Source: Phaeospirillum sp.
GTDB taxonomy: Bacteria; Pseudomonadota; Alphaproteobacteria; Rhodospirillales; Magnetospirillaceae
Assembly: GCA_030651575.1 (NCBI GenBank)
Contig: JAUSFB010000030.1
Location: 124,001-188,000 of the forward strand
Direction: 5' to 3'
Length of the DNA stretch: 64,000 bases
Shown here: positions 1-64,000 of the stretch, one piece after another
Layout of the letters: every line of letters begins with the position of its first letter
Position numbering within the stretch: position 1 is the first letter of the stretch
Translations under genes and position numbers: made by a program
Notes under the pieces: model-generated
What the model was told of the DNA's origin: nothing
The model's database searches: none
What the model saw: the letters and a program-made list of their open reading frames with translations, nothing else

Positions 1-626
1 TCTCGCTCGCCGCTAACGGCTACGAGGTGATCGAGGCCGAGAATGCGGCCCAAGGCATCGAAGCGGCCAACAGCCAGCAGCCCGACCTGCTGATTCTCGA
101 CCTCGGCCTGCCCGACCTCGATGGCCAGGAGGTCATCAGCGCGGTGCGCGAGTGCTCCGACGTTCCCATCGTGGTGCTGTCGGTGCGGGCGGGTGAACTG
201 GATAAGGTCGAGGCCCTCGATCGCGGCGCCAACGATTACATCGTCAAGCCGTTCGGCGTGGCCGAACTGATGGCCCGGGTCCGCGTCGTGCTGCGTCAGC
301 GTGCCGCCAAGGGCAATGACGACGTGGTCGAGGCCGGGTCGGTGGTGATCGACCTGGGGCGGCGTATCGTCACCCGCCATGGCGAGGAGGTGCATCTATC
401 CAAGCGGGAATGGGGCCTGCTGGCCTTTCTGGCCAGTCAGCCCGACCATGTGCTGACCCACAAACAGATCCTCAAGGAGGTGTGGGGTCCGGCCCATGGC
501 GAGGATACCGCGTACCTCAGGGTCTACGTCAATCAGTTGCGCCAGAAGCTGGAGGTCGATCCGACGGCCCCCACCCTGATCGTCACCGACGCCGGGGTGG
601 GCTATCGCCTGAAGCGGGGAGAATAG
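1..626 (+). CDS. kdpE: KdpE-type response regulator, 5' truncated by window edge
   Basis: OmpR/PhoB-family response regulator, the transcriptional half of the KdpDE system that induces the high-affinity KdpFABC potassium ATPase. The open frame runs to the left edge (codons in phase from base 3), so the true start is outside the window. The receiver domain shows the phospho-acceptor Asp in LLILDLGLPDLDG and the conserved Lys in IVKPFG. A C-terminal winged helix follows, with the HKQILKEVWG and YLRVYVNQLRQKLE elements typical of KdpE. The protein ends about 145 bases before the next small ORF. kdpD and the pump genes would be expected upstream. Another OmpR-family paralogue is possible, but the C-terminal motifs fit KdpE best. 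Confidence 0.85.
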   Translation, partial: SLAANGYEVIEAENAAQGIEAANSQQPDLLILDLGLPDLDGQEVISAVRECSDVPIVVLSVRAGELDKVEALDRGANDYIVKPFGVAELMARVRVVLRQRAAKGNDDVVEAGSVVIDLGRRIVTRHGEEVHLSKREWGLLAFLASQPDHVLTHKQILKEVWGPAHGEDTAYLRVYVNQLRQKLEVDPTAPTLIVTDAGVGYRLKRGE

Positions 627-773
627 CCTAACCATCACGGCCTTTTCGTCAAGGGCGTAAGTCGCCCGTAAAGGAACCTTTACACCCTCTCGTATCGAAC
701 CTTAACGCCGTTCGGCGGGACAATGACTCCGTCGCCTCAAGGACGTGCGCGGCCTGGCGAAACGGAGGATGTC

Positions 774-971
774 ATGGACAAGGATCTGTTGGGCCTGTTG
801 ATCGGTATCGGCCTGTTGATCGCGTTTGTGGCTTATATGGCCCATATCTTTTTCAACCCGGATCGCTTCGGCTGGCTGGCGCTGTCTACCGCCGAGCCGA
901 AAGTGCCGGCGGCCGGCGCGACACCAGTATGTGCTCGCTCGGGGAAATTTCGAACTGCGGCTTGGTATTAG
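774..971 (+). CDS. small single-TM protein, probably 3'-truncated
   Basis: A 65-residue ORF preceded by an AGGA-type ribosome site (CGGAGG) about 6 bases before the ATG. Residues 4-25 form one strongly hydrophobic segment (LLGLLIGIGLLIAFVAYMAH), followed by FFNPDRFGWLAL. After about residue 45 the composition changes to low-complexity sequence with no recognisable fold, and the frame ends by overlapping the convergent gene by four bases. I read it as a genuine small inner-membrane protein downstream of kdpE whose original 3' end may have been replaced where the less GC-rich block begins. I recognise no family, and an intact, unrelated tiny membrane protein is equally possible. Confidence 0.45.
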   Translation: MDKDLLGLLIGIGLLIAFVAYMAHIFFNPDRFGWLALSTAEPKVPAAGATPVCARSGKFRTAAWY

Positions 972-2461
972 CCCCGGTTCCCAAGCAGCGCCGAATAGAG
1001 GTCGATAGCGTTAAAGCGATACGCCGGATCGGGAGTGCCGACGGCGGTAGCAAGACCATCGCCGGCCACATAGTCAAAGCCGGAGCACAAGGCAGCCACA
1101 CTAAGACTGCGCGATGGAGACCCGTGAAGGTAGGTCTTGAGATTGGCCTTTTCCGCTGATGTGGTGAAATCATTCATTCTGCGGAACAGATCCCCCTCAT
1201 CCCCCTCCTCCTCTTTTTCATCGAGCGCGGCCCCCACGGCGTGGACCCGGGCTCCGACCAGTGCCGCGAACCTTGTTTCGGTCAGCCGAACCCGGACGTT
1301 TATGGCGAGACAGAACTGTCGAACCACGTTGAGCAGTTCAATCACCCGCCCTTCCGGGGTGCCATCGGGCAGCCCGACCAGTTCCAGGATGAGGTGACGC
1401 CGTACGATGGTCGGCAGGTTGGCGCAAACCGCGAGGTAGTCCTTGCGCAGGCGAAGGGTCGCCAAGGTCTCAAAATGCACCGGCGCACTGACCAGCGCGC
1501 GCTGATCGTTGGCGGCCAATGATTGGATATCCCCGGAAACCCTGACAAGCCCCAGACGATCGATCTCAGCCACCAGTTGCGGTGAGATATCGGCCATTGT
1601 CCGGCTGCCGACCAGGACGCAATCTCGTCCCATCGGGACTGTCGGCATGCACAGAAAGGTACCGATGGCTCTGCGTCGGACATGCCAGACCGGCCAATAT
1701 CGGAAGGTGATCTCGGAAATGGTGACCTTGCGGTCCTCGTAGTACCAATCGGTAAATCGCTCACACGCGGGCGCCGCAGAGGATGGGGATGGAGGCACGG
1801 TGGTCCAAGATCCATCTGGGTCGGCCTTTACGGAAGGCTCGGCGATTTCCCCGACATTCGCCGTTGGAACCGAAGCTTGCGCACACGGTGAAAAAGCCTT
1901 GGCGGCCTGACAAAGCGCTCGCGCGACCTCACCTTTGACATCCAGCCGCTCGAGGGTTACCTCCTGGGCGGTCAGCCGAGCCACGGCGGCGCCGACACGG
2001 ACAGCCTTGAAATCGGCACTCCAACCCAGCAAGTGACGCTCGATCTCCTCGGCGATCATGGCGCACTTGGCTTTGGCGCCAGCGGCGTCCAGCCGCGTGA
2101 AGACAATGAGAAAGAGGGGGCCGTCGAGGCGGGTGACCATGTCATGCCGCTCTGTCCTTCGGTTAATCACCATATCGGCCAGGGACGCCACCCGGTCGGC
2201 AAGCCGGGGCCAGCGATCCCCCAAGGCATGGCGCACGCTGTCGAGATTGATGATTTGGATGGTCCCGGCGGTTACGCCGCCTTGTTGGTCCAGAGCCCCT
2301 TTGAGCCGACGGGCGAAGGCCAGTAAGTCGATGGGGGCTGTTGGCGGTTCTTTGTCCGGAACGGAAGGTTTGACCGATAGGTCAGGAGGGTGATCCCCCC
2401 CCACTCGCCGCCCGGCCACCCGCATCCAAAGTGACTTGCTCAGCCGCTTGTCGTTGGGCAT
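968..2461 (-). CDS. degenerate GGDEF/EAL-like protein (probable c-di-GMP pseudoenzyme)
   Basis: 497 residues; the ATG at 2461 was chosen because GGAG lies 9 bases upstream and longer starts add only translated leader. Residues about 50-180 follow the outline of a GGDEF domain (IQIINLDSVRHALGD ... RLADRVASLADMV ... MVTRLDGPLFLIVF), but the signature position reads DGPLF instead of GGDEF. Residues about 240-495 resemble an eroded EAL domain (ITFRYWPVWHVRRRAIGTF near the start, DYVAGDGLATAVGTPDP near the end) without the ExLxR, DDFGTG or catalytic Lys motifs. Last gene of an operon with the REC-EAL protein (17 bases upstream) and the hybrid kinase. I infer a non-catalytic binding or scaffold protein; homology rests on my reading of motifs only. 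Confidence 0.6.
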   Translation of the reverse strand: MPNDKRLSKSLWMRVAGRRVGGDHPPDLSVKPSVPDKEPPTAPIDLLAFARRLKGALDQQGGVTAGTIQIINLDSVRHALGDRWPRLADRVASLADMVINRRTERHDMVTRLDGPLFLIVFTRLDAAGAKAKCAMIAEEIERHLLGWSADFKAVRVGAAVARLTAQEVTLERLDVKGEVARALCQAAKAFSPCAQASVPTANVGEIAEPSVKADPDGSWTTVPPSPSSAAPACERFTDWYYEDRKVTISEITFRYWPVWHVRRRAIGTFLCMPTVPMGRDCVLVGSRTMADISPQLVAEIDRLGLVRVSGDIQSLAANDQRALVSAPVHFETLATLRLRKDYLAVCANLPTIVRRHLILELVGLPDGTPEGRVIELLNVVRQFCLAINVRVRLTETRFAALVGARVHAVGAALDEKEEEGDEGDLFRRMNDFTTSAEKANLKTYLHGSPSRSLSVAALCSGFDYVAGDGLATAVGTPDPAYRFNAIDLYSALLGNRG

Positions 2462-2478
2462 AGGCCTGTCTCCTCCGA

Positions 2479-3633
2479 TTACGTGGCTCCCCGCCATCCC
2501 TTCCACCAAAGGCCGAGACTGTCGGCCATCATCGGCTTGGCAATGCCGTAACCCTGGCCAAGATCACAGCCCAATTCCGCGACGACCTGATAATGCTCGT
2601 TCGTCTCGATTCCCTCCGCCACCGAGGTAAGCCCCATATTGCGGGCGAGGTCGATCACGGTTTTGACGATGGCGAAGGCATCGCGGGAGACGAGGCACTC
2701 ACGCACGAAGGACTGATCGACCTTGATCTCGGTAACCGGCAGTCGCTGTAATCGCGTGAGGGAGGAAAAGCCGGTTCCGAAGTCGTCGATGGACAGCTTG
2801 AACCCCTTCAGCCGCAGCCTGGTGAGGGTATCGAGGGCCTGTAGGGCGTTGTCCATCGCCGCCGTTTCGGTAATCTCGATGGTGGTACGCTCGGTCGGGA
2901 CAGTGTGTTCGTGGCATAGATCGGCGATGTCGTCGGCGAGGCTTTCGCGGTGCAGGTTAAGCGGTGACAGGTTGATGGCGACCTGAAGATCGATTCCCTG
3001 TTCGGCCCATTTTCGCTGCTGAATGATTGCCTGGGTGAATACGGTGCGGCTGAGGTCGTCGATCAGCCCCGATGCTTCAGCCAAGGGAATGAACTGGTCG
3101 GGTGGTACGAGACCTTGGGCCGCATGGCGCCAGCGAACCAGCGCCTCGGCACCGTGCAACGCTCCATCCCTGAGGGACACCTTCGGCTGGTATTGCAGAA
3201 ACAGATCCCCGTTGGCGATGGCTTGAGCGAGTGCATTTTCATCCAGCCGATCCGGGGCCTGGATCTTTAGCCCATCCAGCATGGCCTTAAGATCCTTTGC
3301 CCGCACCGGCTTGGTGATGGTGCCGGCGATGTCGAGTCCACGCTCCACGCCGACCCGCTTGGCGGCGTCCAGCACGCGGCCATCAACGCCACTCATAATC
3401 AAGATGCGGGCCGAACTGTGGTTGGCGGCCAGATGACGCAACAACTCAATCCCATCCATCTCCGGCATCTGCAAGTCGAGAGCGACCAGAGTCGGATTCC
3501 ATTCGGCGGCCACCGCCTCGAACTCCTGGGGACGGCTGGTCAGTTTGACCTTGAATCCAGCGCTGAGAGCCACCTTGGCGACAAAGGCTCCAAACTCCTT
3601 TTCGTCATCAACGATGAGCAGGCGATTGGTCAT
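2479..3633 (-). CDS. REC-EAL response regulator, predicted c-di-GMP phosphodiesterase
   Basis: 384 residues with the RocR/VieA layout. An N-terminal receiver (residues 1-120) has acidic residues D9/D10 and phospho-acceptor D53 in VALDLQMPEMDG. A complete EAL domain follows from about 140. Catalytic motifs are intact: AEALVRW (the EAL position), INLSP Asn, EITE, IDDFGTGFSSL, the Lys of EIKVDQSF and VAEGIET, so hydrolysis of c-di-GMP to pGpG is expected. The start codon overlaps the stop of the upstream hybrid kinase by four bases (ATGA), implying translational coupling and a direct phosphorelay from that kinase. Function is assigned from family knowledge; the signal that triggers the kinase is unknown. 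Confidence 0.9.
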   Translation of the reverse strand: MTNRLLIVDDEKEFGAFVAKVALSAGFKVKLTSRPQEFEAVAAEWNPTLVALDLQMPEMDGIELLRHLAANHSSARILIMSGVDGRVLDAAKRVGVERGLDIAGTITKPVRAKDLKAMLDGLKIQAPDRLDENALAQAIANGDLFLQYQPKVSLRDGALHGAEALVRWRHAAQGLVPPDQFIPLAEASGLIDDLSRTVFTQAIIQQRKWAEQGIDLQVAINLSPLNLHRESLADDIADLCHEHTVPTERTTIEITETAAMDNALQALDTLTRLRLKGFKLSIDDFGTGFSSLTRLQRLPVTEIKVDQSFVRECLVSRDAFAIVKTVIDLARNMGLTSVAEGIETNEHYQVVAELGCDLGQGYGIAKPMMADSLGLWWKGWRGAT

Positions 3634-6434
3634 CGCATTTCCTTTCCAAGATCAAGCACCTGGCGCACCCGTCGGGCGAGATCATCCTTGCGATAGGGTT
3701 TGGAAAGCAGTTCCACCTTGGCGCCGTTCTCGGCCTCGGGAATGATGGTTCCGGGAAAGCCAGAGGTGAACAGGATGCGCAGGTCGGGGTTGTGCTTGCG
3801 GGCCTCTTGCCCAAGTTCAAATCCATTCATGCCGCCGGGCATGACAACATCCGAAAACAGCAGATCAAAGGCCGCTCCATCTCGAATAAGGTTCAGCGCC
3901 GCTATACCGTTCGATGCTTCCAGCGTGCGATACCCGAGTTCTTTGAGTTGGCGGATTGCCATTCGGCGCATGTCGTCATTGTCTTCGACCACAAGGATGG
4001 TCTCGGTGCCCCCGGTCGCCGCCTTAACCACGACGGCAGGCGTCTGCTCTGTTGTGACGGCGAGGCGTGGCAGATACAGGCGGATGGTGGTTCCATGTCC
4101 CACTTCGCTGTAAATTTTGATGTGGCCGCCCGACTGCTTGATGAAGCCGTAGACCATGCTGAGACCAAGGCCCGTGCCTTTGCCCTCTGGTTTGGTGGTG
4201 AAAAATGGCTCAAATACCTGCCGCGTGACCTCCGGTGTCATGCCGGTGCCGGTATCGCTAACCTCGATCAGGACGTAATCACCAGTCATGGCGTCCGGGT
4301 TCAGCTCGACATAGTGGGCGTCGAGTACGACATTGTGTGTTGTGATGATCAGTCTGCCGCCATTGGGCATGGCATCGCGGGCGTTGATGGCGAGGTTGGT
4401 AACGGATGATTCCAGTTGCGCCACATCAATGCTGACCGGCCAAAGTCCGTTGTCGGCTTCGAGTGTCACCAGGATCTGTTCGCCGAGAGTCCGGCGCAGC
4501 AACTGCGCCAGTTTGGTCAGGATGTCGCCGACATCGGTTTGAACCGGATTGAGCGCCTGCCGTCGGGAGAATGCGAGCAACGCCCGTGTCAGATCGGCAC
4601 CGCGCAGCGCAGCGCCAAGCGCAGATTTGGCCAAGTCTGCATTGTCCGGATCATTGTCAAAGGCCCCCTCCAGCAGGTCCAGGTTGCCGATGATGATTCC
4701 CAGCAAGTTGTTGAAGTCATGGGCGATACCGCCGGTCAACTGGCCCACGGCCTCCATTTTTTGGGACCGGTGCAATTGCGCTAGGGTGGCATTGTGGTTG
4801 GTGACGTCCTCCATCAATCCCAGGAAATCCCCTTCCACCCCGACCCTTGGCACCATGGTCAGACGGATGTCGCGTCGGGTCGCTTCGAGGTCGGTGATGC
4901 TTCCATCGACGGACACCGTCTCGCCAGAGCGCAGCCGATTTCGAGCGAGGTTCCACTGTTCGGTCAAGGAGGGCTTGAACAGCGAATCGATCACACATCC
5001 ACTGGTGTTTTCCACCGCCTTCCCGAACCATTGGGAAAAGACCTTGTTGCCGAATAGCAGGTGACCGTTGCTGCTGATCTGAAAGATTGCGATTGGCAGC
5101 GAGTCGGTAATCAGCCTGAGGCGGAATTCGCTTGCCCGCAGTGCATCCTCAGCCTGCTTGCGCGCCGTATTGTCGCGGATGGCGCCGATGAACAGGTGCT
5201 GGCCTGCAACGCTCACTTCACTGACCGAAAGGTCCACCGGGAAGCTATGCCCATCCTTGTGAAGGCCAAGAACCTCGCGCTGACCTTGGCCGATGATTCG
5301 TGGCGTTCCCCCGGCAAGATAGTGGGACAGATAGCCGTCATGCTGGCTGTGATACGGCTCTGGCATCAACATCTTGACGTTATGTCCCACCACCTCCCCG
5401 GATGTTTGCCCGAACAATCGCTCGAAGGCGGGATTGACCGTCTGGATGACGCCTTGCTCGTCGATGGTGATGATACTGTCGGACAGGGCGTCAAGCAGCG
5501 AGAACAGCGTCGTGTTCAGGACTTGGTTATTGCGTTCGAGTTGCTCCGCTTGCTCCTCGAGCTTCGCCTTGTCCTTCGCCATCCGACTATAGAGCCCGCT
5601 GGTCTCCAGGAGTATAACGGCAAGAATGAAGCTGGCCGATAGCAGGCCGTAAATACGGCCAGCATAAAAACCGAGATCGTAACGCCCTCCGTTGAGGACG
5701 GCGCTGAGACCGACATCGCATAGCCAGGCGGACATGACCGCCATCAGCCAAATGTCGAGAACCGACCTGGATCGTTTCCGCCACAAACCGACAAGAGCGA
5801 CAGAACTCAGCGCCAGAACACTGGAGACCGCAACTGTCAGCGCCGGCCGGTAGTGACTGCCGGCCATGAGGGGCGGCAAGAAATCCTGCCCCGCAGTTGT
5901 CAGCAAGGTGATGCCCCCAACGAGACAGGCCACCAAAGCTGCGGCTTTGACGACGTCTGTCGCGCCAAGAACATGCTGGCGGATCGACCGCCTCTCCAGC
6001 CCGACATAAGCCATGACGAATATCGGAAACCCGCCATGCCAGAACACATACAGCCAAGCCGTGGTGTGGGGGCCTGCCCCCAGCAGCCCATTGGGTGCGA
6101 AAACGCCAGGATAACTAAGCGCATGGGGGATGACGATCAGCCCGTCGAACAGATAACCGCAAGCAAGAACGAGCAGAGCCCGGGACCGATGCTGGGCGAA
6201 TTGCCCGATCAGGAGAAGGCCGGTGATAAGGTCGCAGATAACCAGGGCCGCCTCATAGGCGGGAATGAACGGCGGAACGACTGGGAGGGGAACAGTAGCG
6301 AATGGGACAAGGCTGAGGAAAACGGCGGCAGATACACCGATCACGCCCGTCGCCAGACGTCTTTCGCCGCGCCCCACCGGCATGGTGGAAAGCGAGATGC
6401 GCTCCACCTGGGGTAGACGGCCTGTGAAATTCAT
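3630..6434 (-). CDS. MASE4-PAS-PAS hybrid sensor histidine kinase
   Basis: 934 residues from the ATG at 6434, chosen because GGGGAG precedes it and the first membrane segment begins soon after; an upstream in-frame start would add 48 implausible residues. About 280 N-terminal residues form a MASE4 membrane sensor (several TM helices; motifs [20 protein letters not shown] and [16 protein letters not shown]). Two PAS domains follow (about 300-410 and 420-540). The kinase core has [12 protein letters not shown] with the phospho-His and an HATPase with NARDAMP, DTGTGM and [14 protein letters not shown]-terminal receiver carries LLFSDVVMP. The gene leads an operon with REC-EAL and the degenerate GGDEF/EAL protein and is divergent from a single-domain regulator. 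It likely controls local c-di-GMP in response to an unknown membrane or redox cue. Confidence 0.9.
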
Positions 6435-6820
6435 GGGAAGGACTCCCCATATCAGCGTGGGCCTAATCCACCAACATGTCTCCAGCGCCCAGACGCGCTT
6501 CGGCGTTTGATCTCGGCAACGCCGCACGCGAGCTGCAATGGCGTGGGAATTCTCACCTTGGGTTGAAGGGTGGTCCAATCAAGGCTGCCAATGCAACAAT
6601 GCTTTCGGACGGTATTATGCACTATCGCATATGCCGCATACCAAAGAACATTGACCATGCTGTGGTTGCATCCGCCAAACGGATGCGTCTCCATGGCATG
6701 CCATCAGATCCCGACTGAAAGCCCCGGTTCTATTGCTGGCAATTCAACGCCGGATCATACAAAGTGACCTGGTCTAAATCGCTAACCTGGAGCGAAACAA
6801 TCCACTGAGAGGCGATTGGA
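6435..6820. promoter_or_regulatory. divergent intergenic region with a perfect hairpin
   Basis: 386 bases separating the hybrid kinase (leftward) from the response regulator (rightward), so it should hold both promoters. No convincing ORF. It is clearly more AT-rich than the core genes. A perfect 7-bp inverted repeat (GCATCCG, 5-base loop, CGGATGC) lies at 6668-6686. GAGAGG about 7 bases before the ATG at 6821 is a plausible ribosome site. I could not fix -35/-10 boxes with confidence. Confidence 0.4.
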
Positions 6821-7192
6821 ATGCCGAATATCTTGGTTGTTGACGACGAAACTTCGATGCGCAAAGTGGTCCGTCGCACACTGGAAGATGCGGGATATTG
6901 TGTCTTCGAGGCGGCTGATGGGGTTGAAGCAGGCACCATCGCCATGACGGCAACGATTGATCTGGTCATTACCGACGTCATCATGCCGAACCGGGATGGG
7001 GTGGAAACCTTGATCCGTTTGCGTGAGAGCAACCCCGGTATCAGAGTCATCGTCATGACCGGGGGGGGGCGCAGCCGCAATCTGGAACTTCTCGGTGTGG
7101 CGCAGCAGGTCGGGGCAGCCAGCACGCTGGCTAAACCGTTCCGGAAGTCCCAGCTGCTCGCAGCGGTCGGGGAGTGTCTCAGTCAGCAATAA
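6821..7192 (+). CDS. single-domain CheY-like response regulator
   Basis: 123 residues consisting only of a receiver domain: acidic pocket D8/D9, phospho-acceptor D52 (DLVITDVIMPNRDG), the Thr of VIVMTGG and Lys of AKPFRKSQL. It has no output domain, so it should act by protein-protein interaction or as a phosphorelay intermediate. It is transcribed divergently from the hybrid kinase operon and is probably part of the same pathway, accepting or removing phosphate from that kinase. An uninterrupted run of nine G (7061-7069) encodes the Gly-Gly-Gly after the conserved Thr, so a one-base slip there would truncate the protein. A hairpin follows just after the stop codon. Confidence 0.85.
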   Translation: MPNILVVDDETSMRKVVRRTLEDAGYCVFEAADGVEAGTIAMTATIDLVITDVIMPNRDGVETLIRLRESNPGIRVIVMTGGGRSRNLELLGVAQQVGAASTLAKPFRKSQLLAAVGECLSQQ

Positions 7193-7199
7193 TCGCAGC

Positions 7200-7220
7200 T
7201 TTCGTCACTTCGTGACGAAA
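7200..7220 (+). terminator. perfect 9-bp hairpin after the response regulator
   Basis: TTTCGTCAC, a 3-base loop TTC, then GTGACGAAA, starting 8 bases after the stop codon. There is no T-run afterwards, so it may be a weak terminator or an mRNA-stabilising hairpin. Confidence 0.5.
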
Positions 7221-7663
7221 CGGGGAAACACCATTTCTGTGCGTACCAACCTCGGCTGCTATCGCCCTATTCAATCAAGTACCTCTGCCAAAAGCCCATC
7301 GCGGCGAAGACAGGGCAGCTCGCACTTCCCAACGGTGCCCAGCTTTTTGTCCCCCATTGACGTCCCGCGGTGACCATGCGATTGAGCTTTTCGGTCGAAC
7401 CGAGAGGTGGGCATGGGCAGCATCGTTCGGCGGCGTGACCGAAATAGTCGATTCCTCGGCCGACAGCGTTTTTTTGCCCTCGCCTAGCTGGTGACAGAGG
7501 GCTCCTTCGGGAGCCTTCTTGCTGTCCGCCGTCAACACCCGAAGCCATGGCCCGGAAAAGTCGCTCAATCGCGGCTGGAAGCTGGCGGAAGGCCAGTGTT
7601 CAAGGCCGCAGGTCGGGCGCGAATCATTCACACTCGGCCAATGATCTACTGAAAAACAGCAAG
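7221..7663. other. gene-free region of unknown origin
   Basis: About 440 bases with no gene I can support. The longest reverse-strand frame (7275-7631) encodes a low-complexity peptide with no recognisable fold or ribosome site. A 6-bp stem with a TTCG tetraloop (GGCTCC/GGAGCC) lies at 7500-7515 followed by TTCTT, and a T7 run lies near 7469-7475. The composition differs from neighbouring core genes. It could be a relic of an insertion sequence or an unannotated RNA, but nothing diagnostic (terminal repeats, transposase fragment) is visible. Confidence 0.35.
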
Positions 7664-9286
7664 TTAACCGTGCAGTCCGGGGGCTTCGTGTCCGGTGCGC
7701 GCCACGTATTCCGTATAGCCGCCGCTATACTGGTGGATGCCTTCGGGCATCAGTTCCAGCACCCGGTTGGACAGCGCGGCCAGGAAATGCCGGTCGTGCG
7801 ACACGAACAGCATGGTCCCCTCGTAAGAGGCCAACGCCGTGATCAGCATTTGCTTGGTATCAAGATCGAGATGGTTGGTGGGCTCGTCGAGCACGAGGAA
7901 ATTTGGCGGATTGAAGAGCATGATCGCCATCACCAGCCGGGCCTTTTCTCCCCCGGACAGGACGCGGCATTTCTTTTCCACATCATCGCCGGAAAAGCCG
8001 AAACAGCCGGCAAGCGCCCGGAGCGACCCCTGGTTCGCCTGGGGGAACGAGTCTTCCAGGGACTCGAACACCGTCCTGTCGCCATCAAGCAATTCCATCG
8101 CGTGCTGTGAAAAATAGCCCATCTTGACGCTGGCGCCGACAGCAACGGTCCCGATGTTCGGTTCGGTCGCGCCGGCCACCAGCTTCAAGAGCGTCGACTT
8201 GCCCGCACCGTTGACACCCATGACGCACCAGCGTTCCTTGCGGCGGATGGTGAAGTCGAGTCCCTGATATATGGACCGGCCGCCATAGCCCTTGTGCACG
8301 TTCTTCAGGACCGCGACATCCTCGCCCGAGCGCGGAGCCGGCGGGAAGTCGAAGGTCACGGTCTGGCGGCGCTTCGGGGGCTCGAAGCGTTCAATCTTAT
8401 CCAGCTTCTTCACCCGGCTTTGAACCTGGGCTGCGTGCGAGGCCCGGGCCTTGAAACGCTCGATGAACTTCAGCTCCTTCGCCAGCATGGCTTGCTGCCG
8501 TTCGAATTGCGCTTGCTGCTGCTTCTCGTTCAATGCCCGCTGCCGCTCGTAGAATGCGTAATCGCCGGAGTAACTGGTTAGGGATCCGCCGTCGATTTCG
8601 ACGATCTTCGTGACAATCCGGTTCAGGAACTCGCGGTCATGCGAGGTCATCAAGAGAGCACCTTCGTAGCCCTTCAGGAATTCCTCCAGCCAGATCAGGC
8701 TTTCGAGATCCAGATGGTTGCTGGGCTCGTCAAGGAGCATGGCGTCGGGCCGCATGAGCAGGATGCGGCCGAGCGCCACGCGCATTTTCCAACCGCCCGA
8801 CAGCGCCCCCACATCGGTTTCCATCATTTCCTGGCTGAAGCTGAGCCCGGCGAGCACTTCGCGCGCGCGTCCCTCCAATTCGTAGCCCCCCAGCTCCTCG
8901 AAGCGCGCCTGCACTTCGCCATAGCGCTCGATGATCGCGTCCATGTCCTCGGCACGGTCGGGATCGCACATGGCCGCTTCGAGGCTCGCCAATTCCGCAG
9001 CCACGGTGCTGACCGGCCCGGCTCCATCCATCACTTCCGCAACCGCACTGCGGCCGGACATTTCGCCGACATCTTGATTGAAATAGCCGATCGAGACCTG
9101 CTTCTCGATCGCCACCTGCCCCATGTCCGGCAATTCGTCGCCCGTGATCATCCGGAACAGCGTTGTCTTGCCAGCCCCGTTGGGACCGACGAGGCCGACT
9201 TTTTCGCCCCTGTTGAGCGCTGCGGAAGCCTCGAAGAAGAGGATTCGGTGACTGTTCTGTTTGCTGATGTTTTCGAAGCGGATCAT
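7664..9286 (-). CDS. ABC-F family ATPase (YbiT-like)
   Basis: 540 residues with two ABC ATPase domains and no membrane segments, the layout of ABC-F proteins that act on the ribosome (translation factors or antibiotic protection). Domain 1 has Walker A GPNGAGKTT, signature LSGGWKMRVALGR and Walker B MLLDEPSNHLDLES. Domain 2 has GVNGAGKST, LSGGEKARLVMA and LVLDEPTNHLDLDT. The linker between them (about residues 240-310) is charged and rich in Gln/Arg/Lys, matching the P-site tRNA-interaction motif region. The length and absence of a C-terminal extension fit the YbiT/EttA-size group better than Uup. It stands alone between two gene-poor stretches, so no operon context helps assign a specific role. 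Confidence 0.9.
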   Translation of the reverse strand: MIRFENISKQNSHRILFFEASAALNRGEKVGLVGPNGAGKTTLFRMITGDELPDMGQVAIEKQVSIGYFNQDVGEMSGRSAVAEVMDGAGPVSTVAAELASLEAAMCDPDRAEDMDAIIERYGEVQARFEELGGYELEGRAREVLAGLSFSQEMMETDVGALSGGWKMRVALGRILLMRPDAMLLDEPSNHLDLESLIWLEEFLKGYEGALLMTSHDREFLNRIVTKIVEIDGGSLTSYSGDYAFYERQRALNEKQQQAQFERQQAMLAKELKFIERFKARASHAAQVQSRVKKLDKIERFEPPKRRQTVTFDFPPAPRSGEDVAVLKNVHKGYGGRSIYQGLDFTIRRKERWCVMGVNGAGKSTLLKLVAGATEPNIGTVAVGASVKMGYFSQHAMELLDGDRTVFESLEDSFPQANQGSLRALAGCFGFSGDDVEKKCRVLSGGEKARLVMAIMLFNPPNFLVLDEPTNHLDLDTKQMLITALASYEGTMLFVSHDRHFLAALSNRVLELMPEGIHQYSGGYTEYVARTGHEAPGLHG

Positions 9287-9649
9287 GTGCGGCTGGGTTC
9301 CCGTGGTGTGGTTGGCCTCTTATGCCACAGTATTCGCTGCCGGCGCAGCAGCCTGTCGTTGCCTCCAACGCGGCATCCAAAATGGTGTCGTCTTCGCCGG
9401 CCCATCCCAAGGCGACCCAGCCGCCATCATTCGCTCTCCCAACGATGATGATCACCCGCACCAGCATCTCTTTCGCGAAGTTCGGCAAGAATGAATTGGC
9501 ACGCGGAGTTTGACAATCCGGGCATTCCGGCCTCGTTCTTTGGGCTAAGTGCTTGATTTAAATGGTGCGCCGTGGCGGCCAAAGGCGAGAACTGGACGCT
9601 GCGGCTAAAATCCTTAATTTCTGCGGCAGCCAGTCGATTCTATCCCCGG
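9287..9649. other. intergenic region, no supported gene
   Basis: 363 bases between the start of the ABC-F gene and the stop of the cNMP-binding gene, both leftward. It should contain the ABC-F promoter. A short reverse-strand frame from 9488 (MPNFAKEMLVRVIIIVG...) has no ribosome site and runs out of phase into the ABC-F gene, so I do not call it. I see no terminator with a T-run for the export operon. Confidence 0.4.
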
Positions 9650-10189
9650 TCATTTCCCCAGCAGTGTCTTGAGCATACGTTCGAACCGCGCCCCGGCGAG
9701 GTGGACGTTGTCGAGGACGTTGAGGTCGAGTTCGCCGTCCAGTTCGGTATCCTCGTCCAGGCTTGCGCCCTTGTCGCCATAGCCCAGACGCTGGACGGTG
9801 CCGCGCAGGCGGTCGGACAAGAAAGTGGCGATGGCCTTGTAGAAACGGGCCGAGAAACCGATGTCGCTTTCCAGCCGAGCGGTCAGGGTGGCGCGGGGGA
9901 TGCGCAGCACCAGGCAGTCGCTTTCGGCGGTGATGGAAGCCGATGGCGGGCGGGAGTCCACCAGCGACATCTCGCCCATGATCTCGCCCGAGGACAGGGT
10001 CGCGACAGTGCCGATACCTTTCAGCGACACCGCCATCTTGCCGTCCAGCAGGATGAACATGGAATCGATGGCGCGGCCTTCCTCGATCAGCGCCTTGCCA
10101 GCCGGAACCCGATCGCGGCTTCCGGCGTGCGACAGCCATTCCACATCGTCGTCGCTGAGTTGCCCCAGAATGAACAGCACTTTGCGCAT
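9650..10189 (-). CDS. cyclic-nucleotide-binding domain protein of the export cluster
   Basis: 179 residues. Residues about 10-120 form a cNMP-binding (Crp-like) beta roll: VPAGKALIEEGRAIDSMFIL, LDGKMAVS, LSSGEIMGEMSLVDSRPPSA, where GEMSL...RPPSA matches the phosphate-binding cassette. The C-terminal 60 residues are a helix and an acidic tail with no DNA-binding helix-turn-helix, so it is not a Crp-type transcription factor. It is the last gene of the leftward exporter operon, 20 bases after the second ABC transporter, which itself has a related N-terminal domain. I infer a regulatory or assembly subunit of the exporter; ligand binding is not shown. Confidence 0.75.
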   Translation of the reverse strand: MRKVLFILGQLSDDDVEWLSHAGSRDRVPAGKALIEEGRAIDSMFILLDGKMAVSLKGIGTVATLSSGEIMGEMSLVDSRPPSASITAESDCLVLRIPRATLTARLESDIGFSARFYKAIATFLSDRLRGTVQRLGYGDKGASLDEDTELDGELDLNVLDNVHLAGARFERMLKTLLGK

Positions 10190-10209
10190 GGTCTTACTCC
10201 CCTCGTGTC

Positions 10210-13149
10210 TCAGGTGAGCTGGCGTCGGGCCAACTCGCAGAACATTCCATTCTTGGCCATCAACTCATCATAGGTTCCGGCCTCGGCGACGCGGCCCTCG
10301 TTCAGCACGTAGATGCGGTCGGAATCCTTCACCGTGCTGAGACGATGGGCGATGGCGATACGGGTGACCGACAGCTTGGACAGGCTTTCGGTGACGATGG
10401 CTTGGGTGCGGTTGTCGAGCGCGCTGGTGGCCTCGTCGAACAGCAACAACCTGGGCTTAGCCACCACTGCACGAGCGATCAGCATGCGCTGCACCTGCCC
10501 GCCCGACAATGCCGCCGAGCCCTCGGTCAACATGGTGTGCATGCCCATGGGCATGGCGCGGATGTCATCTTCCAGTCCGGCCATGCGGGCGGCTTCCCAG
10601 GCATCATCGACGGTGGCGTCGGCGGCGCCCTTGATGTTCTCGTAGATGGAACCGGGCATGACCCGGCCCGATTGCAGCACCACCCCGATCTGGCGCCGTA
10701 CCGCCTGGACATCCAGGGTGCGCAGGTCGTGGCCGTCGAGGAAAATGCCGCCCGCCTCGGGTCGTTCGAACCCCAGCAGCAGCTTCATCAGGGTCGACTT
10801 GCCGCACCCGGATGGCCCGACCAGGGCGATGAACTGTCCCGGGCGCACCTGGAGCGTCAGGCCGTTCAGCACCCTTGGGCTTTGACTGTCGTAGCGGAAG
10901 AACACGCTGTTGACCTCGATATCGCCGGTCAGACGACCGGGATCCTCCTTGGTGGCATCCACCTCGGGAATGGCCGACAGCAGCGGTTTGACGCGGTCGA
11001 TCATGGGCTTGACGTTGAAGCACTGAATCACCGCCCGCGAGACCTGGGTCAGCGAACCCATGAACATGGTGAAGGCGGAGACGAAGGCCAGGAACTGTCC
11101 GGTCTCCAGCTTGCTTCCCGCCGCCATGCTGACCACCAGGAACACCACAGCCAGCGAGATGATGTCCCAGCCGGCCATAAAAGTGGCGTGCAAATTGGCG
11201 ATGCGGCGGCTTTTGGCCGAGCGGGTGCGCAACTCGGCGAAATTCTTGCCCCACAGCACGAAGGCGCGGTCCTCGGCGCCGGCCATGCGCAGCTTCTGGA
11301 TGCTGGCGATCAGTTGCAGCACCAGACTGACAATATTACCGGACAGAGCTTCGCCCTCGAACAGGGTCTGGAGCTGCTTGGCTCCCACCCACACCGAAAC
11401 TCCCAACATCACCGCCAGCAGCAGCAGTGCCACCAGTGACGCCATGGGCTGATAGTAGAACAGCAGCCCGAAGCTGAAGATGGAGAACACCCCGGCCAGG
11501 AAGGACGACAGCACCAGTCCGGTCATGGCCTTGCGCACCGCCTCCACCGTCAGGGTGCGCTGGGCGAGGTCGCCGGTGGAATAGGCTGAGAAGAAGCTGG
11601 ACGGCAGCCGCAGCAACCGGTCGATCACCCCCGCCTGAAGCTGCCCGGCGATGCGGCCCTCGATGCGCAGCAAGGCAATATCGCCGGTGATCTTGAAGAT
11701 GGTGGTCGCCGCCGCCGCCATCACCAGGGCAAGGCCGACCTGGAGCAACTGGCTGGTGTGGTGGCCGGGAATGATGCTCTGAAACACCGAGGCGGTGGCA
11801 ATGGGCAGCATCATGCCCATGACGCCCCCCAGGGCTCCGGCCAGCAGCGCCACCACGATGTCGCGCTTCTGGTGCCTGAGGCCCAGCCGCAGCAGATCCA
11901 TGGCGCTGACCGGCCCATCGGGCAGCGGGGCGTAAAAACTCCAGGCCATGGGCGACAACGACTCGGCTTGGGCGACGCCGAGATCGTATTCCATGGCCTT
12001 GACCGGGTCATGGACGCGGTAGCCCCCCTTGGAGGTGGGAACCAGCGCCAGGGGCCGGTCGTCATCGCCGGCGAAGCCCACCAGCGGCCCCAGATCCTGG
12101 AGCCACCAGTCACCGCGCAAGGCCACCTGACGGGCGCGAATGCGGGCGGCCCGGGCCACCTCCTCCACATTCAGTGGGCGATCGTCGCCGCGCCGCCGGA
12201 TCAGTTGCGGCGACTGCTCGATGATGATGCCCAGCGGCTTGCAGGCGATGGCTATGGCCACCGCCAGGGCGCCGTCGGGGCTGTCTCCGCTCTGTCTTTC
12301 GGTGGTGACGCCCACCAGTCGTGCGAAACGGTTGAAAGTGGTTCCCAGGGCATCGGCGACCTTGCTGGCCCGCTTTTGCATCCGCCAGCCTTCCAGCTTG
12401 CGCTGGTTCTCCAGACTGAGCCCCAGGCAGCGCAGGAAGGCATCATGAAAGGCCTGGACGTGCAGCCACCAATTGGGGGCCATCACCAAGCCGGGACTGC
12501 CATAGCCGGTGACGTCCAGCCCTTCGACCGGGGCCAGCCATGTGTCGGGCGACAGCGCAATCATGGCGCGGCCTCCCGCAGCCATGTTGTCGATGCCCAT
12601 ATAACGGCCGCTGCCCGCCGTGATATGAGCCCAGACCACTCCCTTGTGGCCGCTGATTGCCGAGCCTTCGGCTGGCTGAGCTCTACCGGCGGGGGCCAGC
12701 GGCATGGTCAGGGATGAGCGCGGCGCGAAGTTACGCGACAGGCCGGCGCCGATTCCCTCGATCCAGCGATCCAGCAGCCAGGCCAGCGGCGTCTGCACCG
12801 TCGCCGATACCGGAGAGGCCCCCAGGATGGCGGGGTCGATGGTGACCACGCCCGCACCACGGCTGACCGCCAGCATCTCCACATCGGTGGGGGCGGACTC
12901 TCCCTGGCCCATGCCGATCATCACGCCCGGCCCGATCACCGAGTGCAGATGATGGCGGCGCCCCAGACGGCCCTCGCCGTCCTTCTCCACCGCGAAGACA
13001 TCGATGGTGCCGGTTTCCACCAGCCACAGCCGTCGATCCGGACTCAGCCGGATCACCTCGTTGGCGGGCAGAGCGTCGCGCACCCCCGCCGCCGCCAGGG
13101 CGGCCATGGCGTCTTGCCAGACAGAGCGTGACGGCGTGGCAACGTTCAC
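10210..13149 (-). CDS. NHLM-type ABC transporter 2 with N-terminal cNMP-like domain
   Basis: 979 residues. The N-terminal about 115 residues look like a cyclic-nucleotide-binding fold (VIRLSPDRRLWLVETGTIDVF, SVIGPGVMIGMG). A long linker region to about 420 follows, then a six-helix ABC exporter domain (about 430-720) and an ATPase with Walker A GPSGCGKST, signature LSGGQVQRMLIAR, Walker B LLLFDEATSALD and the switch His in AIAHRLSTV. No C39 peptidase is present. The architecture matches the second ABC protein of NHLM bacteriocin-export systems. It starts 4 bases after the peptidase-ABC stop and is followed by the cNMP protein. Presumably it works as a heteromer or in series with the peptidase ABC; this is family inference. 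Confidence 0.85.
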   Translation of the reverse strand: MNVATPSRSVWQDAMAALAAAGVRDALPANEVIRLSPDRRLWLVETGTIDVFAVEKDGEGRLGRRHHLHSVIGPGVMIGMGQGESAPTDVEMLAVSRGAGVVTIDPAILGASPVSATVQTPLAWLLDRWIEGIGAGLSRNFAPRSSLTMPLAPAGRAQPAEGSAISGHKGVVWAHITAGSGRYMGIDNMAAGGRAMIALSPDTWLAPVEGLDVTGYGSPGLVMAPNWWLHVQAFHDAFLRCLGLSLENQRKLEGWRMQKRASKVADALGTTFNRFARLVGVTTERQSGDSPDGALAVAIAIACKPLGIIIEQSPQLIRRRGDDRPLNVEEVARAARIRARQVALRGDWWLQDLGPLVGFAGDDDRPLALVPTSKGGYRVHDPVKAMEYDLGVAQAESLSPMAWSFYAPLPDGPVSAMDLLRLGLRHQKRDIVVALLAGALGGVMGMMLPIATASVFQSIIPGHHTSQLLQVGLALVMAAAATTIFKITGDIALLRIEGRIAGQLQAGVIDRLLRLPSSFFSAYSTGDLAQRTLTVEAVRKAMTGLVLSSFLAGVFSIFSFGLLFYYQPMASLVALLLLAVMLGVSVWVGAKQLQTLFEGEALSGNIVSLVLQLIASIQKLRMAGAEDRAFVLWGKNFAELRTRSAKSRRIANLHATFMAGWDIISLAVVFLVVSMAAGSKLETGQFLAFVSAFTMFMGSLTQVSRAVIQCFNVKPMIDRVKPLLSAIPEVDATKEDPGRLTGDIEVNSVFFRYDSQSPRVLNGLTLQVRPGQFIALVGPSGCGKSTLMKLLLGFERPEAGGIFLDGHDLRTLDVQAVRRQIGVVLQSGRVMPGSIYENIKGAADATVDDAWEAARMAGLEDDIRAMPMGMHTMLTEGSAALSGGQVQRMLIARAVVAKPRLLLFDEATSALDNRTQAIVTESLSKLSVTRIAIAHRLSTVKDSDRIYVLNEGRVAEAGTYDELMAKNGMFCELARRQLT

Positions 13150-13153
13150 TGCT

Positions 13154-15358
13154 TTAGCTCTCGATCAGGGTCTTGTAGGCGCCGTCGACCAGCTTCATCT
13201 GGTCATGGGTGCCGCGCTGGACGATGCGACCGCGATCCAGGACTAAAATCTCGTCGCAGTCGCGGATGGTGGATAAACGGTGGGCGATGATGATGCAGGT
13301 ACAGCCGCGTCGCCGCAAATTCTCCACCACCTCCAGTTCGGTGGCGGCATCTAGGGCGCTGGTCGCCTCGTCGAGGATCAGGATGGAGGGAAGCGCGGCG
13401 AGGGCGCGGGCGATTTCCACCCGCTGGCGCTGCCCACCGGAGAAGTTGCGACCGCCTTCCGATACATGAGAGTCGTAGCCCTTGGGCCGGGCGGCGATGA
13501 CATCGTGGATGGCTGCGTCCTTGGCGGCACGCACCAGCCGCTCATCGGGGACAGTCTCGTCCCACAGCGACAGATTGTCGCGGATATTGCCCTCGAACAG
13601 GGCGATATCCTGATCGACGATGGCCACCGAGGAGCGGAAGACGTCGCGGGGAATGGCCTGGGGCGATTTGCCGTCGAACAAGATCTCGCCCGACCATGGC
13701 TGATAAAGGCCAGACAACAGCTTTCCCACCGTCGATTTACCCGAGCCGGACCCCCCCACCAGGGCCAACCGCGATCCCGGTTCAAGGGTGATCGAGAAGC
13801 CCTCCACCAATGGAGGATCCAACGGAGAGAACCCAAACACCAGATCGCGCACCTCGATGCGCCCCGATAGACGGGTGTTTTCCGTCGGATGGATAGGTCC
13901 GGCCTCGCGGTCGAACTCGGCGTCGCGCTTGTGGCGCAGCACGTCGTCCAGGCGGTTGATGTTGCCCTCAGCCTCCTGGAGGCTGCCACCCAGCGAGACC
14001 AGGCTTTGGACCGGGGTCTGGAAGTTGACCATCAGCATCTGGAATGCGATCAGCATGCCTACCGACAGAGCGCCGTCCATCACTTCCATGCCACCCACCG
14101 TCAGAATTGCCGCCGAGCCGATGCCGCCGAGCAGCAGCGGCACCGTTGACAGGTACAGCCGGGCGCGGGCCAGTTCCTGCTCGGCAGTCACTACCTTGGC
14201 GTGATAGGCAGCGATGCGCGAGAAGAACAGCGATTCCATGCCGGCGGCCTTGAAGCTGTCGATGATGCCGATGTTCTGGGTGGTGATGCCGGTCAGCTTG
14301 CCACGGTCCAGCATCAGCTTTTGATTGGCATCCGACAGCCGCCGCGAGACCAGCCCCAGGGCGAACAGATTGCCGCAGGCGAAGACGATGCCCAGCAGGG
14401 TCAGCATCACCGAGTATTGCAACATCAGGCTGGCGAAAATCACCATGGTCAGCATGTTGAGAAAGGCCGTGGCCAGATCACCGGAGATCAACTGCGCCAC
14501 CCGGTCGTTCATCTGCACACGGGTGCCGATCTCGCCGCCAAAACGTTGGGAAAAGAACCCCACCGGCAGGCGCAATACATGCCACATAAACTTGGCGGAG
14601 CCCTCCACCGACAGCTTGGTTTGTAGTTTCAGCAGGTGTTCCTGCTGTATCCAGGTGATGACCATGCGCAGGGCCGCGGTGGCCACCATGGCCCCCAGCA
14701 GTGGCCACAGCCAGTCGGTCAGCTTCTGGATCAAATAGTAATCGATGAAGACCCGCGAGAAGGACGGCATCAGCAGCGATGGAATCGACAGGCCGAGACT
14801 GACCAGGATCACGTAGACCAGGGCGGTGCGAACCCCGGGCAAACGGGACTGGAGGCTGGCCAGCGCGCCGGGTTTTTCTCCGCCCTTGACAAAGTCAGGG
14901 CCTGCTTCAAAGGCCAGCGCCACCCCGGTGAAACTTTCATCGAACTCCATACTGGAGACCACGCGGGGTCCTGTTGCAGGATCGTTGAGGAAAACACAGC
15001 CCTCGCCAAAGCCCTCCACGACAATGAAGTGGTTGAAGTTCCAGAACACCACCAGCGGCAAGGGCAGCTTGTGCAGCCCCTCGGGCTCCATCTTGAACCC
15101 CTTGCCCTTCAGGCCGAAATTGCGCGCCGCCTTGACGATGTTGCTGGCCTTGGAGCCGTCACGAGTGACGCCGCAGGCATAGCGCAGATCCTCCAGCGGC
15201 ACGAAGCGGCCGTGATAGCCGAGAATCATGGCGAGACAGGCGGCGCCGCACTCCACCACCTCCATCTGGAGGACCGTGGGCGTGCGGACCCGATGGATCT
15301 CTTTCTTGCCCTTCAACCGACGCAGACATCGCAGAGCGGATGCAATCATCGCATTCAT
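13154..15358 (-). CDS. C39-peptidase ABC transporter (NHLM ABC1-type)
   Basis: 734 residues from the ATG at 15358, which overlaps the HlyD stop as ATGA. The N-terminal C39 peptidase (about 20-150) has oxyanion Gln31, nucleophile Cys37 (EVVECGAACLAMILGYHG), the catalytic His in NFNHFIVVEGF and Asp in FLNDPATGP. This domain cuts substrates after a Gly-Gly leader while exporting them. A transmembrane exporter domain (about 170-450) and an ATPase follow (GGSGSGKST, FSGGQRQRVEIARAL, ILILDEATSALD, IIAHRLST). The likely substrate is the Gly-Gly-leader repeat protein encoded divergently at 16854. All catalytic residues are present, so the enzyme should be active. Confidence 0.92.
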   Translation of the reverse strand: MNAMIASALRCLRRLKGKKEIHRVRTPTVLQMEVVECGAACLAMILGYHGRFVPLEDLRYACGVTRDGSKASNIVKAARNFGLKGKGFKMEPEGLHKLPLPLVVFWNFNHFIVVEGFGEGCVFLNDPATGPRVVSSMEFDESFTGVALAFEAGPDFVKGGEKPGALASLQSRLPGVRTALVYVILVSLGLSIPSLLMPSFSRVFIDYYLIQKLTDWLWPLLGAMVATAALRMVITWIQQEHLLKLQTKLSVEGSAKFMWHVLRLPVGFFSQRFGGEIGTRVQMNDRVAQLISGDLATAFLNMLTMVIFASLMLQYSVMLTLLGIVFACGNLFALGLVSRRLSDANQKLMLDRGKLTGITTQNIGIIDSFKAAGMESLFFSRIAAYHAKVVTAEQELARARLYLSTVPLLLGGIGSAAILTVGGMEVMDGALSVGMLIAFQMLMVNFQTPVQSLVSLGGSLQEAEGNINRLDDVLRHKRDAEFDREAGPIHPTENTRLSGRIEVRDLVFGFSPLDPPLVEGFSITLEPGSRLALVGGSGSGKSTVGKLLSGLYQPWSGEILFDGKSPQAIPRDVFRSSVAIVDQDIALFEGNIRDNLSLWDETVPDERLVRAAKDAAIHDVIAARPKGYDSHVSEGGRNFSGGQRQRVEIARALAALPSILILDEATSALDAATELEVVENLRRRGCTCIIIAHRLSTIRDCDEILVLDRGRIVQRGTHDQMKLVDGAYKTLIES

Positions 15359-16647
15359 CGATCCAAAAGCGCTTCCAGGGGAGGGATGGCCAGACTGATC
15401 AAATGGATCTGGCGTACGGTGATGGTGGAATCCGCCAGGGTGCTGGTGTTGACCTCTGCTTCGGGGCCACGGGACGACGACCACTTGAAGCCGGAGGGCG
15501 TGCCCGGATCTCGCTCCAGTTCCACCAGCACCTCGAACGGGGCACCGCCACCCGACAGGGAGGTGACCAGTTGCTGGTTCTTCAAGGTGCGCATCATGCC
15601 TTCGGAGGTAGAGGGAATTTCCGCCACGGACTTCACATGGCCCATGATGAAGCCGTATTCCTCGCGCTTGACCGTGCTGGGCGCGACCTGTACCGCCATC
15701 CCGGGACGGACCTTCTTGCCGTCGTTGGGATTGACGTAGACCACCGCAAGCAGATCTCCGCCTTTGGTCTGAATGATCCGTTCGTCGCGGGCGGGGAGCA
15801 GGCTGAACAGGGTCTTGCCCTTCTCGACCACCTCGCCCTGGTTGACCTTGAATTCGACGATGTCGCCGCTGTACGGGGTGATCACCGCCGATTGACGGGA
15901 CAGCTTTTCGTTCAGAGCCTCGATCTTGCGGGTGGAGGCGCCGATCAGCATCTCCTTGTCCAGCATCTCCCGCTCCTTCCCGATGGTCAGGGTGGTTTCG
16001 TCCCGCTCAACCTGTTTCAGCTCGTTGGCAACCTTTGACCGTGCTTCGATAGCACTGTTCAGCTCGATCTTGGTGTTGATGTAGCGGTTGCGGTCAATGA
16101 ATTCCTTGGCCAACAATCCGGCTTCGTTGCGCTCGCGTTCCTGTAGCCAGTGGATGCGATCCCCCAGATGCCGCAGAGATTCCTGGATATCCTTTTTCTT
16201 CTGAGCCAGCAGGGCTGTCTGGACCTTGCTGTCGCGGCCCTGGAATTCCACGACCTGGGTTCGCTGCCGGGTCAGTTCGGCCAGTTCCGCCTTGGCGGTC
16301 TCCAACTCCTGACGGACGTCGGCCTGCTCAAGATGGGCTACCACTTGACCGGCGCTCACCCGTTGGCCCGACCGCACCAGCAATTCCGTGATACGGCCAC
16401 CATGCTCGGACGACACCGTCAGCACACCACCGGGGCTGATGAGAATACCCTGGGCGGAAACCTTGACCGGCACGGTCGCAATCACGCTCCAGATCAGGGC
16501 GGTGATAATCAGCACCATCACCGCGCTCATCATCAGCCATGACAGCGGCGAGGTCACCCGCATGACTTGATCGAGTTGTTCCGGCGTGGAAAGACGCTCC
16601 AGGGCGACTTGTCGGAAGATGGCCTGATTACTTGCCATATTGCTCAT
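15355..16647 (-). CDS. HlyD-family periplasmic adaptor of the export cluster
   Basis: 430 residues. One transmembrane helix near residues 35-60 (WLMMSAVMVLIITALIWSVIA), a beta-barrel/lipoyl half (GGRITELLVRSGQRVSAGQVVAHLE), a long coiled-coil hairpin (about 115-260, rich in Glu/Lys/Gln/Leu) and a return lipoyl/barrel (GDIVEFKVNQGEVVEKGKTL). This is the membrane-fusion adaptor that links the inner-membrane transporters to the outer membrane. It is the first gene of the leftward operon and translationally coupled to the peptidase ABC. No TolC homologue is in the window, so a generic outer-membrane channel encoded elsewhere would be needed. A second ATG at 16638 is an alternative start. Confidence 0.88.
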   Translation of the reverse strand: MSNMASNQAIFRQVALERLSTPEQLDQVMRVTSPLSWLMMSAVMVLIITALIWSVIATVPVKVSAQGILISPGGVLTVSSEHGGRITELLVRSGQRVSAGQVVAHLEQADVRQELETAKAELAELTRQRTQVVEFQGRDSKVQTALLAQKKKDIQESLRHLGDRIHWLQERERNEAGLLAKEFIDRNRYINTKIELNSAIEARSKVANELKQVERDETTLTIGKEREMLDKEMLIGASTRKIEALNEKLSRQSAVITPYSGDIVEFKVNQGEVVEKGKTLFSLLPARDERIIQTKGGDLLAVVYVNPNDGKKVRPGMAVQVAPSTVKREEYGFIMGHVKSVAEIPSTSEGMMRTLKNQQLVTSLSGGGAPFEVLVELERDPGTPSGFKWSSSRGPEAEVNTSTLADSTITVRQIHLISLAIPPLEALLDR

Positions 16648-16853
16648 CCGCTAAGTTATCAAAAATTTAAGAAGATTCGGATTGTAACGAGATGTTCCGG
16701 TATGCAAGCATACTTACAGCTTACCCTAAATAGGGCAAGGCTCCATAAATTTAGTACTTGCTGATGTACCAGAATATGCTGCGGCGCATCATGGGCTTGG
16801 CGCGGAACAAACAGAATACGGCATTCACCTTACTTCAGTGGAAGGGCACGGTC
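16648..16853. promoter_or_regulatory. AT-rich divergent promoter region of the repeat-protein and exporter genes
   Basis: 206 bases between divergent genes, markedly AT-rich against its surroundings. It contains a perfect inverted repeat GTATGC-AA-GCATAC at 16700-16713 and an imperfect one centred near 16729 (CTTaCCCT-AAAT-AGGGcAAG, 16720-16739). Either could be an operator shared by both transcription units. GAAGGG at 16841-16846, 7 bases before the ATG at 16854, sets the start of the repeat protein. I could not place -35/-10 boxes with confidence. Confidence 0.5.
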
Positions 16854-17672
16854 ATGACGCAGAATTCGATCAAGACTTCTCTCGGCGAAGAAATTTCCGA
16901 CACCGATCTTGATCTGGTTGTTGGTGGTTCCGGCGATGTGGCCCAGGAGGCGCCGCCGATGGATGCCGCCAATTTCGTGGAAGCGCCGCCGCCGCCCACT
17001 GGAGCCCCACCGCCCGCTGGCGATATGGCCGGCTTCCAGCCGCCTCCGGGTGGCGACTCCAATATGGCTCCGCCGCCCGCCGGCTTCGCGCCGCCGCCCG
17101 CTGGCGATATGGCCGGCTTCCAGCCGCCTCCGGGTGGCGACCCCAACATGGCTCCGCCTCCCGCCGGCTTCGCGCAGCCGCCCGCTGGCGATATGGCCGG
17201 CTTCCAGCCGCCTCCGGGTGGCGATCCCAACATGGCACCGCCGCCCGCCGGCTTCGCGCCACCGCCCACTGGCGACATGGCCGGCTTCCAGCAGCCGCCT
17301 CCGGGTGGCGACCCCAATATGGCTCCGCCGCCCGCCGGCTTCGCGCCGCCGCCTAGTGGCGACATGGCCGGCTTCCAGCCGCCTCCGGGTGGCGACCCCA
17401 ACATGGCTCCGCCTCCCGCCGGCTTCGCGCCACCGCCCGCTGGCGATATGGCCGGCTTCCAGCCGCCCCCGGGTGGCGACCCCAACATGGCTCCGCCTCC
17501 CGCCGGCTTCGCGCCGCCGCCCGCTGGCGACATGGCCGGCTTCCAGCCGCCTCCGGGTGGCGATCCCAACATGGCACCGCCGCCCGCCGGCTTCGCGCCA
17601 CCGCCCGGTGGCGACATGGCCGGCTTCCAGCCGCCTCCGGATGGAGACCCCAACATGGCGCCAAAAGCTTAG
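16854..17672 (+). CDS. double-glycine-leader, proline-rich tandem-repeat secreted protein
   Basis: 272 residues from the ATG with a good ribosome site (an upstream in-frame start would add 32 residues without one). Residues 1-25 are a short leader, MTQNSIKTSLGEEISDTD then LDLVVGG, ending in the Gly24-Gly25 cleavage motif used by C39 peptidase transporters. The body (26-272) is low complexity. After a short spacer come eight repeats of about 28 residues with consensus GFAPPPAGDMAGFQ plus PPPGGDPNMAPPPA. It has no Cys, only a handful of Ser/Thr, two Met and two Phe per full repeat, and many Asp but almost no Lys/Arg, so the product is acidic. No modifying enzyme is adjacent. Predicted role: the exported substrate of the divergent HlyD/ABC cluster. 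Biological function unknown; adhesin, matrix, metal-binding or antagonistic peptide are all speculative. Confidence 0.85.
   Translation: MTQNSIKTSLGEEISDTDLDLVVGGSGDVAQEAPPMDAANFVEAPPPPTGAPPPAGDMAGFQPPPGGDSNMAPPPAGFAPPPAGDMAGFQPPPGGDPNMAPPPAGFAQPPAGDMAGFQPPPGGDPNMAPPPAGFAPPPTGDMAGFQQPPPGGDPNMAPPPAGFAPPPSGDMAGFQPPPGGDPNMAPPPAGFAPPPAGDMAGFQPPPGGDPNMAPPPAGFAPPPAGDMAGFQPPPGGDPNMAPPPAGFAPPPGGDMAGFQPPPDGDPNMAPKA
17001..17669 (+). repeat. eight tandem 84-bp coding repeats
   Basis: In-frame tandem repeats with an 84-base period. The first unit is 81 bases (one residue short), the fourth is 87 (an extra Gln codon), and the last ends in a variant MAPKA. Units differ mostly at silent positions (GAT/GAC, CCT/CCG, GCC/GCG) and at one variable residue (A/T/S/G before GDMAG), a pattern of expansion followed by drift. 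Confidence 0.95.
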
Positions 17673-17687
17673 ACAATCTCATGGATA

Positions 17688-17712
17688 CCTGCCGTGGATA
17701 CGCCACGGCAGG
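17688..17712 (+). terminator. 10-bp perfect hairpin after the repeat protein
   Basis: CCTGCCGTGG, 5-base loop ATACG, CCACGGCAGG, starting 15 bases after the stop codon. The stem is GC-rich and perfect but no T-run follows. It is a terminator or 3'-end stabiliser. A second hairpin (GCCCGCC/GGCGGGC, 17746-17769) lies 34 bases further on. Confidence 0.6.
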
Positions 17713-18042
17713 CCGGGTGGATGCCACGGGTTAGGCACGGCGATGGCCCGCCTCCTGTCATCGGCGGGCTCTGACCTCAGGCTGGATACATTTTTCGGGA
17801 ACAGGTCACCCAGAACTGATGGTTAAGTTCATCGAACAGGGTGTCGAGCGAGGCCCGCACGCGGTCGGCCGGATAGGCCGGATAACCGCCGTACGGCGCG
17901 TGCCGGAGCAACTGCTCCTCCGCGTCCAGCGGGTTGGGGCGAGAAGCTCGCGCCACCGGCAAGCGGCGGCTTGGTCCTGGAGCGTCTGGCCGCGAACGGC
18001 GGGTTTTCTGACGCGCCAGAGGTTCTCTCTTTTGCGTAGAAA
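17713..18042. other. intergenic region between repeat protein and tRNA-Leu
   Basis: About 330 bases. It holds the second hairpin at 17746-17769 (7-bp stem, 10-base loop). A reverse-strand frame ending at 17777 reads NPLDAEEQLLRHAPYGGYPA and then DRVRASLDTLFDELNHQFW, which looks protein-like but has no good start codon or ribosome site. It may be the remnant of a gene interrupted near the tRNA. I do not call it as a CDS. Confidence 0.35.
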
Positions 18043-18128
18043 TGGTGCCCCAGGCCGGACTCGAACCAGCACGCCGTCACCGGCAACAGATTTTGAGTCT
18101 GCCGCGTCTACCATTCCGCCACTGGGGC
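18043..18128 (-). tRNA. tRNA-Leu (anticodon CAA)
   Basis: An 86-base class II tRNA. Acceptor GCCCCAG pairs with CTGGGGC, discriminator A and encoded CCA. D-arm GCGGAATGGTAGACGC, anticodon loop CTCAAAA with CAA complementary to 18093-18095, a long variable arm and TTCGAGTCC in the T loop region. It lies between the export cluster and metH. Confidence 0.95.
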
Positions 18129-18161
18129 ACCGCGAGAATGGAGGGCGATCATAGCGAAGGC

Positions 18162-18192
18162 TAAGGGGCGGTCAATGGATTTCCGCCCCTTA
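18162..18192 (-). terminator. hairpin downstream of metH
   Basis: TAAGGGGCGG and CCGCCCCTTA form a perfect 10-bp stem with an 11-base loop, 6 bases beyond the metH stop codon. There is only a weak T-rich tail on the reverse strand. Likely transcription end of the methionine operon. Confidence 0.6.
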
Positions 18193-18198
18193 GTCCCC

Positions 18199-21675
<3,477 letters not shown>

Positions 21676-21693
21676 GGCATCCTTCGTAGGCGA

Positions 21694-22593
21694 CTATTCG
21701 GTGGTGACGGCCTTGGGCCGGACCCCCAGGATGTGGGAAATGGCATAGGCGAGGTCGGCGCGGTTCAAGGTGTAGAAGTGGAACTGCTCCACCCCGTTGG
21801 CGGCCAGCGCCCGGCACTGTTCGGCGGCGACGGTGGCTGCGACCAGCCGGCGGGTCTCGGGGTCATCGTCGAGCCCCTCGAACAGATGGGCCATCCAGTC
21901 GGGGACGCTGGCGCCGCAAGTGCCGGAGAACTTTTGCACCTGCGAGAAATTGGTCACCGGCAGGATGCCGGGAATCACCGGCGCGGTGATGCCGGCCTTG
22001 GCGCAGCGCTCCATGAAGCGCAGGAACACCGCCGGGTCGAAGAAGTACTGGCTGATGGCCCGCGTCGCGCCAGCGTCAAGCTTGCGCTTCAGGTTGTCCA
22101 GGTCGAATCCGGCACTGGGGGCGTCGGGATGCATTTCCGGATAGGCGGCCACCGAGATTTCGAAATCGGCGATGCGCTTCAGACCCGCCACCAGATCGAC
22201 GGCATAGGCGTAGCCCTGGGGATGGGCGGCATAAGGCTGGCCTTCGGGCATGTCGCCGCGCAGGGCCACGATGTGGCGGATGCCCTCGTCCCAGTAGCGT
22301 CGGGCGATGTCGTCGACCTCGCCCTTGGCATGGCCGACGCAGGTCAGGTGGGCCGCCGGCTTCAGCTTGGTTTCGCGGGCGATGCGGACCACGGTCTCGT
22401 GGGTGCGTTCTCGCGTGGTGCCGCCGGCGCCGTAGGTGACCGAGACGAATTGCGGCGCCAGCGGTTCAAGCCGCTGGACGCACTCCCACAGCGACTGCTG
22501 CATCTTGTCGGTCTTGGGCGGGAAGAACTCGAATGAAACGCTCACCGGCCGGCGGGCGGCGGCGATCGGCAGTTCCGAGGTTGGGAGACTCAC
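21694..22593 (-). CDS. metF: 5,10-methylenetetrahydrofolate reductase
   Basis: 299 residues, a single TIM-barrel flavoprotein of the MetF size. It makes 5-methyl-THF, the methyl donor for the MetH encoded next. Motifs include FEFFPPKTDK with the catalytic Glu near residue 22, SVTYGAGGTTRERT, HLTCVGHAK, ALRGDMP and the DAGATRAISQYFFD strand. The ATG overlaps the stop codon of the upstream ArsR-methyltransferase gene by four bases and the stop lies 18 bases before metH, so the three genes are one coupled operon. Confidence 0.96.
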   Translation of the reverse strand: MSLPTSELPIAAARRPVSVSFEFFPPKTDKMQQSLWECVQRLEPLAPQFVSVTYGAGGTTRERTHETVVRIARETKLKPAAHLTCVGHAKGEVDDIARRYWDEGIRHIVALRGDMPEGQPYAAHPQGYAYAVDLVAGLKRIADFEISVAAYPEMHPDAPSAGFDLDNLKRKLDAGATRAISQYFFDPAVFLRFMERCAKAGITAPVIPGILPVTNFSQVQKFSGTCGASVPDWMAHLFEGLDDDPETRRLVAATVAAEQCRALAANGVEQFHFYTLNRADLAYAISHILGVRPKAVTTE

Positions 22594-23537
22594 GCGGTCG
22601 CTCCTTTGATGATGGGCTTTGTGGCGGTCCAGACCACCACGGTCAAGGGGACTCCCGGCAGGCGGGAAGCGGGGGAGGGGATCAGGCCGGCGGCCTCGAA
22701 CCAGCCCTCGACCTCGGCATCGGAGAAGCCGAGGCGGCGGTGGGCGTGTTGATCCCGAAGAATTTCCAGGTCGTGGGGGGCGAAGTCAACCACCGCCAGC
22801 CGCCCGCCCGGCTCCAGGACACGGGCGGCCTCGGCCACCAGGGCGCCCGGCTCGGCGGCGTAGTGCAGCACCTGATGAATGGTGACCGCGTCGGCCGCCG
22901 CCGCCGGTAACGGCAATTGGGTGATGTCGCCCTGACGCACCATGCAGTTGCGCAGTCCGGCGCGTTCAAGATTGGCCCGCGCCGCCGCCAGCATCTCGCG
23001 CGACAGGTCGATGCCCACGGCACGCCCGACAAACGGCCCCAGGACTTCGAGCACCCGGCCGGTGCCGGTGCCCATGTCCACCAGATCGCGAATGCGCCGG
23101 CCGGCAAAGCTGCCCAGCAGCACTTTTTCCACCTCGCGGTCGTCCACATGCAGCGAACGGATGTCGTCCCAGCGCGATGCATTGTCGCTGAAATAGCTTT
23201 GGGCCTTCTCGGCGCGGGCGGCGCGGATGGCGGCAAGGCGCTGCTGGTCCAGGGTCAGGATAGGGTCCTCGGCCGGCAGCAGGTCCAGCAGATGGCCGGC
23301 CAGGGTCGCGACGCGGCCCTTGGCCGCCAGCCGATAGAACACCCAGGCGCCTTCGGGAAAGCGGTCCAGCAATCCGGCATCGCACATCAGTTTCAGGTGG
23401 CGCGACACGCGCGGCTGGCTTTGGCTCAGGATCTGGGTAAGCTCGGTCACGGTGAGGTCGCCCTGGGCAAGCAGGTGCAGCAGCCGCAACCTGGTCGGCT
23501 CGGCGGCGGCCCGCAATCCCATCAACACCGCTTCCAC
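22590..23537 (-). CDS. ArsR-family regulator fused to SAM-dependent methyltransferase (SahR-like)
   Basis: 315 residues from a GTG at 23537, chosen because AAGGAG lies 9 bases upstream. Residues about 5-85 are an ArsR winged helix (ALMGLRAAAEPTRLRLLHLL-like start, LTVTELTQILSQSQPRVSRH recognition region). Residues about 135-300 are a class I methyltransferase fold with DMGTGTGRVLEVL binding loop, GIDLSREML and VLEPGGRLAVVDF. In several proteobacteria such fusions, known as SahR-type, respond to S-adenosylhomocysteine and control methionine-cycle genes. The operon position directly before metF and metH and a near-palindromic operator upstream support that role. The alternative is a real small-molecule methyltransferase with autoregulation. 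No metal-binding Cys pair of classical ArsR is visible. Confidence 0.85.
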   Translation of the reverse strand: MEAVLMGLRAAAEPTRLRLLHLLAQGDLTVTELTQILSQSQPRVSRHLKLMCDAGLLDRFPEGAWVFYRLAAKGRVATLAGHLLDLLPAEDPILTLDQQRLAAIRAARAEKAQSYFSDNASRWDDIRSLHVDDREVEKVLLGSFAGRRIRDLVDMGTGTGRVLEVLGPFVGRAVGIDLSREMLAAARANLERAGLRNCMVRQGDITQLPLPAAAADAVTIHQVLHYAAEPGALVAEAARVLEPGGRLAVVDFAPHDLEILRDQHAHRRLGFSDAEVEGWFEAAGLIPSPASRLPGVPLTVVVWTATKPIIKGATA

Positions 23538-23548
23538 CGTGAAACACT

Positions 23549-23617
23549 CCTTATATAAGGGCGCCCTCAAGCGCCGAGCCCGCCGGCACGTCGGAAAACA
23601 TATAAACATATCTTTAT
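23549..23617 (-). promoter_or_regulatory. candidate operator sites of the methionine operon
   Basis: A 16-bp near-perfect palindrome, ATAAACATATCTTTAT (23602-23617), matches its reverse complement at 14 of 16 positions. It sits about 65 bases upstream of the regulator start in otherwise GC-rich DNA. A perfect 12-bp palindrome, CCTTATATAAGG (23549-23560), overlaps the ribosome site. ArsR-family dimers bind such AT-rich palindromes, so autoregulation of the met operon is likely. Confidence 0.6.
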
Positions 23618-23814
23618 GCGGATATGAAGGGCTTGTTCCATCGGGCCTTCACCTCATGATGCAGAATTGCCACAACAGAGTCTTTCGGTGATGCGCGAAT
23701 GGCGGTGCCCCCTAGCCATTCGTCCGGGACTGTGCTACCTCGAAACAGTAGGGTCGGTGTTCCCCGCCTGCCGCCATCCGGCCTCCATTGGGGCGAAACA
23801 AGGTGACTAGAGCC

Positions 23815-24645
23815 ATGACAGTGTTCAGCGTCAGCCGTTCAGCCGTTACCCGCATTATAGGGTCCGTCCTGGCTCTTGCGCTCGTCGCCGGTTGCGCCAC
23901 CCCGCCGCCCGCCGACGATGTCGAGGCCGTCGCCGAGTGGGAGCAGGTCAATGACCCGCTGGAGCCCATGAATCGCGCCGTCTTCTCGTTCAATCGCGCC
24001 GCCGACACCTACGCCATCAAGCCGGCGGCCGAGGCCTATCGCGCCGTGACCCCGAAGTTCGGCCGCGACCGCATCCACAACGTGCTGACCAATCTGAACA
24101 GCCCGCTGATCTTCGCCAACGACCTGTTGCAGGGCGAGCCGGATCGCGCCGTTCAGACGCTGTTCCGCGCCATGATCAACTCATCGTTCGGCTTGCTGGG
24201 CTATGCCGACGTAGCGGCCGAGGCCGGCATCCCCGCCCATGAGGAAGATTTCGGTCAGACTCTGGCGGTGTGGGGGATCGGTGAAGGCCCGTTCCTGATG
24301 CTGCCGATCTTCGGGCCGTCCAATCCGCGCGACGGCGTCGGTCTGGTGGCCGAATTCTTCGCCGACCCCTTCGATATGGGTATGAGCGCGATCGGCTACG
24401 AGTGGATCTCCTATACCCGCGCCGGACTGACGGGCCTCGACAAGCGCGAGAGCCTGCTGGACACGCTGGACGAGATCGAGCGGACCTCCCTGGACTATTA
24501 CGCCTCGTTGCGTTCGCTTTATCGCCAGCATCGCGCTTCGGAGATCAAGAATGGCCGGGGTGGCGCGTCCAAGGTTCCCGCCCCTGGCCTGACCGGCAGC
24601 GCCGGTCCTGTTCGCAGTGACGAACTGTCTCAAAGAGCGCAGTAA
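23815..24645 (+). CDS. mlaA: MlaA (VacJ) outer-membrane lipoprotein
   Basis: 276 residues from the ATG at 23815 (AAGGTG 8-9 bases upstream). The signal peptide ends in lipobox LVAGC with the lipidated Cys27. The VacJ domain follows: NDPLEPMNRAVFSFN, INSSFGLLGYADVAAEAG, EDFGQTLAVWGIGEGPFLMLP, GPSNPRDGVG. MlaA extracts mislocalised phospholipids from the outer leaflet of the outer membrane and passes them to MlaC, whose gene begins 4 bases downstream. The inner-membrane transporter genes (mlaE/F/D) are encoded separately at 61-64 kb in this window. The C-terminal 40 residues are a low-complexity tail. Confidence 0.95.
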   Translation: MTVFSVSRSAVTRIIGSVLALALVAGCATPPPADDVEAVAEWEQVNDPLEPMNRAVFSFNRAADTYAIKPAAEAYRAVTPKFGRDRIHNVLTNLNSPLIFANDLLQGEPDRAVQTLFRAMINSSFGLLGYADVAAEAGIPAHEEDFGQTLAVWGIGEGPFLMLPIFGPSNPRDGVGLVAEFFADPFDMGMSAIGYEWISYTRAGLTGLDKRESLLDTLDEIERTSLDYYASLRSLYRQHRASEIKNGRGGASKVPAPGLTGSAGPVRSDELSQRAQ

Positions 24646-24649
24646 TTCA

Positions 24650-25297
24650 ATGACCGTATACAGGACGTTTTTCGCGGCCGTCACCGGGCTGCTGCTGGGC
24701 CTTTCCCTCGCCCTGTCCCCCGCCGCCGCCAGCGAGCAGGACCCCAAGGCGTTCGTCACCAATCTGGCCAGTTCAGCCATGGAGACCATGACCACCAAGG
24801 GGCTGTCGGATCAGGAGCGTTCAGCCAAGTTCCGCACCTTGTTCACCAGCGATGTGGATGTGAACGAAATCGCCAAGTTCGTGTTGGGCTATCATTGGCG
24901 TCCCCCCACCACGGCGGAGCAGCAGCAGGAATTCCTGCGCCTGTTCGAAGATATCGTCGTGATGACCTGGTCGACCCGCTTCAAGGATTACGGCGGTGAT
25001 TTGCGGCACACCGTGACCGACGTCAACCAGGATGGCGAGCGCGGCATCACGGTCGATTCCAAGGTCGATCGCGAGAAGCAAAACCCCATCGCCTTGCAAT
25101 GGCGCCTGAAGCGGTCCGAAAACGGCCTGCGGGTGGTTGACCTGATCGTGGAGGGGGCTTCCATGCGGATCACCTATCGCTCGGAATACGCCTCGGTCAT
25201 TCAGGCCAATGGCGGCAAGATCGAAGGTCTGCTGGTGGCCATGCGCAATATGCGGACCAAGTTGCAGGCCAACGACGTCGCCAGTAAGACGAACTGA
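24650..25297 (+). CDS. mlaC: MlaC periplasmic phospholipid-binding protein
   Basis: 215 residues. A clear Sec signal peptide (TFFAAVTGLLLGLSLALS, cleavage after AAA-S) selects the ATG at 24650 over an upstream in-frame GTG. The mature part is an MlaC/Ttg2D fold: RFRTLF-like region FRTLFTSDVDVNEIAKFVLG, then TTAEQQQEFLRLFEDIV, VDSKVDRE, LRVVDLIVEGASM. It ferries phospholipid between MlaA and the MlaFED complex across the periplasm. It is separated from mlaA by 4 bases, so the two are cotranscribed. Confidence 0.93.
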   Translation: MTVYRTFFAAVTGLLLGLSLALSPAAASEQDPKAFVTNLASSAMETMTTKGLSDQERSAKFRTLFTSDVDVNEIAKFVLGYHWRPPTTAEQQQEFLRLFEDIVVMTWSTRFKDYGGDLRHTVTDVNQDGERGITVDSKVDREKQNPIALQWRLKRSENGLRVVDLIVEGASMRITYRSEYASVIQANGGKIEGLLVAMRNMRTKLQANDVASKTN

Positions 25298-25419
25298 TCG
25301 CCCCGCATTCGGTTGGTATGCCTTTGGGGTGAATTGCTAGTCAAACGGGTGGCTGAGATGTAGCCTGACCCAGGTGAGATGTCTCGTATAGGGCGGGCCT
25401 CGCAGGGGGGGGGGAACAC

Positions 25420-26409
25420 ATGAAGCGCCCGGTTTTTGTCGTTCTGGCCTGTTTGGCATTGGCCGTCTGGGGCGTTCGCGCGCTGACCGGCCCTTCGGCC
25501 CTTCCGGTCGAGACCTTGCGGCTGGCGGTCAGTCCCCAGATCATGTCGGCCCTCGTCTTTATCGCGGCGGATAAAGGATTTTTTCGCGCCGAGGGTCTGG
25601 ACGTAACCCTGGAAAGCTTTCCGTTCGGCAAGGATGCCCTTGCCAAGGTGATCGAAGGGCAGGCCGATGTCGCCACCGTCGCCGAAGTGCCGGTGATGTG
25701 GGCGTTGCTGAAAGGCAGCCGGGCCAGTGTCTTTTCGACCATTCAGGCGACCGATCACGACATCACCGTCATCGCCCGCAAGGATGCGGGCATCCGGAGC
25801 CCCGCCGACCTGGCCGGCAAGCGGGTGGGGCTGGTGCGCGGGACCAATCACGAATATTTCCTCGACCTGTTCCTGGGGGTCAACAAGATCGATCCCGCCG
25901 GCATCACCTATGTGCCGGTTTCAATGGATGACGGCGCCGAAGCCCTGATCAGCGGGCGCATCGACGCCCTGGCGTCCTGGGTGTCGGCGCGCCTCATCGT
26001 GCAAAGGGCCATGCCGGACGGGACCATCAGTTTTCCCAGCGACGGGATCTATACCGAACTCTGGACCCTGGCGGCCCAGCCGGAGTTTCTTGAATCCCGG
26101 CCCGAGGCGGTGCGGCGGCTGTTGCGCGCCCTCATTCGGGCCGAGACGTTCGCCGCCGCCAATCGCTCCGAGGCGGTCTCCATCGTCGCGCCGTATATCA
26201 AGTTGGACCGGGCCTTGGTGGATCAGGTCTGGAACGAATTCGGCTTTAGCGTCAGCCTGGACCAATCCCTCCTCGTTCAGATGGAAGGTCAGGCGCGGCG
26301 CGAGATCAGGAAGATGCCGGAAGCCAGCATGCCGGATTTTCTCAAACATATTTCCGCCGAGGGCCTGAGAGCTGTCGAACCAAGCCGGATAACGATCATC
26401 CTTCCGTGA
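25420..26409 (+). CDS. ABC-type solute-binding protein (NMT1/SsuA-like), kinase partner
   Basis: 329 residues with an N-terminal hydrophobic signal or anchor (residues 4-19, no lipobox). The body is a type 2 periplasmic binding fold of the NMT1/TauA/SsuA kind: SALVFIAADKGFFRAEGLDV, ADVATVAEVPVMWAL, SPADLAGKRVGLVRGTNHEYFLDLFL, SGRIDALASW. Such proteins bind nitrate, sulfonates, thiamine precursors or similar. No permease or ATPase gene follows. Instead a PAS histidine kinase starts 19 bases downstream, so I infer a ligand-presenting subunit of a sensor rather than an importer. A run of ten G (25405-25414) sits exactly where the ribosome site should be, 5 bases before the ATG. Confidence 0.82.
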   Translation: MKRPVFVVLACLALAVWGVRALTGPSALPVETLRLAVSPQIMSALVFIAADKGFFRAEGLDVTLESFPFGKDALAKVIEGQADVATVAEVPVMWALLKGSRASVFSTIQATDHDITVIARKDAGIRSPADLAGKRVGLVRGTNHEYFLDLFLGVNKIDPAGITYVPVSMDDGAEALISGRIDALASWVSARLIVQRAMPDGTISFPSDGIYTELWTLAAQPEFLESRPEAVRRLLRALIRAETFAAANRSEAVSIVAPYIKLDRALVDQVWNEFGFSVSLDQSLLVQMEGQARREIRKMPEASMPDFLKHISAEGLRAVEPSRITIILP

Positions 26410-26428
26410 CCGAACTGGATAGGGACAA

Positions 26429-28294
26429 GTGCCCTTGACGCGAAAATCCTTGTCCTTGACGATCCGCCAGAGGCTTCATCTCGCCGTCGCCCTGCTGGGG
26501 CTGGTATGGGTCGGCAACACGATCGTCCTGGCCCATTCCTATCTGAGAACCGCCAACGCCCTCGACGATATCCGAATGGTCGAGCAATCGATCGGCAATA
26601 TTTTCGAGTCGAGCCTGTTCGTTCGCGACTATCTGGCGGGGTACGATGACCGGGCGATGCTGCAATGGCGGGAAGCCCACCGCCGCCTCGGCCAAAACCT
26701 GGACCGGTTCAGGCTCTCTCCCCTGGAGACCGAAGGGGAGAGGCTGATCGGCCGTCGCCTGATCGACAATCATGTCATTCTCGGTTCCCTGTTCGACCGG
26801 CTGGTCGCGGGGCATCGGTCGGGTGGCCGGGGAAGCGACGAAGCGGAAAAGCTGATCGAGCAAAGCCTGTTGATGCGCGCCAGCATCATGATCGCCGACG
26901 CCTACAAGCTGTCGGCCATCAATAACGCGGTCATCGCCCGCGAACGTCAGACCTTCGTCCTGATGCTGGTGGGGGCGGTGGTAGTGTCGGCCTTGGTCGG
27001 GTTATTCATCATGGCCGTCAATCGGCGCATTCTAAGCTCCCTGGGGATCTTGCGCCAGGCGTCCGAGCGGATCGGCGGGCAGGATTTCGTGACGCCGATC
27101 ACCCTGGCCGGTGGCGACGAGTTCACCGAACTGGCTCGGGCCATGAACGCGATGTCGGCCGAGGTCGCCCGTTTTTACGGCGAACTGCGCGAGAGCGAGG
27201 AGCGATACCTTTTGCTGTTCGAGCGCAGCCCGCAGCCCATGTGGGTCTATGACGAACACAGCCTGAAATTCCTGGCCGTCAACCACCGCGCCATCGAACA
27301 TTACGGCTTTACGCATGACGAATTCGACGCCATGACGCTGCAAGACATTCGCCCGGCGGAGGACGTTCCCGCCCTTTTGCGGACGGTGTTCTCGGCGGAG
27401 CGGGGCGAGAGCGTCGGAGAGTGGCGTCACCGGATCAAGAACGGTGCGATCATCGACGTGGCGATCCATTCGGTGCCCATCGCCTATGGCGGCCATCACG
27501 CCCGGATTGTCCTCATTCAAGACATCACCGAGCGCAAGCGGGCCGAAGCCGATCTTGCCGAGGGAGCCCGCCTGCTGGAGGCGCAGGCCCGCCAGTTGAA
27601 GTCCGCCAACGAGGAACTTGGGCAATTCGTCTCGGTCGCCTCCCATGATTTGCGGGGGCCGCTGCGGATGGTGACCAGCTATATGAAGTTGCTGGAGCAG
27701 CATCTTGGCGATGGCCTCGACGACGAGGGGCGGGAATTCATGGGGTTCGCCAGGGACGGCGCCAAGCGAATGGACCGGCTGATCCTCGACCTTCTCGAAT
27801 ACTCCCGCATCGGCCATACCATAGAAGAAAGCCAGTCGGTCGACCTTGCCGAGATCGCCGCCCAGGCGGTCGCCGATCTTCATTTCGTCATCGCCGAGGC
27901 GCAAGGCCGGGTCGACATCGCCGACTTGCCGCGGGTCTTCGGCCATCCCAACGAGTTGGGGCGTTTATTCCATAATCTGGTCGGAAACGCCTTGAAGTAC
28001 CGTTCCGCCGATCACGCGCCGGTGGTGAAGATCGCGGCCGCGCGGAATGGCCGGGACTGGATCGTGAGCGTGGCGGATAACGGCATCGGCATCGCTCCCG
28101 AATATTTCGAGAAAATCTTCGGCATGTTCCAGCGCCTGCACGGGCACGGTCAATACGAGGGGACGGGTATCGGTCTGGCCAACTGCAAGAAGATCATCGA
28201 GCACCATGACGGCCGGATCTGGGTGGACTCCCGGCCGGGAGAGGGAAGCACCTTCTTCTTCACCCTGCCGGCCGGACAGGACGCCGCTCTTTAG
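26429..28294 (+). CDS. transmembrane PAS sensor histidine kinase
   Basis: 621 residues starting at a GTG preceded by AGGGA. TM1 (about 14-35), a periplasmic helical sensor region (about 36-170), TM2 (about 172-196, FVLMLVGAVVVSALVGLFIM), HAMP, and one PAS domain (about 260-375). The kinase core has phospho-His in SVASHDLRGPLRMVTSYMKL, N-box NLVGNALKY, G1 ADNGIGI and G2 EGTGIGLANCKKI. The HisKA type is that of bacteriophytochrome-like kinases. It is cotranscribed with the solute-binding protein upstream; no response regulator is next to it, so its output partner is encoded elsewhere. It ends convergent with the SYLF gene with a four-base overlap. Confidence 0.9.
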   Translation: MPLTRKSLSLTIRQRLHLAVALLGLVWVGNTIVLAHSYLRTANALDDIRMVEQSIGNIFESSLFVRDYLAGYDDRAMLQWREAHRRLGQNLDRFRLSPLETEGERLIGRRLIDNHVILGSLFDRLVAGHRSGGRGSDEAEKLIEQSLLMRASIMIADAYKLSAINNAVIARERQTFVLMLVGAVVVSALVGLFIMAVNRRILSSLGILRQASERIGGQDFVTPITLAGGDEFTELARAMNAMSAEVARFYGELRESEERYLLLFERSPQPMWVYDEHSLKFLAVNHRAIEHYGFTHDEFDAMTLQDIRPAEDVPALLRTVFSAERGESVGEWRHRIKNGAIIDVAIHSVPIAYGGHHARIVLIQDITERKRAEADLAEGARLLEAQARQLKSANEELGQFVSVASHDLRGPLRMVTSYMKLLEQHLGDGLDDEGREFMGFARDGAKRMDRLILDLLEYSRIGHTIEESQSVDLAEIAAQAVADLHFVIAEAQGRVDIADLPRVFGHPNELGRLFHNLVGNALKYRSADHAPVVKIAAARNGRDWIVSVADNGIGIAPEYFEKIFGMFQRLHGHGQYEGTGIGLANCKKIIEHHDGRIWVDSRPGEGSTFFFTLPAGQDAAL

Positions 28295-28962
28295 CGCGAC
28301 AGCATGTTCCGCAGCCGGTCGGCCTGACGGCTGTCGTTCTTTCGCGTGAACAAGATGTCCTCCGGGGTTGGGTTGCCACCGTAATAGGCCGAGTTCCAGG
28401 CATGGCGCGGCAAGATGCCGGCCCCATCCAGCGCCGCGCCGCCGTAAAGGCCCACCGCCTTGGAGAAGGTATAGATGTCGACGCCGGCATTGGTGGTGGT
28501 ATTGGCCTCGGCCCCGGCCCCGATGGTCGCCACCGCGACGCCGGCTCCGGCTCCGGCCTTAAACTGGTTCTCCACCACCGCCTCTAGGCCGCCGTCGTTC
28601 ATGATGACATAAATCGCCTCGGCGTCCTGAAGCCCGATCTGCAAGCCGATGCTGCCCGCCGCCACCGAATAGAAGGCGGGGCCGCTCCAGCGGCCATCCT
28701 TGGTCTTGGCCAGCAGCACGCCGGTGCCGTACTGAGCCCCCAGGATGAAGCCGCCCTTTACCAGATCCGGGATGATCAGCACCGCACGGGCGCGCCCCAG
28801 CAGATCGGTCATGGTCTGGCCGAAATTGGCGTCGGTGCGCAACCGCTCGACCGTGGTCACCGCCCGTCCCACCATCATGGTCTGGTCGGTCACCTGCTCG
28901 GCCCGCGCACTGCCGCCCCAGATCGTCAATGCCGTCAACACCACCGCGATCAGTCTTTGCAT
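28291..28962 (-). CDS. secreted SYLF/Ysc84-domain protein
   Basis: 223 residues from the ATG at 28962 (AGGAGG 6 bases upstream; a longer frame would add 45 residues without a signal). A Sec signal peptide LIAVVLTALTIWGGSARA is followed by a SYLF (lipid-binding Ysc84/DUF500) domain: FGQTMTDLLGRARAVLIIPD, VKGGFILGAQYGTGVLL, WSGPAFYSVAAGSIGLQIG, and the Gly/Ala-rich AGAGAGVAVATIGAGAEANT. Eukaryotic SYLF domains bind phosphoinositides; bacterial members are periplasmic with unclear roles. No operon partner is visible. It is divergent from the cation exporter gene. Confidence 0.88.
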   Translation of the reverse strand: MQRLIAVVLTALTIWGGSARAEQVTDQTMMVGRAVTTVERLRTDANFGQTMTDLLGRARAVLIIPDLVKGGFILGAQYGTGVLLAKTKDGRWSGPAFYSVAAGSIGLQIGLQDAEAIYVIMNDGGLEAVVENQFKAGAGAGVAVATIGAGAEANTTTNAGVDIYTFSKAVGLYGGAALDGAGILPRHAWNSAYYGGNPTPEDILFTRKNDSRQADRLRNMLSR

Positions 28963-29072
28963 GATCAGCCTCCTGTTCCATCTCCCAGCAAGCACGAGCC
29001 TGGTTAGGAATGGGTTAAGCCGATCAGGCGGTTTTTGGTCTATCATGTCCTGGCTTGACCGGGAGAATGACG

Positions 29073-29993
29073 ATGCACTTGCAAAATCTGTCCCCATGGC
29101 GGCACAGCCACCATTTCCTGACCGGAATGGAGGACGCGGCTGAACGCAGGACCATGATCGTGGTGGGCCTGACCATCGTCATGACGGTGGCCGAGATCGT
29201 GGCCGGAACCGTCTTTAACTCCATGGCGCTGCTGGCCGATGGCTGGCACATGTCCACCCATGCCGGGGCATTGGGCATTGCCGCCTTCTCCTACGCCTTC
29301 GCCCGCAAGCACGCCGACAACCCGCGCTTTGCCTTCGGCACCGGCAAGGTCGGGGCGCTGGGCGGCTTTACCAGCGCCATCGTCCTTTGCATCGTCGCCC
29401 TGTTGATGGCATGGGAATCCGCCAACCGGCTGACGATGGCGCAGACCATCGCATTCGACGAGGCCCTGTGGGTTGCGGCCATCGGTCTGGCGGTGAATCT
29501 GGTCAGCGCTCTCATCCTGGGCGGACATGGCCGCCATTCCGGGCATGGGCATGACCACCGTCATGACCACAATCTCCGCGCCGCCTATCTTCATGTGCTG
29601 GCCGACGCCCTCACCTCGGTTCTGGCGATCGTCGCCTTGTTTCTGGGCAAGGTTCTGGGCTGGTGGTGGATGGACCCGGCGATGGGGCTGGTCGGCGCCG
29701 CCGTGATCGCCAACTGGTCCTGGGGCCTGATGCGCAAGACCGGGGCCGTCTTGCTGGACCACAGCGACGATACGGGATTGCGCGACGAAATCCGGGCCGC
29801 CCTCGAAGGCTGCGACGACGCCCGGCTGGCCGACCTTCACCTTTGGCAGGTGGGGCCGGGCCATTGGGGGGCCATCGTGTCCATCGTCACCCATACCCCG
29901 CGCGATCCCACTCATTACAAGGGCCTGCTGGCCAAGGTTCACGAGTTGAGTCACGTCACGGTCGAAGTCTATGGCTGTGCCGAGGACGATTGA
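29073..29993 (+). CDS. dmeF: cation diffusion facilitator, DmeF-like
   Basis: 306 residues; the ATG at 29073 lies 7 bases after GGGAG and is preferred over two upstream in-frame starts. The opening HLQNLSPWRHSHHF is characteristic of the DmeF branch of CDF proteins, which export Co2+ and Ni2+ using the proton gradient. Six TM helices are predicted. The metal sites are in TM2 (LLADGWHMSTHAGAL) and TM5 (AYLHVLADALTSVLA). A His-rich cytosolic loop (GGHGRHSGHGHDHRHDHN) lies between TM4 and TM5. The C-terminal domain has DLHLWQVGPGHWGAIVS. No DmeR regulator gene is adjacent. Metal specificity is inferred from the family. Confidence 0.85.
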   Translation: MHLQNLSPWRHSHHFLTGMEDAAERRTMIVVGLTIVMTVAEIVAGTVFNSMALLADGWHMSTHAGALGIAAFSYAFARKHADNPRFAFGTGKVGALGGFTSAIVLCIVALLMAWESANRLTMAQTIAFDEALWVAAIGLAVNLVSALILGGHGRHSGHGHDHRHDHNLRAAYLHVLADALTSVLAIVALFLGKVLGWWWMDPAMGLVGAAVIANWSWGLMRKTGAVLLDHSDDTGLRDEIRAALEGCDDARLADLHLWQVGPGHWGAIVSIVTHTPRDPTHYKGLLAKVHELSHVTVEVYGCAEDD

Positions 29994-29997
29994 CGAT

Positions 29998-30552
29998 TTA
30001 CGATCTGAATGGCGACCGGCCCGGCAGCATGCGGTGCAGAATTTCATCCTTAAGGATCAGGTGATGGCGCAGCACCGCCACCACATGGCCTGCCAGCACC
30101 AGCGCCAGCACCCAGCCAAGGAGACCGTGACCGGCCTTGAAGGCTTCGCGCAGGCCGTCGTTCTTGGCCACCATCGTCGGCAGGGCCAGCCCGAACACCG
30201 CCACTTCGCGACCGGCGCTTTGCGACATCAAGATGCCGTCGATGGGGATGGCCAGCATCAGGATATAGAGGGTGATATGGCCAAGCTGGGCCGTCAGCCG
30301 CTCCCTCATGGGCATGGAATTGGGCAATGGCGGCTGCGGCCGCGCCACCCGCCAGGCCAGGCGTCCCAGCACCAGCGCCAGCATGACGACGCCGATCGAC
30401 TTGTGCAGGCCGACCACCTCGGTCCGCATGGCGCCCTTGGGCAAGGCGTCGATCATGTGCCCGACCACCCAGATGGCCATGATGGCGGCCGCCATTCCCC
30501 AGTGCAGGGCGCGGGCAACCGGGTCGTAACGTTCTGGCGCGGTGGCGGTCAT
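29998..30552 (-). CDS. cytochrome b561 family membrane protein
   Basis: 184 residues from the ATG at 30552. Four transmembrane helices carry His residues suited to two b hemes: ARALHWGMA (helix 1), VVGLHKSIGVVML (helix 2), AGHGLLGWVLALVLAGHVVAVLRHH (helix 4). This is the prokaryotic b561 type that moves electrons between membrane quinones and periplasmic or membrane partners. It ends convergent with the cation exporter gene, 4 bases apart, and is not in an operon with a recognisable redox partner. Confidence 0.88.
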   Translation of the reverse strand: MTATAPERYDPVARALHWGMAAAIMAIWVVGHMIDALPKGAMRTEVVGLHKSIGVVMLALVLGRLAWRVARPQPPLPNSMPMRERLTAQLGHITLYILMLAIPIDGILMSQSAGREVAVFGLALPTMVAKNDGLREAFKAGHGLLGWVLALVLAGHVVAVLRHHLILKDEILHRMLPGRSPFRS

Positions 30553-30682
30553 GGCGAAACTCTCGATAAACTTGCGCGATCGCGCCACGGTAGCACAGTC
30601 GCGACGGGTGCGGGTGGTTGACTTTGGCGGGCCAAGGCCTACCCTCCACATGGTTTGGCGAGCGGTGGGGAGGCCGGTGACG

Positions 30683-31660
30683 ATGCAGCGGGTTTGGGTG
30701 CAAAGGGTGCGGCTGGTGGCGATTTTGGCATCGCTGGCAGGCGTCGCCGCCTGTGGCGAGCCCCCCTCCGTCCGGGGATATCCTCCCCAGGCGGCATCGT
30801 GGCCCACGCCGCCGCCGCCGCCGCCGGAGGTCGTCGCGCCGCCGCCCATTCCCCAGGTGCCGCTGAACATCCCGACCGCCATCGCCGCCGATCCCGAGGC
30901 CCAGCGTTTCTATGCCCTGCGCCGTCTGGTGGCGGCGGGGCTGGCGACGCCGGAGGAAGCGGAGGCCCGGCGCACCGCCAATCTGGGCGCCCTGCTGCCC
31001 TATTCGGAGCCGCCGCCGGCGGCGGGGCTGGCTCGGCCGGCGCCGTTGCAGATGATCGCCGATCAGATCGCGCGGCTGTCGGCCCGCCCGCCCGCCCTGG
31101 CTGCCGAGGCCGCCACCGAGCGGGGTTTCCTGTTGGAGAGCCTGCTGCCCCAGGAGCCCAAGACACGGGCCGCCCCGGCCCGCATCGCCCCCGATGCGCT
31201 AAAGCTTGGCCGCGACCGCGTCGACACCATGGCCCGGCTCGGTCTGGTGAATTCGGACGAACGTATGCGTGAGCTGGCCACCATCGCCCAGGGCGAGCGG
31301 GTTCTAGCCAATACTCCGCCGCCCCCGCCGCCGCCCAAGAAGAAGCCCAGGAAGAAGCCGGCGCAGGCCCTCAAACCGGGCGATGTGCCGGGCGGGGTCA
31401 TTCCCCCCAGCGGCAAGGGGCCGGTCGGGCTCCATCTGCTGTCCATGGCCTCGGACCATCTGACCGCCAAGGCGGTGGACGCGCTGAAGAAGGAATACCC
31501 CGAACTGGCGCCGCTGGAGTTCAAGGCGGTGAAGACCGATATTCCCGACCTGGGCACCACCTACCGATTGCTGGCCGGCCCCATCCCGGCGGCCGAGGCC
31601 GAACCGTTCTGCGTGGCGCTGCGGGCCAAGGGGCAGTCCTGCGCGGTCGCCAGTTACTGA
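30683..31660 (+). CDS. lipoprotein with C-terminal SPOR-like domain
   Basis: 325 residues from the ATG at 30683 (GGGGAGG about 9 bases upstream). The signal peptide LVAILASLAGVAAC has a lipobox ending at Cys, then a Pro-rich linker (WPTPPPPPPEVVAPP). A helical middle part with FYALRRLVAAGLATPEEAEARR follows, then a second Pro/Lys linker (PPPPPPPKKKPRKKP). The last about 80 residues (GLHLLSMASDHLTAKAVDAL ... TTYRLLAGPIPAAEAEPFC) look like a SPOR domain, which binds denuded glycan strands at the septum. I infer a cell-envelope lipoprotein linked to peptidoglycan. The assignment of SPOR is by motif and could be tested by structure prediction. Confidence 0.75.
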   Translation: MQRVWVQRVRLVAILASLAGVAACGEPPSVRGYPPQAASWPTPPPPPPEVVAPPPIPQVPLNIPTAIAADPEAQRFYALRRLVAAGLATPEEAEARRTANLGALLPYSEPPPAAGLARPAPLQMIADQIARLSARPPALAAEAATERGFLLESLLPQEPKTRAAPARIAPDALKLGRDRVDTMARLGLVNSDERMRELATIAQGERVLANTPPPPPPPKKKPRKKPAQALKPGDVPGGVIPPSGKGPVGLHLLSMASDHLTAKAVDALKKEYPELAPLEFKAVKTDIPDLGTTYRLLAGPIPAAEAEPFCVALRAKGQSCAVASY

Positions 31661-31666
31661 ACGCCG

Positions 31667-33568
31667 TCACACATGCTTTAACCGGTCATAGACGTCGAGG
31701 ACCCGAGGCATCACCCGGTCCAGCGCCTCGACCACCTCGGCGTCGAAATGGGTTCCCACGTCCATGTGGATGATGTCGAGCGCCTTTTCGACGCTGAACG
31801 CGTCCTTGTAGGGCCGCTTTGAGGTCAGGGCGTCGAAGACGTCGGCCACCGCGACGATCCGGGCGGACAGGGGGATCGCGTCGCCTGCGAGGCCGTTGGG
31901 ATAGCCGCTGCCGTCCCACTTCTCGTGATGGCTCTCGGCGATTTCGATGCCGATCTGAAAGACGCTGCGGCCCAGTTCGTTCATCCGTTGCTCGCACAGG
32001 CGCAAGACCTCGGCCCCGATCAGCGGGTGCTTGTTCATCTCGCGGCGCTCTTCGTCGTCCAGTCGGCCCGGCTTTAGCAGGACCCGGTCGGCGATGCCGA
32101 CCTTGCCGATATCGTGCATGGGGGCAAAACGGTGGAGCGCCCGCACATAGCCGGGATCGATGATGTCGCGATAGGCGGCGCGGCGGCCCAGATCCTCGGC
32201 GATGAAGGCGGAATACAGGCTCATGCGGACCAGATGATCGCCGGTTTCCGGATCGCGGCTTTCCGCCAGTTTGGCCAGTCCCTGGACCGCCGCCACCACC
32301 AGGGCGTCCATGGCCAGGGTGCGCGACAGTACCGCGTCGACCTGAGTGGCCATGTTGCCGAGGAATTGGCGTTGCTCTGGCGTATAGGCGTCGTCCAGCA
32401 TCGACGCCACCGCCAGGACGGCGCCGCCGTCGCGAATGCTGCCCATGGGCAGCAGCAGGACGGTCTTGACGCCGCCGCCCCGCATGGCCTCGGCCAGGGG
32501 ACCGGCCGTGGCGCCGGTGATCAGGGGCTGGCGGTCGCGAACCGTTTGGTCCAGCAGGGGATCGGCCAGATCGGGCCAGTGGGCGACGGCCTCGCCGTGG
32601 CGGCTTTCCACCTTGAAGCGGCCGCCCTCGGGAGCCGCCACCAACAGCACCAGCCCGTCGACCGCCACAAACCGGCGGAAGGCGTGGACGATGAAGTCCA
32701 TGGTCTCGCGCAGGTCGCAGCCCCGGCCGATATGCTCGATCAGGCCGAACATGCCGTGCAGCCGCAGGGACAGGTCGTTGAAGGCTCGGGTCATGCGGCC
32801 GAACTCGGCGGTGTTGGCCTCTTCCACCTGAAAACCCAGATCGCCCGCCGCCACGCGGGTGAAGCCGGCGACGGCGCGGTCCAGCGGCCGCAGGATGGCG
32901 CGACTGAGCAGTATCAGGATGACCCCGGTCACCAGGGCGCCGCCCGCCAGCATGCCGACGATCAGCAGACGGACCAGCCGCAGCTTGCCCTCCATCATCG
33001 CCTGAAACGCTTTGGCCAGATCTTCGGTGGAAGCCACCAGGGCCGGTCCGTTGTTCAGCAGATAGCCGGCCATGGCCAAGGTGCGTGGACGCAGCGGGTC
33101 GCCGCCGCGCGCGGCCTCCAACCCGGTCCGGTAGCGCCGCCATTGCGCGACCGTGGCGTCAAGCTGGCTGGTCGAGGGGCGGTCCCAGTTGCAGGTCAGC
33201 GCCTCTTCGCGGCCGGTCAGGTCGGCCGGCAGTTCGCGATTGGCAAAGCCGATGACGATCCGCTCGTAAAGATCGACCCGCTCGGCGGTGGCGCGCTCGA
33301 ACAAGCCGAAATTCTGGTCCAGCGATCCCCCCTGCAAGACGCCTCGGCTGAGGACATCGTTGGCCTGCTGCTCCAGCGAGGCGGCGATCACCCGCATCTG
33401 ACCGGCGAGGTTCAAGATCTGGTAATCGTGCTTGCGCAGGTCCAGTTCGTACAAGATGAAGCCGGCGGCTCCGGCCAGGAAGGTGCAAAGGATCGCCAGT
33501 GATCCACCCAGCCAGCCCCGAACCGAAGTGACCCGGCGGCCCCGCTTCTCCGTCGCCGATATCCGCAT
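31667..33568 (-). CDS. membrane HAMP-GAF-HD-GYP phosphodiesterase
   Basis: 633 residues. Two TM helices (about 17-40 and 190-215) flank a periplasmic region. A HAMP domain, a GAF-like domain (about 270-410) and an HD-GYP domain follow. The HD-GYP part shows GDHLVRMSLYSAFIAEDLG, the HD pair in MHDIGKVGIADRVLLKPG, HPLIGAEVL, ESHHEKWDGSGYPNGLAG (the GYP motif) and VADVFDALTSKRPYK, so it should hydrolyse c-di-GMP (or related cyclic dinucleotides). It is monocistronic and ends 7 bases from the convergent SPOR lipoprotein gene. It is the second predicted active c-di-GMP hydrolase in the window. Confidence 0.92.
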   Translation of the reverse strand: MRISATEKRGRRVTSVRGWLGGSLAILCTFLAGAAGFILYELDLRKHDYQILNLAGQMRVIAASLEQQANDVLSRGVLQGGSLDQNFGLFERATAERVDLYERIVIGFANRELPADLTGREEALTCNWDRPSTSQLDATVAQWRRYRTGLEAARGGDPLRPRTLAMAGYLLNNGPALVASTEDLAKAFQAMMEGKLRLVRLLIVGMLAGGALVTGVILILLSRAILRPLDRAVAGFTRVAAGDLGFQVEEANTAEFGRMTRAFNDLSLRLHGMFGLIEHIGRGCDLRETMDFIVHAFRRFVAVDGLVLLVAAPEGGRFKVESRHGEAVAHWPDLADPLLDQTVRDRQPLITGATAGPLAEAMRGGGVKTVLLLPMGSIRDGGAVLAVASMLDDAYTPEQRQFLGNMATQVDAVLSRTLAMDALVVAAVQGLAKLAESRDPETGDHLVRMSLYSAFIAEDLGRRAAYRDIIDPGYVRALHRFAPMHDIGKVGIADRVLLKPGRLDDEERREMNKHPLIGAEVLRLCEQRMNELGRSVFQIGIEIAESHHEKWDGSGYPNGLAGDAIPLSARIVAVADVFDALTSKRPYKDAFSVEKALDIIHMDVGTHFDAEVVEALDRVMPRVLDVYDRLKHV

Positions 33569-33676
33569 GATCGCCTTGCCCTCTTTGGATTTATAGATTC
33601 ACCGGGATCGCGAGTCCGCAGCAGAGAGGGAAAAGGTTACCTGGAAGACGAAAAAAAACGCGACCGCCAGAATGCC

Positions 33677-33982
33677 TCAGGAACCGGCCCTCTCTCGGCG
33701 CAGGGCGAGCATCTTTTCGCGGATATCGTCGGGGATGCCCCAATCGTTGACGTGGAGCCCCGGCGGCATCCGCTCGTTCAGATGCTCATCGACCAGATTA
33801 TGGATCAGGTCAAGCTCACCCTCGGCGATGCAGTGGTTGATGTGAAGAAAGGCGCGAAGCCGCTGCCGCAGAACCTCGGGACCGTCATGGGTCTGTAGGA
33901 ACTGGTACACTCTTTCGAACCGGGCGAAGTCGGGCGGCACCCTGCATGCGGACCGCTTGTCACAGCTTTGGCAGACTTGCAT
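33677..33982 (-). CDS. small protein with Cys cluster, unknown function
   Basis: 101 residues from the ATG at 33982, set by GGGAGG 5 bases upstream. The N-terminus carries a compact MQVCQSCDKRSAC motif (CxxCxxxxxC) that could bind Zn or an iron-sulfur cluster. The rest is helical and charged (FARFERVYQFLQTHDG, CIAEGELDLIHNLVDEHL). No signal peptide and no recognised family. It stands between the HD-GYP gene and tRNA-Pro, apparently transcribed alone. Confidence 0.7.
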   Translation of the reverse strand: MQVCQSCDKRSACRVPPDFARFERVYQFLQTHDGPEVLRQRLRAFLHINHCIAEGELDLIHNLVDEHLNERMPPGLHVNDWGIPDDIREKMLALRRERAGS

Positions 33983-34185
33983 CTTCACCTCCCGCGTCGC
34001 AGAGAGAAAGTATGTCACCATGGCGCATGGATGGGCGACTCCGAATTTTCATCATCGGGGAATGGCAGGCCCGCAATTTTTAAAGGCTTCCCGCTTGGGT
34101 GGCGGCGGAATTCTCGGTTTAGCAGGCGCAAAATACCTTTGCGAAGCCGCGATGTTGGCGCTATAAGAAGCGCCTCGCAGGCGAC

Positions 34186-34262
34186 CGGAGTGTAGCTCAG
34201 CCTGGTAGAGCACTGTCTTCGGGAGGCAGGGGCCGGAGGTTCGAATCCTCTCACTCCGACCA
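34186..34262 (+). tRNA. tRNA-Pro (anticodon CGG)
   Basis: 77 bases including encoded CCA. Acceptor CGGAGTG pairs with CACTCCG, discriminator A, D-arm TAGCTCAGCCTGGTAGAGCA, anticodon loop TTCGGGA with CGG at 34220-34222, T arm GGAGGTTCGAATCCTCT. A strong terminator follows immediately. Confidence 0.96.
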
Positions 34263-34264
34263 AT

Positions 34265-34306
34265 AAAGGCCAGTCAATCCCATGGGTTGACTGGCCTTTA
34301 CCTTTT
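34265..34306 (+). terminator. strong terminator of tRNA-Pro
   Basis: AAAGGCCAGTCAA and TTGACTGGCCTTT form a perfect 13-bp stem. The loop TCCCATGGG can itself pair, and ACCTTTT follows. The stem ends in A/T tracts on both sides, so it may also end transcription of the convergent ferredoxin gene. Confidence 0.9.
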
Positions 34307-34355
34307 CGGGTCAATTCATTGGCGAATGGCCCGCCGGGGCTTTTGCGGCGCTCCG

Positions 34356-34739
34356 CTATCGGCGCAGTTCGATCTCGACGCCCGGATCTCCCGAGAATTC
34401 CACCAAGATGTCTTCTCCACGGACGATGTACTGACAGGCCAGCCGGTAGGGCGGCGGCATGTCATTGGTCTCGGCGTGCTCCAGTTGTCCCTTGTTCAAC
34501 TTGCCATTGACCGACAGTGTCAGCTTTTCCTTGTCGGTCAGGTGGACCGCCATGGGCGTGTTGTCGCCCAGGACCGTCACCTTGACCAGGCACGAGCCGC
34601 ATTCCCCATCCTGGCACTGGCAGGGAATGGCGATATTGTGCTGCTTGGCGACCCCCAGCAGGGTCTTGTTATCGCCCGCCACCGCATAGACGGTGATATC
34701 CTTGCCCAAGCTGGGGGCGCTGAAGGTTACGTTGGCCAT
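34356..34739 (-). CDS. [2Fe-2S] ferredoxin, plant type
   Basis: 127 residues from the ATG at 34739 (GAGAGGA 7 bases upstream). A plant/adrenodoxin-like fold holds the four cluster ligands: CQDGECGSC (C-x4-C-x2-C, with an extra Cys two residues before) and a final Cys in YRLACQYIV. The inserted SVNGKLNKGQLEHAE segment and acidic C-terminus (ILVEFSGDPGVEIE) are not those of Isc-type ferredoxin, so an electron donor to a dedicated enzyme is more likely, but no partner gene is adjacent. A FdxD-like role in nitrogen-fixing relatives is possible and not established here. Confidence 0.88.
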   Translation of the reverse strand: MANVTFSAPSLGKDITVYAVAGDNKTLLGVAKQHNIAIPCQCQDGECGSCLVKVTVLGDNTPMAVHLTDKEKLTLSVNGKLNKGQLEHAETNDMPPPYRLACQYIVRGEDILVEFSGDPGVEIELRR

Positions 34740-34892
34740 GTTTGATCCTCTCCCGGAATTTGAGTGACCGGGGTGGCGTTGCAATGGCGGTGCCATCTGG
34801 AGAACGGCAAGATTGCTGGGGTTCTGGGCTGTCGTACATCCGACAGAGGGTCCGAGACCCGACAGAGATAAGGACGCCCGCGCGACCAAAAC

Positions 34893-34917
34893 AAAAAACC
34901 CCGCTGAGTGAGCGGGG
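34893..34917 (-). terminator. terminator of tRNA-Leu(GAG)
   Basis: Read on the reverse strand: CCCCGCT, 5-base loop, AGCGGGG, then TTTTTT and GTTTT. A textbook rho-independent terminator about 60 bases after the tRNA. Confidence 0.9.
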
Positions 34918-34977
34918 GTCTTCGTGATTTCCTGGCGGTTACGTCATGGTGGAGAACGCAACATTCCAGCAATACCT

Positions 34978-35064
34978 TGGTGCGGCCAAGAAGACTCGAA
35001 CTTCCACGGGTGTTACCCCACAAGCACCTCAAGCTTGCGCGTCTACCAATTCCGCCATGGCCGC
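34978..35064 (-). tRNA. tRNA-Leu (anticodon GAG)
   Basis: 87-base class II tRNA with encoded CCA. Acceptor GCGGCCA pairs with TGGCCGC, D-arm GCGGAATTGGTAGACGC, anticodon stem CAAGC/GCTTG around loop TTGAGGT, long variable arm, T arm with GTTCGAGTC. The anticodon is complementary to 35028-35030. Confidence 0.96.
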
Positions 35065-35153
35065 TTACCTTGGTAGCTCGAAGGACTTGCCAACGAGGAG
35101 ACAGGGGAATACCAAATCAATCCGGCTAAATCAAGCGCTGTCCCGGAGATCGC

Positions 35154-35789
35154 ATGTCTTTTCCTGTCGAGTGGCGGATTTCGGAGCAAAAGGTGGCCTA
35201 TCCCCAGGCCGTGGCCGAGATGGAAGCCCGCGTTGCCGCCATTCGGGCCGGCGCCCTGCCCGAGTTGGTCTGGCTGTTGGAGCACCCGCCGCTTTACACC
35301 GGCGGGACCAGCGCCAATCCGGCCGATCTGGTGGAGCCCGACCGCTTTCCGGTGTTCGCCAGCGGGCGCGGCGGCCAGTACACCTATCACGGCCCCGGTC
35401 AACGGGTGGCCTATGTGATGCTGGACCTGAAGCGGCGAGGTCCTGATGTGCGGGCCTATGTGCAGAATCTGGAGGAGTGGCTGATCCGCGCCCTGGCCCG
35501 CTTCGTGGTCAAGGGCGAGCGCCGGTGCGGCCGGGTCGGTATCTGGGTCGATCGGGGCGGTGGCCGCGAGGACAAAATCGCCGCCATCGGCGTCCGGGTC
35601 CGTCAGTGGGTGACCTTCCACGGGATCGCCATCAATCTCGACCCCGACCTGTCGCACTTTCAAGGCATCGTGCCCTGCGGCATCCGCGAGCACGGCGTCA
35701 CCTCGCTGTGGGATCTGGGGCTCACTCCCACCATGGCCGACCTCGACTGCGCCCTGATGGCCAGCTTCGTCGAGGTGTTCGGGGAATAG
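35154..35789 (+). CDS. lipB: octanoyl-(acyl carrier protein):protein octanoyltransferase
   Basis: 211 residues; ATG 5 bases after GGAGA. LipB moves octanoyl from ACP to the lipoyl domains of 2-oxoacid dehydrogenases. Family motifs are [59 protein letters not shown] and IVPCGI, which includes the catalytic Cys with the Lys of the KIAAIG segment. It ends directly against the convergent iminopeptidase gene. Confidence 0.96.
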
Positions 35790-36734
35790 TCACCACCGGA
35801 TCGCCAGCCGCTTCATGTCCTCCACCGCTTCGACCAGGGCGGTGCGGGTGCCGGGCTCCATGGCGGAATGACCGGCATCGGCGACGATGGTCAGCCGCGT
35901 TCCCGGCCATGCCCGCGCCAGTTCCTCGGCGGTGGCGGGGGGGCAGACGATGTCATAGCGGCCTTGAACGACGATGGCGGGCAAGTGCCGGATCCGGTCC
36001 AGGCCAGCCAGCAGTTGGTTCGTCCCCAAAAAGCCCTCGTGAATCATGTAATGAGCCTCGATCCGGGCCGTGGCGAGGGCTCCCGGCCCATCCGTCCCGC
36101 CACCGCCGTCGCGCGGCAGCAATCGGGCGCAGGCCTCCTCGTAGCCACACCACACCTTTGCCGCCGGCATGTGAACCGAGGGATCGGGGTTGTTGAGCCG
36201 GCGCATATAGGCGGCCAGCGGATCGCCGCGCTCGGCCTGCGGCAAGAAGTCGATGAAGCGGCGCCACGCCTCTGGAAAAAAGCACCCCATGCCGGTCAGG
36301 AACCACTCCACCTCGTGCGGGCGGAACAAGAAGACGCCGCGCATGACAAAGCCGGTGACGCGCTGGGGATGGGCCTGACCATAGGCCAGCGCCAGGGTGC
36401 TGCCCCACGAGCCGCCGAACAGCAGCCAGCGTTCGACCCCCAGATGGGCGCGCAAGGCGTCCATGTCGGCCACCAGATGGGCGGTGGTGTTGGCGGTGAT
36501 GCAGGAATGCGGCTCCGACCGCCCGCAACCGCGCTGATCGAACAGCACGATGCGCCAAAAGCCGGGGTCGAAGAACCGGCGATAGGTCGGAACCGTCCCC
36601 GCCCCCGGCCCGCCATGGACGAAGACCACCACCGGCCCGGCCGGATTTCCCGAGACCTCCCAGTAGAGGCTGTGTCCTTCTCCCACCTCCAGCATCCCGG
36701 CGGCGTACGACTCGAACGGTGGAAACAGGTCCAT
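35790..36734 (-). CDS. pip: proline iminopeptidase
   Basis: 314 residues from the ATG at 36734 (GAGGA just upstream; a longer frame would add 21 residues). An alpha/beta hydrolase of family S33 that removes N-terminal proline. It shows HGGPGAG oxyanion loop, FDQRGCGRSEPHS, nucleophile Ser in GGSWGSTLAL, catalytic Asp region VVQGRYDIVCPP and His in ADAGHSAMEP. The PFESYAAGMLEV start is typical of the family. No signal peptide, so cytosolic. It is the gene convergent with lipB. Confidence 0.94.
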   Translation of the reverse strand: MDLFPPFESYAAGMLEVGEGHSLYWEVSGNPAGPVVVFVHGGPGAGTVPTYRRFFDPGFWRIVLFDQRGCGRSEPHSCITANTTAHLVADMDALRAHLGVERWLLFGGSWGSTLALAYGQAHPQRVTGFVMRGVFLFRPHEVEWFLTGMGCFFPEAWRRFIDFLPQAERGDPLAAYMRRLNNPDPSVHMPAAKVWCGYEEACARLLPRDGGGGTDGPGALATARIEAHYMIHEGFLGTNQLLAGLDRIRHLPAIVVQGRYDIVCPPATAEELARAWPGTRLTIVADAGHSAMEPGTRTALVEAVEDMKRLAIRW

Positions 36735-36820
36735 GATTCCTCGGTATTTTGGGGCGATCCCCACTATGCCATGTCGCCAGGCCATTGACGCCGCCAAATT
36801 GCCGGCCTAAACCCGCCGCC

Positions 36821-37854
36821 ATGAGAGTGGACGATTTCGACTTCGACCTGCCGCGCGATCTGATCGCCGAGCGCCCGGCCGCGCCGCGCGGCTCGGGCCG
36901 GATGCTGCACGTCGCCGAGGTCGGTATGGCCGACCTGACGGTGGCCGATCTGACTGGCTTGCTTCGGCCCGGCGACGTCATGGTCTTCAACGACACCCGC
37001 GTCATTCCGGCCCGGCTGGTGGGAAAGCGGGGGCTGGCCGGAGTCGAGGTGACGCTGCACCAGCGGACCGCCCCGGACAGTTGGAAGGTCTTTGCGCGAC
37101 CGGCCAAGAAGCTGCGCCCCGGCGACCGGGTCGATTTCGCCCCGGACTTCGGTGCCGAGGTGATGGAAAAGGGCGAGGCCGGAGAGGTGACCTTGCGCTT
37201 CGACCGCTCGGGCGGGGATCTGCTGGCGGCGCTGGAGGAATTCGGCCGCATGCCGTTGCCGCCCTATATCCGCAAGGGCGAGGCCGACGAGCGTGACCGC
37301 GCCGACTATCAGACGGTGTTCGCGCGCGAGGCCGGCGCGGTGGCGGCCCCCACCGCCGGACTGCATTTCACCCCGGACCTGCTGGCGGCGCTCGATGCGC
37401 GCGGCGTCCTGCGGGTCGCCGTCACCTTGCATGTGGGAGCGGGAACCTTTCTGCCGGTCAAGGTCGACGACACCATCGACCACCACATGCATTCCGAAAT
37501 CGGCGTGGTCACCGCCGAAGCCGCCGCCGCGATCAACGCCGCCAAGGCCAGGGGCGGCCGGGTGGTGGCGGTGGGGACCACGGCGCTGCGGCTGCTGGAA
37601 AGCGCCAGCGATCCGTTGGGTGTCCTGCACGCCTTCGACGACGCCACCGACATCTTCATCACCCCCGGCCACCGGTTCCGGCTGGTGGATGTGCTGATGA
37701 CCAATTTCCACCTGCCGCGCTCGACTCTGTTCATGCTGGTCGCCGCCTTTCGCGGCCTGGACCGCATGCAGGCCGCCTATGCCCACGCGAAGGCGTCCGG
37801 CTACCGATTTTACTCGTATGGCGACGCCTGCCTGCTGGAACGGAGTGCCCCGTC

Positions 37855-37858
<4 letters not shown>
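36821..37858 (+). CDS. queA: S-adenosylmethionine:tRNA ribosyltransferase-isomerase
   Basis: 345 residues. QueA transfers the ribosyl part of AdoMet to preQ1 in tRNA to form epoxyqueuosine. Motifs: [15 protein letters not shown] at the N-terminus, [35 protein letters not shown] and [47 protein letters not shown]. The ATG at 36821 opens right at the first conserved residues. Its stop overlaps the tgt start by four bases, so the two queuosine enzymes are translationally coupled. Confidence 0.97.
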
Positions 37859-38982
<1,124 letters not shown>

Positions 38983-38998
38983 CCGCTTGGGAGGGGCG

Positions 38999-39547
38999 CT
39001 ATATCAGCAGACGGTCGGCCGACATCTGAACCATCGCCGCGATCAGCAGGTCCAGCAGGACCAGCAGGGCGGCGGCGGTGGGGGTTACTTCCAGCGCCAC
39101 ATGGGCGACATAGGCTTGATAGACCAGCAGCCCCATGGTCAGCGCCAGATTGAGAATGGCGAATTGCGGGAAGAGCTGCACCAGGATGGCCACCGGCAGC
39201 AACACCGCCATCTGAACCACCGCCGACCAGTTATAGGCCACGATGTAGCGGGTGTAGACGTGACTCCGTTGCAGCCCCTCGGCCACATGGGCGACCGCCA
39301 GTGGAAAGGCGACGCAGCCGATGACATAGGCGATCAGATGGACCGTCAGTGCCGCCAGGACGGATTCGGCAAAGGCGCCGTCCAGGGTTTGCAGCACCAG
39401 GAAACCGGGCAGCACCAGCGCCGGCCCCCAGAACGAATGCCAGAACCCGCGATGCGAGGCGTCGAACCAGATCAGGCCGGCGGGGTCGCGCCGCGCCAGT
39501 CGCCACGCGCCGTAGACGCCGCCGATGATTTCGCCGGCGGCGATCAT
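38999..39547 (-). CDS. multi-pass inner-membrane protein, unknown
   Basis: 182 residues from the ATG at 39547, which overlaps the dapE stop codon (ATGA). Four to six hydrophobic helices ([71 protein letters not shown]). The N-terminal [17 protein letters not shown] is cytosolic. It is cotranscribed after dapD-dapE but has no evident lysine-pathway link. I recognise no family with certainty; a YIP1-like fold is a guess. Confidence 0.8.
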
Positions 39548-40680
39548 CCCACGACCTCGACCAGGACGCGGCGATAGATCTCGGTCAGGGCTTCCATGTC
39601 GGCGACGGCCACATGCTCGTCCGACTTGTGTATGGTTTTCCCCACCAGACCGAATTCGACCACCGGGCAATGATTTTTGATGAAGCGGGCGTCCGAGGTG
39701 CCGCCGGTGGTGGACTGGTCGGGCACGAGTCCGGTGACCACCGTCACCGCCTGAGCCAGGGTGGTGGACAGCGCGCCCGGCGGGGTCAGGAACGACTCGC
39801 CCGAAACCTCCACCGAGACCTCGACCGCGCCGCCGGCAGCGGCGGCCGTGTCCCTGATCCACCGCTCCAGCGATGCGCCGCTATGCATGTCGTTGAAACG
39901 GATGTTAAAGCCGGCGCGGGCCTCGGCCGGGGTGACGTTGGTGGCGGAATTGCCCACATCCACCGTGGTCAGCGCCAGGGTCGATGCCTGGAAATGGTCG
40001 TTGCCCTGGTCCAGCGGCGCTTCGGTCAGCCGCCGCAGGATGTCGAGCAGGCGCGGAATCGGATTGTCGGACAGATGGGGATAGGCGGAATGGCCCTGGG
40101 ATCCGAAGACGGTCAGCCGGCAGTTAAGGCTGCCGCGCCGGCCGATTTTCATCATTTCGCCCAGGCGCTGGGGGTTGGTGGGCTCGCCGACGATGCAGGC
40201 GTCGATGGTTTCGCCCCGCGCCGCCAGCCAGTCCAGTACCTTGATGGTGCCGTCCACCGCCGGGCCTTCCTCGTCGCCGGTGATCAGCAGCGAGATGGAG
40301 CCCATGGGCGTCCCGCTTTCCAGCCGCCGGGCCACCGCCGCCACGAAGCAGGCGATGCCGCCCTTCATGTCGGAACTGCCGCGGCCGAACAGCTTGCCCT
40401 CGATCACCGAAGCGGCGAAGGGGGCGACCGTCCAGCCCTTGCCGACCGGCACCACGTCGGTGTGACCGGCGAAACAGAAATTGGGGGCCTGGTCGCCCAG
40501 GCGGGCATAGAGATTGCGGATCTCCGGCCCGCCGGTGGCCGAGCGGATGTGGTGACAGGAAAAGCCGAGGCTTTCCAGGGCGCTGCCCAAGACGTCCATC
40601 GCCCCGGCATCCTCGGGGGTGACGCTGGGGCAACGGATGAGGGCCTGGGCCAGGCCGAGCGGGTCGCGCAGTCCGGTCAA
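39544..40680 (-). CDS. dapE: succinyl-diaminopimelate desuccinylase
   Basis: 378 residues, an M20 metallopeptidase-fold enzyme that removes succinate from N-succinyl-LL-diaminopimelate (lysine and peptidoglycan synthesis). Di-zinc ligands and motifs: [26 protein letters not shown], catalytic Glu in [41 protein letters not shown]. The start overlaps the dapD stop by four bases. The operon order is dapD, dapE, membrane protein. Confidence 0.97.
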
Positions 40681-41519
40681 TCGCGCAGCAGTTCGTTGAT
40701 GGAGACCTTGGAACGGGTGCGTTCATCCACCTTCTTGACGATGACGGCGCAGTACAGGCTGGGTCCGGGGCTGCCATCGGGGAAGGGCTTGCCCGGCATG
40801 CTGCCCGACACGACCACCGAATAGGCGGGAACCCGGCCCATATGAATCTCGCCGGTTTCGCGGTCGACGATCTTGGTGGAGGACCCGATATAGACGCCCA
40901 TGGACAGCACTGCGCCGGTCTCGACCAGCACGCCCTCGGCCACTTCGGCCCGCGCGCCGATGAAGCAGTTGTCCTCGATGATCACCGGGCCGGCTTGCAG
41001 GGGCTCCAGCACGCCGCCGATGCCGGCGCCGCCGGAGATGTGGACGTTCTTGCCGATCTGGGCGCAGGAGCCGACGGTGGCCCAGGTGTCGATCATGGTG
41101 CCGGAGTCCACATAGGCGCCCAGGTTGACGAAGCTGGGCAGCAGCACCGCGCCGGGGGCGATATAGGCCGAGCGGCGCACGATGCAGCCGGGCAGGGCGC
41201 GGAAGCCGGCGGTGCGGAAGCGGGCGTCGTCCCAGCCCTCGAACTTCATCGGCACCTTGTCGAACCAGGACGAGCCGTTGGGGCCGCCGGTCATCAGCGC
41301 CATGTCGTTGAGGCGGAAGGACAGCAGCACCGCCTTCTTCAGCCACTGATTGACCACCCAGACGCCGTCCTTCTTTTCGGCGACCCGCAGCTTGCCGCCG
41401 TCCAGGGCTTCCAGCGCCGCTTCGACGGCGTCGCGGATGTCGCCCTTGGTCTGAAGGGTGATGCCGTCGCGGGCCTCCCAGGCGGCATCAACGGTCTTCT
41501 CGATGGCGGTAAAGCTCAT
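40677..41519 (-). CDS. dapD: tetrahydrodipicolinate N-succinyltransferase
   Basis: 280 residues from the ATG at 41519. A left-handed beta-helix acyltransferase using succinyl-CoA on tetrahydrodipicolinate. Hexapeptide repeats are plain in [40 protein letters not shown] and [20 protein letters not shown]. The N-terminal domain has [20 protein letters not shown]. First gene of the dap operon, divergent in function from the neighbouring TPR gene though on the same strand. Confidence 0.97.
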
Positions 41520-41583
41520 GGGTCTGGTCCTGCTTGAAACTGTCGGAACGAGGGAGACGAACATACCGCCTGGGGCATGGGAG

Positions 41584-42945
41584 TCAACATTGGCGGGCGG
41601 CCACCATCTGGCGCAGCGCCTGGGCCAGCTCGGCTATCGGAGTCTTGAAGTCAAAGGGGTCGGGCTGGCGGAACAGGCGCATGGTGGGGTACCAGGGCGA
41701 GGTCGCGGGTTCGTCCTGCCAGCGCCAGTCCGAGATGTGGCGCAGCAGCACCCAGACCGGGCGGCCCAGCGCCCCGGCCAGATGGGCGGCGGAGGTGTCG
41801 ATGGTGACGATCAGGTCAAGCCGCCGCATCACGGCGGCGGTATCGGCGAAACTGGTCAGGACCGGGGCGGCGTCGATCACCAGCCGGTTTACCCCCAGCC
41901 GGGCCAGATCGGCGGCGCGCGGGCCGAGTTGCAGGCTGTAGGCGGCGACGCGCGGGTCTTCCAACAGCGGCGTCAGCTCTTCCAGCGGCCATGACCGGTC
42001 GCGCGGCGTGGTCTTGCCGGCCCAGACCAGTCCCATGGTCAGCAGGGTGCTCGGCGAGCGCGGCATGTTCAACTCCGGCCGGGGCGGCGCGGTCAGATAG
42101 GGCGTCGCGGCCGGGATGGTGTCGAAGGTGGTTCCCACGAGGTGGGGCAGGCTGGCCATGGGCGCCCAGACATCGTAGGGCGGCGCCGGGGCGTCCTTGG
42201 CCACCAGGGCGATGTCGGGGGCCAGCCCGGCGAACAGCTCGGCCAGTTCGGGCAGGCATTCCAGCACGATGGCCGCGCCCCGCGCCGCCAGCAGGGGGAC
42301 GTAGCGGGCGAATTGCAGGGCGTCGCCAAAGCCCTGCTCGCTGGTCAGAAGAATGGTCCGGCCGGCGATGTCGTCGCCGGTCCAGCGTTCGCCGGGAAAG
42401 GGGCGGGCGGGATTGCGCGCCAGCCTCAGTCGGGCCTCGTAGCCGGCAAAGCCGCGCTTGTAGTCGCCTTGGTAGAGCCGGGTCAGGGCAAGATCCCACT
42501 CGAAATCGGCATTGGCCGGCTGGGCCGCCGCCAACCGTTCCAGCAGGGTGGCGGCCTCGTCCATCCGGCGGAGATCCCGCAGCAGCAGGGCGAGGTTGTA
42601 GATGAAGCCGATATTGTCGGGGGCCAGTTCGACCGCGCGGCGATGGGCGGTTCGCGCCTCGGGCAGCCGCCCCAGGTCGCGCAGGGCGTTGCCCAGATTG
42701 GACAGGATGCCGGCCTGATTGGGCTCCAGCGCCAGGGAGCGGCGGTAGCAAGATACCGCGGCCTCCGGCTTGCCTTGGCGCCGCAGCACCGCTCCCAGAT
42801 TGGCGTGGGCGGCGGCCCATTCCGGCAGCAGGATGGCGGCCTGGGCAAAACCCCGCTCGGCATCCTCCAGCCGTCCGCCTTGCCAGGACTGCGTCGCCAG
42901 GGTGAAAAAGCGGTGGGCTTCGGTCTGGGGATCGATCCGCGACAT
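41584..42945 (-). CDS. TPR protein with glycosyltransferase-like C-terminal domain
   Basis: 453 residues. The N-terminal half has about four to five tetratricopeptide repeats ([60 protein letters not shown]). The C-terminal half is a GT-B-like fold of the kind seen in TPR-GT9 proteins ([60 protein letters not shown]). This class is often involved in flagellin or surface glycan modification, but the substrate is not known. It begins 7 bases after the upstream kinase gene and is probably cotranscribed with it. Confidence 0.82.
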
Positions 42946-42952
42946 AGGGGCC

Positions 42953-45361
42953 TCAGGCGGTCAGGGTGAAGAAGAAGGTCGCACCCTCGCCGGGGGTCGC
43001 CTTGACCCAGATCCGGCCGCCGTGGTGTTCGACGATCTTCTTGCAGATGGACAGGCCGATGCCGGTGCCCTCGTATTTCTCGCGGGTATGCAGGCGATGG
43101 AAGATCTTGAATATCCGTTCGGAATAGACCGGCTCCAGGCCGATTCCGTTATCGGCGATCGCGAATCGCCACTCGGCCCCCTGACGCTCGGCCGTGATCC
43201 GGATTACCGGCGGACGGGACGGGTCGCGGAACTTAAGGCCGTTGCTGATCAGGTTTTGCAGCAGCAGGAATATTTCGGTATCGCGACACATCACGGCGGG
43301 CAGCGGGGTGGGAACCCTGATCTCGGCCCCGGCGTCGGCGATCACCGTCGCCAGCGCCGTCTGAACATTGCCCAAGATGGCGTCGACCGAGGTCAGGGTC
43401 GGCGGGTTGGCGATCCGGCCGACGCGGGAGAACTCCAGCAGATCCTGGACCAGATGGTCCATGCGGATGGCGCCTTCCTTGGCGAAGGCGATGAACTCGT
43501 GACCATCCTTTTCCAACCGGTCGCCATAGCGCCGCTCCAGCAGGGACATATAGCTGCTGACCATGCGCAGGGGCTCGCGCAGGTCGTGGGAGGCGACATA
43601 GGCGAACTGTTCCAGATCGGCGTTGGAGCGTTCCAGCGCCTCGGTCCGTTCCGTCAGCGCCCGCTCGGCCTGCTTGCGTTCGGAAATATCGCGAACCACC
43701 ACCAGGATCACGTCCTGATCGGCGCTGATCGGGGCGCGCCGCATGCTGATCTCGACCCAGAACAGCCTTCCATCCTTGGCCCGCGCCCGCCATTCGAACA
43801 GCTGGGGCTCGCCGGCCAGCGCCTTGGCCAGCCAGGCCTGGGCCGCTGCCTCGTCATAGGGCGGCCCTCCTTCGCTCAACCGGCTGGCCGACAGGCCGAT
43901 TACCTCGGCCGGATCGGCGAAGCCGTACATTTCGGCCATCCGCCGGTTGACCGCCAGGATGGCGCCGGTGTCGATATGGTGGATGAAGATGGCGTCGTTG
44001 ATGTTGTCGAAGATGGTGCGGAAGCGGGTCTCGCTGGCCGCCAGCGCCGCCTCGGCCGCCTTGGAGGCCGAAATATCGGTGATGGTGCCGATATAGCCGC
44101 GGACCAGCCCGCTATCGGTGTCGCGGGGGGACGCCTGTCCCAGGACCCAGTTTTCCTGGCCGTCGGGGCCGAGGGTACGGAATTCCGCCTGGAACGGGCC
44201 GCGGTCGCGGATCACCCCGGTCCAGCCGTCGCGGATGCGGGGGCGGTCCTCCGAGATTGCGATTTCCGTCCAGTCCCCCCCCAGCACGGCCTCGGCCGGC
44301 TGTCCGGTAATGGCCGGCCATCGTTCGTTGACGAAGACGCACAGGCCGTCGGCGTCGGTCTCGAACACGGCGACCGGGGTCAGGCTGACCAATTCGCGGT
44401 AGTGGCGCTCGCCGATCCGCAACGCATCCAGCGTGTTGACCAGTTCACGGGTGCGCGACCGCACCTTGCGGCGCAGCTCCCAGGTCCACACCCCCAGAAG
44501 CAGAGCCCCGACGGCCATCGCTTCCAAGGCCCAGGTGACGGCCTCCATATAGCGCTGCTCCCCCTGCGACAGGGGCGAGCCCATCCATCGGGTCTCGATC
44601 CGGCGGTGTTCCTCAGCGGTGATCTTGGCGAAGCCGTCCTCGATCAGGTGAAAAGTCGTGGCATTGCCCTTGCGGACCGCTCGGTGGAACTGGCCGGAAT
44701 AAAGCGGGGCGGTGTGGCGGAACTCGGCCTCCAGCGCGCTTTTAAGCAAGAAGTAGGAGGCCGGCGGCTGATCGACGCAAAAGATGCGGATTTCCTGCTT
44801 GCCGGCGGACTCGATCATGGTCTCGTAGCTGGGATAGCGCTTCAGGCTTCGGATGTCGCGGGCTTCCAGCCAATCGATGCAGGCGTCGCCGTCCTTCACG
44901 CCCACGGTAAAGCCGCGCAACGTCTCGGCGTTTGAAATTCCCGAGATGCTCTTGTGGAAGTAGATGGGGACGTCGATGGTCGCGTAGGGGGCTGAGAAGT
45001 CGTAGATGGTCTGGCGGTCCGGCGTCTGGAATATGGTGTCGATGGCGTCGGCGTCGCCGGCGCCCATGACCGCCTGGGCTCTGGCCCAATCCATGGCCAG
45101 CAGGTTGACCTGGATGCCGGTCTTCAGGCTCCACAACTCCCACATATCCTTCAAGATGCCGTGCAGGGAGCCGTCGCCGGTACGAAAGATATAGGGTGGA
45201 TAGTTGTCGTCCATCACCACCGTGATCGAGGTCGGCCGTGGTGGCGTCTCGGCGGCGGCCGGCGTTGTCAGGCATGCCAGGACGGCCAGACACAGCACCG
45301 CCGCGGCCCGGCGAAACGTCCGAAGCCTCAGCGCCGTATCGTATGTCTCCCTTGGACCCAT
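42953..45361 (-). CDS. sensor kinase with fused periplasmic solute-binding domain
   Basis: 802 residues. A signal peptide (RRAAAVLCLAVLACLTTPAAA) leads into a type 3 extracellular solute-binding domain (about 45-265: TSITVVMDDNYPPYIFRTGDGSLHG, DAIDTIFQTPDRQTIYDFS). One TM helix (about 270-290) and two PAS/PAC domains (about 320-435 and 440-560) follow. The kinase core is phytochrome-like, with phospho-His in YVASHDLREPLRMVSSYMSL, N-box NLISNGLKF, ADNGIGLEP and EGTGIGLSICKKI. It resembles EvgS/BvgS-type sensing without their receiver and HPt modules. No regulator gene is adjacent. Confidence 0.9.
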   Translation of the reverse strand: MGPRETYDTALRLRTFRRAAAVLCLAVLACLTTPAAAETPPRPTSITVVMDDNYPPYIFRTGDGSLHGILKDMWELWSLKTGIQVNLLAMDWARAQAVMGAGDADAIDTIFQTPDRQTIYDFSAPYATIDVPIYFHKSISGISNAETLRGFTVGVKDGDACIDWLEARDIRSLKRYPSYETMIESAGKQEIRIFCVDQPPASYFLLKSALEAEFRHTAPLYSGQFHRAVRKGNATTFHLIEDGFAKITAEEHRRIETRWMGSPLSQGEQRYMEAVTWALEAMAVGALLLGVWTWELRRKVRSRTRELVNTLDALRIGERHYRELVSLTPVAVFETDADGLCVFVNERWPAITGQPAEAVLGGDWTEIAISEDRPRIRDGWTGVIRDRGPFQAEFRTLGPDGQENWVLGQASPRDTDSGLVRGYIGTITDISASKAAEAALAASETRFRTIFDNINDAIFIHHIDTGAILAVNRRMAEMYGFADPAEVIGLSASRLSEGGPPYDEAAAQAWLAKALAGEPQLFEWRARAKDGRLFWVEISMRRAPISADQDVILVVVRDISERKQAERALTERTEALERSNADLEQFAYVASHDLREPLRMVSSYMSLLERRYGDRLEKDGHEFIAFAKEGAIRMDHLVQDLLEFSRVGRIANPPTLTSVDAILGNVQTALATVIADAGAEIRVPTPLPAVMCRDTEIFLLLQNLISNGLKFRDPSRPPVIRITAERQGAEWRFAIADNGIGLEPVYSERIFKIFHRLHTREKYEGTGIGLSICKKIVEHHGGRIWVKATPGEGATFFFTLTA

Positions 45362-45430
45362 GGTGGACTGCTCCCCGCCCGGCTCAGGATACGCCTGGTG
45401 GCGGGGCCGGGCAACCGGAGAGGCCTTCGT

Positions 45431-45877
45431 TCAACTGCCCGGCGTTTCGGTTCGGCGGGCCAGAATCTCGGTCAGGCAGGCGCGTTCGTCGATGCCGGCC
45501 CCGGTGGGGCCGCGGACGGCGAAATGGGTGGTGACGCGGCTGCCGCCCTCGTCATAGAGGAACAGGTCCAAGGTGCAGGCGCGCACGCGGTACTGCCAGA
45601 TTTCGGCCGGGGGGTCGCGGCGGCGGAAGTCGGGGGCTCCCAGCTCGGCCTTCAGTTGGGCGGCGGTCAGGCCCTTGAGCGTCTCCGGCGTCAGGGGGCC
45701 GGTTCGGGGCGGCGGCAGGGCCGCTATCTCGGCCCCGGACGAGGCGCCGTTCTCGCCGGGGGCGGTGCTTGCCACCGGGCCGCCATCGGTCTGGGCGACG
45801 CCGTTGCAGGCGGCGACCAGGGTCAGCAGGGCCAGGGCGGAGAGGCGGAAAATCCGGTTCATCATGGCTGCCATCAT
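45431..45877 (-). CDS. small lipoprotein, unknown function
   Basis: 148 residues from an ATG at 45877 overlapping the stop of the upstream EI24 gene; later Met codons (45865, 45862) are alternative starts. Signal peptide RLSALALLTLVAAC with lipobox Cys24. The globular part (LTAAQLKAELGAPDFRRRDP, IWQYRVRACTLDLFLYDEGG) resembles small SmpA/BamE-like lipoproteins in outline only. Cotranscribed with the EI24 membrane protein. Confidence 0.78.
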   Translation of the reverse strand: MMAAMMNRIFRLSALALLTLVAACNGVAQTDGGPVASTAPGENGASSGAEIAALPPPRTGPLTPETLKGLTAAQLKAELGAPDFRRRDPPAEIWQYRVRACTLDLFLYDEGGSRVTTHFAVRGPTGAGIDERACLTEILARRTETPGS

Positions 45878-46554
45878 ACCTTGACCGGGCCGCCCCGCAA
45901 TCCCTGGAGCGTATGGACCATGAAGGCGGTGGCGATCACCGGCGCGGTCAGGTTGAGCAGGGGGATCTGGAACATCAGATTGATCGCGGCCCCGCACAGC
46001 CATAGCCGCCCCAGATTGTTGCGGTACAGTAGCCGGGCCTGATCGGCGTTCAGCCGGCGGCAGGCGACCAGCTCGAAATACTCCCGGCCCAGCAGATAGC
46101 CGTTGATGGCGTAGTTCAGCACCACTCCCAGGCCGACGAACAGCAGCGCCACATAGAACGGAGCGGCCACCAGGGTGATGGTCACCATCACCAGCAGGAA
46201 TCGGGTCGAGCCAATCAGGATTTCGCGCCAGCCTGCGATTCTGGCCGGCCCCAGGCCGGGGTAGTGCCGTTCCTCCACCACATCGGCGACGCCGTCGAGG
46301 AAAAAGCTCATGACGAAGGTGGCAAGCGCCGAGAAGAACAGCAGTGGCGCCACCAGCGCAGCCAGCCCGAGCACGGCCTCCGCGCCGGTGTCGGCCCAGG
46401 TGTTTTCGAACAATCGGGTGTTCTTCAGCAGCAGCGAGGCGGTCGTGGCCAGAGCGACCCAGCAGCCCAGCGTCACCCCGATTCCGATCTTCAGCACCCG
46501 GCGCAGGCGCGGGTCGCTCAGTTGGGCAAAGGCTTTGATCAGGGCGGACAACAT
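45874..46554 (-). CDS. EI24/CysZ-like membrane protein
   Basis: 226 residues with four to six TM helices in the EI24 (formerly DUF540) pattern: GLAALVAPLLFFSALATFVMSFFLDGVADVVEERHYPGLGP and FYVALLFVGLGVVLNYAINGYLLGREYFELVACRRL. CysZ, a member of this family, imports sulfate in some bacteria. No cysteine-biosynthesis gene is nearby, so the substrate is left open. Its start lies about 200 bases from the divergent adenosine kinase gene. Confidence 0.85.
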   Translation of the reverse strand: MLSALIKAFAQLSDPRLRRVLKIGIGVTLGCWVALATTASLLLKNTRLFENTWADTGAEAVLGLAALVAPLLFFSALATFVMSFFLDGVADVVEERHYPGLGPARIAGWREILIGSTRFLLVMVTITLVAAPFYVALLFVGLGVVLNYAINGYLLGREYFELVACRRLNADQARLLYRNNLGRLWLCGAAINLMFQIPLLNLTAPVIATAFMVHTLQGLRGGPVKV

Positions 46555-46637
46555 GGGGATTAGGCTCCAAGGCCACGAAAACCGCCCGATTCAAGCATGG
46601 CTGGTCGTGGCGGCCAAGGGGGTTGCAGCGGTTTTTG

Positions 46638-46665
46638 TTGTTTATGGCGGTTTGGACAGTATACT
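46638..46665 (+). promoter_or_regulatory. candidate sigma-70-like promoter for the kinase-typA pair
   Basis: TTGTTT at 46638-46643, a 16-base spacer, then TATACT at 46660-46665, in an AT-richer patch about 95 bases before the kinase start codon. Confidence 0.45.
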
Positions 46666-46757
46666 GCGCCGCAAAATACCTCCCCGGACCGCGCGGATCG
46701 CGCCGGGGGTGGCTAGACTCGTTTTCGGGTCCGGACTTGCGAAAGGCTGTTACGACC

Positions 46758-47771
46758 ATGGCTGACAACAGCGCCCACGTCGCCGGCATCGGCAACGCGA
46801 TCGTCGATGTACTTGTGCACGCCGACGATCTTCTGCTGCACAAGCTTGGGCTGACCAAGGGCGTCATGACTCTGATCGACGCGGCCCAGGCCGAGGCGAT
46901 TTATGCCCAATTGCCTCCCGGTATCGAGTGCTCCGGCGGTTCGGCCGCCAACACCATCGTCGGGGTCGCCGCCCTGGGCGGGCGCGCCGCCTATATGGGT
47001 AAGGTCAAGGACGATCAGCTGGGCCAGGTGTTCCGCCACGATATCCGCAATGCCGGCGTGACCTTCGACACCAAGCCCGCCACGGACGGAACCTCCACCG
47101 CCCGCTGCTTCGTGCTGGTGACCCCCGACGCCCAGCGCACCATGCTGACCTATCTCGGCTCTTGCGTCGAGTTCGGGCCGGCCGATGTGGACGCGGCCGT
47201 GGTCGCCAAGGCCGCTGTGACCTATCTCGAAGGCTATCTCTACGATCCGCCCCTGGCCAAGGAGGCGTTCCTGCTGGCAGCCGCCACCGCCCATGACGCC
47301 GGCAAGCAGGTGTCGCTGTCGCTGTCCGATCCGTTTTGCGTCGATCGTCACCGCGCCGCCTTCCTGGATCTGGTGTCGGGCCATGTGGACATCTTGTTCG
47401 CCAACGAGGCGGAACTGTGTTCGCTTTATCGGACCGAGTCGTTCGACGACGCCATCCGGCAGGTGCGCGGCCATTGCCGCATCGCCGCCGTGACGCGCGG
47501 GGAACTGGGATCGGTGGTGATCGCCGACGAGGATATTCATGTGATCGGCGCCGATGCGGTCGAGGCGGTGATCGACACCACGGGCGCCGGAGATCTTTAT
47601 GCCGCCGGCTTCCTGTACGGCTTGACTCACGATCGCGACCTTCCCACCTGTGCCATGCTGGGCGGCCTTGCCGCCGGTGAAATCATCTCCCACTTCGGGG
47701 CCCGCCCCGAGCGTCCGCTCAAGGATTTGGCGCGTGCCAAGTTGGGCTCCCACATTATCGAGACTGTTTGA
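46758..47771 (+). CDS. PfkB-family adenosine kinase
   Basis: 337 residues from the ATG at 46758. Ribokinase/PfkB fold with the substrate-side signature GGSAANTIVGVAALGGRAAYMG and the C-terminal ATP/anion-hole motif DTTGAGDLYAAGFLYG. The alphaproteobacterial orthologues are annotated as adenosine kinase (adenosine to AMP, salvage from S-adenosylhomocysteine breakdown), which fits the length and the YLEGYLYDPP segment. Another sugar or nucleoside kinase cannot be excluded. Its stop lies 2 bases before the typA ATG. Confidence 0.85.
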   Translation: MADNSAHVAGIGNAIVDVLVHADDLLLHKLGLTKGVMTLIDAAQAEAIYAQLPPGIECSGGSAANTIVGVAALGGRAAYMGKVKDDQLGQVFRHDIRNAGVTFDTKPATDGTSTARCFVLVTPDAQRTMLTYLGSCVEFGPADVDAAVVAKAAVTYLEGYLYDPPLAKEAFLLAAATAHDAGKQVSLSLSDPFCVDRHRAAFLDLVSGHVDILFANEAELCSLYRTESFDDAIRQVRGHCRIAAVTRGELGSVVIADEDIHVIGADAVEAVIDTTGAGDLYAAGFLYGLTHDRDLPTCAMLGGLAAGEIISHFGARPERPLKDLARAKLGSHIIETV

Positions 47772-47773
47772 TT

Positions 47774-49594
<1,821 letters not shown>

Positions 49595-49617
49595 TATCGG
49601 TCTCATGCGATGAATTC

Positions 49618-49651
49618 GGGCGCTTCCATGTCATGCGGAAGCGCCCTTTTT
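49618..49651 (+). terminator. terminator of typA
   Basis: GGGCGCTTCC, 9-base loop, GGAAGCGCCC, then TTTTTC: a perfect 10-bp rho-independent terminator 23 bases after the stop codon. Confidence 0.95.
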
Positions 49652-49694
49652 CATGGCAGCCGGGGGATGTTGGAGGTCAGGTGATTCTCGCCGG

Positions 49695-50972
49695 TCATAG
49701 CCCCCTGGCCATGGCCCGCCATGCGATGTCGCGGCGGCAGAATCCTTGGGGCCAGTCCAGGCGGTCGACGGCGGCATAGGCCCGCTCGCGCGCCTCGCTG
49801 ACCGTGGCGCCGATGGCGGTGACGCCCAGCACGCGGCCGCCGGTGGCGATGATCTTGCCATCCTTCAGCGCGGTGCCGGCATGCAGCACGGTGACGCCCT
49901 CGACCGCGCCGGCCGCGTCGAGGCCGCCGATGACGGTGTCCTTGTCATAGGCGCCGGGATAACCCCGGGCCGCCATCACCACCACCAGGGCCGGTTCGTC
50001 GCGCCAATCCAGCGTGATGTCGTGCAGGCGGCCCTCCGCCCCTGCCAGCAGGACCGGCAGCAGGTCGGAGCGTAAGCGCGCCATCAACACCTGACATTCG
50101 GGGTCGCCGAAGCGGACATTGTATTCCAGCAGCTTGGGGCCGGCGGCGGTGACCATGATGCCGGCGAACAGCACCCCGGTATAGGGTTTTCCCTCCGCCG
50201 CCATGGTGCGGACCAGCGGCAGGATGCTGGTTCGCATGATCTCGTCCTGAATCTCCGGCGTCACCACCGGCGTGGGGGAATAGGCCCCCATCCCGCCGGT
50301 ATTGGGTCCGGTATCGCCGTCGCCGACCCGCTTGTGGTCCTGGGCGGCGGCCAGGGGCAGGGCGGTGACGCCGTCGCACAGGGCGAAGAAGCTGCACTCC
50401 TCGCCGTCGAGGAACTCCTCGATCACCAGTTCGTTGCCGGCGTCGCCGAACACCTTGTCGCCCATCATCATGTCGACGGCGGCCAGCGCCTCGTCCAGGC
50501 TCATGGCCACCACCACGCCCTTGCCAGCGGCAAGGCCATCGGTCTTGACCACGATGGGAGCGCCCTTGGCGCGGATGAAGGCCTTGGCGGCGTCCATGTC
50601 GGTGAAGCGGCCATACCAGGCGGTGGGTATGCCGGCCTTGGCCGCCATGTCCTTCATGAAGCCCTTGGAGCCCTCCAACTCGGCGGCGGCGGCGGAGGGG
50701 CCGAACACCTTGATTCCGGCGGCGCGGCACTTGTCGGCCAGTCCGGCGACCAGCGGCGCCTCGGGGCCGACCACCACCAAGTCGATGGCGTTGATCAGGG
50801 CGAAGGCCAGCAGTTCGTCGACCTTTTCGGCGGCGATGGCGACATTCTCCGCCACGGCGGCAATGCCGGCATTGCCAGGGGCGCACCACAGCCGGGTCAG
50901 TAGCGGCGACTGCTTCAACTTCCAGCACAGCGCGTGTTCACGACCGCCCGAACCGACTACCAGAACCTTCAT
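49695..50972 (-). CDS. purD: phosphoribosylamine-glycine ligase
   Basis: 425 residues. ATP-grasp enzyme of purine synthesis, making GAR from phosphoribosylamine and glycine. Motifs: [92 protein letters not shown] and [12 protein letters not shown]. The second of two adjacent ATGs (50972) is better spaced from GGGAGG. Transcribed divergently from xseA. Confidence 0.97.
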
Positions 50973-51058
50973 CATCGCCTCCCTGGAACCTGTGGTCGGG
51001 TTTTAGCACTTCCGTCCCCGTTTGCAAATCGGCCGGGTTTGCGCCACCATGCCGTCCC

Positions 51059-52498
51059 ATGATCGACGATCCCCCCCCCCAGTCCAATATCCCGGAATAT
51101 TCGGTCAGCGAATTGTCCGGCTCGCTCCGCAAGACCGTGGAGGAGGCCTATTCCTTCGTGCGGGTGCGGGGTGAGGTGTCGGGGTTCAAGCGGCATTCCT
51201 CCGGCCATCTCTATTTTGCCCTCAAGGATGCCGAGGCGGTGCTGGACGCGGTGTGCTGGCGCGGGCAGGCGGTCAAGCTCGGCATCGGTCCCGAGGACGG
51301 CATGGAGGTGCTGGCGACCGGTCGGCTGACCACCTATCCCGGCCGCTCGAAATACCAGATGGTGGTCGAGCGTATGGAGCTGGCGGGCCAGGGCGCCCTG
51401 CTGAAGTTGCTGGAAGACCGCAAGAAGCGGCTGATGGCCGAGGGGCTGTTCGCCCCCGAGCGCAAACGGCGGATTCCGTTCCTGCCCCAGGTCATCGGCG
51501 TCGTCACCTCTCCCACCGGGGCGGTGATCCGCGACATTCTCCACCGGCTGGCCGAGCGGTTTCCCCGCCATGTCCTGCTGTGGCCGGTGGCGGTGCAGGG
51601 CGATGGTGCGGCGGCCCAGGTGGCGGCCGCCATTCGCGGGTTCAACGCCTTGGCCAAGGGCGGCGCGGTGCCGCGCCCCGATGTTTTGATCGTGGCGCGC
51701 GGCGGCGGCTCGCTGGAAGACCTGATGGCTTTTAACGAGGAAATCGTGGTGCGCGCCGTCGCCGAATCGGAGATTCCGTTGATCTCGGCGGTGGGGCACG
51801 AGACCGATACGACCTTGATCGATTTTGCCGCCGACCTGCGCGCCCCCACCCCGACCGCCGCCGCCGAGAAGGCGGTGCCGGTGCGGGCGGAGCTGATCGC
51901 CGGCATCGCGGAGCAGGGAGGGCGGTTGGTCGGGGCCATGATGCGGGCGCTGGAAGACCGCCGCCGCCATCTGGACCAGACCTTCCGGGCACTGCCCAAT
52001 CCCCGTCGGGTGATCGAGGACTGCGCCCGCCGGCTGGATGAGCGGGCCGAGCGGCTGGACAACGGCCTGCCCAATCTGGTCGAGCGTCGGCGGGGCGATC
52101 TCGACCGTTTCGCCACCCGGCTGGATCACGCCGTCAGGACGGTTCGGGCCGCCGAGCTGGCTGGTCTTGAACGCGGCCGGCTCCAACTGGATCAGGCCGG
52201 GCGGCGGTTGGCGGCGGTCATGCCGCGGCTGGTGACGGACCGCGCCAATCACCTCGATACCTCCGGCAAGCTGCTGGAGAGTTTTTCCTATCGCAAGGTG
52301 CTGGAGCGCGGTTACGCCGTCATCCGGGACGAGCAGGGCCACCCGGTGATCTCCGCCGCCGCCGCCAAACCCGGCGCCGCGCTGGCGGTCGAGTTCAGCG
52401 ATGGCGCCGTCCATGCCGTGGTCCAAGGGCACATCGCGCCGGCCAAGCCGCGCAAGACTCCGGCCTCATCCGATGGGCGGCAGGGGAGTTTGCTATAG
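51059..52498 (+). CDS. xseA: exodeoxyribonuclease VII large subunit
   Basis: 479 residues. N-terminal OB fold ([40 protein letters not shown]), catalytic region ([60 protein letters not shown]) and a long helical C-terminal part. It degrades single-stranded DNA with XseB, which is not in the window. Codons 5-8 consist of an unbroken run of ten C (51071-51080), encoding Pro-Pro-Pro then Gln, an unusual slippage-prone stretch right after the start. No clear ribosome site precedes the ATG. Confidence 0.95.
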
Positions 52499-52553
52499 GT
52501 TTGTGCCGAGTCGGGGCCTTTCACCCCGCCGTCCGATCCTGTCGCGCTTTGCG

Positions 52554-53375
52554 TTACTTCGTCGGGGCTCGCGTGGTGGCGTAGACGCCGCGTTGATCCG
52601 GGACCGGCCTGAACTTGTCGGAAATGCCCAGCACGGTTTCGGCCCCACCCAGGTAGAGGAAACCGTCATCGGGCATCACCCGGCTCATATTGTCGAGTAC
52701 GCGGGTCTTGGTCGGCTGATCGAAATAGATCAGGACGTTGCGGCAGAACACCACGTCGAACTGCCCCAGCGGCTTGAGATCATGCAGCAGGTTGTATTCG
52801 CGAAATTGCACCATGCCTCGGATGGCTGGGTCGATCTGCCACATTTCGGCGGTCTTCTTGAAGTACTTGACCAAAAGCTGGATCGGCAGGCCGCGTTGGA
52901 CCTCGAACTGGGAGTAAAGGCCGGCCTTGGCCTTCTCCAGCATCTCGGTGGAGATGTCGGTGCCCAGGATTTCGATTTTCCAACCGGCCAGCTTGGCGCC
53001 TTCTTCCTTCAGCACCATGGCCAGGGTGTAAGCCTCCTGCCCGGACGAACTGGCGGCCGACCAGATGCGCAGCGTCTTCTTGCCGCCGCGTGCCGCCATC
53101 ATGGCGGGCAGCACCATGGACTTGAACTGTTCGAACGGCTTGATGTCGCGAAAGAAGAACGACTCGTTGGTCGTCATCGCCTCCGTGACCTCGCGCAGCA
53201 GGTCTTCTCCCGCCGAACGCAAGCCGGACACCAAATCCTCCAGCCCCTTCAGGCCGCGTTTGCGGGCGACCGGGGTCAGTCGGCTTTCGAGCAGATAGGC
53301 TTTGTCGCGCGTGATGATCAGACCGGAGCGGTCCTTGAGCAACTTGGCAACGTAATCGAAATCTTCGGGCCGCAT
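52554..53375 (-). CDS. cheR: chemotaxis protein methyltransferase CheR
   Basis: 273 residues. Methylates receptor glutamates with AdoMet. N-terminal helical domain (ITRDKAYLLESRLTPVARKRGL), then the methyltransferase: TTNESFFFRDIKPFEQF, LRIWSAASSSGQEAYTLAMVL (AdoMet site), LGTDISTEMLEKAKAGLYS, FDVVFCRNVLIYFD. Last gene of the cheA-W-Y-B-R operon, starting 4 bases after the cheB stop. Confidence 0.96.
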   Translation of the reverse strand: MRPEDFDYVAKLLKDRSGLIITRDKAYLLESRLTPVARKRGLKGLEDLVSGLRSAGEDLLREVTEAMTTNESFFFRDIKPFEQFKSMVLPAMMAARGGKKTLRIWSAASSSGQEAYTLAMVLKEEGAKLAGWKIEILGTDISTEMLEKAKAGLYSQFEVQRGLPIQLLVKYFKKTAEMWQIDPAIRGMVQFREYNLLHDLKPLGQFDVVFCRNVLIYFDQPTKTRVLDNMSRVMPDDGFLYLGGAETVLGISDKFRPVPDQRGVYATTRAPTK

Positions 53376-53379
53376 GGGT

Positions 53380-54543
53380 TTAGCGCCTCGCCGCCAGCTT
53401 CATGATCCACGGAGCAACATCGGGTAAAGGCAGAACCGCCGAGCATACGCCCGCCGATGCCACTGCCCCCGGCATCCCCCACACTACCGAGGTGGCCTCG
53501 TCCTGGGCGATCACTGTGCCTCCGGACGCCACCACCGCCTGCCCGCCCTTGAGTCCGTCGGACCCCATTCCGGTCAGGATACAAGCCAGAACACGCTTGC
53601 CGTAGGCCGCGGCGATGCTGCGGAGCATCGGATCGACGGCTGGCCGGCAGAAGTTTTCCGGCGGGTTCTTGTTCAACCTCAGCACTTTATCAGCACCCTT
53701 GGCTTCGATCACCATGTGAAAGTCGCCCGGCGCGATATAGACGCGGCCGCCGCGAATGACTTCTCCGTCCTGACCCTCGCGGGCCTCCCAACCCGAGACG
53801 CGGCTGATATGCTCGCCCAGGATGGTGGTGAAGGTCGCCGGCATATGCTGGGTGATGACGATGGGCTGCGGCACCGTTCCGGCGCGCATGACGCCCAGCA
53901 GCGTGAACAGCGCCTGCGGTCCGCCGGTGGACGATCCGATGGCGATGATATCCGGCGTCTCGGCCGTATGGGTCCGCAATTGCAAGGGGCCGGGCGGATG
54001 AATCGCCACCCGGTGGGCCGGGGCCGCGTTCGGCGCTGTGCCGCGCTGTGCCGGCGGGCCGCCGGGACGGGTCGGACGCTTCGGGTCGCGTCGGCGGGCC
54101 TGGCCCAGGGCACGGATCTTGCCGATCAGTTCGGCCTTGAAATCGGCGCCGCCGGCGAGGTCCTTGGTGGCGGCCGGCTTGGGGATGTAGTCGGCGGCCC
54201 CCATTTCCAGCGCCCGCAGGGAAATGTCGGCGCCCTTGAGGGTCAGGCTCGACTGCATGATGATCTTGAGGCCGGGATCGATCTGGAGCAGCTTCGGCAG
54301 CGCCGTCATGCCGTCCATGATCGGCATTTCGATGTCCAGGATAACGACGTCGATCTCGTTGCGCTCCAGCGCGGACAGCGCCATCTGACCGTTGCCCACC
54401 GACGCGGCGATCTGGATGCCGGGCTCCGCCTCCAAAATCCGGGTGACCAGCCCGCGAACGACGGCGGAGTCGTCCACGAGCATCACTCGAATCGAGTCGC
54501 TGGCGGGGCTGTTGGCAGCCGGCAAGGTAGAGTCATTGACCAT
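53380..54543 (-). CDS. cheB: chemotaxis methylesterase CheB
   Basis: 387 residues from the ATG at 54543 (a TTG at 54561 is an alternative). Receiver domain with DVVILDIEMPIMDG, a Pro/Arg-rich linker (about 140-190), and the methylesterase domain: AIGSSTGGPQALFTLL with the catalytic Ser, ITQHMPATFTTILGEH with His, and ILTGMGSDGLKGGQAV with the active Asp. Demethylates chemoreceptors; phosphorylated by CheA. Sits between cheY and cheR. Confidence 0.96.
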   Translation of the reverse strand: MVNDSTLPAANSPASDSIRVMLVDDSAVVRGLVTRILEAEPGIQIAASVGNGQMALSALERNEIDVVILDIEMPIMDGMTALPKLLQIDPGLKIIMQSSLTLKGADISLRALEMGAADYIPKPAATKDLAGGADFKAELIGKIRALGQARRRDPKRPTRPGGPPAQRGTAPNAAPAHRVAIHPPGPLQLRTHTAETPDIIAIGSSTGGPQALFTLLGVMRAGTVPQPIVITQHMPATFTTILGEHISRVSGWEAREGQDGEVIRGGRVYIAPGDFHMVIEAKGADKVLRLNKNPPENFCRPAVDPMLRSIAAAYGKRVLACILTGMGSDGLKGGQAVVASGGTVIAQDEATSVVWGMPGAVASAGVCSAVLPLPDVAPWIMKLAARR

Positions 54544-54566
54544 CTGTGCGATATCCCGCAAGTCGC

Positions 54567-54932
54567 CTAGAGCAGGCCTACCTGCAAGAATTTCGCCTGC
54601 AGGATTTCGCTGTCGAACGGCTTCATGATGTATTCGTTAGCGCCAGCGGTGATGGCTTCCTGGATGTGCTCGATGTCGTTTTCCGTGGTGCAGAAAACGA
54701 CGATCGGGTGATCGCCCCCAGGCAGCTTGCGCATTTCGCGCAAGAACTCGATCCCGTTCATGACCGGCATGTTCCAGTCGAGCAGAACGGCATCGGGCAT
54801 GTTGCGCTTGCAGGCTTCAAGGGCTTGGGAGCCGTCCTCGGCTTCCTCGGTCTTGAAGCTCAGCTCATGCAGGATTTTCTTGGCCACCATCCGGATGACC
54901 TTGGAATCGTCGACGATTAGACAGGACTTCAT
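54567..54932 (-). CDS. cheY: chemotaxis response regulator CheY
   Basis: 121 residues, a receiver only: D8/D9 pocket, phospho-acceptor D52 in VLLDWNMPVMNG, the Thr of VFCTTEND and Lys of IMKPFDSE. Expected to bind the flagellar switch, or to drain phosphate, after phosphorylation by the CheA encoded two genes upstream. Position between cheW and cheB supports the chemotaxis assignment. Confidence 0.93.
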   Translation of the reverse strand: MKSCLIVDDSKVIRMVAKKILHELSFKTEEAEDGSQALEACKRNMPDAVLLDWNMPVMNGIEFLREMRKLPGGDHPIVVFCTTENDIEHIQEAITAGANEYIMKPFDSEILQAKFLQVGLL

Positions 54933-55018
54933 GCCCAAGCTTGCCTCCGGTGGAAGGGGGATCGGCCGCAACGATCAGCAGCCTGCCCCTTCGATGGTCT
55001 GGTTACCAAAGTCTAATA

Positions 55019-55504
55019 CTATTCGTTTCGCGTGAAATCCAGCAGCTTGCCGACATCAAGCACGACCAGCAGCTTATCTTCAAGCCGATAGATGCCGATG
55101 GAGAACTCCCGCCAGTGGAGATCGAGCGTCGGGGGGTTGCGTTCGAACTTGGCTGCGGGCAGGGAGAGCACTTCGCCCACGGAATCGACCATCAACGAAT
55201 AAAGCTCGCCACCCATGTCGACGACGACGCTCATCCCCTTTTTGTCTTCGGCCCGTTTTTTCAGGCCAAGGCGCAGACGCACATCGATGGCGGTGACGAT
55301 GCGGCCGCGCAGGTTCAGACTGCCGGCCACTTCGCGGGGCGCCAGGGGGATGCGGGTGATCTTCTGCGGCCCCAGCACATCTTGAACCGTCAGCACGGGG
55401 ATGCCGAACAGCTGCCCCTCGATGAACATGGTGACGAAGTCCTGGGTCTCGGGAGCGGCGAGCTCCGTCGAGGTGCGCTTGCCGGCGGGGACAATCTGGT
55501 TCAC
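55019..55504 (-). CDS. cheW: chemotaxis coupling protein CheW
   Basis: 161 residues from a GTG at 55504 (G-rich ribosome site 7 bases upstream). CheW fold linking receptors to CheA: FVTMFIEGQLFGIPVLTVQDV, VAGSLNLRGRIVTAIDVRLRLG, LYSLMVDSVGEVLSL. Second gene of the che operon, 58 bases after cheA. Confidence 0.94.
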   Translation of the reverse strand: MNQIVPAGKRTSTELAAPETQDFVTMFIEGQLFGIPVLTVQDVLGPQKITRIPLAPREVAGSLNLRGRIVTAIDVRLRLGLKKRAEDKKGMSVVVDMGGELYSLMVDSVGEVLSLPAAKFERNPPTLDLHWREFSIGIYRLEDKLLVVLDVGKLLDFTRNE

Positions 55505-55562
55505 TTCGTGGCCCCCCTAATCGTCTGCTGGTTTATCTCGGCATCGGTTGCGCGGAGTGTGG

Positions 55563-58232
55563 TCATGCGGCACCTTTGGAGGCTGCAATGGTCGAAGCCA
55601 GGGTCTGGATCAGGGCATCGCGGTCGAATTTCGCGATGTAATCATTGAAGCCGACCTGACGCCCGCGTTCAAAGTCCTTCTCGGTGGCATGGGACGACAG
55701 CGCCACCATGGGGATCGCCCCCCACCGGGCGTCGGATCTGACCGCCACGGCGAATTCAAAACCGCTCATGCCGGGCATCTCGATATCGCTGATGATGGCA
55801 TCGAACTCGTTGCCCTGTTCGCGGAGGATCAGCGCCTTGTCGGCGCTTTCCACCGAGATCACTTCATAGCCCGCCACCGACAGCAAGGGGGTCAGCAGGT
55901 TGCGGAAGAATGGCGAGTCGTCGACCAGCAAAACCCGCGGGGCATGGAAGTCGGTGTTGCCGAATTCCTTGTCGTTGCGGCCGAACCAGTCGCCGAACGC
56001 CTGCGGCAGGTAGTAGCCGGCATCGATGATGGTGGTGGCCTTGCCGGCGATCACGGCGGTGCCGATGATGCCGGCGCTGCCGGCGCTCAGTTCGACGCGC
56101 AGACGATCCTCGACGATGTCGACGATCTCGTCGACCACCAGACCCATGGTGTGTTCCTGATCGGAGAACACCAGCACCGGCTGGCGCCCCTCCTCGCGGA
56201 AGCTCATGGAGCCGTCGATGGAGACCAGCGGCATGAGATGGCCGCGATACTGGACCATCGGCTTGCCGTGGCTGTGCTCGATATCGGTGACCTCGATCTC
56301 TTCGAGGCGGGCCACCAGGGCCAGCGGCACCGCCTTGAGGTCTTCGCCGCCGGCGCGGAACACCAGCAGCGAGGTCTTGGCGTCGGCGTGGCTCTCGCGC
56401 GTGGCCTGGGTGTCCGTGGCCTGGGCGCCGCCCAGCAGACCGGATTCGCCGGTGGCGCCGGCGATGCCGTTGGGGTCGAGGATCATGATCACCGAGCCGT
56501 CACCCAGAATGGTGTTGCCGGAGAACATGGCGATATGACGCAGGATCGGCGCCACCGGCTTGACCACGATTTCCTCGGTGTCGAAGACGCGGTCGACGAT
56601 GATGCCGAAGGTGTAGGTGCCGACCTGGGTGACGACGATGAAGGTCTCCTGACGCTCCTCGGTGTCCTCGGACAGCAGCAACTGACGCTTCAGCGACACC
56701 AGCGGCAGCAGGCGGTCGCGCAGGCGCAGCACCGGGGCGCTGTTGATCATCTCGATGCCGTGTTCGGAATTGGCGGTGACGCGCACCAGTTCCAGAACGC
56801 TGATCTGCGGGATGGCGAAGCGTTCGGAGGCGCATTCGACGATCAGGGCCGAGACGATGGCCAGGGTCAGCGGGATCTTGATGATGAAGCTGGAGCCCTT
56901 GCCGGGCACGCTCTTCAACTCGACGGTGCCGCCGATCTTTTCGATATTGGTGCGCACCACATCCATGCCGACGCCACGGCCGGACACGCTGGTGACCTTT
57001 TCGGCGGTGGAGAAGCCGGCCTTGAAGATGAACTGGTAGATCTGCTGCGGCGTCAGGGTCTCCAGCTCGGACTCGGTGGCGATGCCGTTCTGGACGGCCT
57101 TTTGCTTGATCCGGTCGAGGTTGAGGCCGCGACCGTCATCGGAAATCTCGATGATGATGTGGCCGCCCTCGTGATAGGCGTTCAGCACGACCTTGCCGAC
57201 TTCGGGCTTGCCGATGCGCTTGCGCTCGTCGGTGGGCTCCAGACCGTGATCGGCGGAGTTGCGGACCATGTGGGTCAGCGGATCCTTGATCAGCTCCAAC
57301 ACCTGGCGGTCGAGTTCGGTGTCGGCCCCCAGCATTTGAAGGTCGATCTTCTTGTTCATTTCGACCGAGAGGTCGCGGACGATGCGCGGCAGCTTGGCCC
57401 AGGCATTGCCGATGGGCTGCATGCGGGTCTTCATCACGCCTTCCTGAAGGTCGGTGGTGATGTGCGACAGGCGCTGCAACGGCGTGGCGAATTCGCTGTC
57501 GTCCTTGCCGCGAACCATCTGGAGCAGTTGGTTGCGGGTCAGCACCAACTCGGACACCAGGGTCATCAGGTTTTCAAGCAGCTCGACATTGACGCGGATG
57601 GTCTGAGCCGCGACGGCGGATTCCTTGGCTTCGAGCGGTGCGCCGGTTACGACCGCAGCGCCGGTCAGAACCACGGCGGACTGTTGGGCGACGGGAGCCG
57701 GGGCGACGGGAACGGGGTCGTCCTCCATCTCCATCTCGGGCTCGGGCGGCGGCGGGGGCGGCGGAGGGGGCGGCGCGGCAGCGCGGGCCGACTCGGCGAC
57801 CGATTCAAAGGTCGGCATGGGCGGCGGCGGCGGCGGCGGCGGCGAGCCATCGGGGCGGCCATCGGCCATGGCGTTGAGCTGGGCGATCAGGTCTTCGTCG
57901 CTGCCCTCGGGCTCGCACTCGTTCTGTTCGAGATGACCCAGGATTAGTTTGATCCGGTCGATGGACTGAAGGATCAGGGTGACGGCGGTGGGGGTGACCT
58001 CCAGTTCGCCATCGCGGAACTTGCCCAGCACGTTCTCACCGGCATGGGCGACGTGCTCCAGCCGGGGCAGACCAAGGAAGCCGCAGGTGCCCTTGATGGT
58101 GTGGACCAGACGGAAGATATTTCCGAGGATCTGGGGATCGTTCGGATTTTGCTCCAGATTTACCAATGCCACGTCCAGCGTGGAAAGACTCTCCGACGTC
58201 TCTGTCAGAAATTCACTCAGGAGATCATCCAT
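55563..58232 (-). CDS. cheA: hybrid chemotaxis kinase CheA with two CheW domains and a receiver
   Basis: 889 residues from the ATG at 58232 (GGAG 7 bases upstream). Order: HPt domain with phospho-His44 in LVHTIKGTCGFLGL (1-110); a linker dominated by Pro runs (GSPPPPPPPPMP and a second run of ten Pro) where a CheY-docking P2 domain would normally be; dimerisation helices (TIRVNVELLENLMTLVSELVLTRNQ); HATPase (HMVRNSADHGLE, DDGRGLN, SGRGVGMDVV); a first CheW-like domain; a second, more divergent CheW-like domain; and a C-terminal receiver with AIISDIEMPGMSG. First gene of the che operon. The missing P2 and the extra CheW and receiver suggest altered phosphate flow. Confidence 0.94.
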   Translation of the reverse strand: MDDLLSEFLTETSESLSTLDVALVNLEQNPNDPQILGNIFRLVHTIKGTCGFLGLPRLEHVAHAGENVLGKFRDGELEVTPTAVTLILQSIDRIKLILGHLEQNECEPEGSDEDLIAQLNAMADGRPDGSPPPPPPPPMPTFESVAESARAAAPPPPPPPPPPEPEMEMEDDPVPVAPAPVAQQSAVVLTGAAVVTGAPLEAKESAVAAQTIRVNVELLENLMTLVSELVLTRNQLLQMVRGKDDSEFATPLQRLSHITTDLQEGVMKTRMQPIGNAWAKLPRIVRDLSVEMNKKIDLQMLGADTELDRQVLELIKDPLTHMVRNSADHGLEPTDERKRIGKPEVGKVVLNAYHEGGHIIIEISDDGRGLNLDRIKQKAVQNGIATESELETLTPQQIYQFIFKAGFSTAEKVTSVSGRGVGMDVVRTNIEKIGGTVELKSVPGKGSSFIIKIPLTLAIVSALIVECASERFAIPQISVLELVRVTANSEHGIEMINSAPVLRLRDRLLPLVSLKRQLLLSEDTEERQETFIVVTQVGTYTFGIIVDRVFDTEEIVVKPVAPILRHIAMFSGNTILGDGSVIMILDPNGIAGATGESGLLGGAQATDTQATRESHADAKTSLLVFRAGGEDLKAVPLALVARLEEIEVTDIEHSHGKPMVQYRGHLMPLVSIDGSMSFREEGRQPVLVFSDQEHTMGLVVDEIVDIVEDRLRVELSAGSAGIIGTAVIAGKATTIIDAGYYLPQAFGDWFGRNDKEFGNTDFHAPRVLLVDDSPFFRNLLTPLLSVAGYEVISVESADKALILREQGNEFDAIISDIEMPGMSGFEFAVAVRSDARWGAIPMVALSSHATEKDFERGRQVGFNDYIAKFDRDALIQTLASTIAASKGAA

Positions 58233-58389
58233 GGTCGACTCCAGTAGAACCCTCAAATTACCGTCCCGCGACGGTTTAAACCCCGCCTCTCTCAACCGAA
58301 GTCGATCAGGCGGTATCGAGTAATAGCACGGTCGTGATGTCTTTAGAAGAACCCAAACCCAGATAAATCCGCTTGCGTAACGACTTTCT

Positions 58390-58983
58390 TCACGTCGTGA
58401 TCCGTCCGCCATCTCCCAGACGTTCAAAGTGAATTGTCGTGCCGATTTTATTGGCGAGCCGGCGGGTGAACCAGGCCTGGGCGGTGCGTGGATTGGACGG
58501 ATCATCCCCGGAGAGCAGCGTTGCCGTCAGTTCATCGCTCAGTCCGCCGCCCTCGCCCTGGAATGCGACCGCGACACCGGCCGCGATATCCACGGAGATC
58601 GCGCCGCCGCGTGGCAGGCTGTCGCGGGCAACCAGCACCAGATTCAGCGCTAGCCGCGTCACGTCGCCGTCCAACCGGGGGCGGTCGCAGGTCCAGCGCA
58701 GGTCCAGCCGGCCGCCGCCGGTCTCGGCGGCGCGCAGATAGGCCGCCGCCAGGTCCCGGATCGCGGCCGCCGGCTGCTCCGACCCCGCCGGTCCCAGGGC
58801 GGCGCGAAAGAATTTCAGCCGTGCCGCCGCCCCGGCGGCGCTGGCCGCCACCATCCGCGCCATCTCGGCGTCGAGTCCGTCTTCCAGCAGCTCCGCCCCG
58901 GCGGCGGTGGCTCCGACTGCTCCCGCCATGTCGTGGCACAGCCGGGCGCAGAGCAGTTCCGCGAAGAGGATATGGGAGGTCAT
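58390..58983 (-). CDS. chpT: ChpT-type histidine phosphotransferase
   Basis: 197 residues. The N-terminal helical hairpin has HILFAELLCARLCHDMAGAV with phospho-His17, as in ChpT of the CtrA phosphorelay. The C-terminal half is a degenerate ATPase-like fold lacking the ATP-binding G boxes. In Caulobacter and relatives ChpT passes phosphate from CckA to CtrA and CpdR, which control cell cycle or, in free-swimming alphaproteobacteria, motility. It sits 157 bases upstream of cheA on the same strand, a motility-consistent location. Assignment is by motif; the partners are not in the window. Confidence 0.85.
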   Translation of the reverse strand: MTSHILFAELLCARLCHDMAGAVGATAAGAELLEDGLDAEMARMVAASAAGAAARLKFFRAALGPAGSEQPAAAIRDLAAAYLRAAETGGGRLDLRWTCDRPRLDGDVTRLALNLVLVARDSLPRGGAISVDIAAGVAVAFQGEGGGLSDELTATLLSGDDPSNPRTAQAWFTRRLANKIGTTIHFERLGDGGRITT

Positions 58984-58993
58984 GTTTCAGTGT

Positions 58994-59213
58994 CCCTCAA
59001 TCGCCGGGCGGGCGCATCCGCGCCCTTGGCTACGCGCCACGAGGCGCGCCGGCCCTTGGCCGCAACTCCGAGCCTGCGGCTCGTCGGTCTTTTGTCCCTC
59101 AAACGCCGGGCGGGCGCATCCGCGCCTTTGGCTACGCGCCACGAGGCGCGTCGGCCCTTGGCCGCAACTTCGAGCCTGCGGCTCGTCGGTCTTTTGGCCC
59201 TCAATCGCCGGGT
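58994..59213. repeat. 102-bp tandem extragenic repeat rich in inverted repeats
   Basis: Two full 102-base copies (58994-59095 and 59096-59197) and about 16 bases of a third, lying exactly between chpT and rlmD. The copies differ at only a few bases. Each unit contains CGCGCC-ACGA-GGCGCG, CGAGCC-TGC-GGCTCG and CGGCC-CTT-GGCCG, so the RNA would fold strongly on either strand. A 34-codon frame repeats in phase but its peptide (Arg/Ala-rich) has no start signal, so I do not call it coding. Confidence 0.85.
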
Positions 59214-59225
59214 GGGGGCGTTCGG

Positions 59226-60563
59226 TCATCGCCGCAGCACAGCGACCGCTTCCAGGTGATCCGACCACGGGAATTGGTCGATGGGGCTGATGTCCTCGGG
59301 CCGCCAGCCGCCTTCCAGCAGGGTCCGCAGGTCGCGGGCCAGCGTCGCCGGATTGCACGACACCATCACCAGCGTATGCGGTCCTCCCTTGGGGCTGGCC
59401 GGTTTGGCCAGTTCGGCAACCTGGGACGCGGCGCCGGCCCGAGGCGGATCGACCACCACCGCGCGATAGGCGACCAGTTCGTGCACGGCCAGCGGCCGGC
59501 GGGCGAGGTCGCGGACCTCGGTGGTGACGGCCAATCCTTCGCGGCGGGCGGCGGCGTCCAGCGTCGCCAGCGGCCCCTGTTCGCCCTCGACGGCATGGAC
59601 TGCGCCGCGCCGCGACAACGGCACGGTGAAGCTGCCGCAGCCGGCATAGAGATCGGCCAGAATCGTCGCTTCGCCCACCGCCGCCAGCACTCTTTCCACG
59701 ATGGCCAGTTCGCCGCCCCTGGTTGGTTGCAGGAAGGCGCCCGGCGGCGGCTCCACCATCACGCCGGCAAAGCTGACCTCCGCCGCCCGCCGCCGGACGA
59801 TGGGCTCGGCAAAGCCGCCTCCCGGACGCCGCCATGTCAGGCGGGCGAGATCGGCGGTCTCGGCAAAGGCGGCCAGCTTCTCACGGTCGAACAGGTCGAG
59901 GCGGGCCTCGGCCTCCACCAGAACGTCGAGTCCGCCCTCGGTCAGGGTGACCACCACGTCGCCGCCGGTTCCTCCCGGCACCACGGCGGCCAGCATGGCG
60001 CGCAAGGCCGGTAGCAGGGCGACCAGCGCCGGCTCCAGCAGCAGGCAGCGTTCGAGGTCGATCACGCTATGACTGGCCCGCGCGTTAAAGCCGATCATGG
60101 CGCCGCCCTTGCTGCGGGCGAAAGCAAAAGTGGCGCGGCGGCGGCTGGATGGCGGCACCCGCACCAGCGGCTGGACCGGAATTTCGCCAAGGCCGTGGCG
60201 GGCCAGCTGGGTGACCAGCAGGTCGCGCTTCCAGGCGGCGTAGGCCTCGTCATTCAGGTGTTGCAGGTTGCAGCCGCCACAGCGGCCGTAATGGGGGCAG
60301 GGCGGCGTCACGCGTCCCGGCCCTTCCTCTTGAATCTCGATCAGGCTGGCGGCAAGGCCATCGCCGCGCCGGCTCTCGATCCGGGCCAGGACCCGGTCGC
60401 CGGCCACCGTGAAGGGGACGAAGACCTGCTCGCCGTCGAGGTGGCCCTGACCATCGCCCCGGGCTCCCACCGAATTGATTTCCAATTCGACGATCCGCGG
60501 CGCCGGCGGCGCGGTGCGGCCCTTGCGGATCTGACCGCCGTTGCGGCGCGGTGGCTTTCTCAT
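59226..60563 (-). CDS. rlmD: 23S rRNA (uracil-5-)-methyltransferase, RlmD/RumA type
   Basis: 445 residues from the ATG at 60563, which overlaps the upstream lipoprotein stop by four bases. N-terminal TRAM domain (LEINSVGARGDGQGHLDGEQVFVPF), 4Fe-4S ligands in CPHYGRCGGCNLQHL, and an AdoMet methyltransferase domain: PGAFLQPTRGGELAIVERVL, LADLYAGCGSFTVPLS, VVVDPPRAGA and the catalytic Cys of VSCNPATLARDL. Modifies uridine in 23S rRNA; which position (U1939 or U747 type) cannot be fixed from sequence alone. Last gene of the lipid-transport operon. Confidence 0.92.
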   Translation of the reverse strand: MRKPPRRNGGQIRKGRTAPPAPRIVELEINSVGARGDGQGHLDGEQVFVPFTVAGDRVLARIESRRGDGLAASLIEIQEEGPGRVTPPCPHYGRCGGCNLQHLNDEAYAAWKRDLLVTQLARHGLGEIPVQPLVRVPPSSRRRATFAFARSKGGAMIGFNARASHSVIDLERCLLLEPALVALLPALRAMLAAVVPGGTGGDVVVTLTEGGLDVLVEAEARLDLFDREKLAAFAETADLARLTWRRPGGGFAEPIVRRRAAEVSFAGVMVEPPPGAFLQPTRGGELAIVERVLAAVGEATILADLYAGCGSFTVPLSRRGAVHAVEGEQGPLATLDAAARREGLAVTTEVRDLARRPLAVHELVAYRAVVVDPPRAGAASQVAELAKPASPKGGPHTLVMVSCNPATLARDLRTLLEGGWRPEDISPIDQFPWSDHLEAVAVLRR

Positions 60564-61162
60564 TTTGCAGGGGCTCCGGTACGGGCGCGGCCGAGATCGG
60601 CGAGAAATTTGGCGAAGATCTGGGACACGGCCTGTTCCATGGCGGTGGCGGCCGCCTCGACGCCGCTGGATTGCGTGGCGACCATGACGCTGTAATGCTC
60701 CAGCAGCGCCAGCGAGCCGTCGCGCGAGGAGACGACGCCAAGCTCCAGGTCCACCACGGCGCGCTTGCTGTCGGCCAGATGCTCGAACCGGCGGAGCTTG
60801 CCGCGCAGGGTCCAGTCGGCCAGCACTCCCAGCTCCGGAGGCACCACCCGGTCGGCGGCGCCGGCATCGGCCAGGAAGCGGGTCAACCGGTCTTGCAGCA
60901 TCACCCCCGGCGGCTCGCTCCACAGGTCGTAGGCGTAGTGGGACAGCGGCCCGTTATCCTTGATGGCGAAGGTGATGGCGCGTTCGGCCAGCACCCCGTC
61001 GGTGGCCAGCCGCTGGACCTCCAGCACGCCGGGCAGCGGCGGCTTGGCGAACCGCGCGGCGGCGGCCGGCTCGATCCGATGGAACAGGTCGGGCGGCGGT
61101 GCCTGCCCGGCGCAGGCGGCAAGGGCGAGCAGCAAAGCCAGGGTGAGAAATGAAGTTCGCAT
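60560..61162 (-). CDS. ABC-type transport auxiliary lipoprotein (Mla-linked)
   Basis: 200 residues from the ATG at 61162. Lipoprotein signal FLTLALLLALAAC with Cys17 (a longer frame adds 25 residues without a signal). The body fits the ABC_trans_aux family (PqiC/LbcA type): LPGVLEVQRLATDGVLAERAI, YAYDLWSEPPGVMLQDRLTR, LRGKLRRFEHL. Such lipoproteins accompany MCE-domain transporters. It lies after mlaD (74-base gap) and before rlmD, to which it is translationally coupled. Confidence 0.85.
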   Translation of the reverse strand: MRTSFLTLALLLALAACAGQAPPPDLFHRIEPAAAARFAKPPLPGVLEVQRLATDGVLAERAITFAIKDNGPLSHYAYDLWSEPPGVMLQDRLTRFLADAGAADRVVPPELGVLADWTLRGKLRRFEHLADSKRAVVDLELGVVSSRDGSLALLEHYSVMVATQSSGVEAAATAMEQAVSQIFAKFLADLGRARTGAPAK

Positions 61163-61236
61163 CGCTTCTGTCCAATGAAACGGTTCCAAGGCTCCCGCCC
61201 TTGGCGGGGATGGGCGGAGCCCACGAATATACGTCA

Positions 61237-62199
61237 TTACTTCCGCCCCGGCCCATCCTCGCCGCGTTTGGTGCCGCCGATCAGGACGCCGGGATTATCG
61301 CGGATCTGGCGGCTGAATTCATGCAGGTTGCGGCTGGTGCCGTCCAGATTGTAGGTGACCGAGTCGATGTTGCGCGACACCGCCTGAAGGGTGTGGCGCA
61401 GGTCCTTGAGGCTTTGATCGATGGTGTCCTTGTTGCCGGTCACCGTCTTGTCGAGGCTGGACAGCATGGAATCGACCTTGCGCCGGCTTTCCTGAAGCCC
61501 GGCCGACAGCTGGGCGACATTGGACAGCGACTGGCGGATCTGCTCGGCATTGGCCTCGGTCACCACCTTGGAGGACAAGGTTCCGGTCATCCGTTCCACA
61601 TCGGCGGTGATGCGCGGCGTCTTGGCGGCCAGATCGGCGGTCACCGCCAGCATGTTGCCCACCAGCTCGGGGGCGTGCTTTTCCAGCATGGCCCCCAGGG
61701 TTCCGACCTGCTGGGTCAGGGCGAACAGCAGCGGCTTCAGGGCGTTCTGGTTGAGGTCGGCGACCTGTCCGGCGACATCGTTCATCACCGCGAAGATATT
61801 GGCGGCCTGACCGGGGATGATCTCGGCGCCCGGCTTCAGCAGTTCGGGGTTGACGCCGCCCTTGATGTCCAGGGTCACCGCCGCCAGGATGCCCGAGGCG
61901 GCGACGCGGGCGACCGAGTCCTTGGGGATCGGCCAGTCGTGCTGGACCGCCAGCTCCAGGCGAAAGCCGGTCTTGCTGTCCATGCGCAGCGGTTCGACAT
62001 TCTCGACCTGGCCGATGGCGAAGCCTTCATAGGTCACCTTGGTGCCGTATTTGATGCCGGCGACGTTGTCCATGCGGGTGAAGTACGAATCGGTCGAGCC
62101 GGTGCGTCCCGTCAGCAGCGCCACCACCACGACCATGGCCACCAGCATGGACAGCACAAAGCTGCCGACGACCACGTAGTTGATCCTGGAGTCCTTCAT
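61237..62199 (-). CDS. mlaD: MlaD/MCE-domain lipid-transport protein
   Basis: 320 residues. An N-terminal TM helix (YVVVGSFVLSMLVAMVVVVALL) anchors one MCE domain (about 40-115: FTRMDNVAGIKYGTKVTYEGFAIGQVENVE, RVAASGILAAVTLDIKGG). A long helical, coiled-coil-prone C-terminal part (about 130-300) makes it longer than E. coli MlaD. MCE hexamers form the periplasmic tunnel of the phospholipid transporter. The start overlaps the mlaF stop by four bases. Confidence 0.92.
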   Translation of the reverse strand: MKDSRINYVVVGSFVLSMLVAMVVVVALLTGRTGSTDSYFTRMDNVAGIKYGTKVTYEGFAIGQVENVEPLRMDSKTGFRLELAVQHDWPIPKDSVARVAASGILAAVTLDIKGGVNPELLKPGAEIIPGQAANIFAVMNDVAGQVADLNQNALKPLLFALTQQVGTLGAMLEKHAPELVGNMLAVTADLAAKTPRITADVERMTGTLSSKVVTEANAEQIRQSLSNVAQLSAGLQESRRKVDSMLSSLDKTVTGNKDTIDQSLKDLRHTLQAVSRNIDSVTYNLDGTSRNLHEFSRQIRDNPGVLIGGTKRGEDGPGRK

Positions 62200-63038
62200 G
62201 TGCGGCGGATCCCGTCTGGCTGGTTGGAGGAGTCGCCCAGCAACCGGCGCAGATAGGCGTCGGGGTCGGGCTCGGCTTCCTCGGTGCGGCGGTTGAGCAG
62301 GTTTTGGATGCGGATATCGGTGCTGGCGCGGATGGCCTCGACGGTGTCGAGCGCCAGCACCCGCCCCTTGTCCAGCACGCAGATGCGGTCGGCGATCTTG
62401 AAGGTGGAATCGAGGTCGTGGGTCACCACCACGATGCTCATGCCCATGGCGTCGCGCAGGCGAAGGATCAGGTCGTCGATGCTGGCCGCCACCACCGGGT
62501 CCAGCCCGGCCGAGGGCTCGTCGCAGAACAGCAGCTCGGGGTCCATGACGATGGCCCGCGCCAGGGCGGCGCGCTTGATCATGCCGCCCGACAGCTCGGC
62601 GGGTTTCAGGTCCTCGAAGCCGGCCAGGCTGACCACTTCCAGCTTGAGCCGCGTCATGATGCCGATGGTGGTCGGGTCAAGGCCGGTGTGCTCGCGCAGC
62701 GGCAGGGCGATGTTGTCGCCGATGCTCATGGAGCTGAACAGCGCCCCGGACTGAAAGGCGACGCCGGTGCGGGTGCGCAGCAACTGGCGCTCCATGGGCG
62801 ACAGCTTGCCCAGGTCGTGGTCCAGGATGCGGACCGTGCCCGAGCTGGGCGACAGCAGCCCCAGCAGGTGGTTGAGTAAGGTGGTCTTGCCCGAGCCCGA
62901 GCCGCCCATGATCACCATGATCTCGCCCTTGCGGACCTCCAGGCTGACATCGTGCAGGATCTGGCGGTCGCCGAAATGGGTGTTGAGATTGACGACCTCG
63001 ACGCTGTTGGTGATGAATTTGGGCGAGCGGCGGGTCAT
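62196..63038 (-). CDS. mlaF: MlaF ATPase of the phospholipid transporter
   Basis: 280 residues from the ATG at 63038, which overlaps the mlaE stop by one base (TGATG). ABC ATPase with Walker A GGSGSGKTT, Q-loop VAFQSGALFSSMSIGDN, signature LSGGMIKRAALARAI, Walker B LLFCDEPSAGLDPVV and switch His in VVTHDLDST. Powers movement of phospholipids between the inner membrane and MlaC/MlaA, whose genes are at 23.8-25.3 kb. Confidence 0.95.
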   Translation of the reverse strand: MTRRSPKFITNSVEVVNLNTHFGDRQILHDVSLEVRKGEIMVIMGGSGSGKTTLLNHLLGLLSPSSGTVRILDHDLGKLSPMERQLLRTRTGVAFQSGALFSSMSIGDNIALPLREHTGLDPTTIGIMTRLKLEVVSLAGFEDLKPAELSGGMIKRAALARAIVMDPELLFCDEPSAGLDPVVAASIDDLILRLRDAMGMSIVVVTHDLDSTFKIADRICVLDKGRVLALDTVEAIRASTDIRIQNLLNRRTEEAEPDPDAYLRRLLGDSSNQPDGIRRT

Positions 63039-63850
63039 CAGCGCGTCACCATGAAGACGAAGATCATGTCGGTGATGACGATGGCCGAGATGGCGTGCAC
63101 CACCGAGCGGGTGGTCATGCGGCCGACTCCCTCGGCCCCGCCGGTGACCGAAGCGCCGTTGATGACGCCGACGATGGTGATCAGAACCGCGAAGATGCCG
63201 CTTTTGGCCAGACCGTGCAGCATGTCGTTCATCTGGACCAGCGAGGTGACCTCGTCGGCATAGGCGCCCATGGTGCTGCCCAGCTGCGGCGCGATGTAAA
63301 GGCCGGCGGCGAACAGTCCGACCAGATCGGCCCACAGGGTCAGGCAGGGCAGCATCACCATCATGGCCACCAGGGCCGGCACCACCAGAAAGCGGACCGG
63401 CGACACCCCCATGACGGTCAGGGCGTCGATTTCCTGATTGATCCGCATGGTGCCCAGCCGGGCCGCCAGCGCCGAGCCCGAGCGCCCCGCCACCAGGATG
63501 CCGGTGATCAGCGGCGCGAATTCGCGCACGGTGGACATGGCGACGCCCAGGGTCACTCGCGATTCCGCGCCGAACAGCTTCAGGGAGTAGATGCCCTGGA
63601 TGGCCAGCATGATGCCGATGGTACCCGACAACACGGTGACGATGGGCAGCGCCCCGATGCCGATTTCCATGGCCTGGGCCATGACGGGGGCGAGGCGCAC
63701 CGGCTGGCGGCGCTTGCGGCCCATGGCCAGCCAGAACAGGCACTCCCCGACCAGAGCGGCGGCAAAGCCGAACTCGGCGACGCCCGCCGCTGCCCAGCGT
63801 CCCAGGCGGTCGAGAAAGTCGCGCAGGTTCTTGCCGCCCCCCCCGTTCAC
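63038..63850 (-). CDS. mlaE: MlaE permease of the phospholipid transporter
   Basis: 270 residues from a GTG at 63850 (AAAGGG 7-8 bases upstream). Five to six TM helices and the family signature LAARLGTMRINQEIDALTVMG. The N-terminal region has the amphipathic start LRDFLDRLGRWAAAG. Eight consecutive G (complement of 63837-63844) follow the start and encode Gly-Gly-Gly. Four bases separate it from the STAS gene. Confidence 0.94.
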   Translation of the reverse strand: MNGGGGKNLRDFLDRLGRWAAAGVAEFGFAAALVGECLFWLAMGRKRRQPVRLAPVMAQAMEIGIGALPIVTVLSGTIGIMLAIQGIYSLKLFGAESRVTLGVAMSTVREFAPLITGILVAGRSGSALAARLGTMRINQEIDALTVMGVSPVRFLVVPALVAMMVMLPCLTLWADLVGLFAAGLYIAPQLGSTMGAYADEVTSLVQMNDMLHGLAKSGIFAVLITIVGVINGASVTGGAEGVGRMTTRSVVHAISAIVITDMIFVFMVTR

Positions 63851-63854
63851 CGCG

Positions 63855-64000
63855 TTACCCTTTCACGGCCGCTTCGACGGTATCGACGATGGTGAACACC
63901 CGGTCGAGGCGCGCCAGTTGCAGCACCCGGCGGACCGGATCGCTGATCGCGGCCAGGGTGAAGGCGGTACCGTTCTTGCGGGCCATCTGATAGGCCTCGA
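63855..64000 (-). CDS. STAS-domain protein (MlaB-like), truncated by window edge
   Basis: The last 47 codons of a frame that continues past the right edge: EAYQMARKNGTAFTLAAISD, VRRVLQLARLDRVFTIVDTV, then EAAVKG. This matches the C-terminal half of an anti-anti-sigma/STAS domain. Its position 4 bases before mlaE identifies it as the likely MlaB subunit that stabilises the MlaF ATPase. Confidence 0.8.
   Translation of the reverse strand, partial: EAYQMARKNGTAFTLAAISDPVRRVLQLARLDRVFTIVDTVEAAVKG

Follow-up and report, generated by a model that had tools for sequence, protein, structure and literature searches.

The closest described systems are the NHLM export sets associated with NHLP and Nif11 precursors (Haft et al. 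2010, PMC2887384); the available part of that report ties the three-gene transport set to modified precursors. Among C39 peptidases, the accessible portion of the work on LahT (AMS/PCAT) shows that the last 13 residues of a leader are enough for LahT150, which relies on positions −12, −7, and −4, and that LahT's own substrates combine Nif11-type leaders with diverse core peptides (PMC6363468). HetC of Nostoc is a C39-ABC exporter with a cyclic-nucleotide-binding domain, which, according to the available part of its description, binds ppGpp in vitro and is required for the exporter to work in vivo; the same part gives the substrate as unknown, with no membrane fusion protein gene near (PMC10986499).

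The locus studied here lies in a 64,000-nucleotide stretch of Phaeospirillum sp. DNA (hereafter the window) from a genome assembled into 87 contigs (4.2 Mb). 'Terasakiella sp. PR1', Paramagnetospirillum marisnigri, and P. caucaseum are the named records with the closest matches to ABC2, the second transporter of the locus (80-87% identity). On the reverse strand we identified a leftward run of four genes, encoding a HlyD-type adaptor of 430 aa (15355-16647), the 734-aa C39 peptidase-permease-ATPase ABC1 (13154-15358), the permease/ATPase ABC2, which lacks a peptidase (10210-13149), and a 179-aa cNMP-domain protein of the bacteriocin-type transport-associated family (9650-10189; PF00027, 61 bits). 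The ABC1 start codon (ATG at 15358) overlaps the HlyD stop codon as ATGA and the remaining gaps measure 4 and 20 bases, so the four genes are likely transcribed together. All four products scored above the cut-offs of their NCBIfam models: HlyD with TIGR03794 (340.2 bits, cut-off 156.2), ABC1 with TIGR03796 (1052.9 bits, cut-off 853.3), ABC2 with TIGR03797 (870.4 bits, cut-off 709.4), and the cNMP protein with TIGR03896 (164.6 bits, cut-off 161.05), the last being a narrow pass that covers profile positions 139-316 of 317. The family, domain, and structure comparisons of ABC1 used a start at 15361, one residue longer. The three transport families that mark an NHLM export set are found side by side, and these scores bear out the preliminary description, which had read the run as such a set. 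The window therefore resembles the NHLP/Nif11 systems in its three transport families, its TIGR03896 protein, and its GG leader (below). Unlike those systems, as far as they are described in the available part of the report, it encodes a long Pro-rich repeat protein as cargo, with no modification enzyme recognized nearby (PMC2887384).

The best solved relative of the ABC1 peptidase domain (PF03412) is LahT150 (PDB 6MPZ, E 5e-44), and the Cys/His/Asp residues are kept as C37, H110, and D126, together with Q31. NCBIfam and Pfam searches revealed no second protease in the cassette. An outer-membrane factor is likewise absent from the cassette; elsewhere in the genome, the outer-membrane-factor domain PF02321 gave 15 matches above the cut-off.

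The cNMP-like N-terminus that had been proposed for ABC2 is supported by a fold search, in which the best PDB matches of the predicted fold of residues 1-410 were PKA regulatory subunits (E 7e-7; mean pLDDT of the model, 85.4). Among the best 50 Foldseek matches listed, PKA regulatory subunits and CRP-like proteins had probabilities of 0.97-1.00 but low query TM-scores (0.14-0.22), and we read the region as cNMP-like domains in another arrangement. In a Pfam search at E 1, ABC2 showed no cNMP domain. When its domains were compared by profile with the cNMP proteins encoded at these loci, the first matched weakly (E 0.0017, probability 15.7) and the second gave no useful match (E 0.087), so that the case for cNMP-like domains depends on the fold comparison. 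The secondary structure of residues 285-410, which lie between these domains and the membrane part, suggests a possible degenerate C39-like domain (profile comparison: E 0.018, probability 2.6). HetC and the window both tie a C39-ABC exporter to a cyclic-nucleotide-binding domain. This domain is fused to the peptidase-ABC in HetC, whereas in the window it is found in the second ABC and in a separate protein, and the window set includes HlyD (comparison with the available part of PMC10986499). By analogy with ppGpp binding by HetC and its need for the domain, nucleotide control of the window exporter is a fair guess.

The cargo gene (16854-17672, forward strand) is divergent from HlyD and separated from it by an intergenic region of 206 bp (16648-16853). 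Within this region, three species share an identical block around CATACTTACAGCTTA, from which P. marisnigri departs by two changes (alignment A2, four sequences). The gene is preceded by GGAAGG ahead of its ATG and encodes 272 aa, of which the first 25 (16854-16928) form the leader MTQNSIKTSLGEEISDTDLDLVVGG. This is the divergent leader ending in LDLVVGG that had been noted before. It has Ile at −12, Leu at −7, Val at −4, and Gly at −2 and −1, and fits the 13-residue motif of LahT150, the closest solved C39 relative (available part of PMC6363468). The six other leaders that we compared, five from the same clade and one from locus L167 outside it, have Ile or Leu at −12, Leu at −7, and Val at −4. 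Ile at −12 is not among the LahT150 leader changes in the available part of that report (PMC6363468). With a LahT150-like C39 domain and matching leader positions, the exporter most likely cuts the cargo after Gly25. In contrast to the window cargo, LahT's own substrates carry leaders of the Nif11 type ahead of diverse cores (available part of PMC6363468).

A short leader had been considered unusual for such a system. This does not hold, since candidates with short leaders occur in 25 of 88 loci outside the clade and the window leader fits the minimal motif of LahT150; the shortness is not odd, and short leaders are common beside NHLM sets. In our regular-expression survey of 94 fetched loci (window excluded), whose hits are candidates only, 34 of 117 GG precursor candidates had leaders of at most 40 aa. 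Short-leader candidates, with leaders of about 20-30 aa, also accompany NHLM sets of Streptomyces, Gemmatimonadota, and Paenibacillus; unlike the window cargo, their mature parts are mostly below 65 aa and are not Pro-rich repeats. The stricter DNA pattern D/E-L-D/E-x-V-x-G-G matched the window's own genome ten times (reversed control, 0), and by eye only the match in the cargo was judged to be a leader located at an ORF start.

The predicted mature protein of 247 aa (23.6 kDa as an intact chain) consists of 33% Pro, 17% Ala, 17% Gly, 8% Asp, and 7% Met, with a pI of 4.05; its acidic residues (19 Asp, 2 Glu) outnumber the basic ones (a single Lys, no Arg). It has no Cys, as previously stated, and, from the percentages, about three Ser and two Thr, which leaves little to modify by lanthionine or azole chemistry. 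Proline-rich antimicrobial peptides are cationic and short, and this identity was rejected for a 247-aa chain of the wrong charge. The cargo matched no NCBIfam model at E 1. AlphaFold gave no confident structure (mean pLDDT 54.5), which is weak evidence because a single sequence was used. The mature part begins with a conserved stretch (SGDVAQEAPPMDAANFVEAPPPP..., 16929-17018; alignments A1 and A3); the residues after the cut, DAANFVEAPPPP in the window, are largely kept across loci and least so in the genome G066. The stretch is followed by 84-bp tandem repeats (17010-17659; Tandem Repeats Finder, 7.7 copies, 92% matches) that keep a single frame and encode 28-aa units of Pro, Gly, Ala, Asp, and Met. 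The preliminary description had counted eight repeats of 28 residues. There are indeed eight units beginning with GDMAGFQ, of which six have this length, while one has 29 aa and the last is shortened to 20 aa. Comparison of the seven full units gave 12 substitution types; read in the cargo frame, 8 are synonymous, versus 3.4 expected (P = 0.0035, from 2000 rough simulations). The other five frames performed worse; in the nearest, an antisense frame, five of nine variable codons vary only synonymously, versus seven of ten in the cargo frame. Another tandem repeat, of 102 bp in 2.2 copies, is present at 58991-59216 of the window.

In a tree of ABC2, calculated by a quick method with SH-aLRT values only and no bootstrap, the window falls with six other loci (L119-L122, L158, and L159) in a single clade comprising 7 of 95 rows (support 99), in agreement with the distinct exporter branch suggested earlier. 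Six of the seven loci, window included, have the leader sequence in divergent orientation to HlyD, and leader and junction are kept in three genera (g1, g2, and g5). This pairing across the clade supports the earlier view of the exporter and the repeat protein as a pair. Lack of conservation of the repeat ORF with the transporter would have told against that view, and the comparison of loci gave the opposite outcome, although one copy, that of P. marisnigri (L119, 15781-15984), keeps the leader and junction but has ATA at the start position and no repeats. The exporter genes of P. marisnigri match along nearly their whole length, and its genome contains a second NHLM set. The repeat unit differs from locus to locus, with 28 aa in the window, 21 in PR1, 15 in G017, 10 in G066, and about 9-12 in a fragment from G067, and the sequenced piece of the P. 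caucaseum cargo is Pro-rich with no clear unit. In three of the five relatives with a leader (L120, L121, and L122), the cargo frame runs off the contig end. In G066, a one-contig genome, the cargo was found through its neighborhood (L158); it is divergent from HlyD and has the leader MAPIKETGKTPEEISELDLDLVVGG, PPPPPPGGDM repeats, and a C-terminal region. This region (97 aa searched) was absent from all seven other genomes searched and gave one weak Pfam match below the cut-off (CFSR, E 3e-4). The G067 fragment (L159, 8311-8423) is joined to ABC1 in antisense and the fetched stretch has no HlyD match, suggesting a rearrangement or a misassembly.

Profile A1, built from the first ~65 cargo residues, found the cargo in 4 of 17 genomes of the genus, own genome included, and all four carry ABC2; both ABC2 (at 1e-180) and the cargo are missing from twelve. 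ABC2 is also present in a fifth genome of the genus, G013, where it belongs to a different NHLM branch and is accompanied by a different cargo, a candidate 11-aa peptide. At the same threshold, TIGR03797 was detected in 18 of 55 family genomes, including five in the genus. The A1 profile matched 6 of the 55 family genomes, one of which (G021, E 0.0012) was rejected as its region L171 holds neither cassette homologues nor a leader candidate. In the wider searches it matched 5 of 317 genomes of the order and 1 of 385 of the class, the latter being the window's own, and the cargo N-terminus had no match at E 0.1 in 72,556 plasmid records. The profile missed the clear G066 homologue, so this search is weak, and profile searches with Pro-rich sequence are unreliable. 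Of the 117 candidates from the 94 fetched loci, a list that excludes the window and the L119 copy without a start codon, four combine 80 or more residues after GG with a Pro content of 20% or more. All four belong to this clade (L120, L121, L122, and L158), and no long Pro-rich cargo was found outside it among these candidates.

No modification enzyme was recognized among seven flanking window proteins. The same holds for 18 ORFs out of the 22 listed around the loci of five relatives; these were picked by length, and seven of the 18 had no Pfam match at 1e-5. The statement that none is adjacent is thus upheld for the flanking proteins tested. Among the flank matches listed, the strong one is an ABC-F gene shared by the window and PR1 (94%), and the others are weak (28-43%) and belong to signalling or transposase genes. 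Beyond the ABC-F gene, L121 has a TPR/ATP-grasp protein with no counterpart among the window proteins tested. In G066, integrases, IS91-type and DDE transposases, and a serine recombinase flank the cassette (L158, 365-4372 and 13028-18886), hinting that this cassette may move. Elsewhere in the window's own genome, no classical precursor exceeded the cut-off: the NHLP model TIGR03793 had no match at E 1, and the Nif11 model TIGR03798 had one of 12.9 bits, below the cut-off of 32.3. Judged by these family models, the cargo does not belong among the NHLP or Nif11 precursors.

We consider it probable that the locus encodes a dedicated NHLM-type type I exporter and its own cargo, which is cut after Gly25 and secreted as an unmodified polymer, likely for a matrix or coat. 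In this process, the last 13 leader residues would dock in the C39 groove of ABC1, where C37, H110, and D126 would cut after Gly25. The acidic, disordered 247-aa polymer of Pro, Gly, Ala, Asp, and Met would leave unmodified by way of the two ABC proteins, HlyD, and a channel of the TolC type whose gene lies elsewhere, and the cNMP-like domains of ABC2 together with the separate cNMP protein would probably tune export to a nucleotide signal. The extracellular polymer would most likely be an extended matrix or surface-coat component, given that most of the sequence next to the cleavage site has been retained, whereas the repeats differ from species to species. From composition, repeat turnover, and the adjacent exporter, our best remaining guess is a role in a matrix, a coat, or adhesion.

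The NCBIfam names of the transport families refer to bacteriocin export, and the link to modified precursors drawn in the available part of Haft et al. (PMC2887384) would also fit a bacteriocin- or microcin-like toxin, or a RiPP with its enzyme elsewhere in the genome. This is unlikely for an acidic cargo (pI 4.05) with no Cys and hardly any Ser or Thr, in a genome without Nif11 or NHLP precursors above the cut-off and with no recognized modification gene among the tested neighbours; both a classical bacteriocin and a lanthionine or azole product are disfavoured by the acidity and the missing Cys. Another possibility is that the exporter serves other, unseen short peptides, the repeat protein being a drifting low-complexity passenger or a relic. 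The P. marisnigri copy looks decayed, and candidates beside related exporters are short, with 7 to 32 aa after GG (L118, L123, L160, L162, L163, L165, and L167). Against this, leader and junction are conserved across the three genera, repeat variation is mainly synonymous, and the strict pattern gives no other leader-type ORF in the genome, which leaves a passenger or relic improbable. It is more doubtful still that the chain, once secreted, is processed to short signal peptides derived from the repeats, as the near-identical tandem units and the sister loci with candidate precursors of 11-aa peptides might suggest, for the cassette has no second protease, the units vary in length and sequence between species, and the unit contains no Lys or Arg.

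If the clade exports such an unmodified structural polymer, a GG leader with a C39 exporter would be a natural secretion route for long disordered repeat proteins in Gram-negative cells. More tentatively, a bacteriocin export machine may have been converted in one NHLM clade to the dedicated secretion of a biomaterial, a disordered and unmodified polymer that evolves fast and coats or glues cells; nucleotide-sensing domains in ABC2 and its partner protein would then gate its export. With one exporter and one adjacent substrate, the locus would offer a clean case for what cNMP-like domains sense. NCBIfam labels these transporter families as bacteriocin export, which would mislead for part of the family if the clade exports an unmodified structural polymer. 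No proline-rich or repeat-protein cargo of this transporter set was found in the literature searched, which covered titles and the openings of abstracts, with most subscription journals outside its scope.

Sister NHLM loci in the same family encode candidate GG precursors with a mature part of 11 aa, (K/N)LGAPI(Y/F)KKKP (L123, 1046-1222; L160, 5562-5909; L165, 6286-6519). Alike in three genomes, these peptides are possible exported signal peptides. G064, which represents the closest branch beyond the clade, likewise encodes a divergent GG candidate (L167, 8583-8789), whose 32-aa mature part contains a doubled PKGFEPVTM unit.
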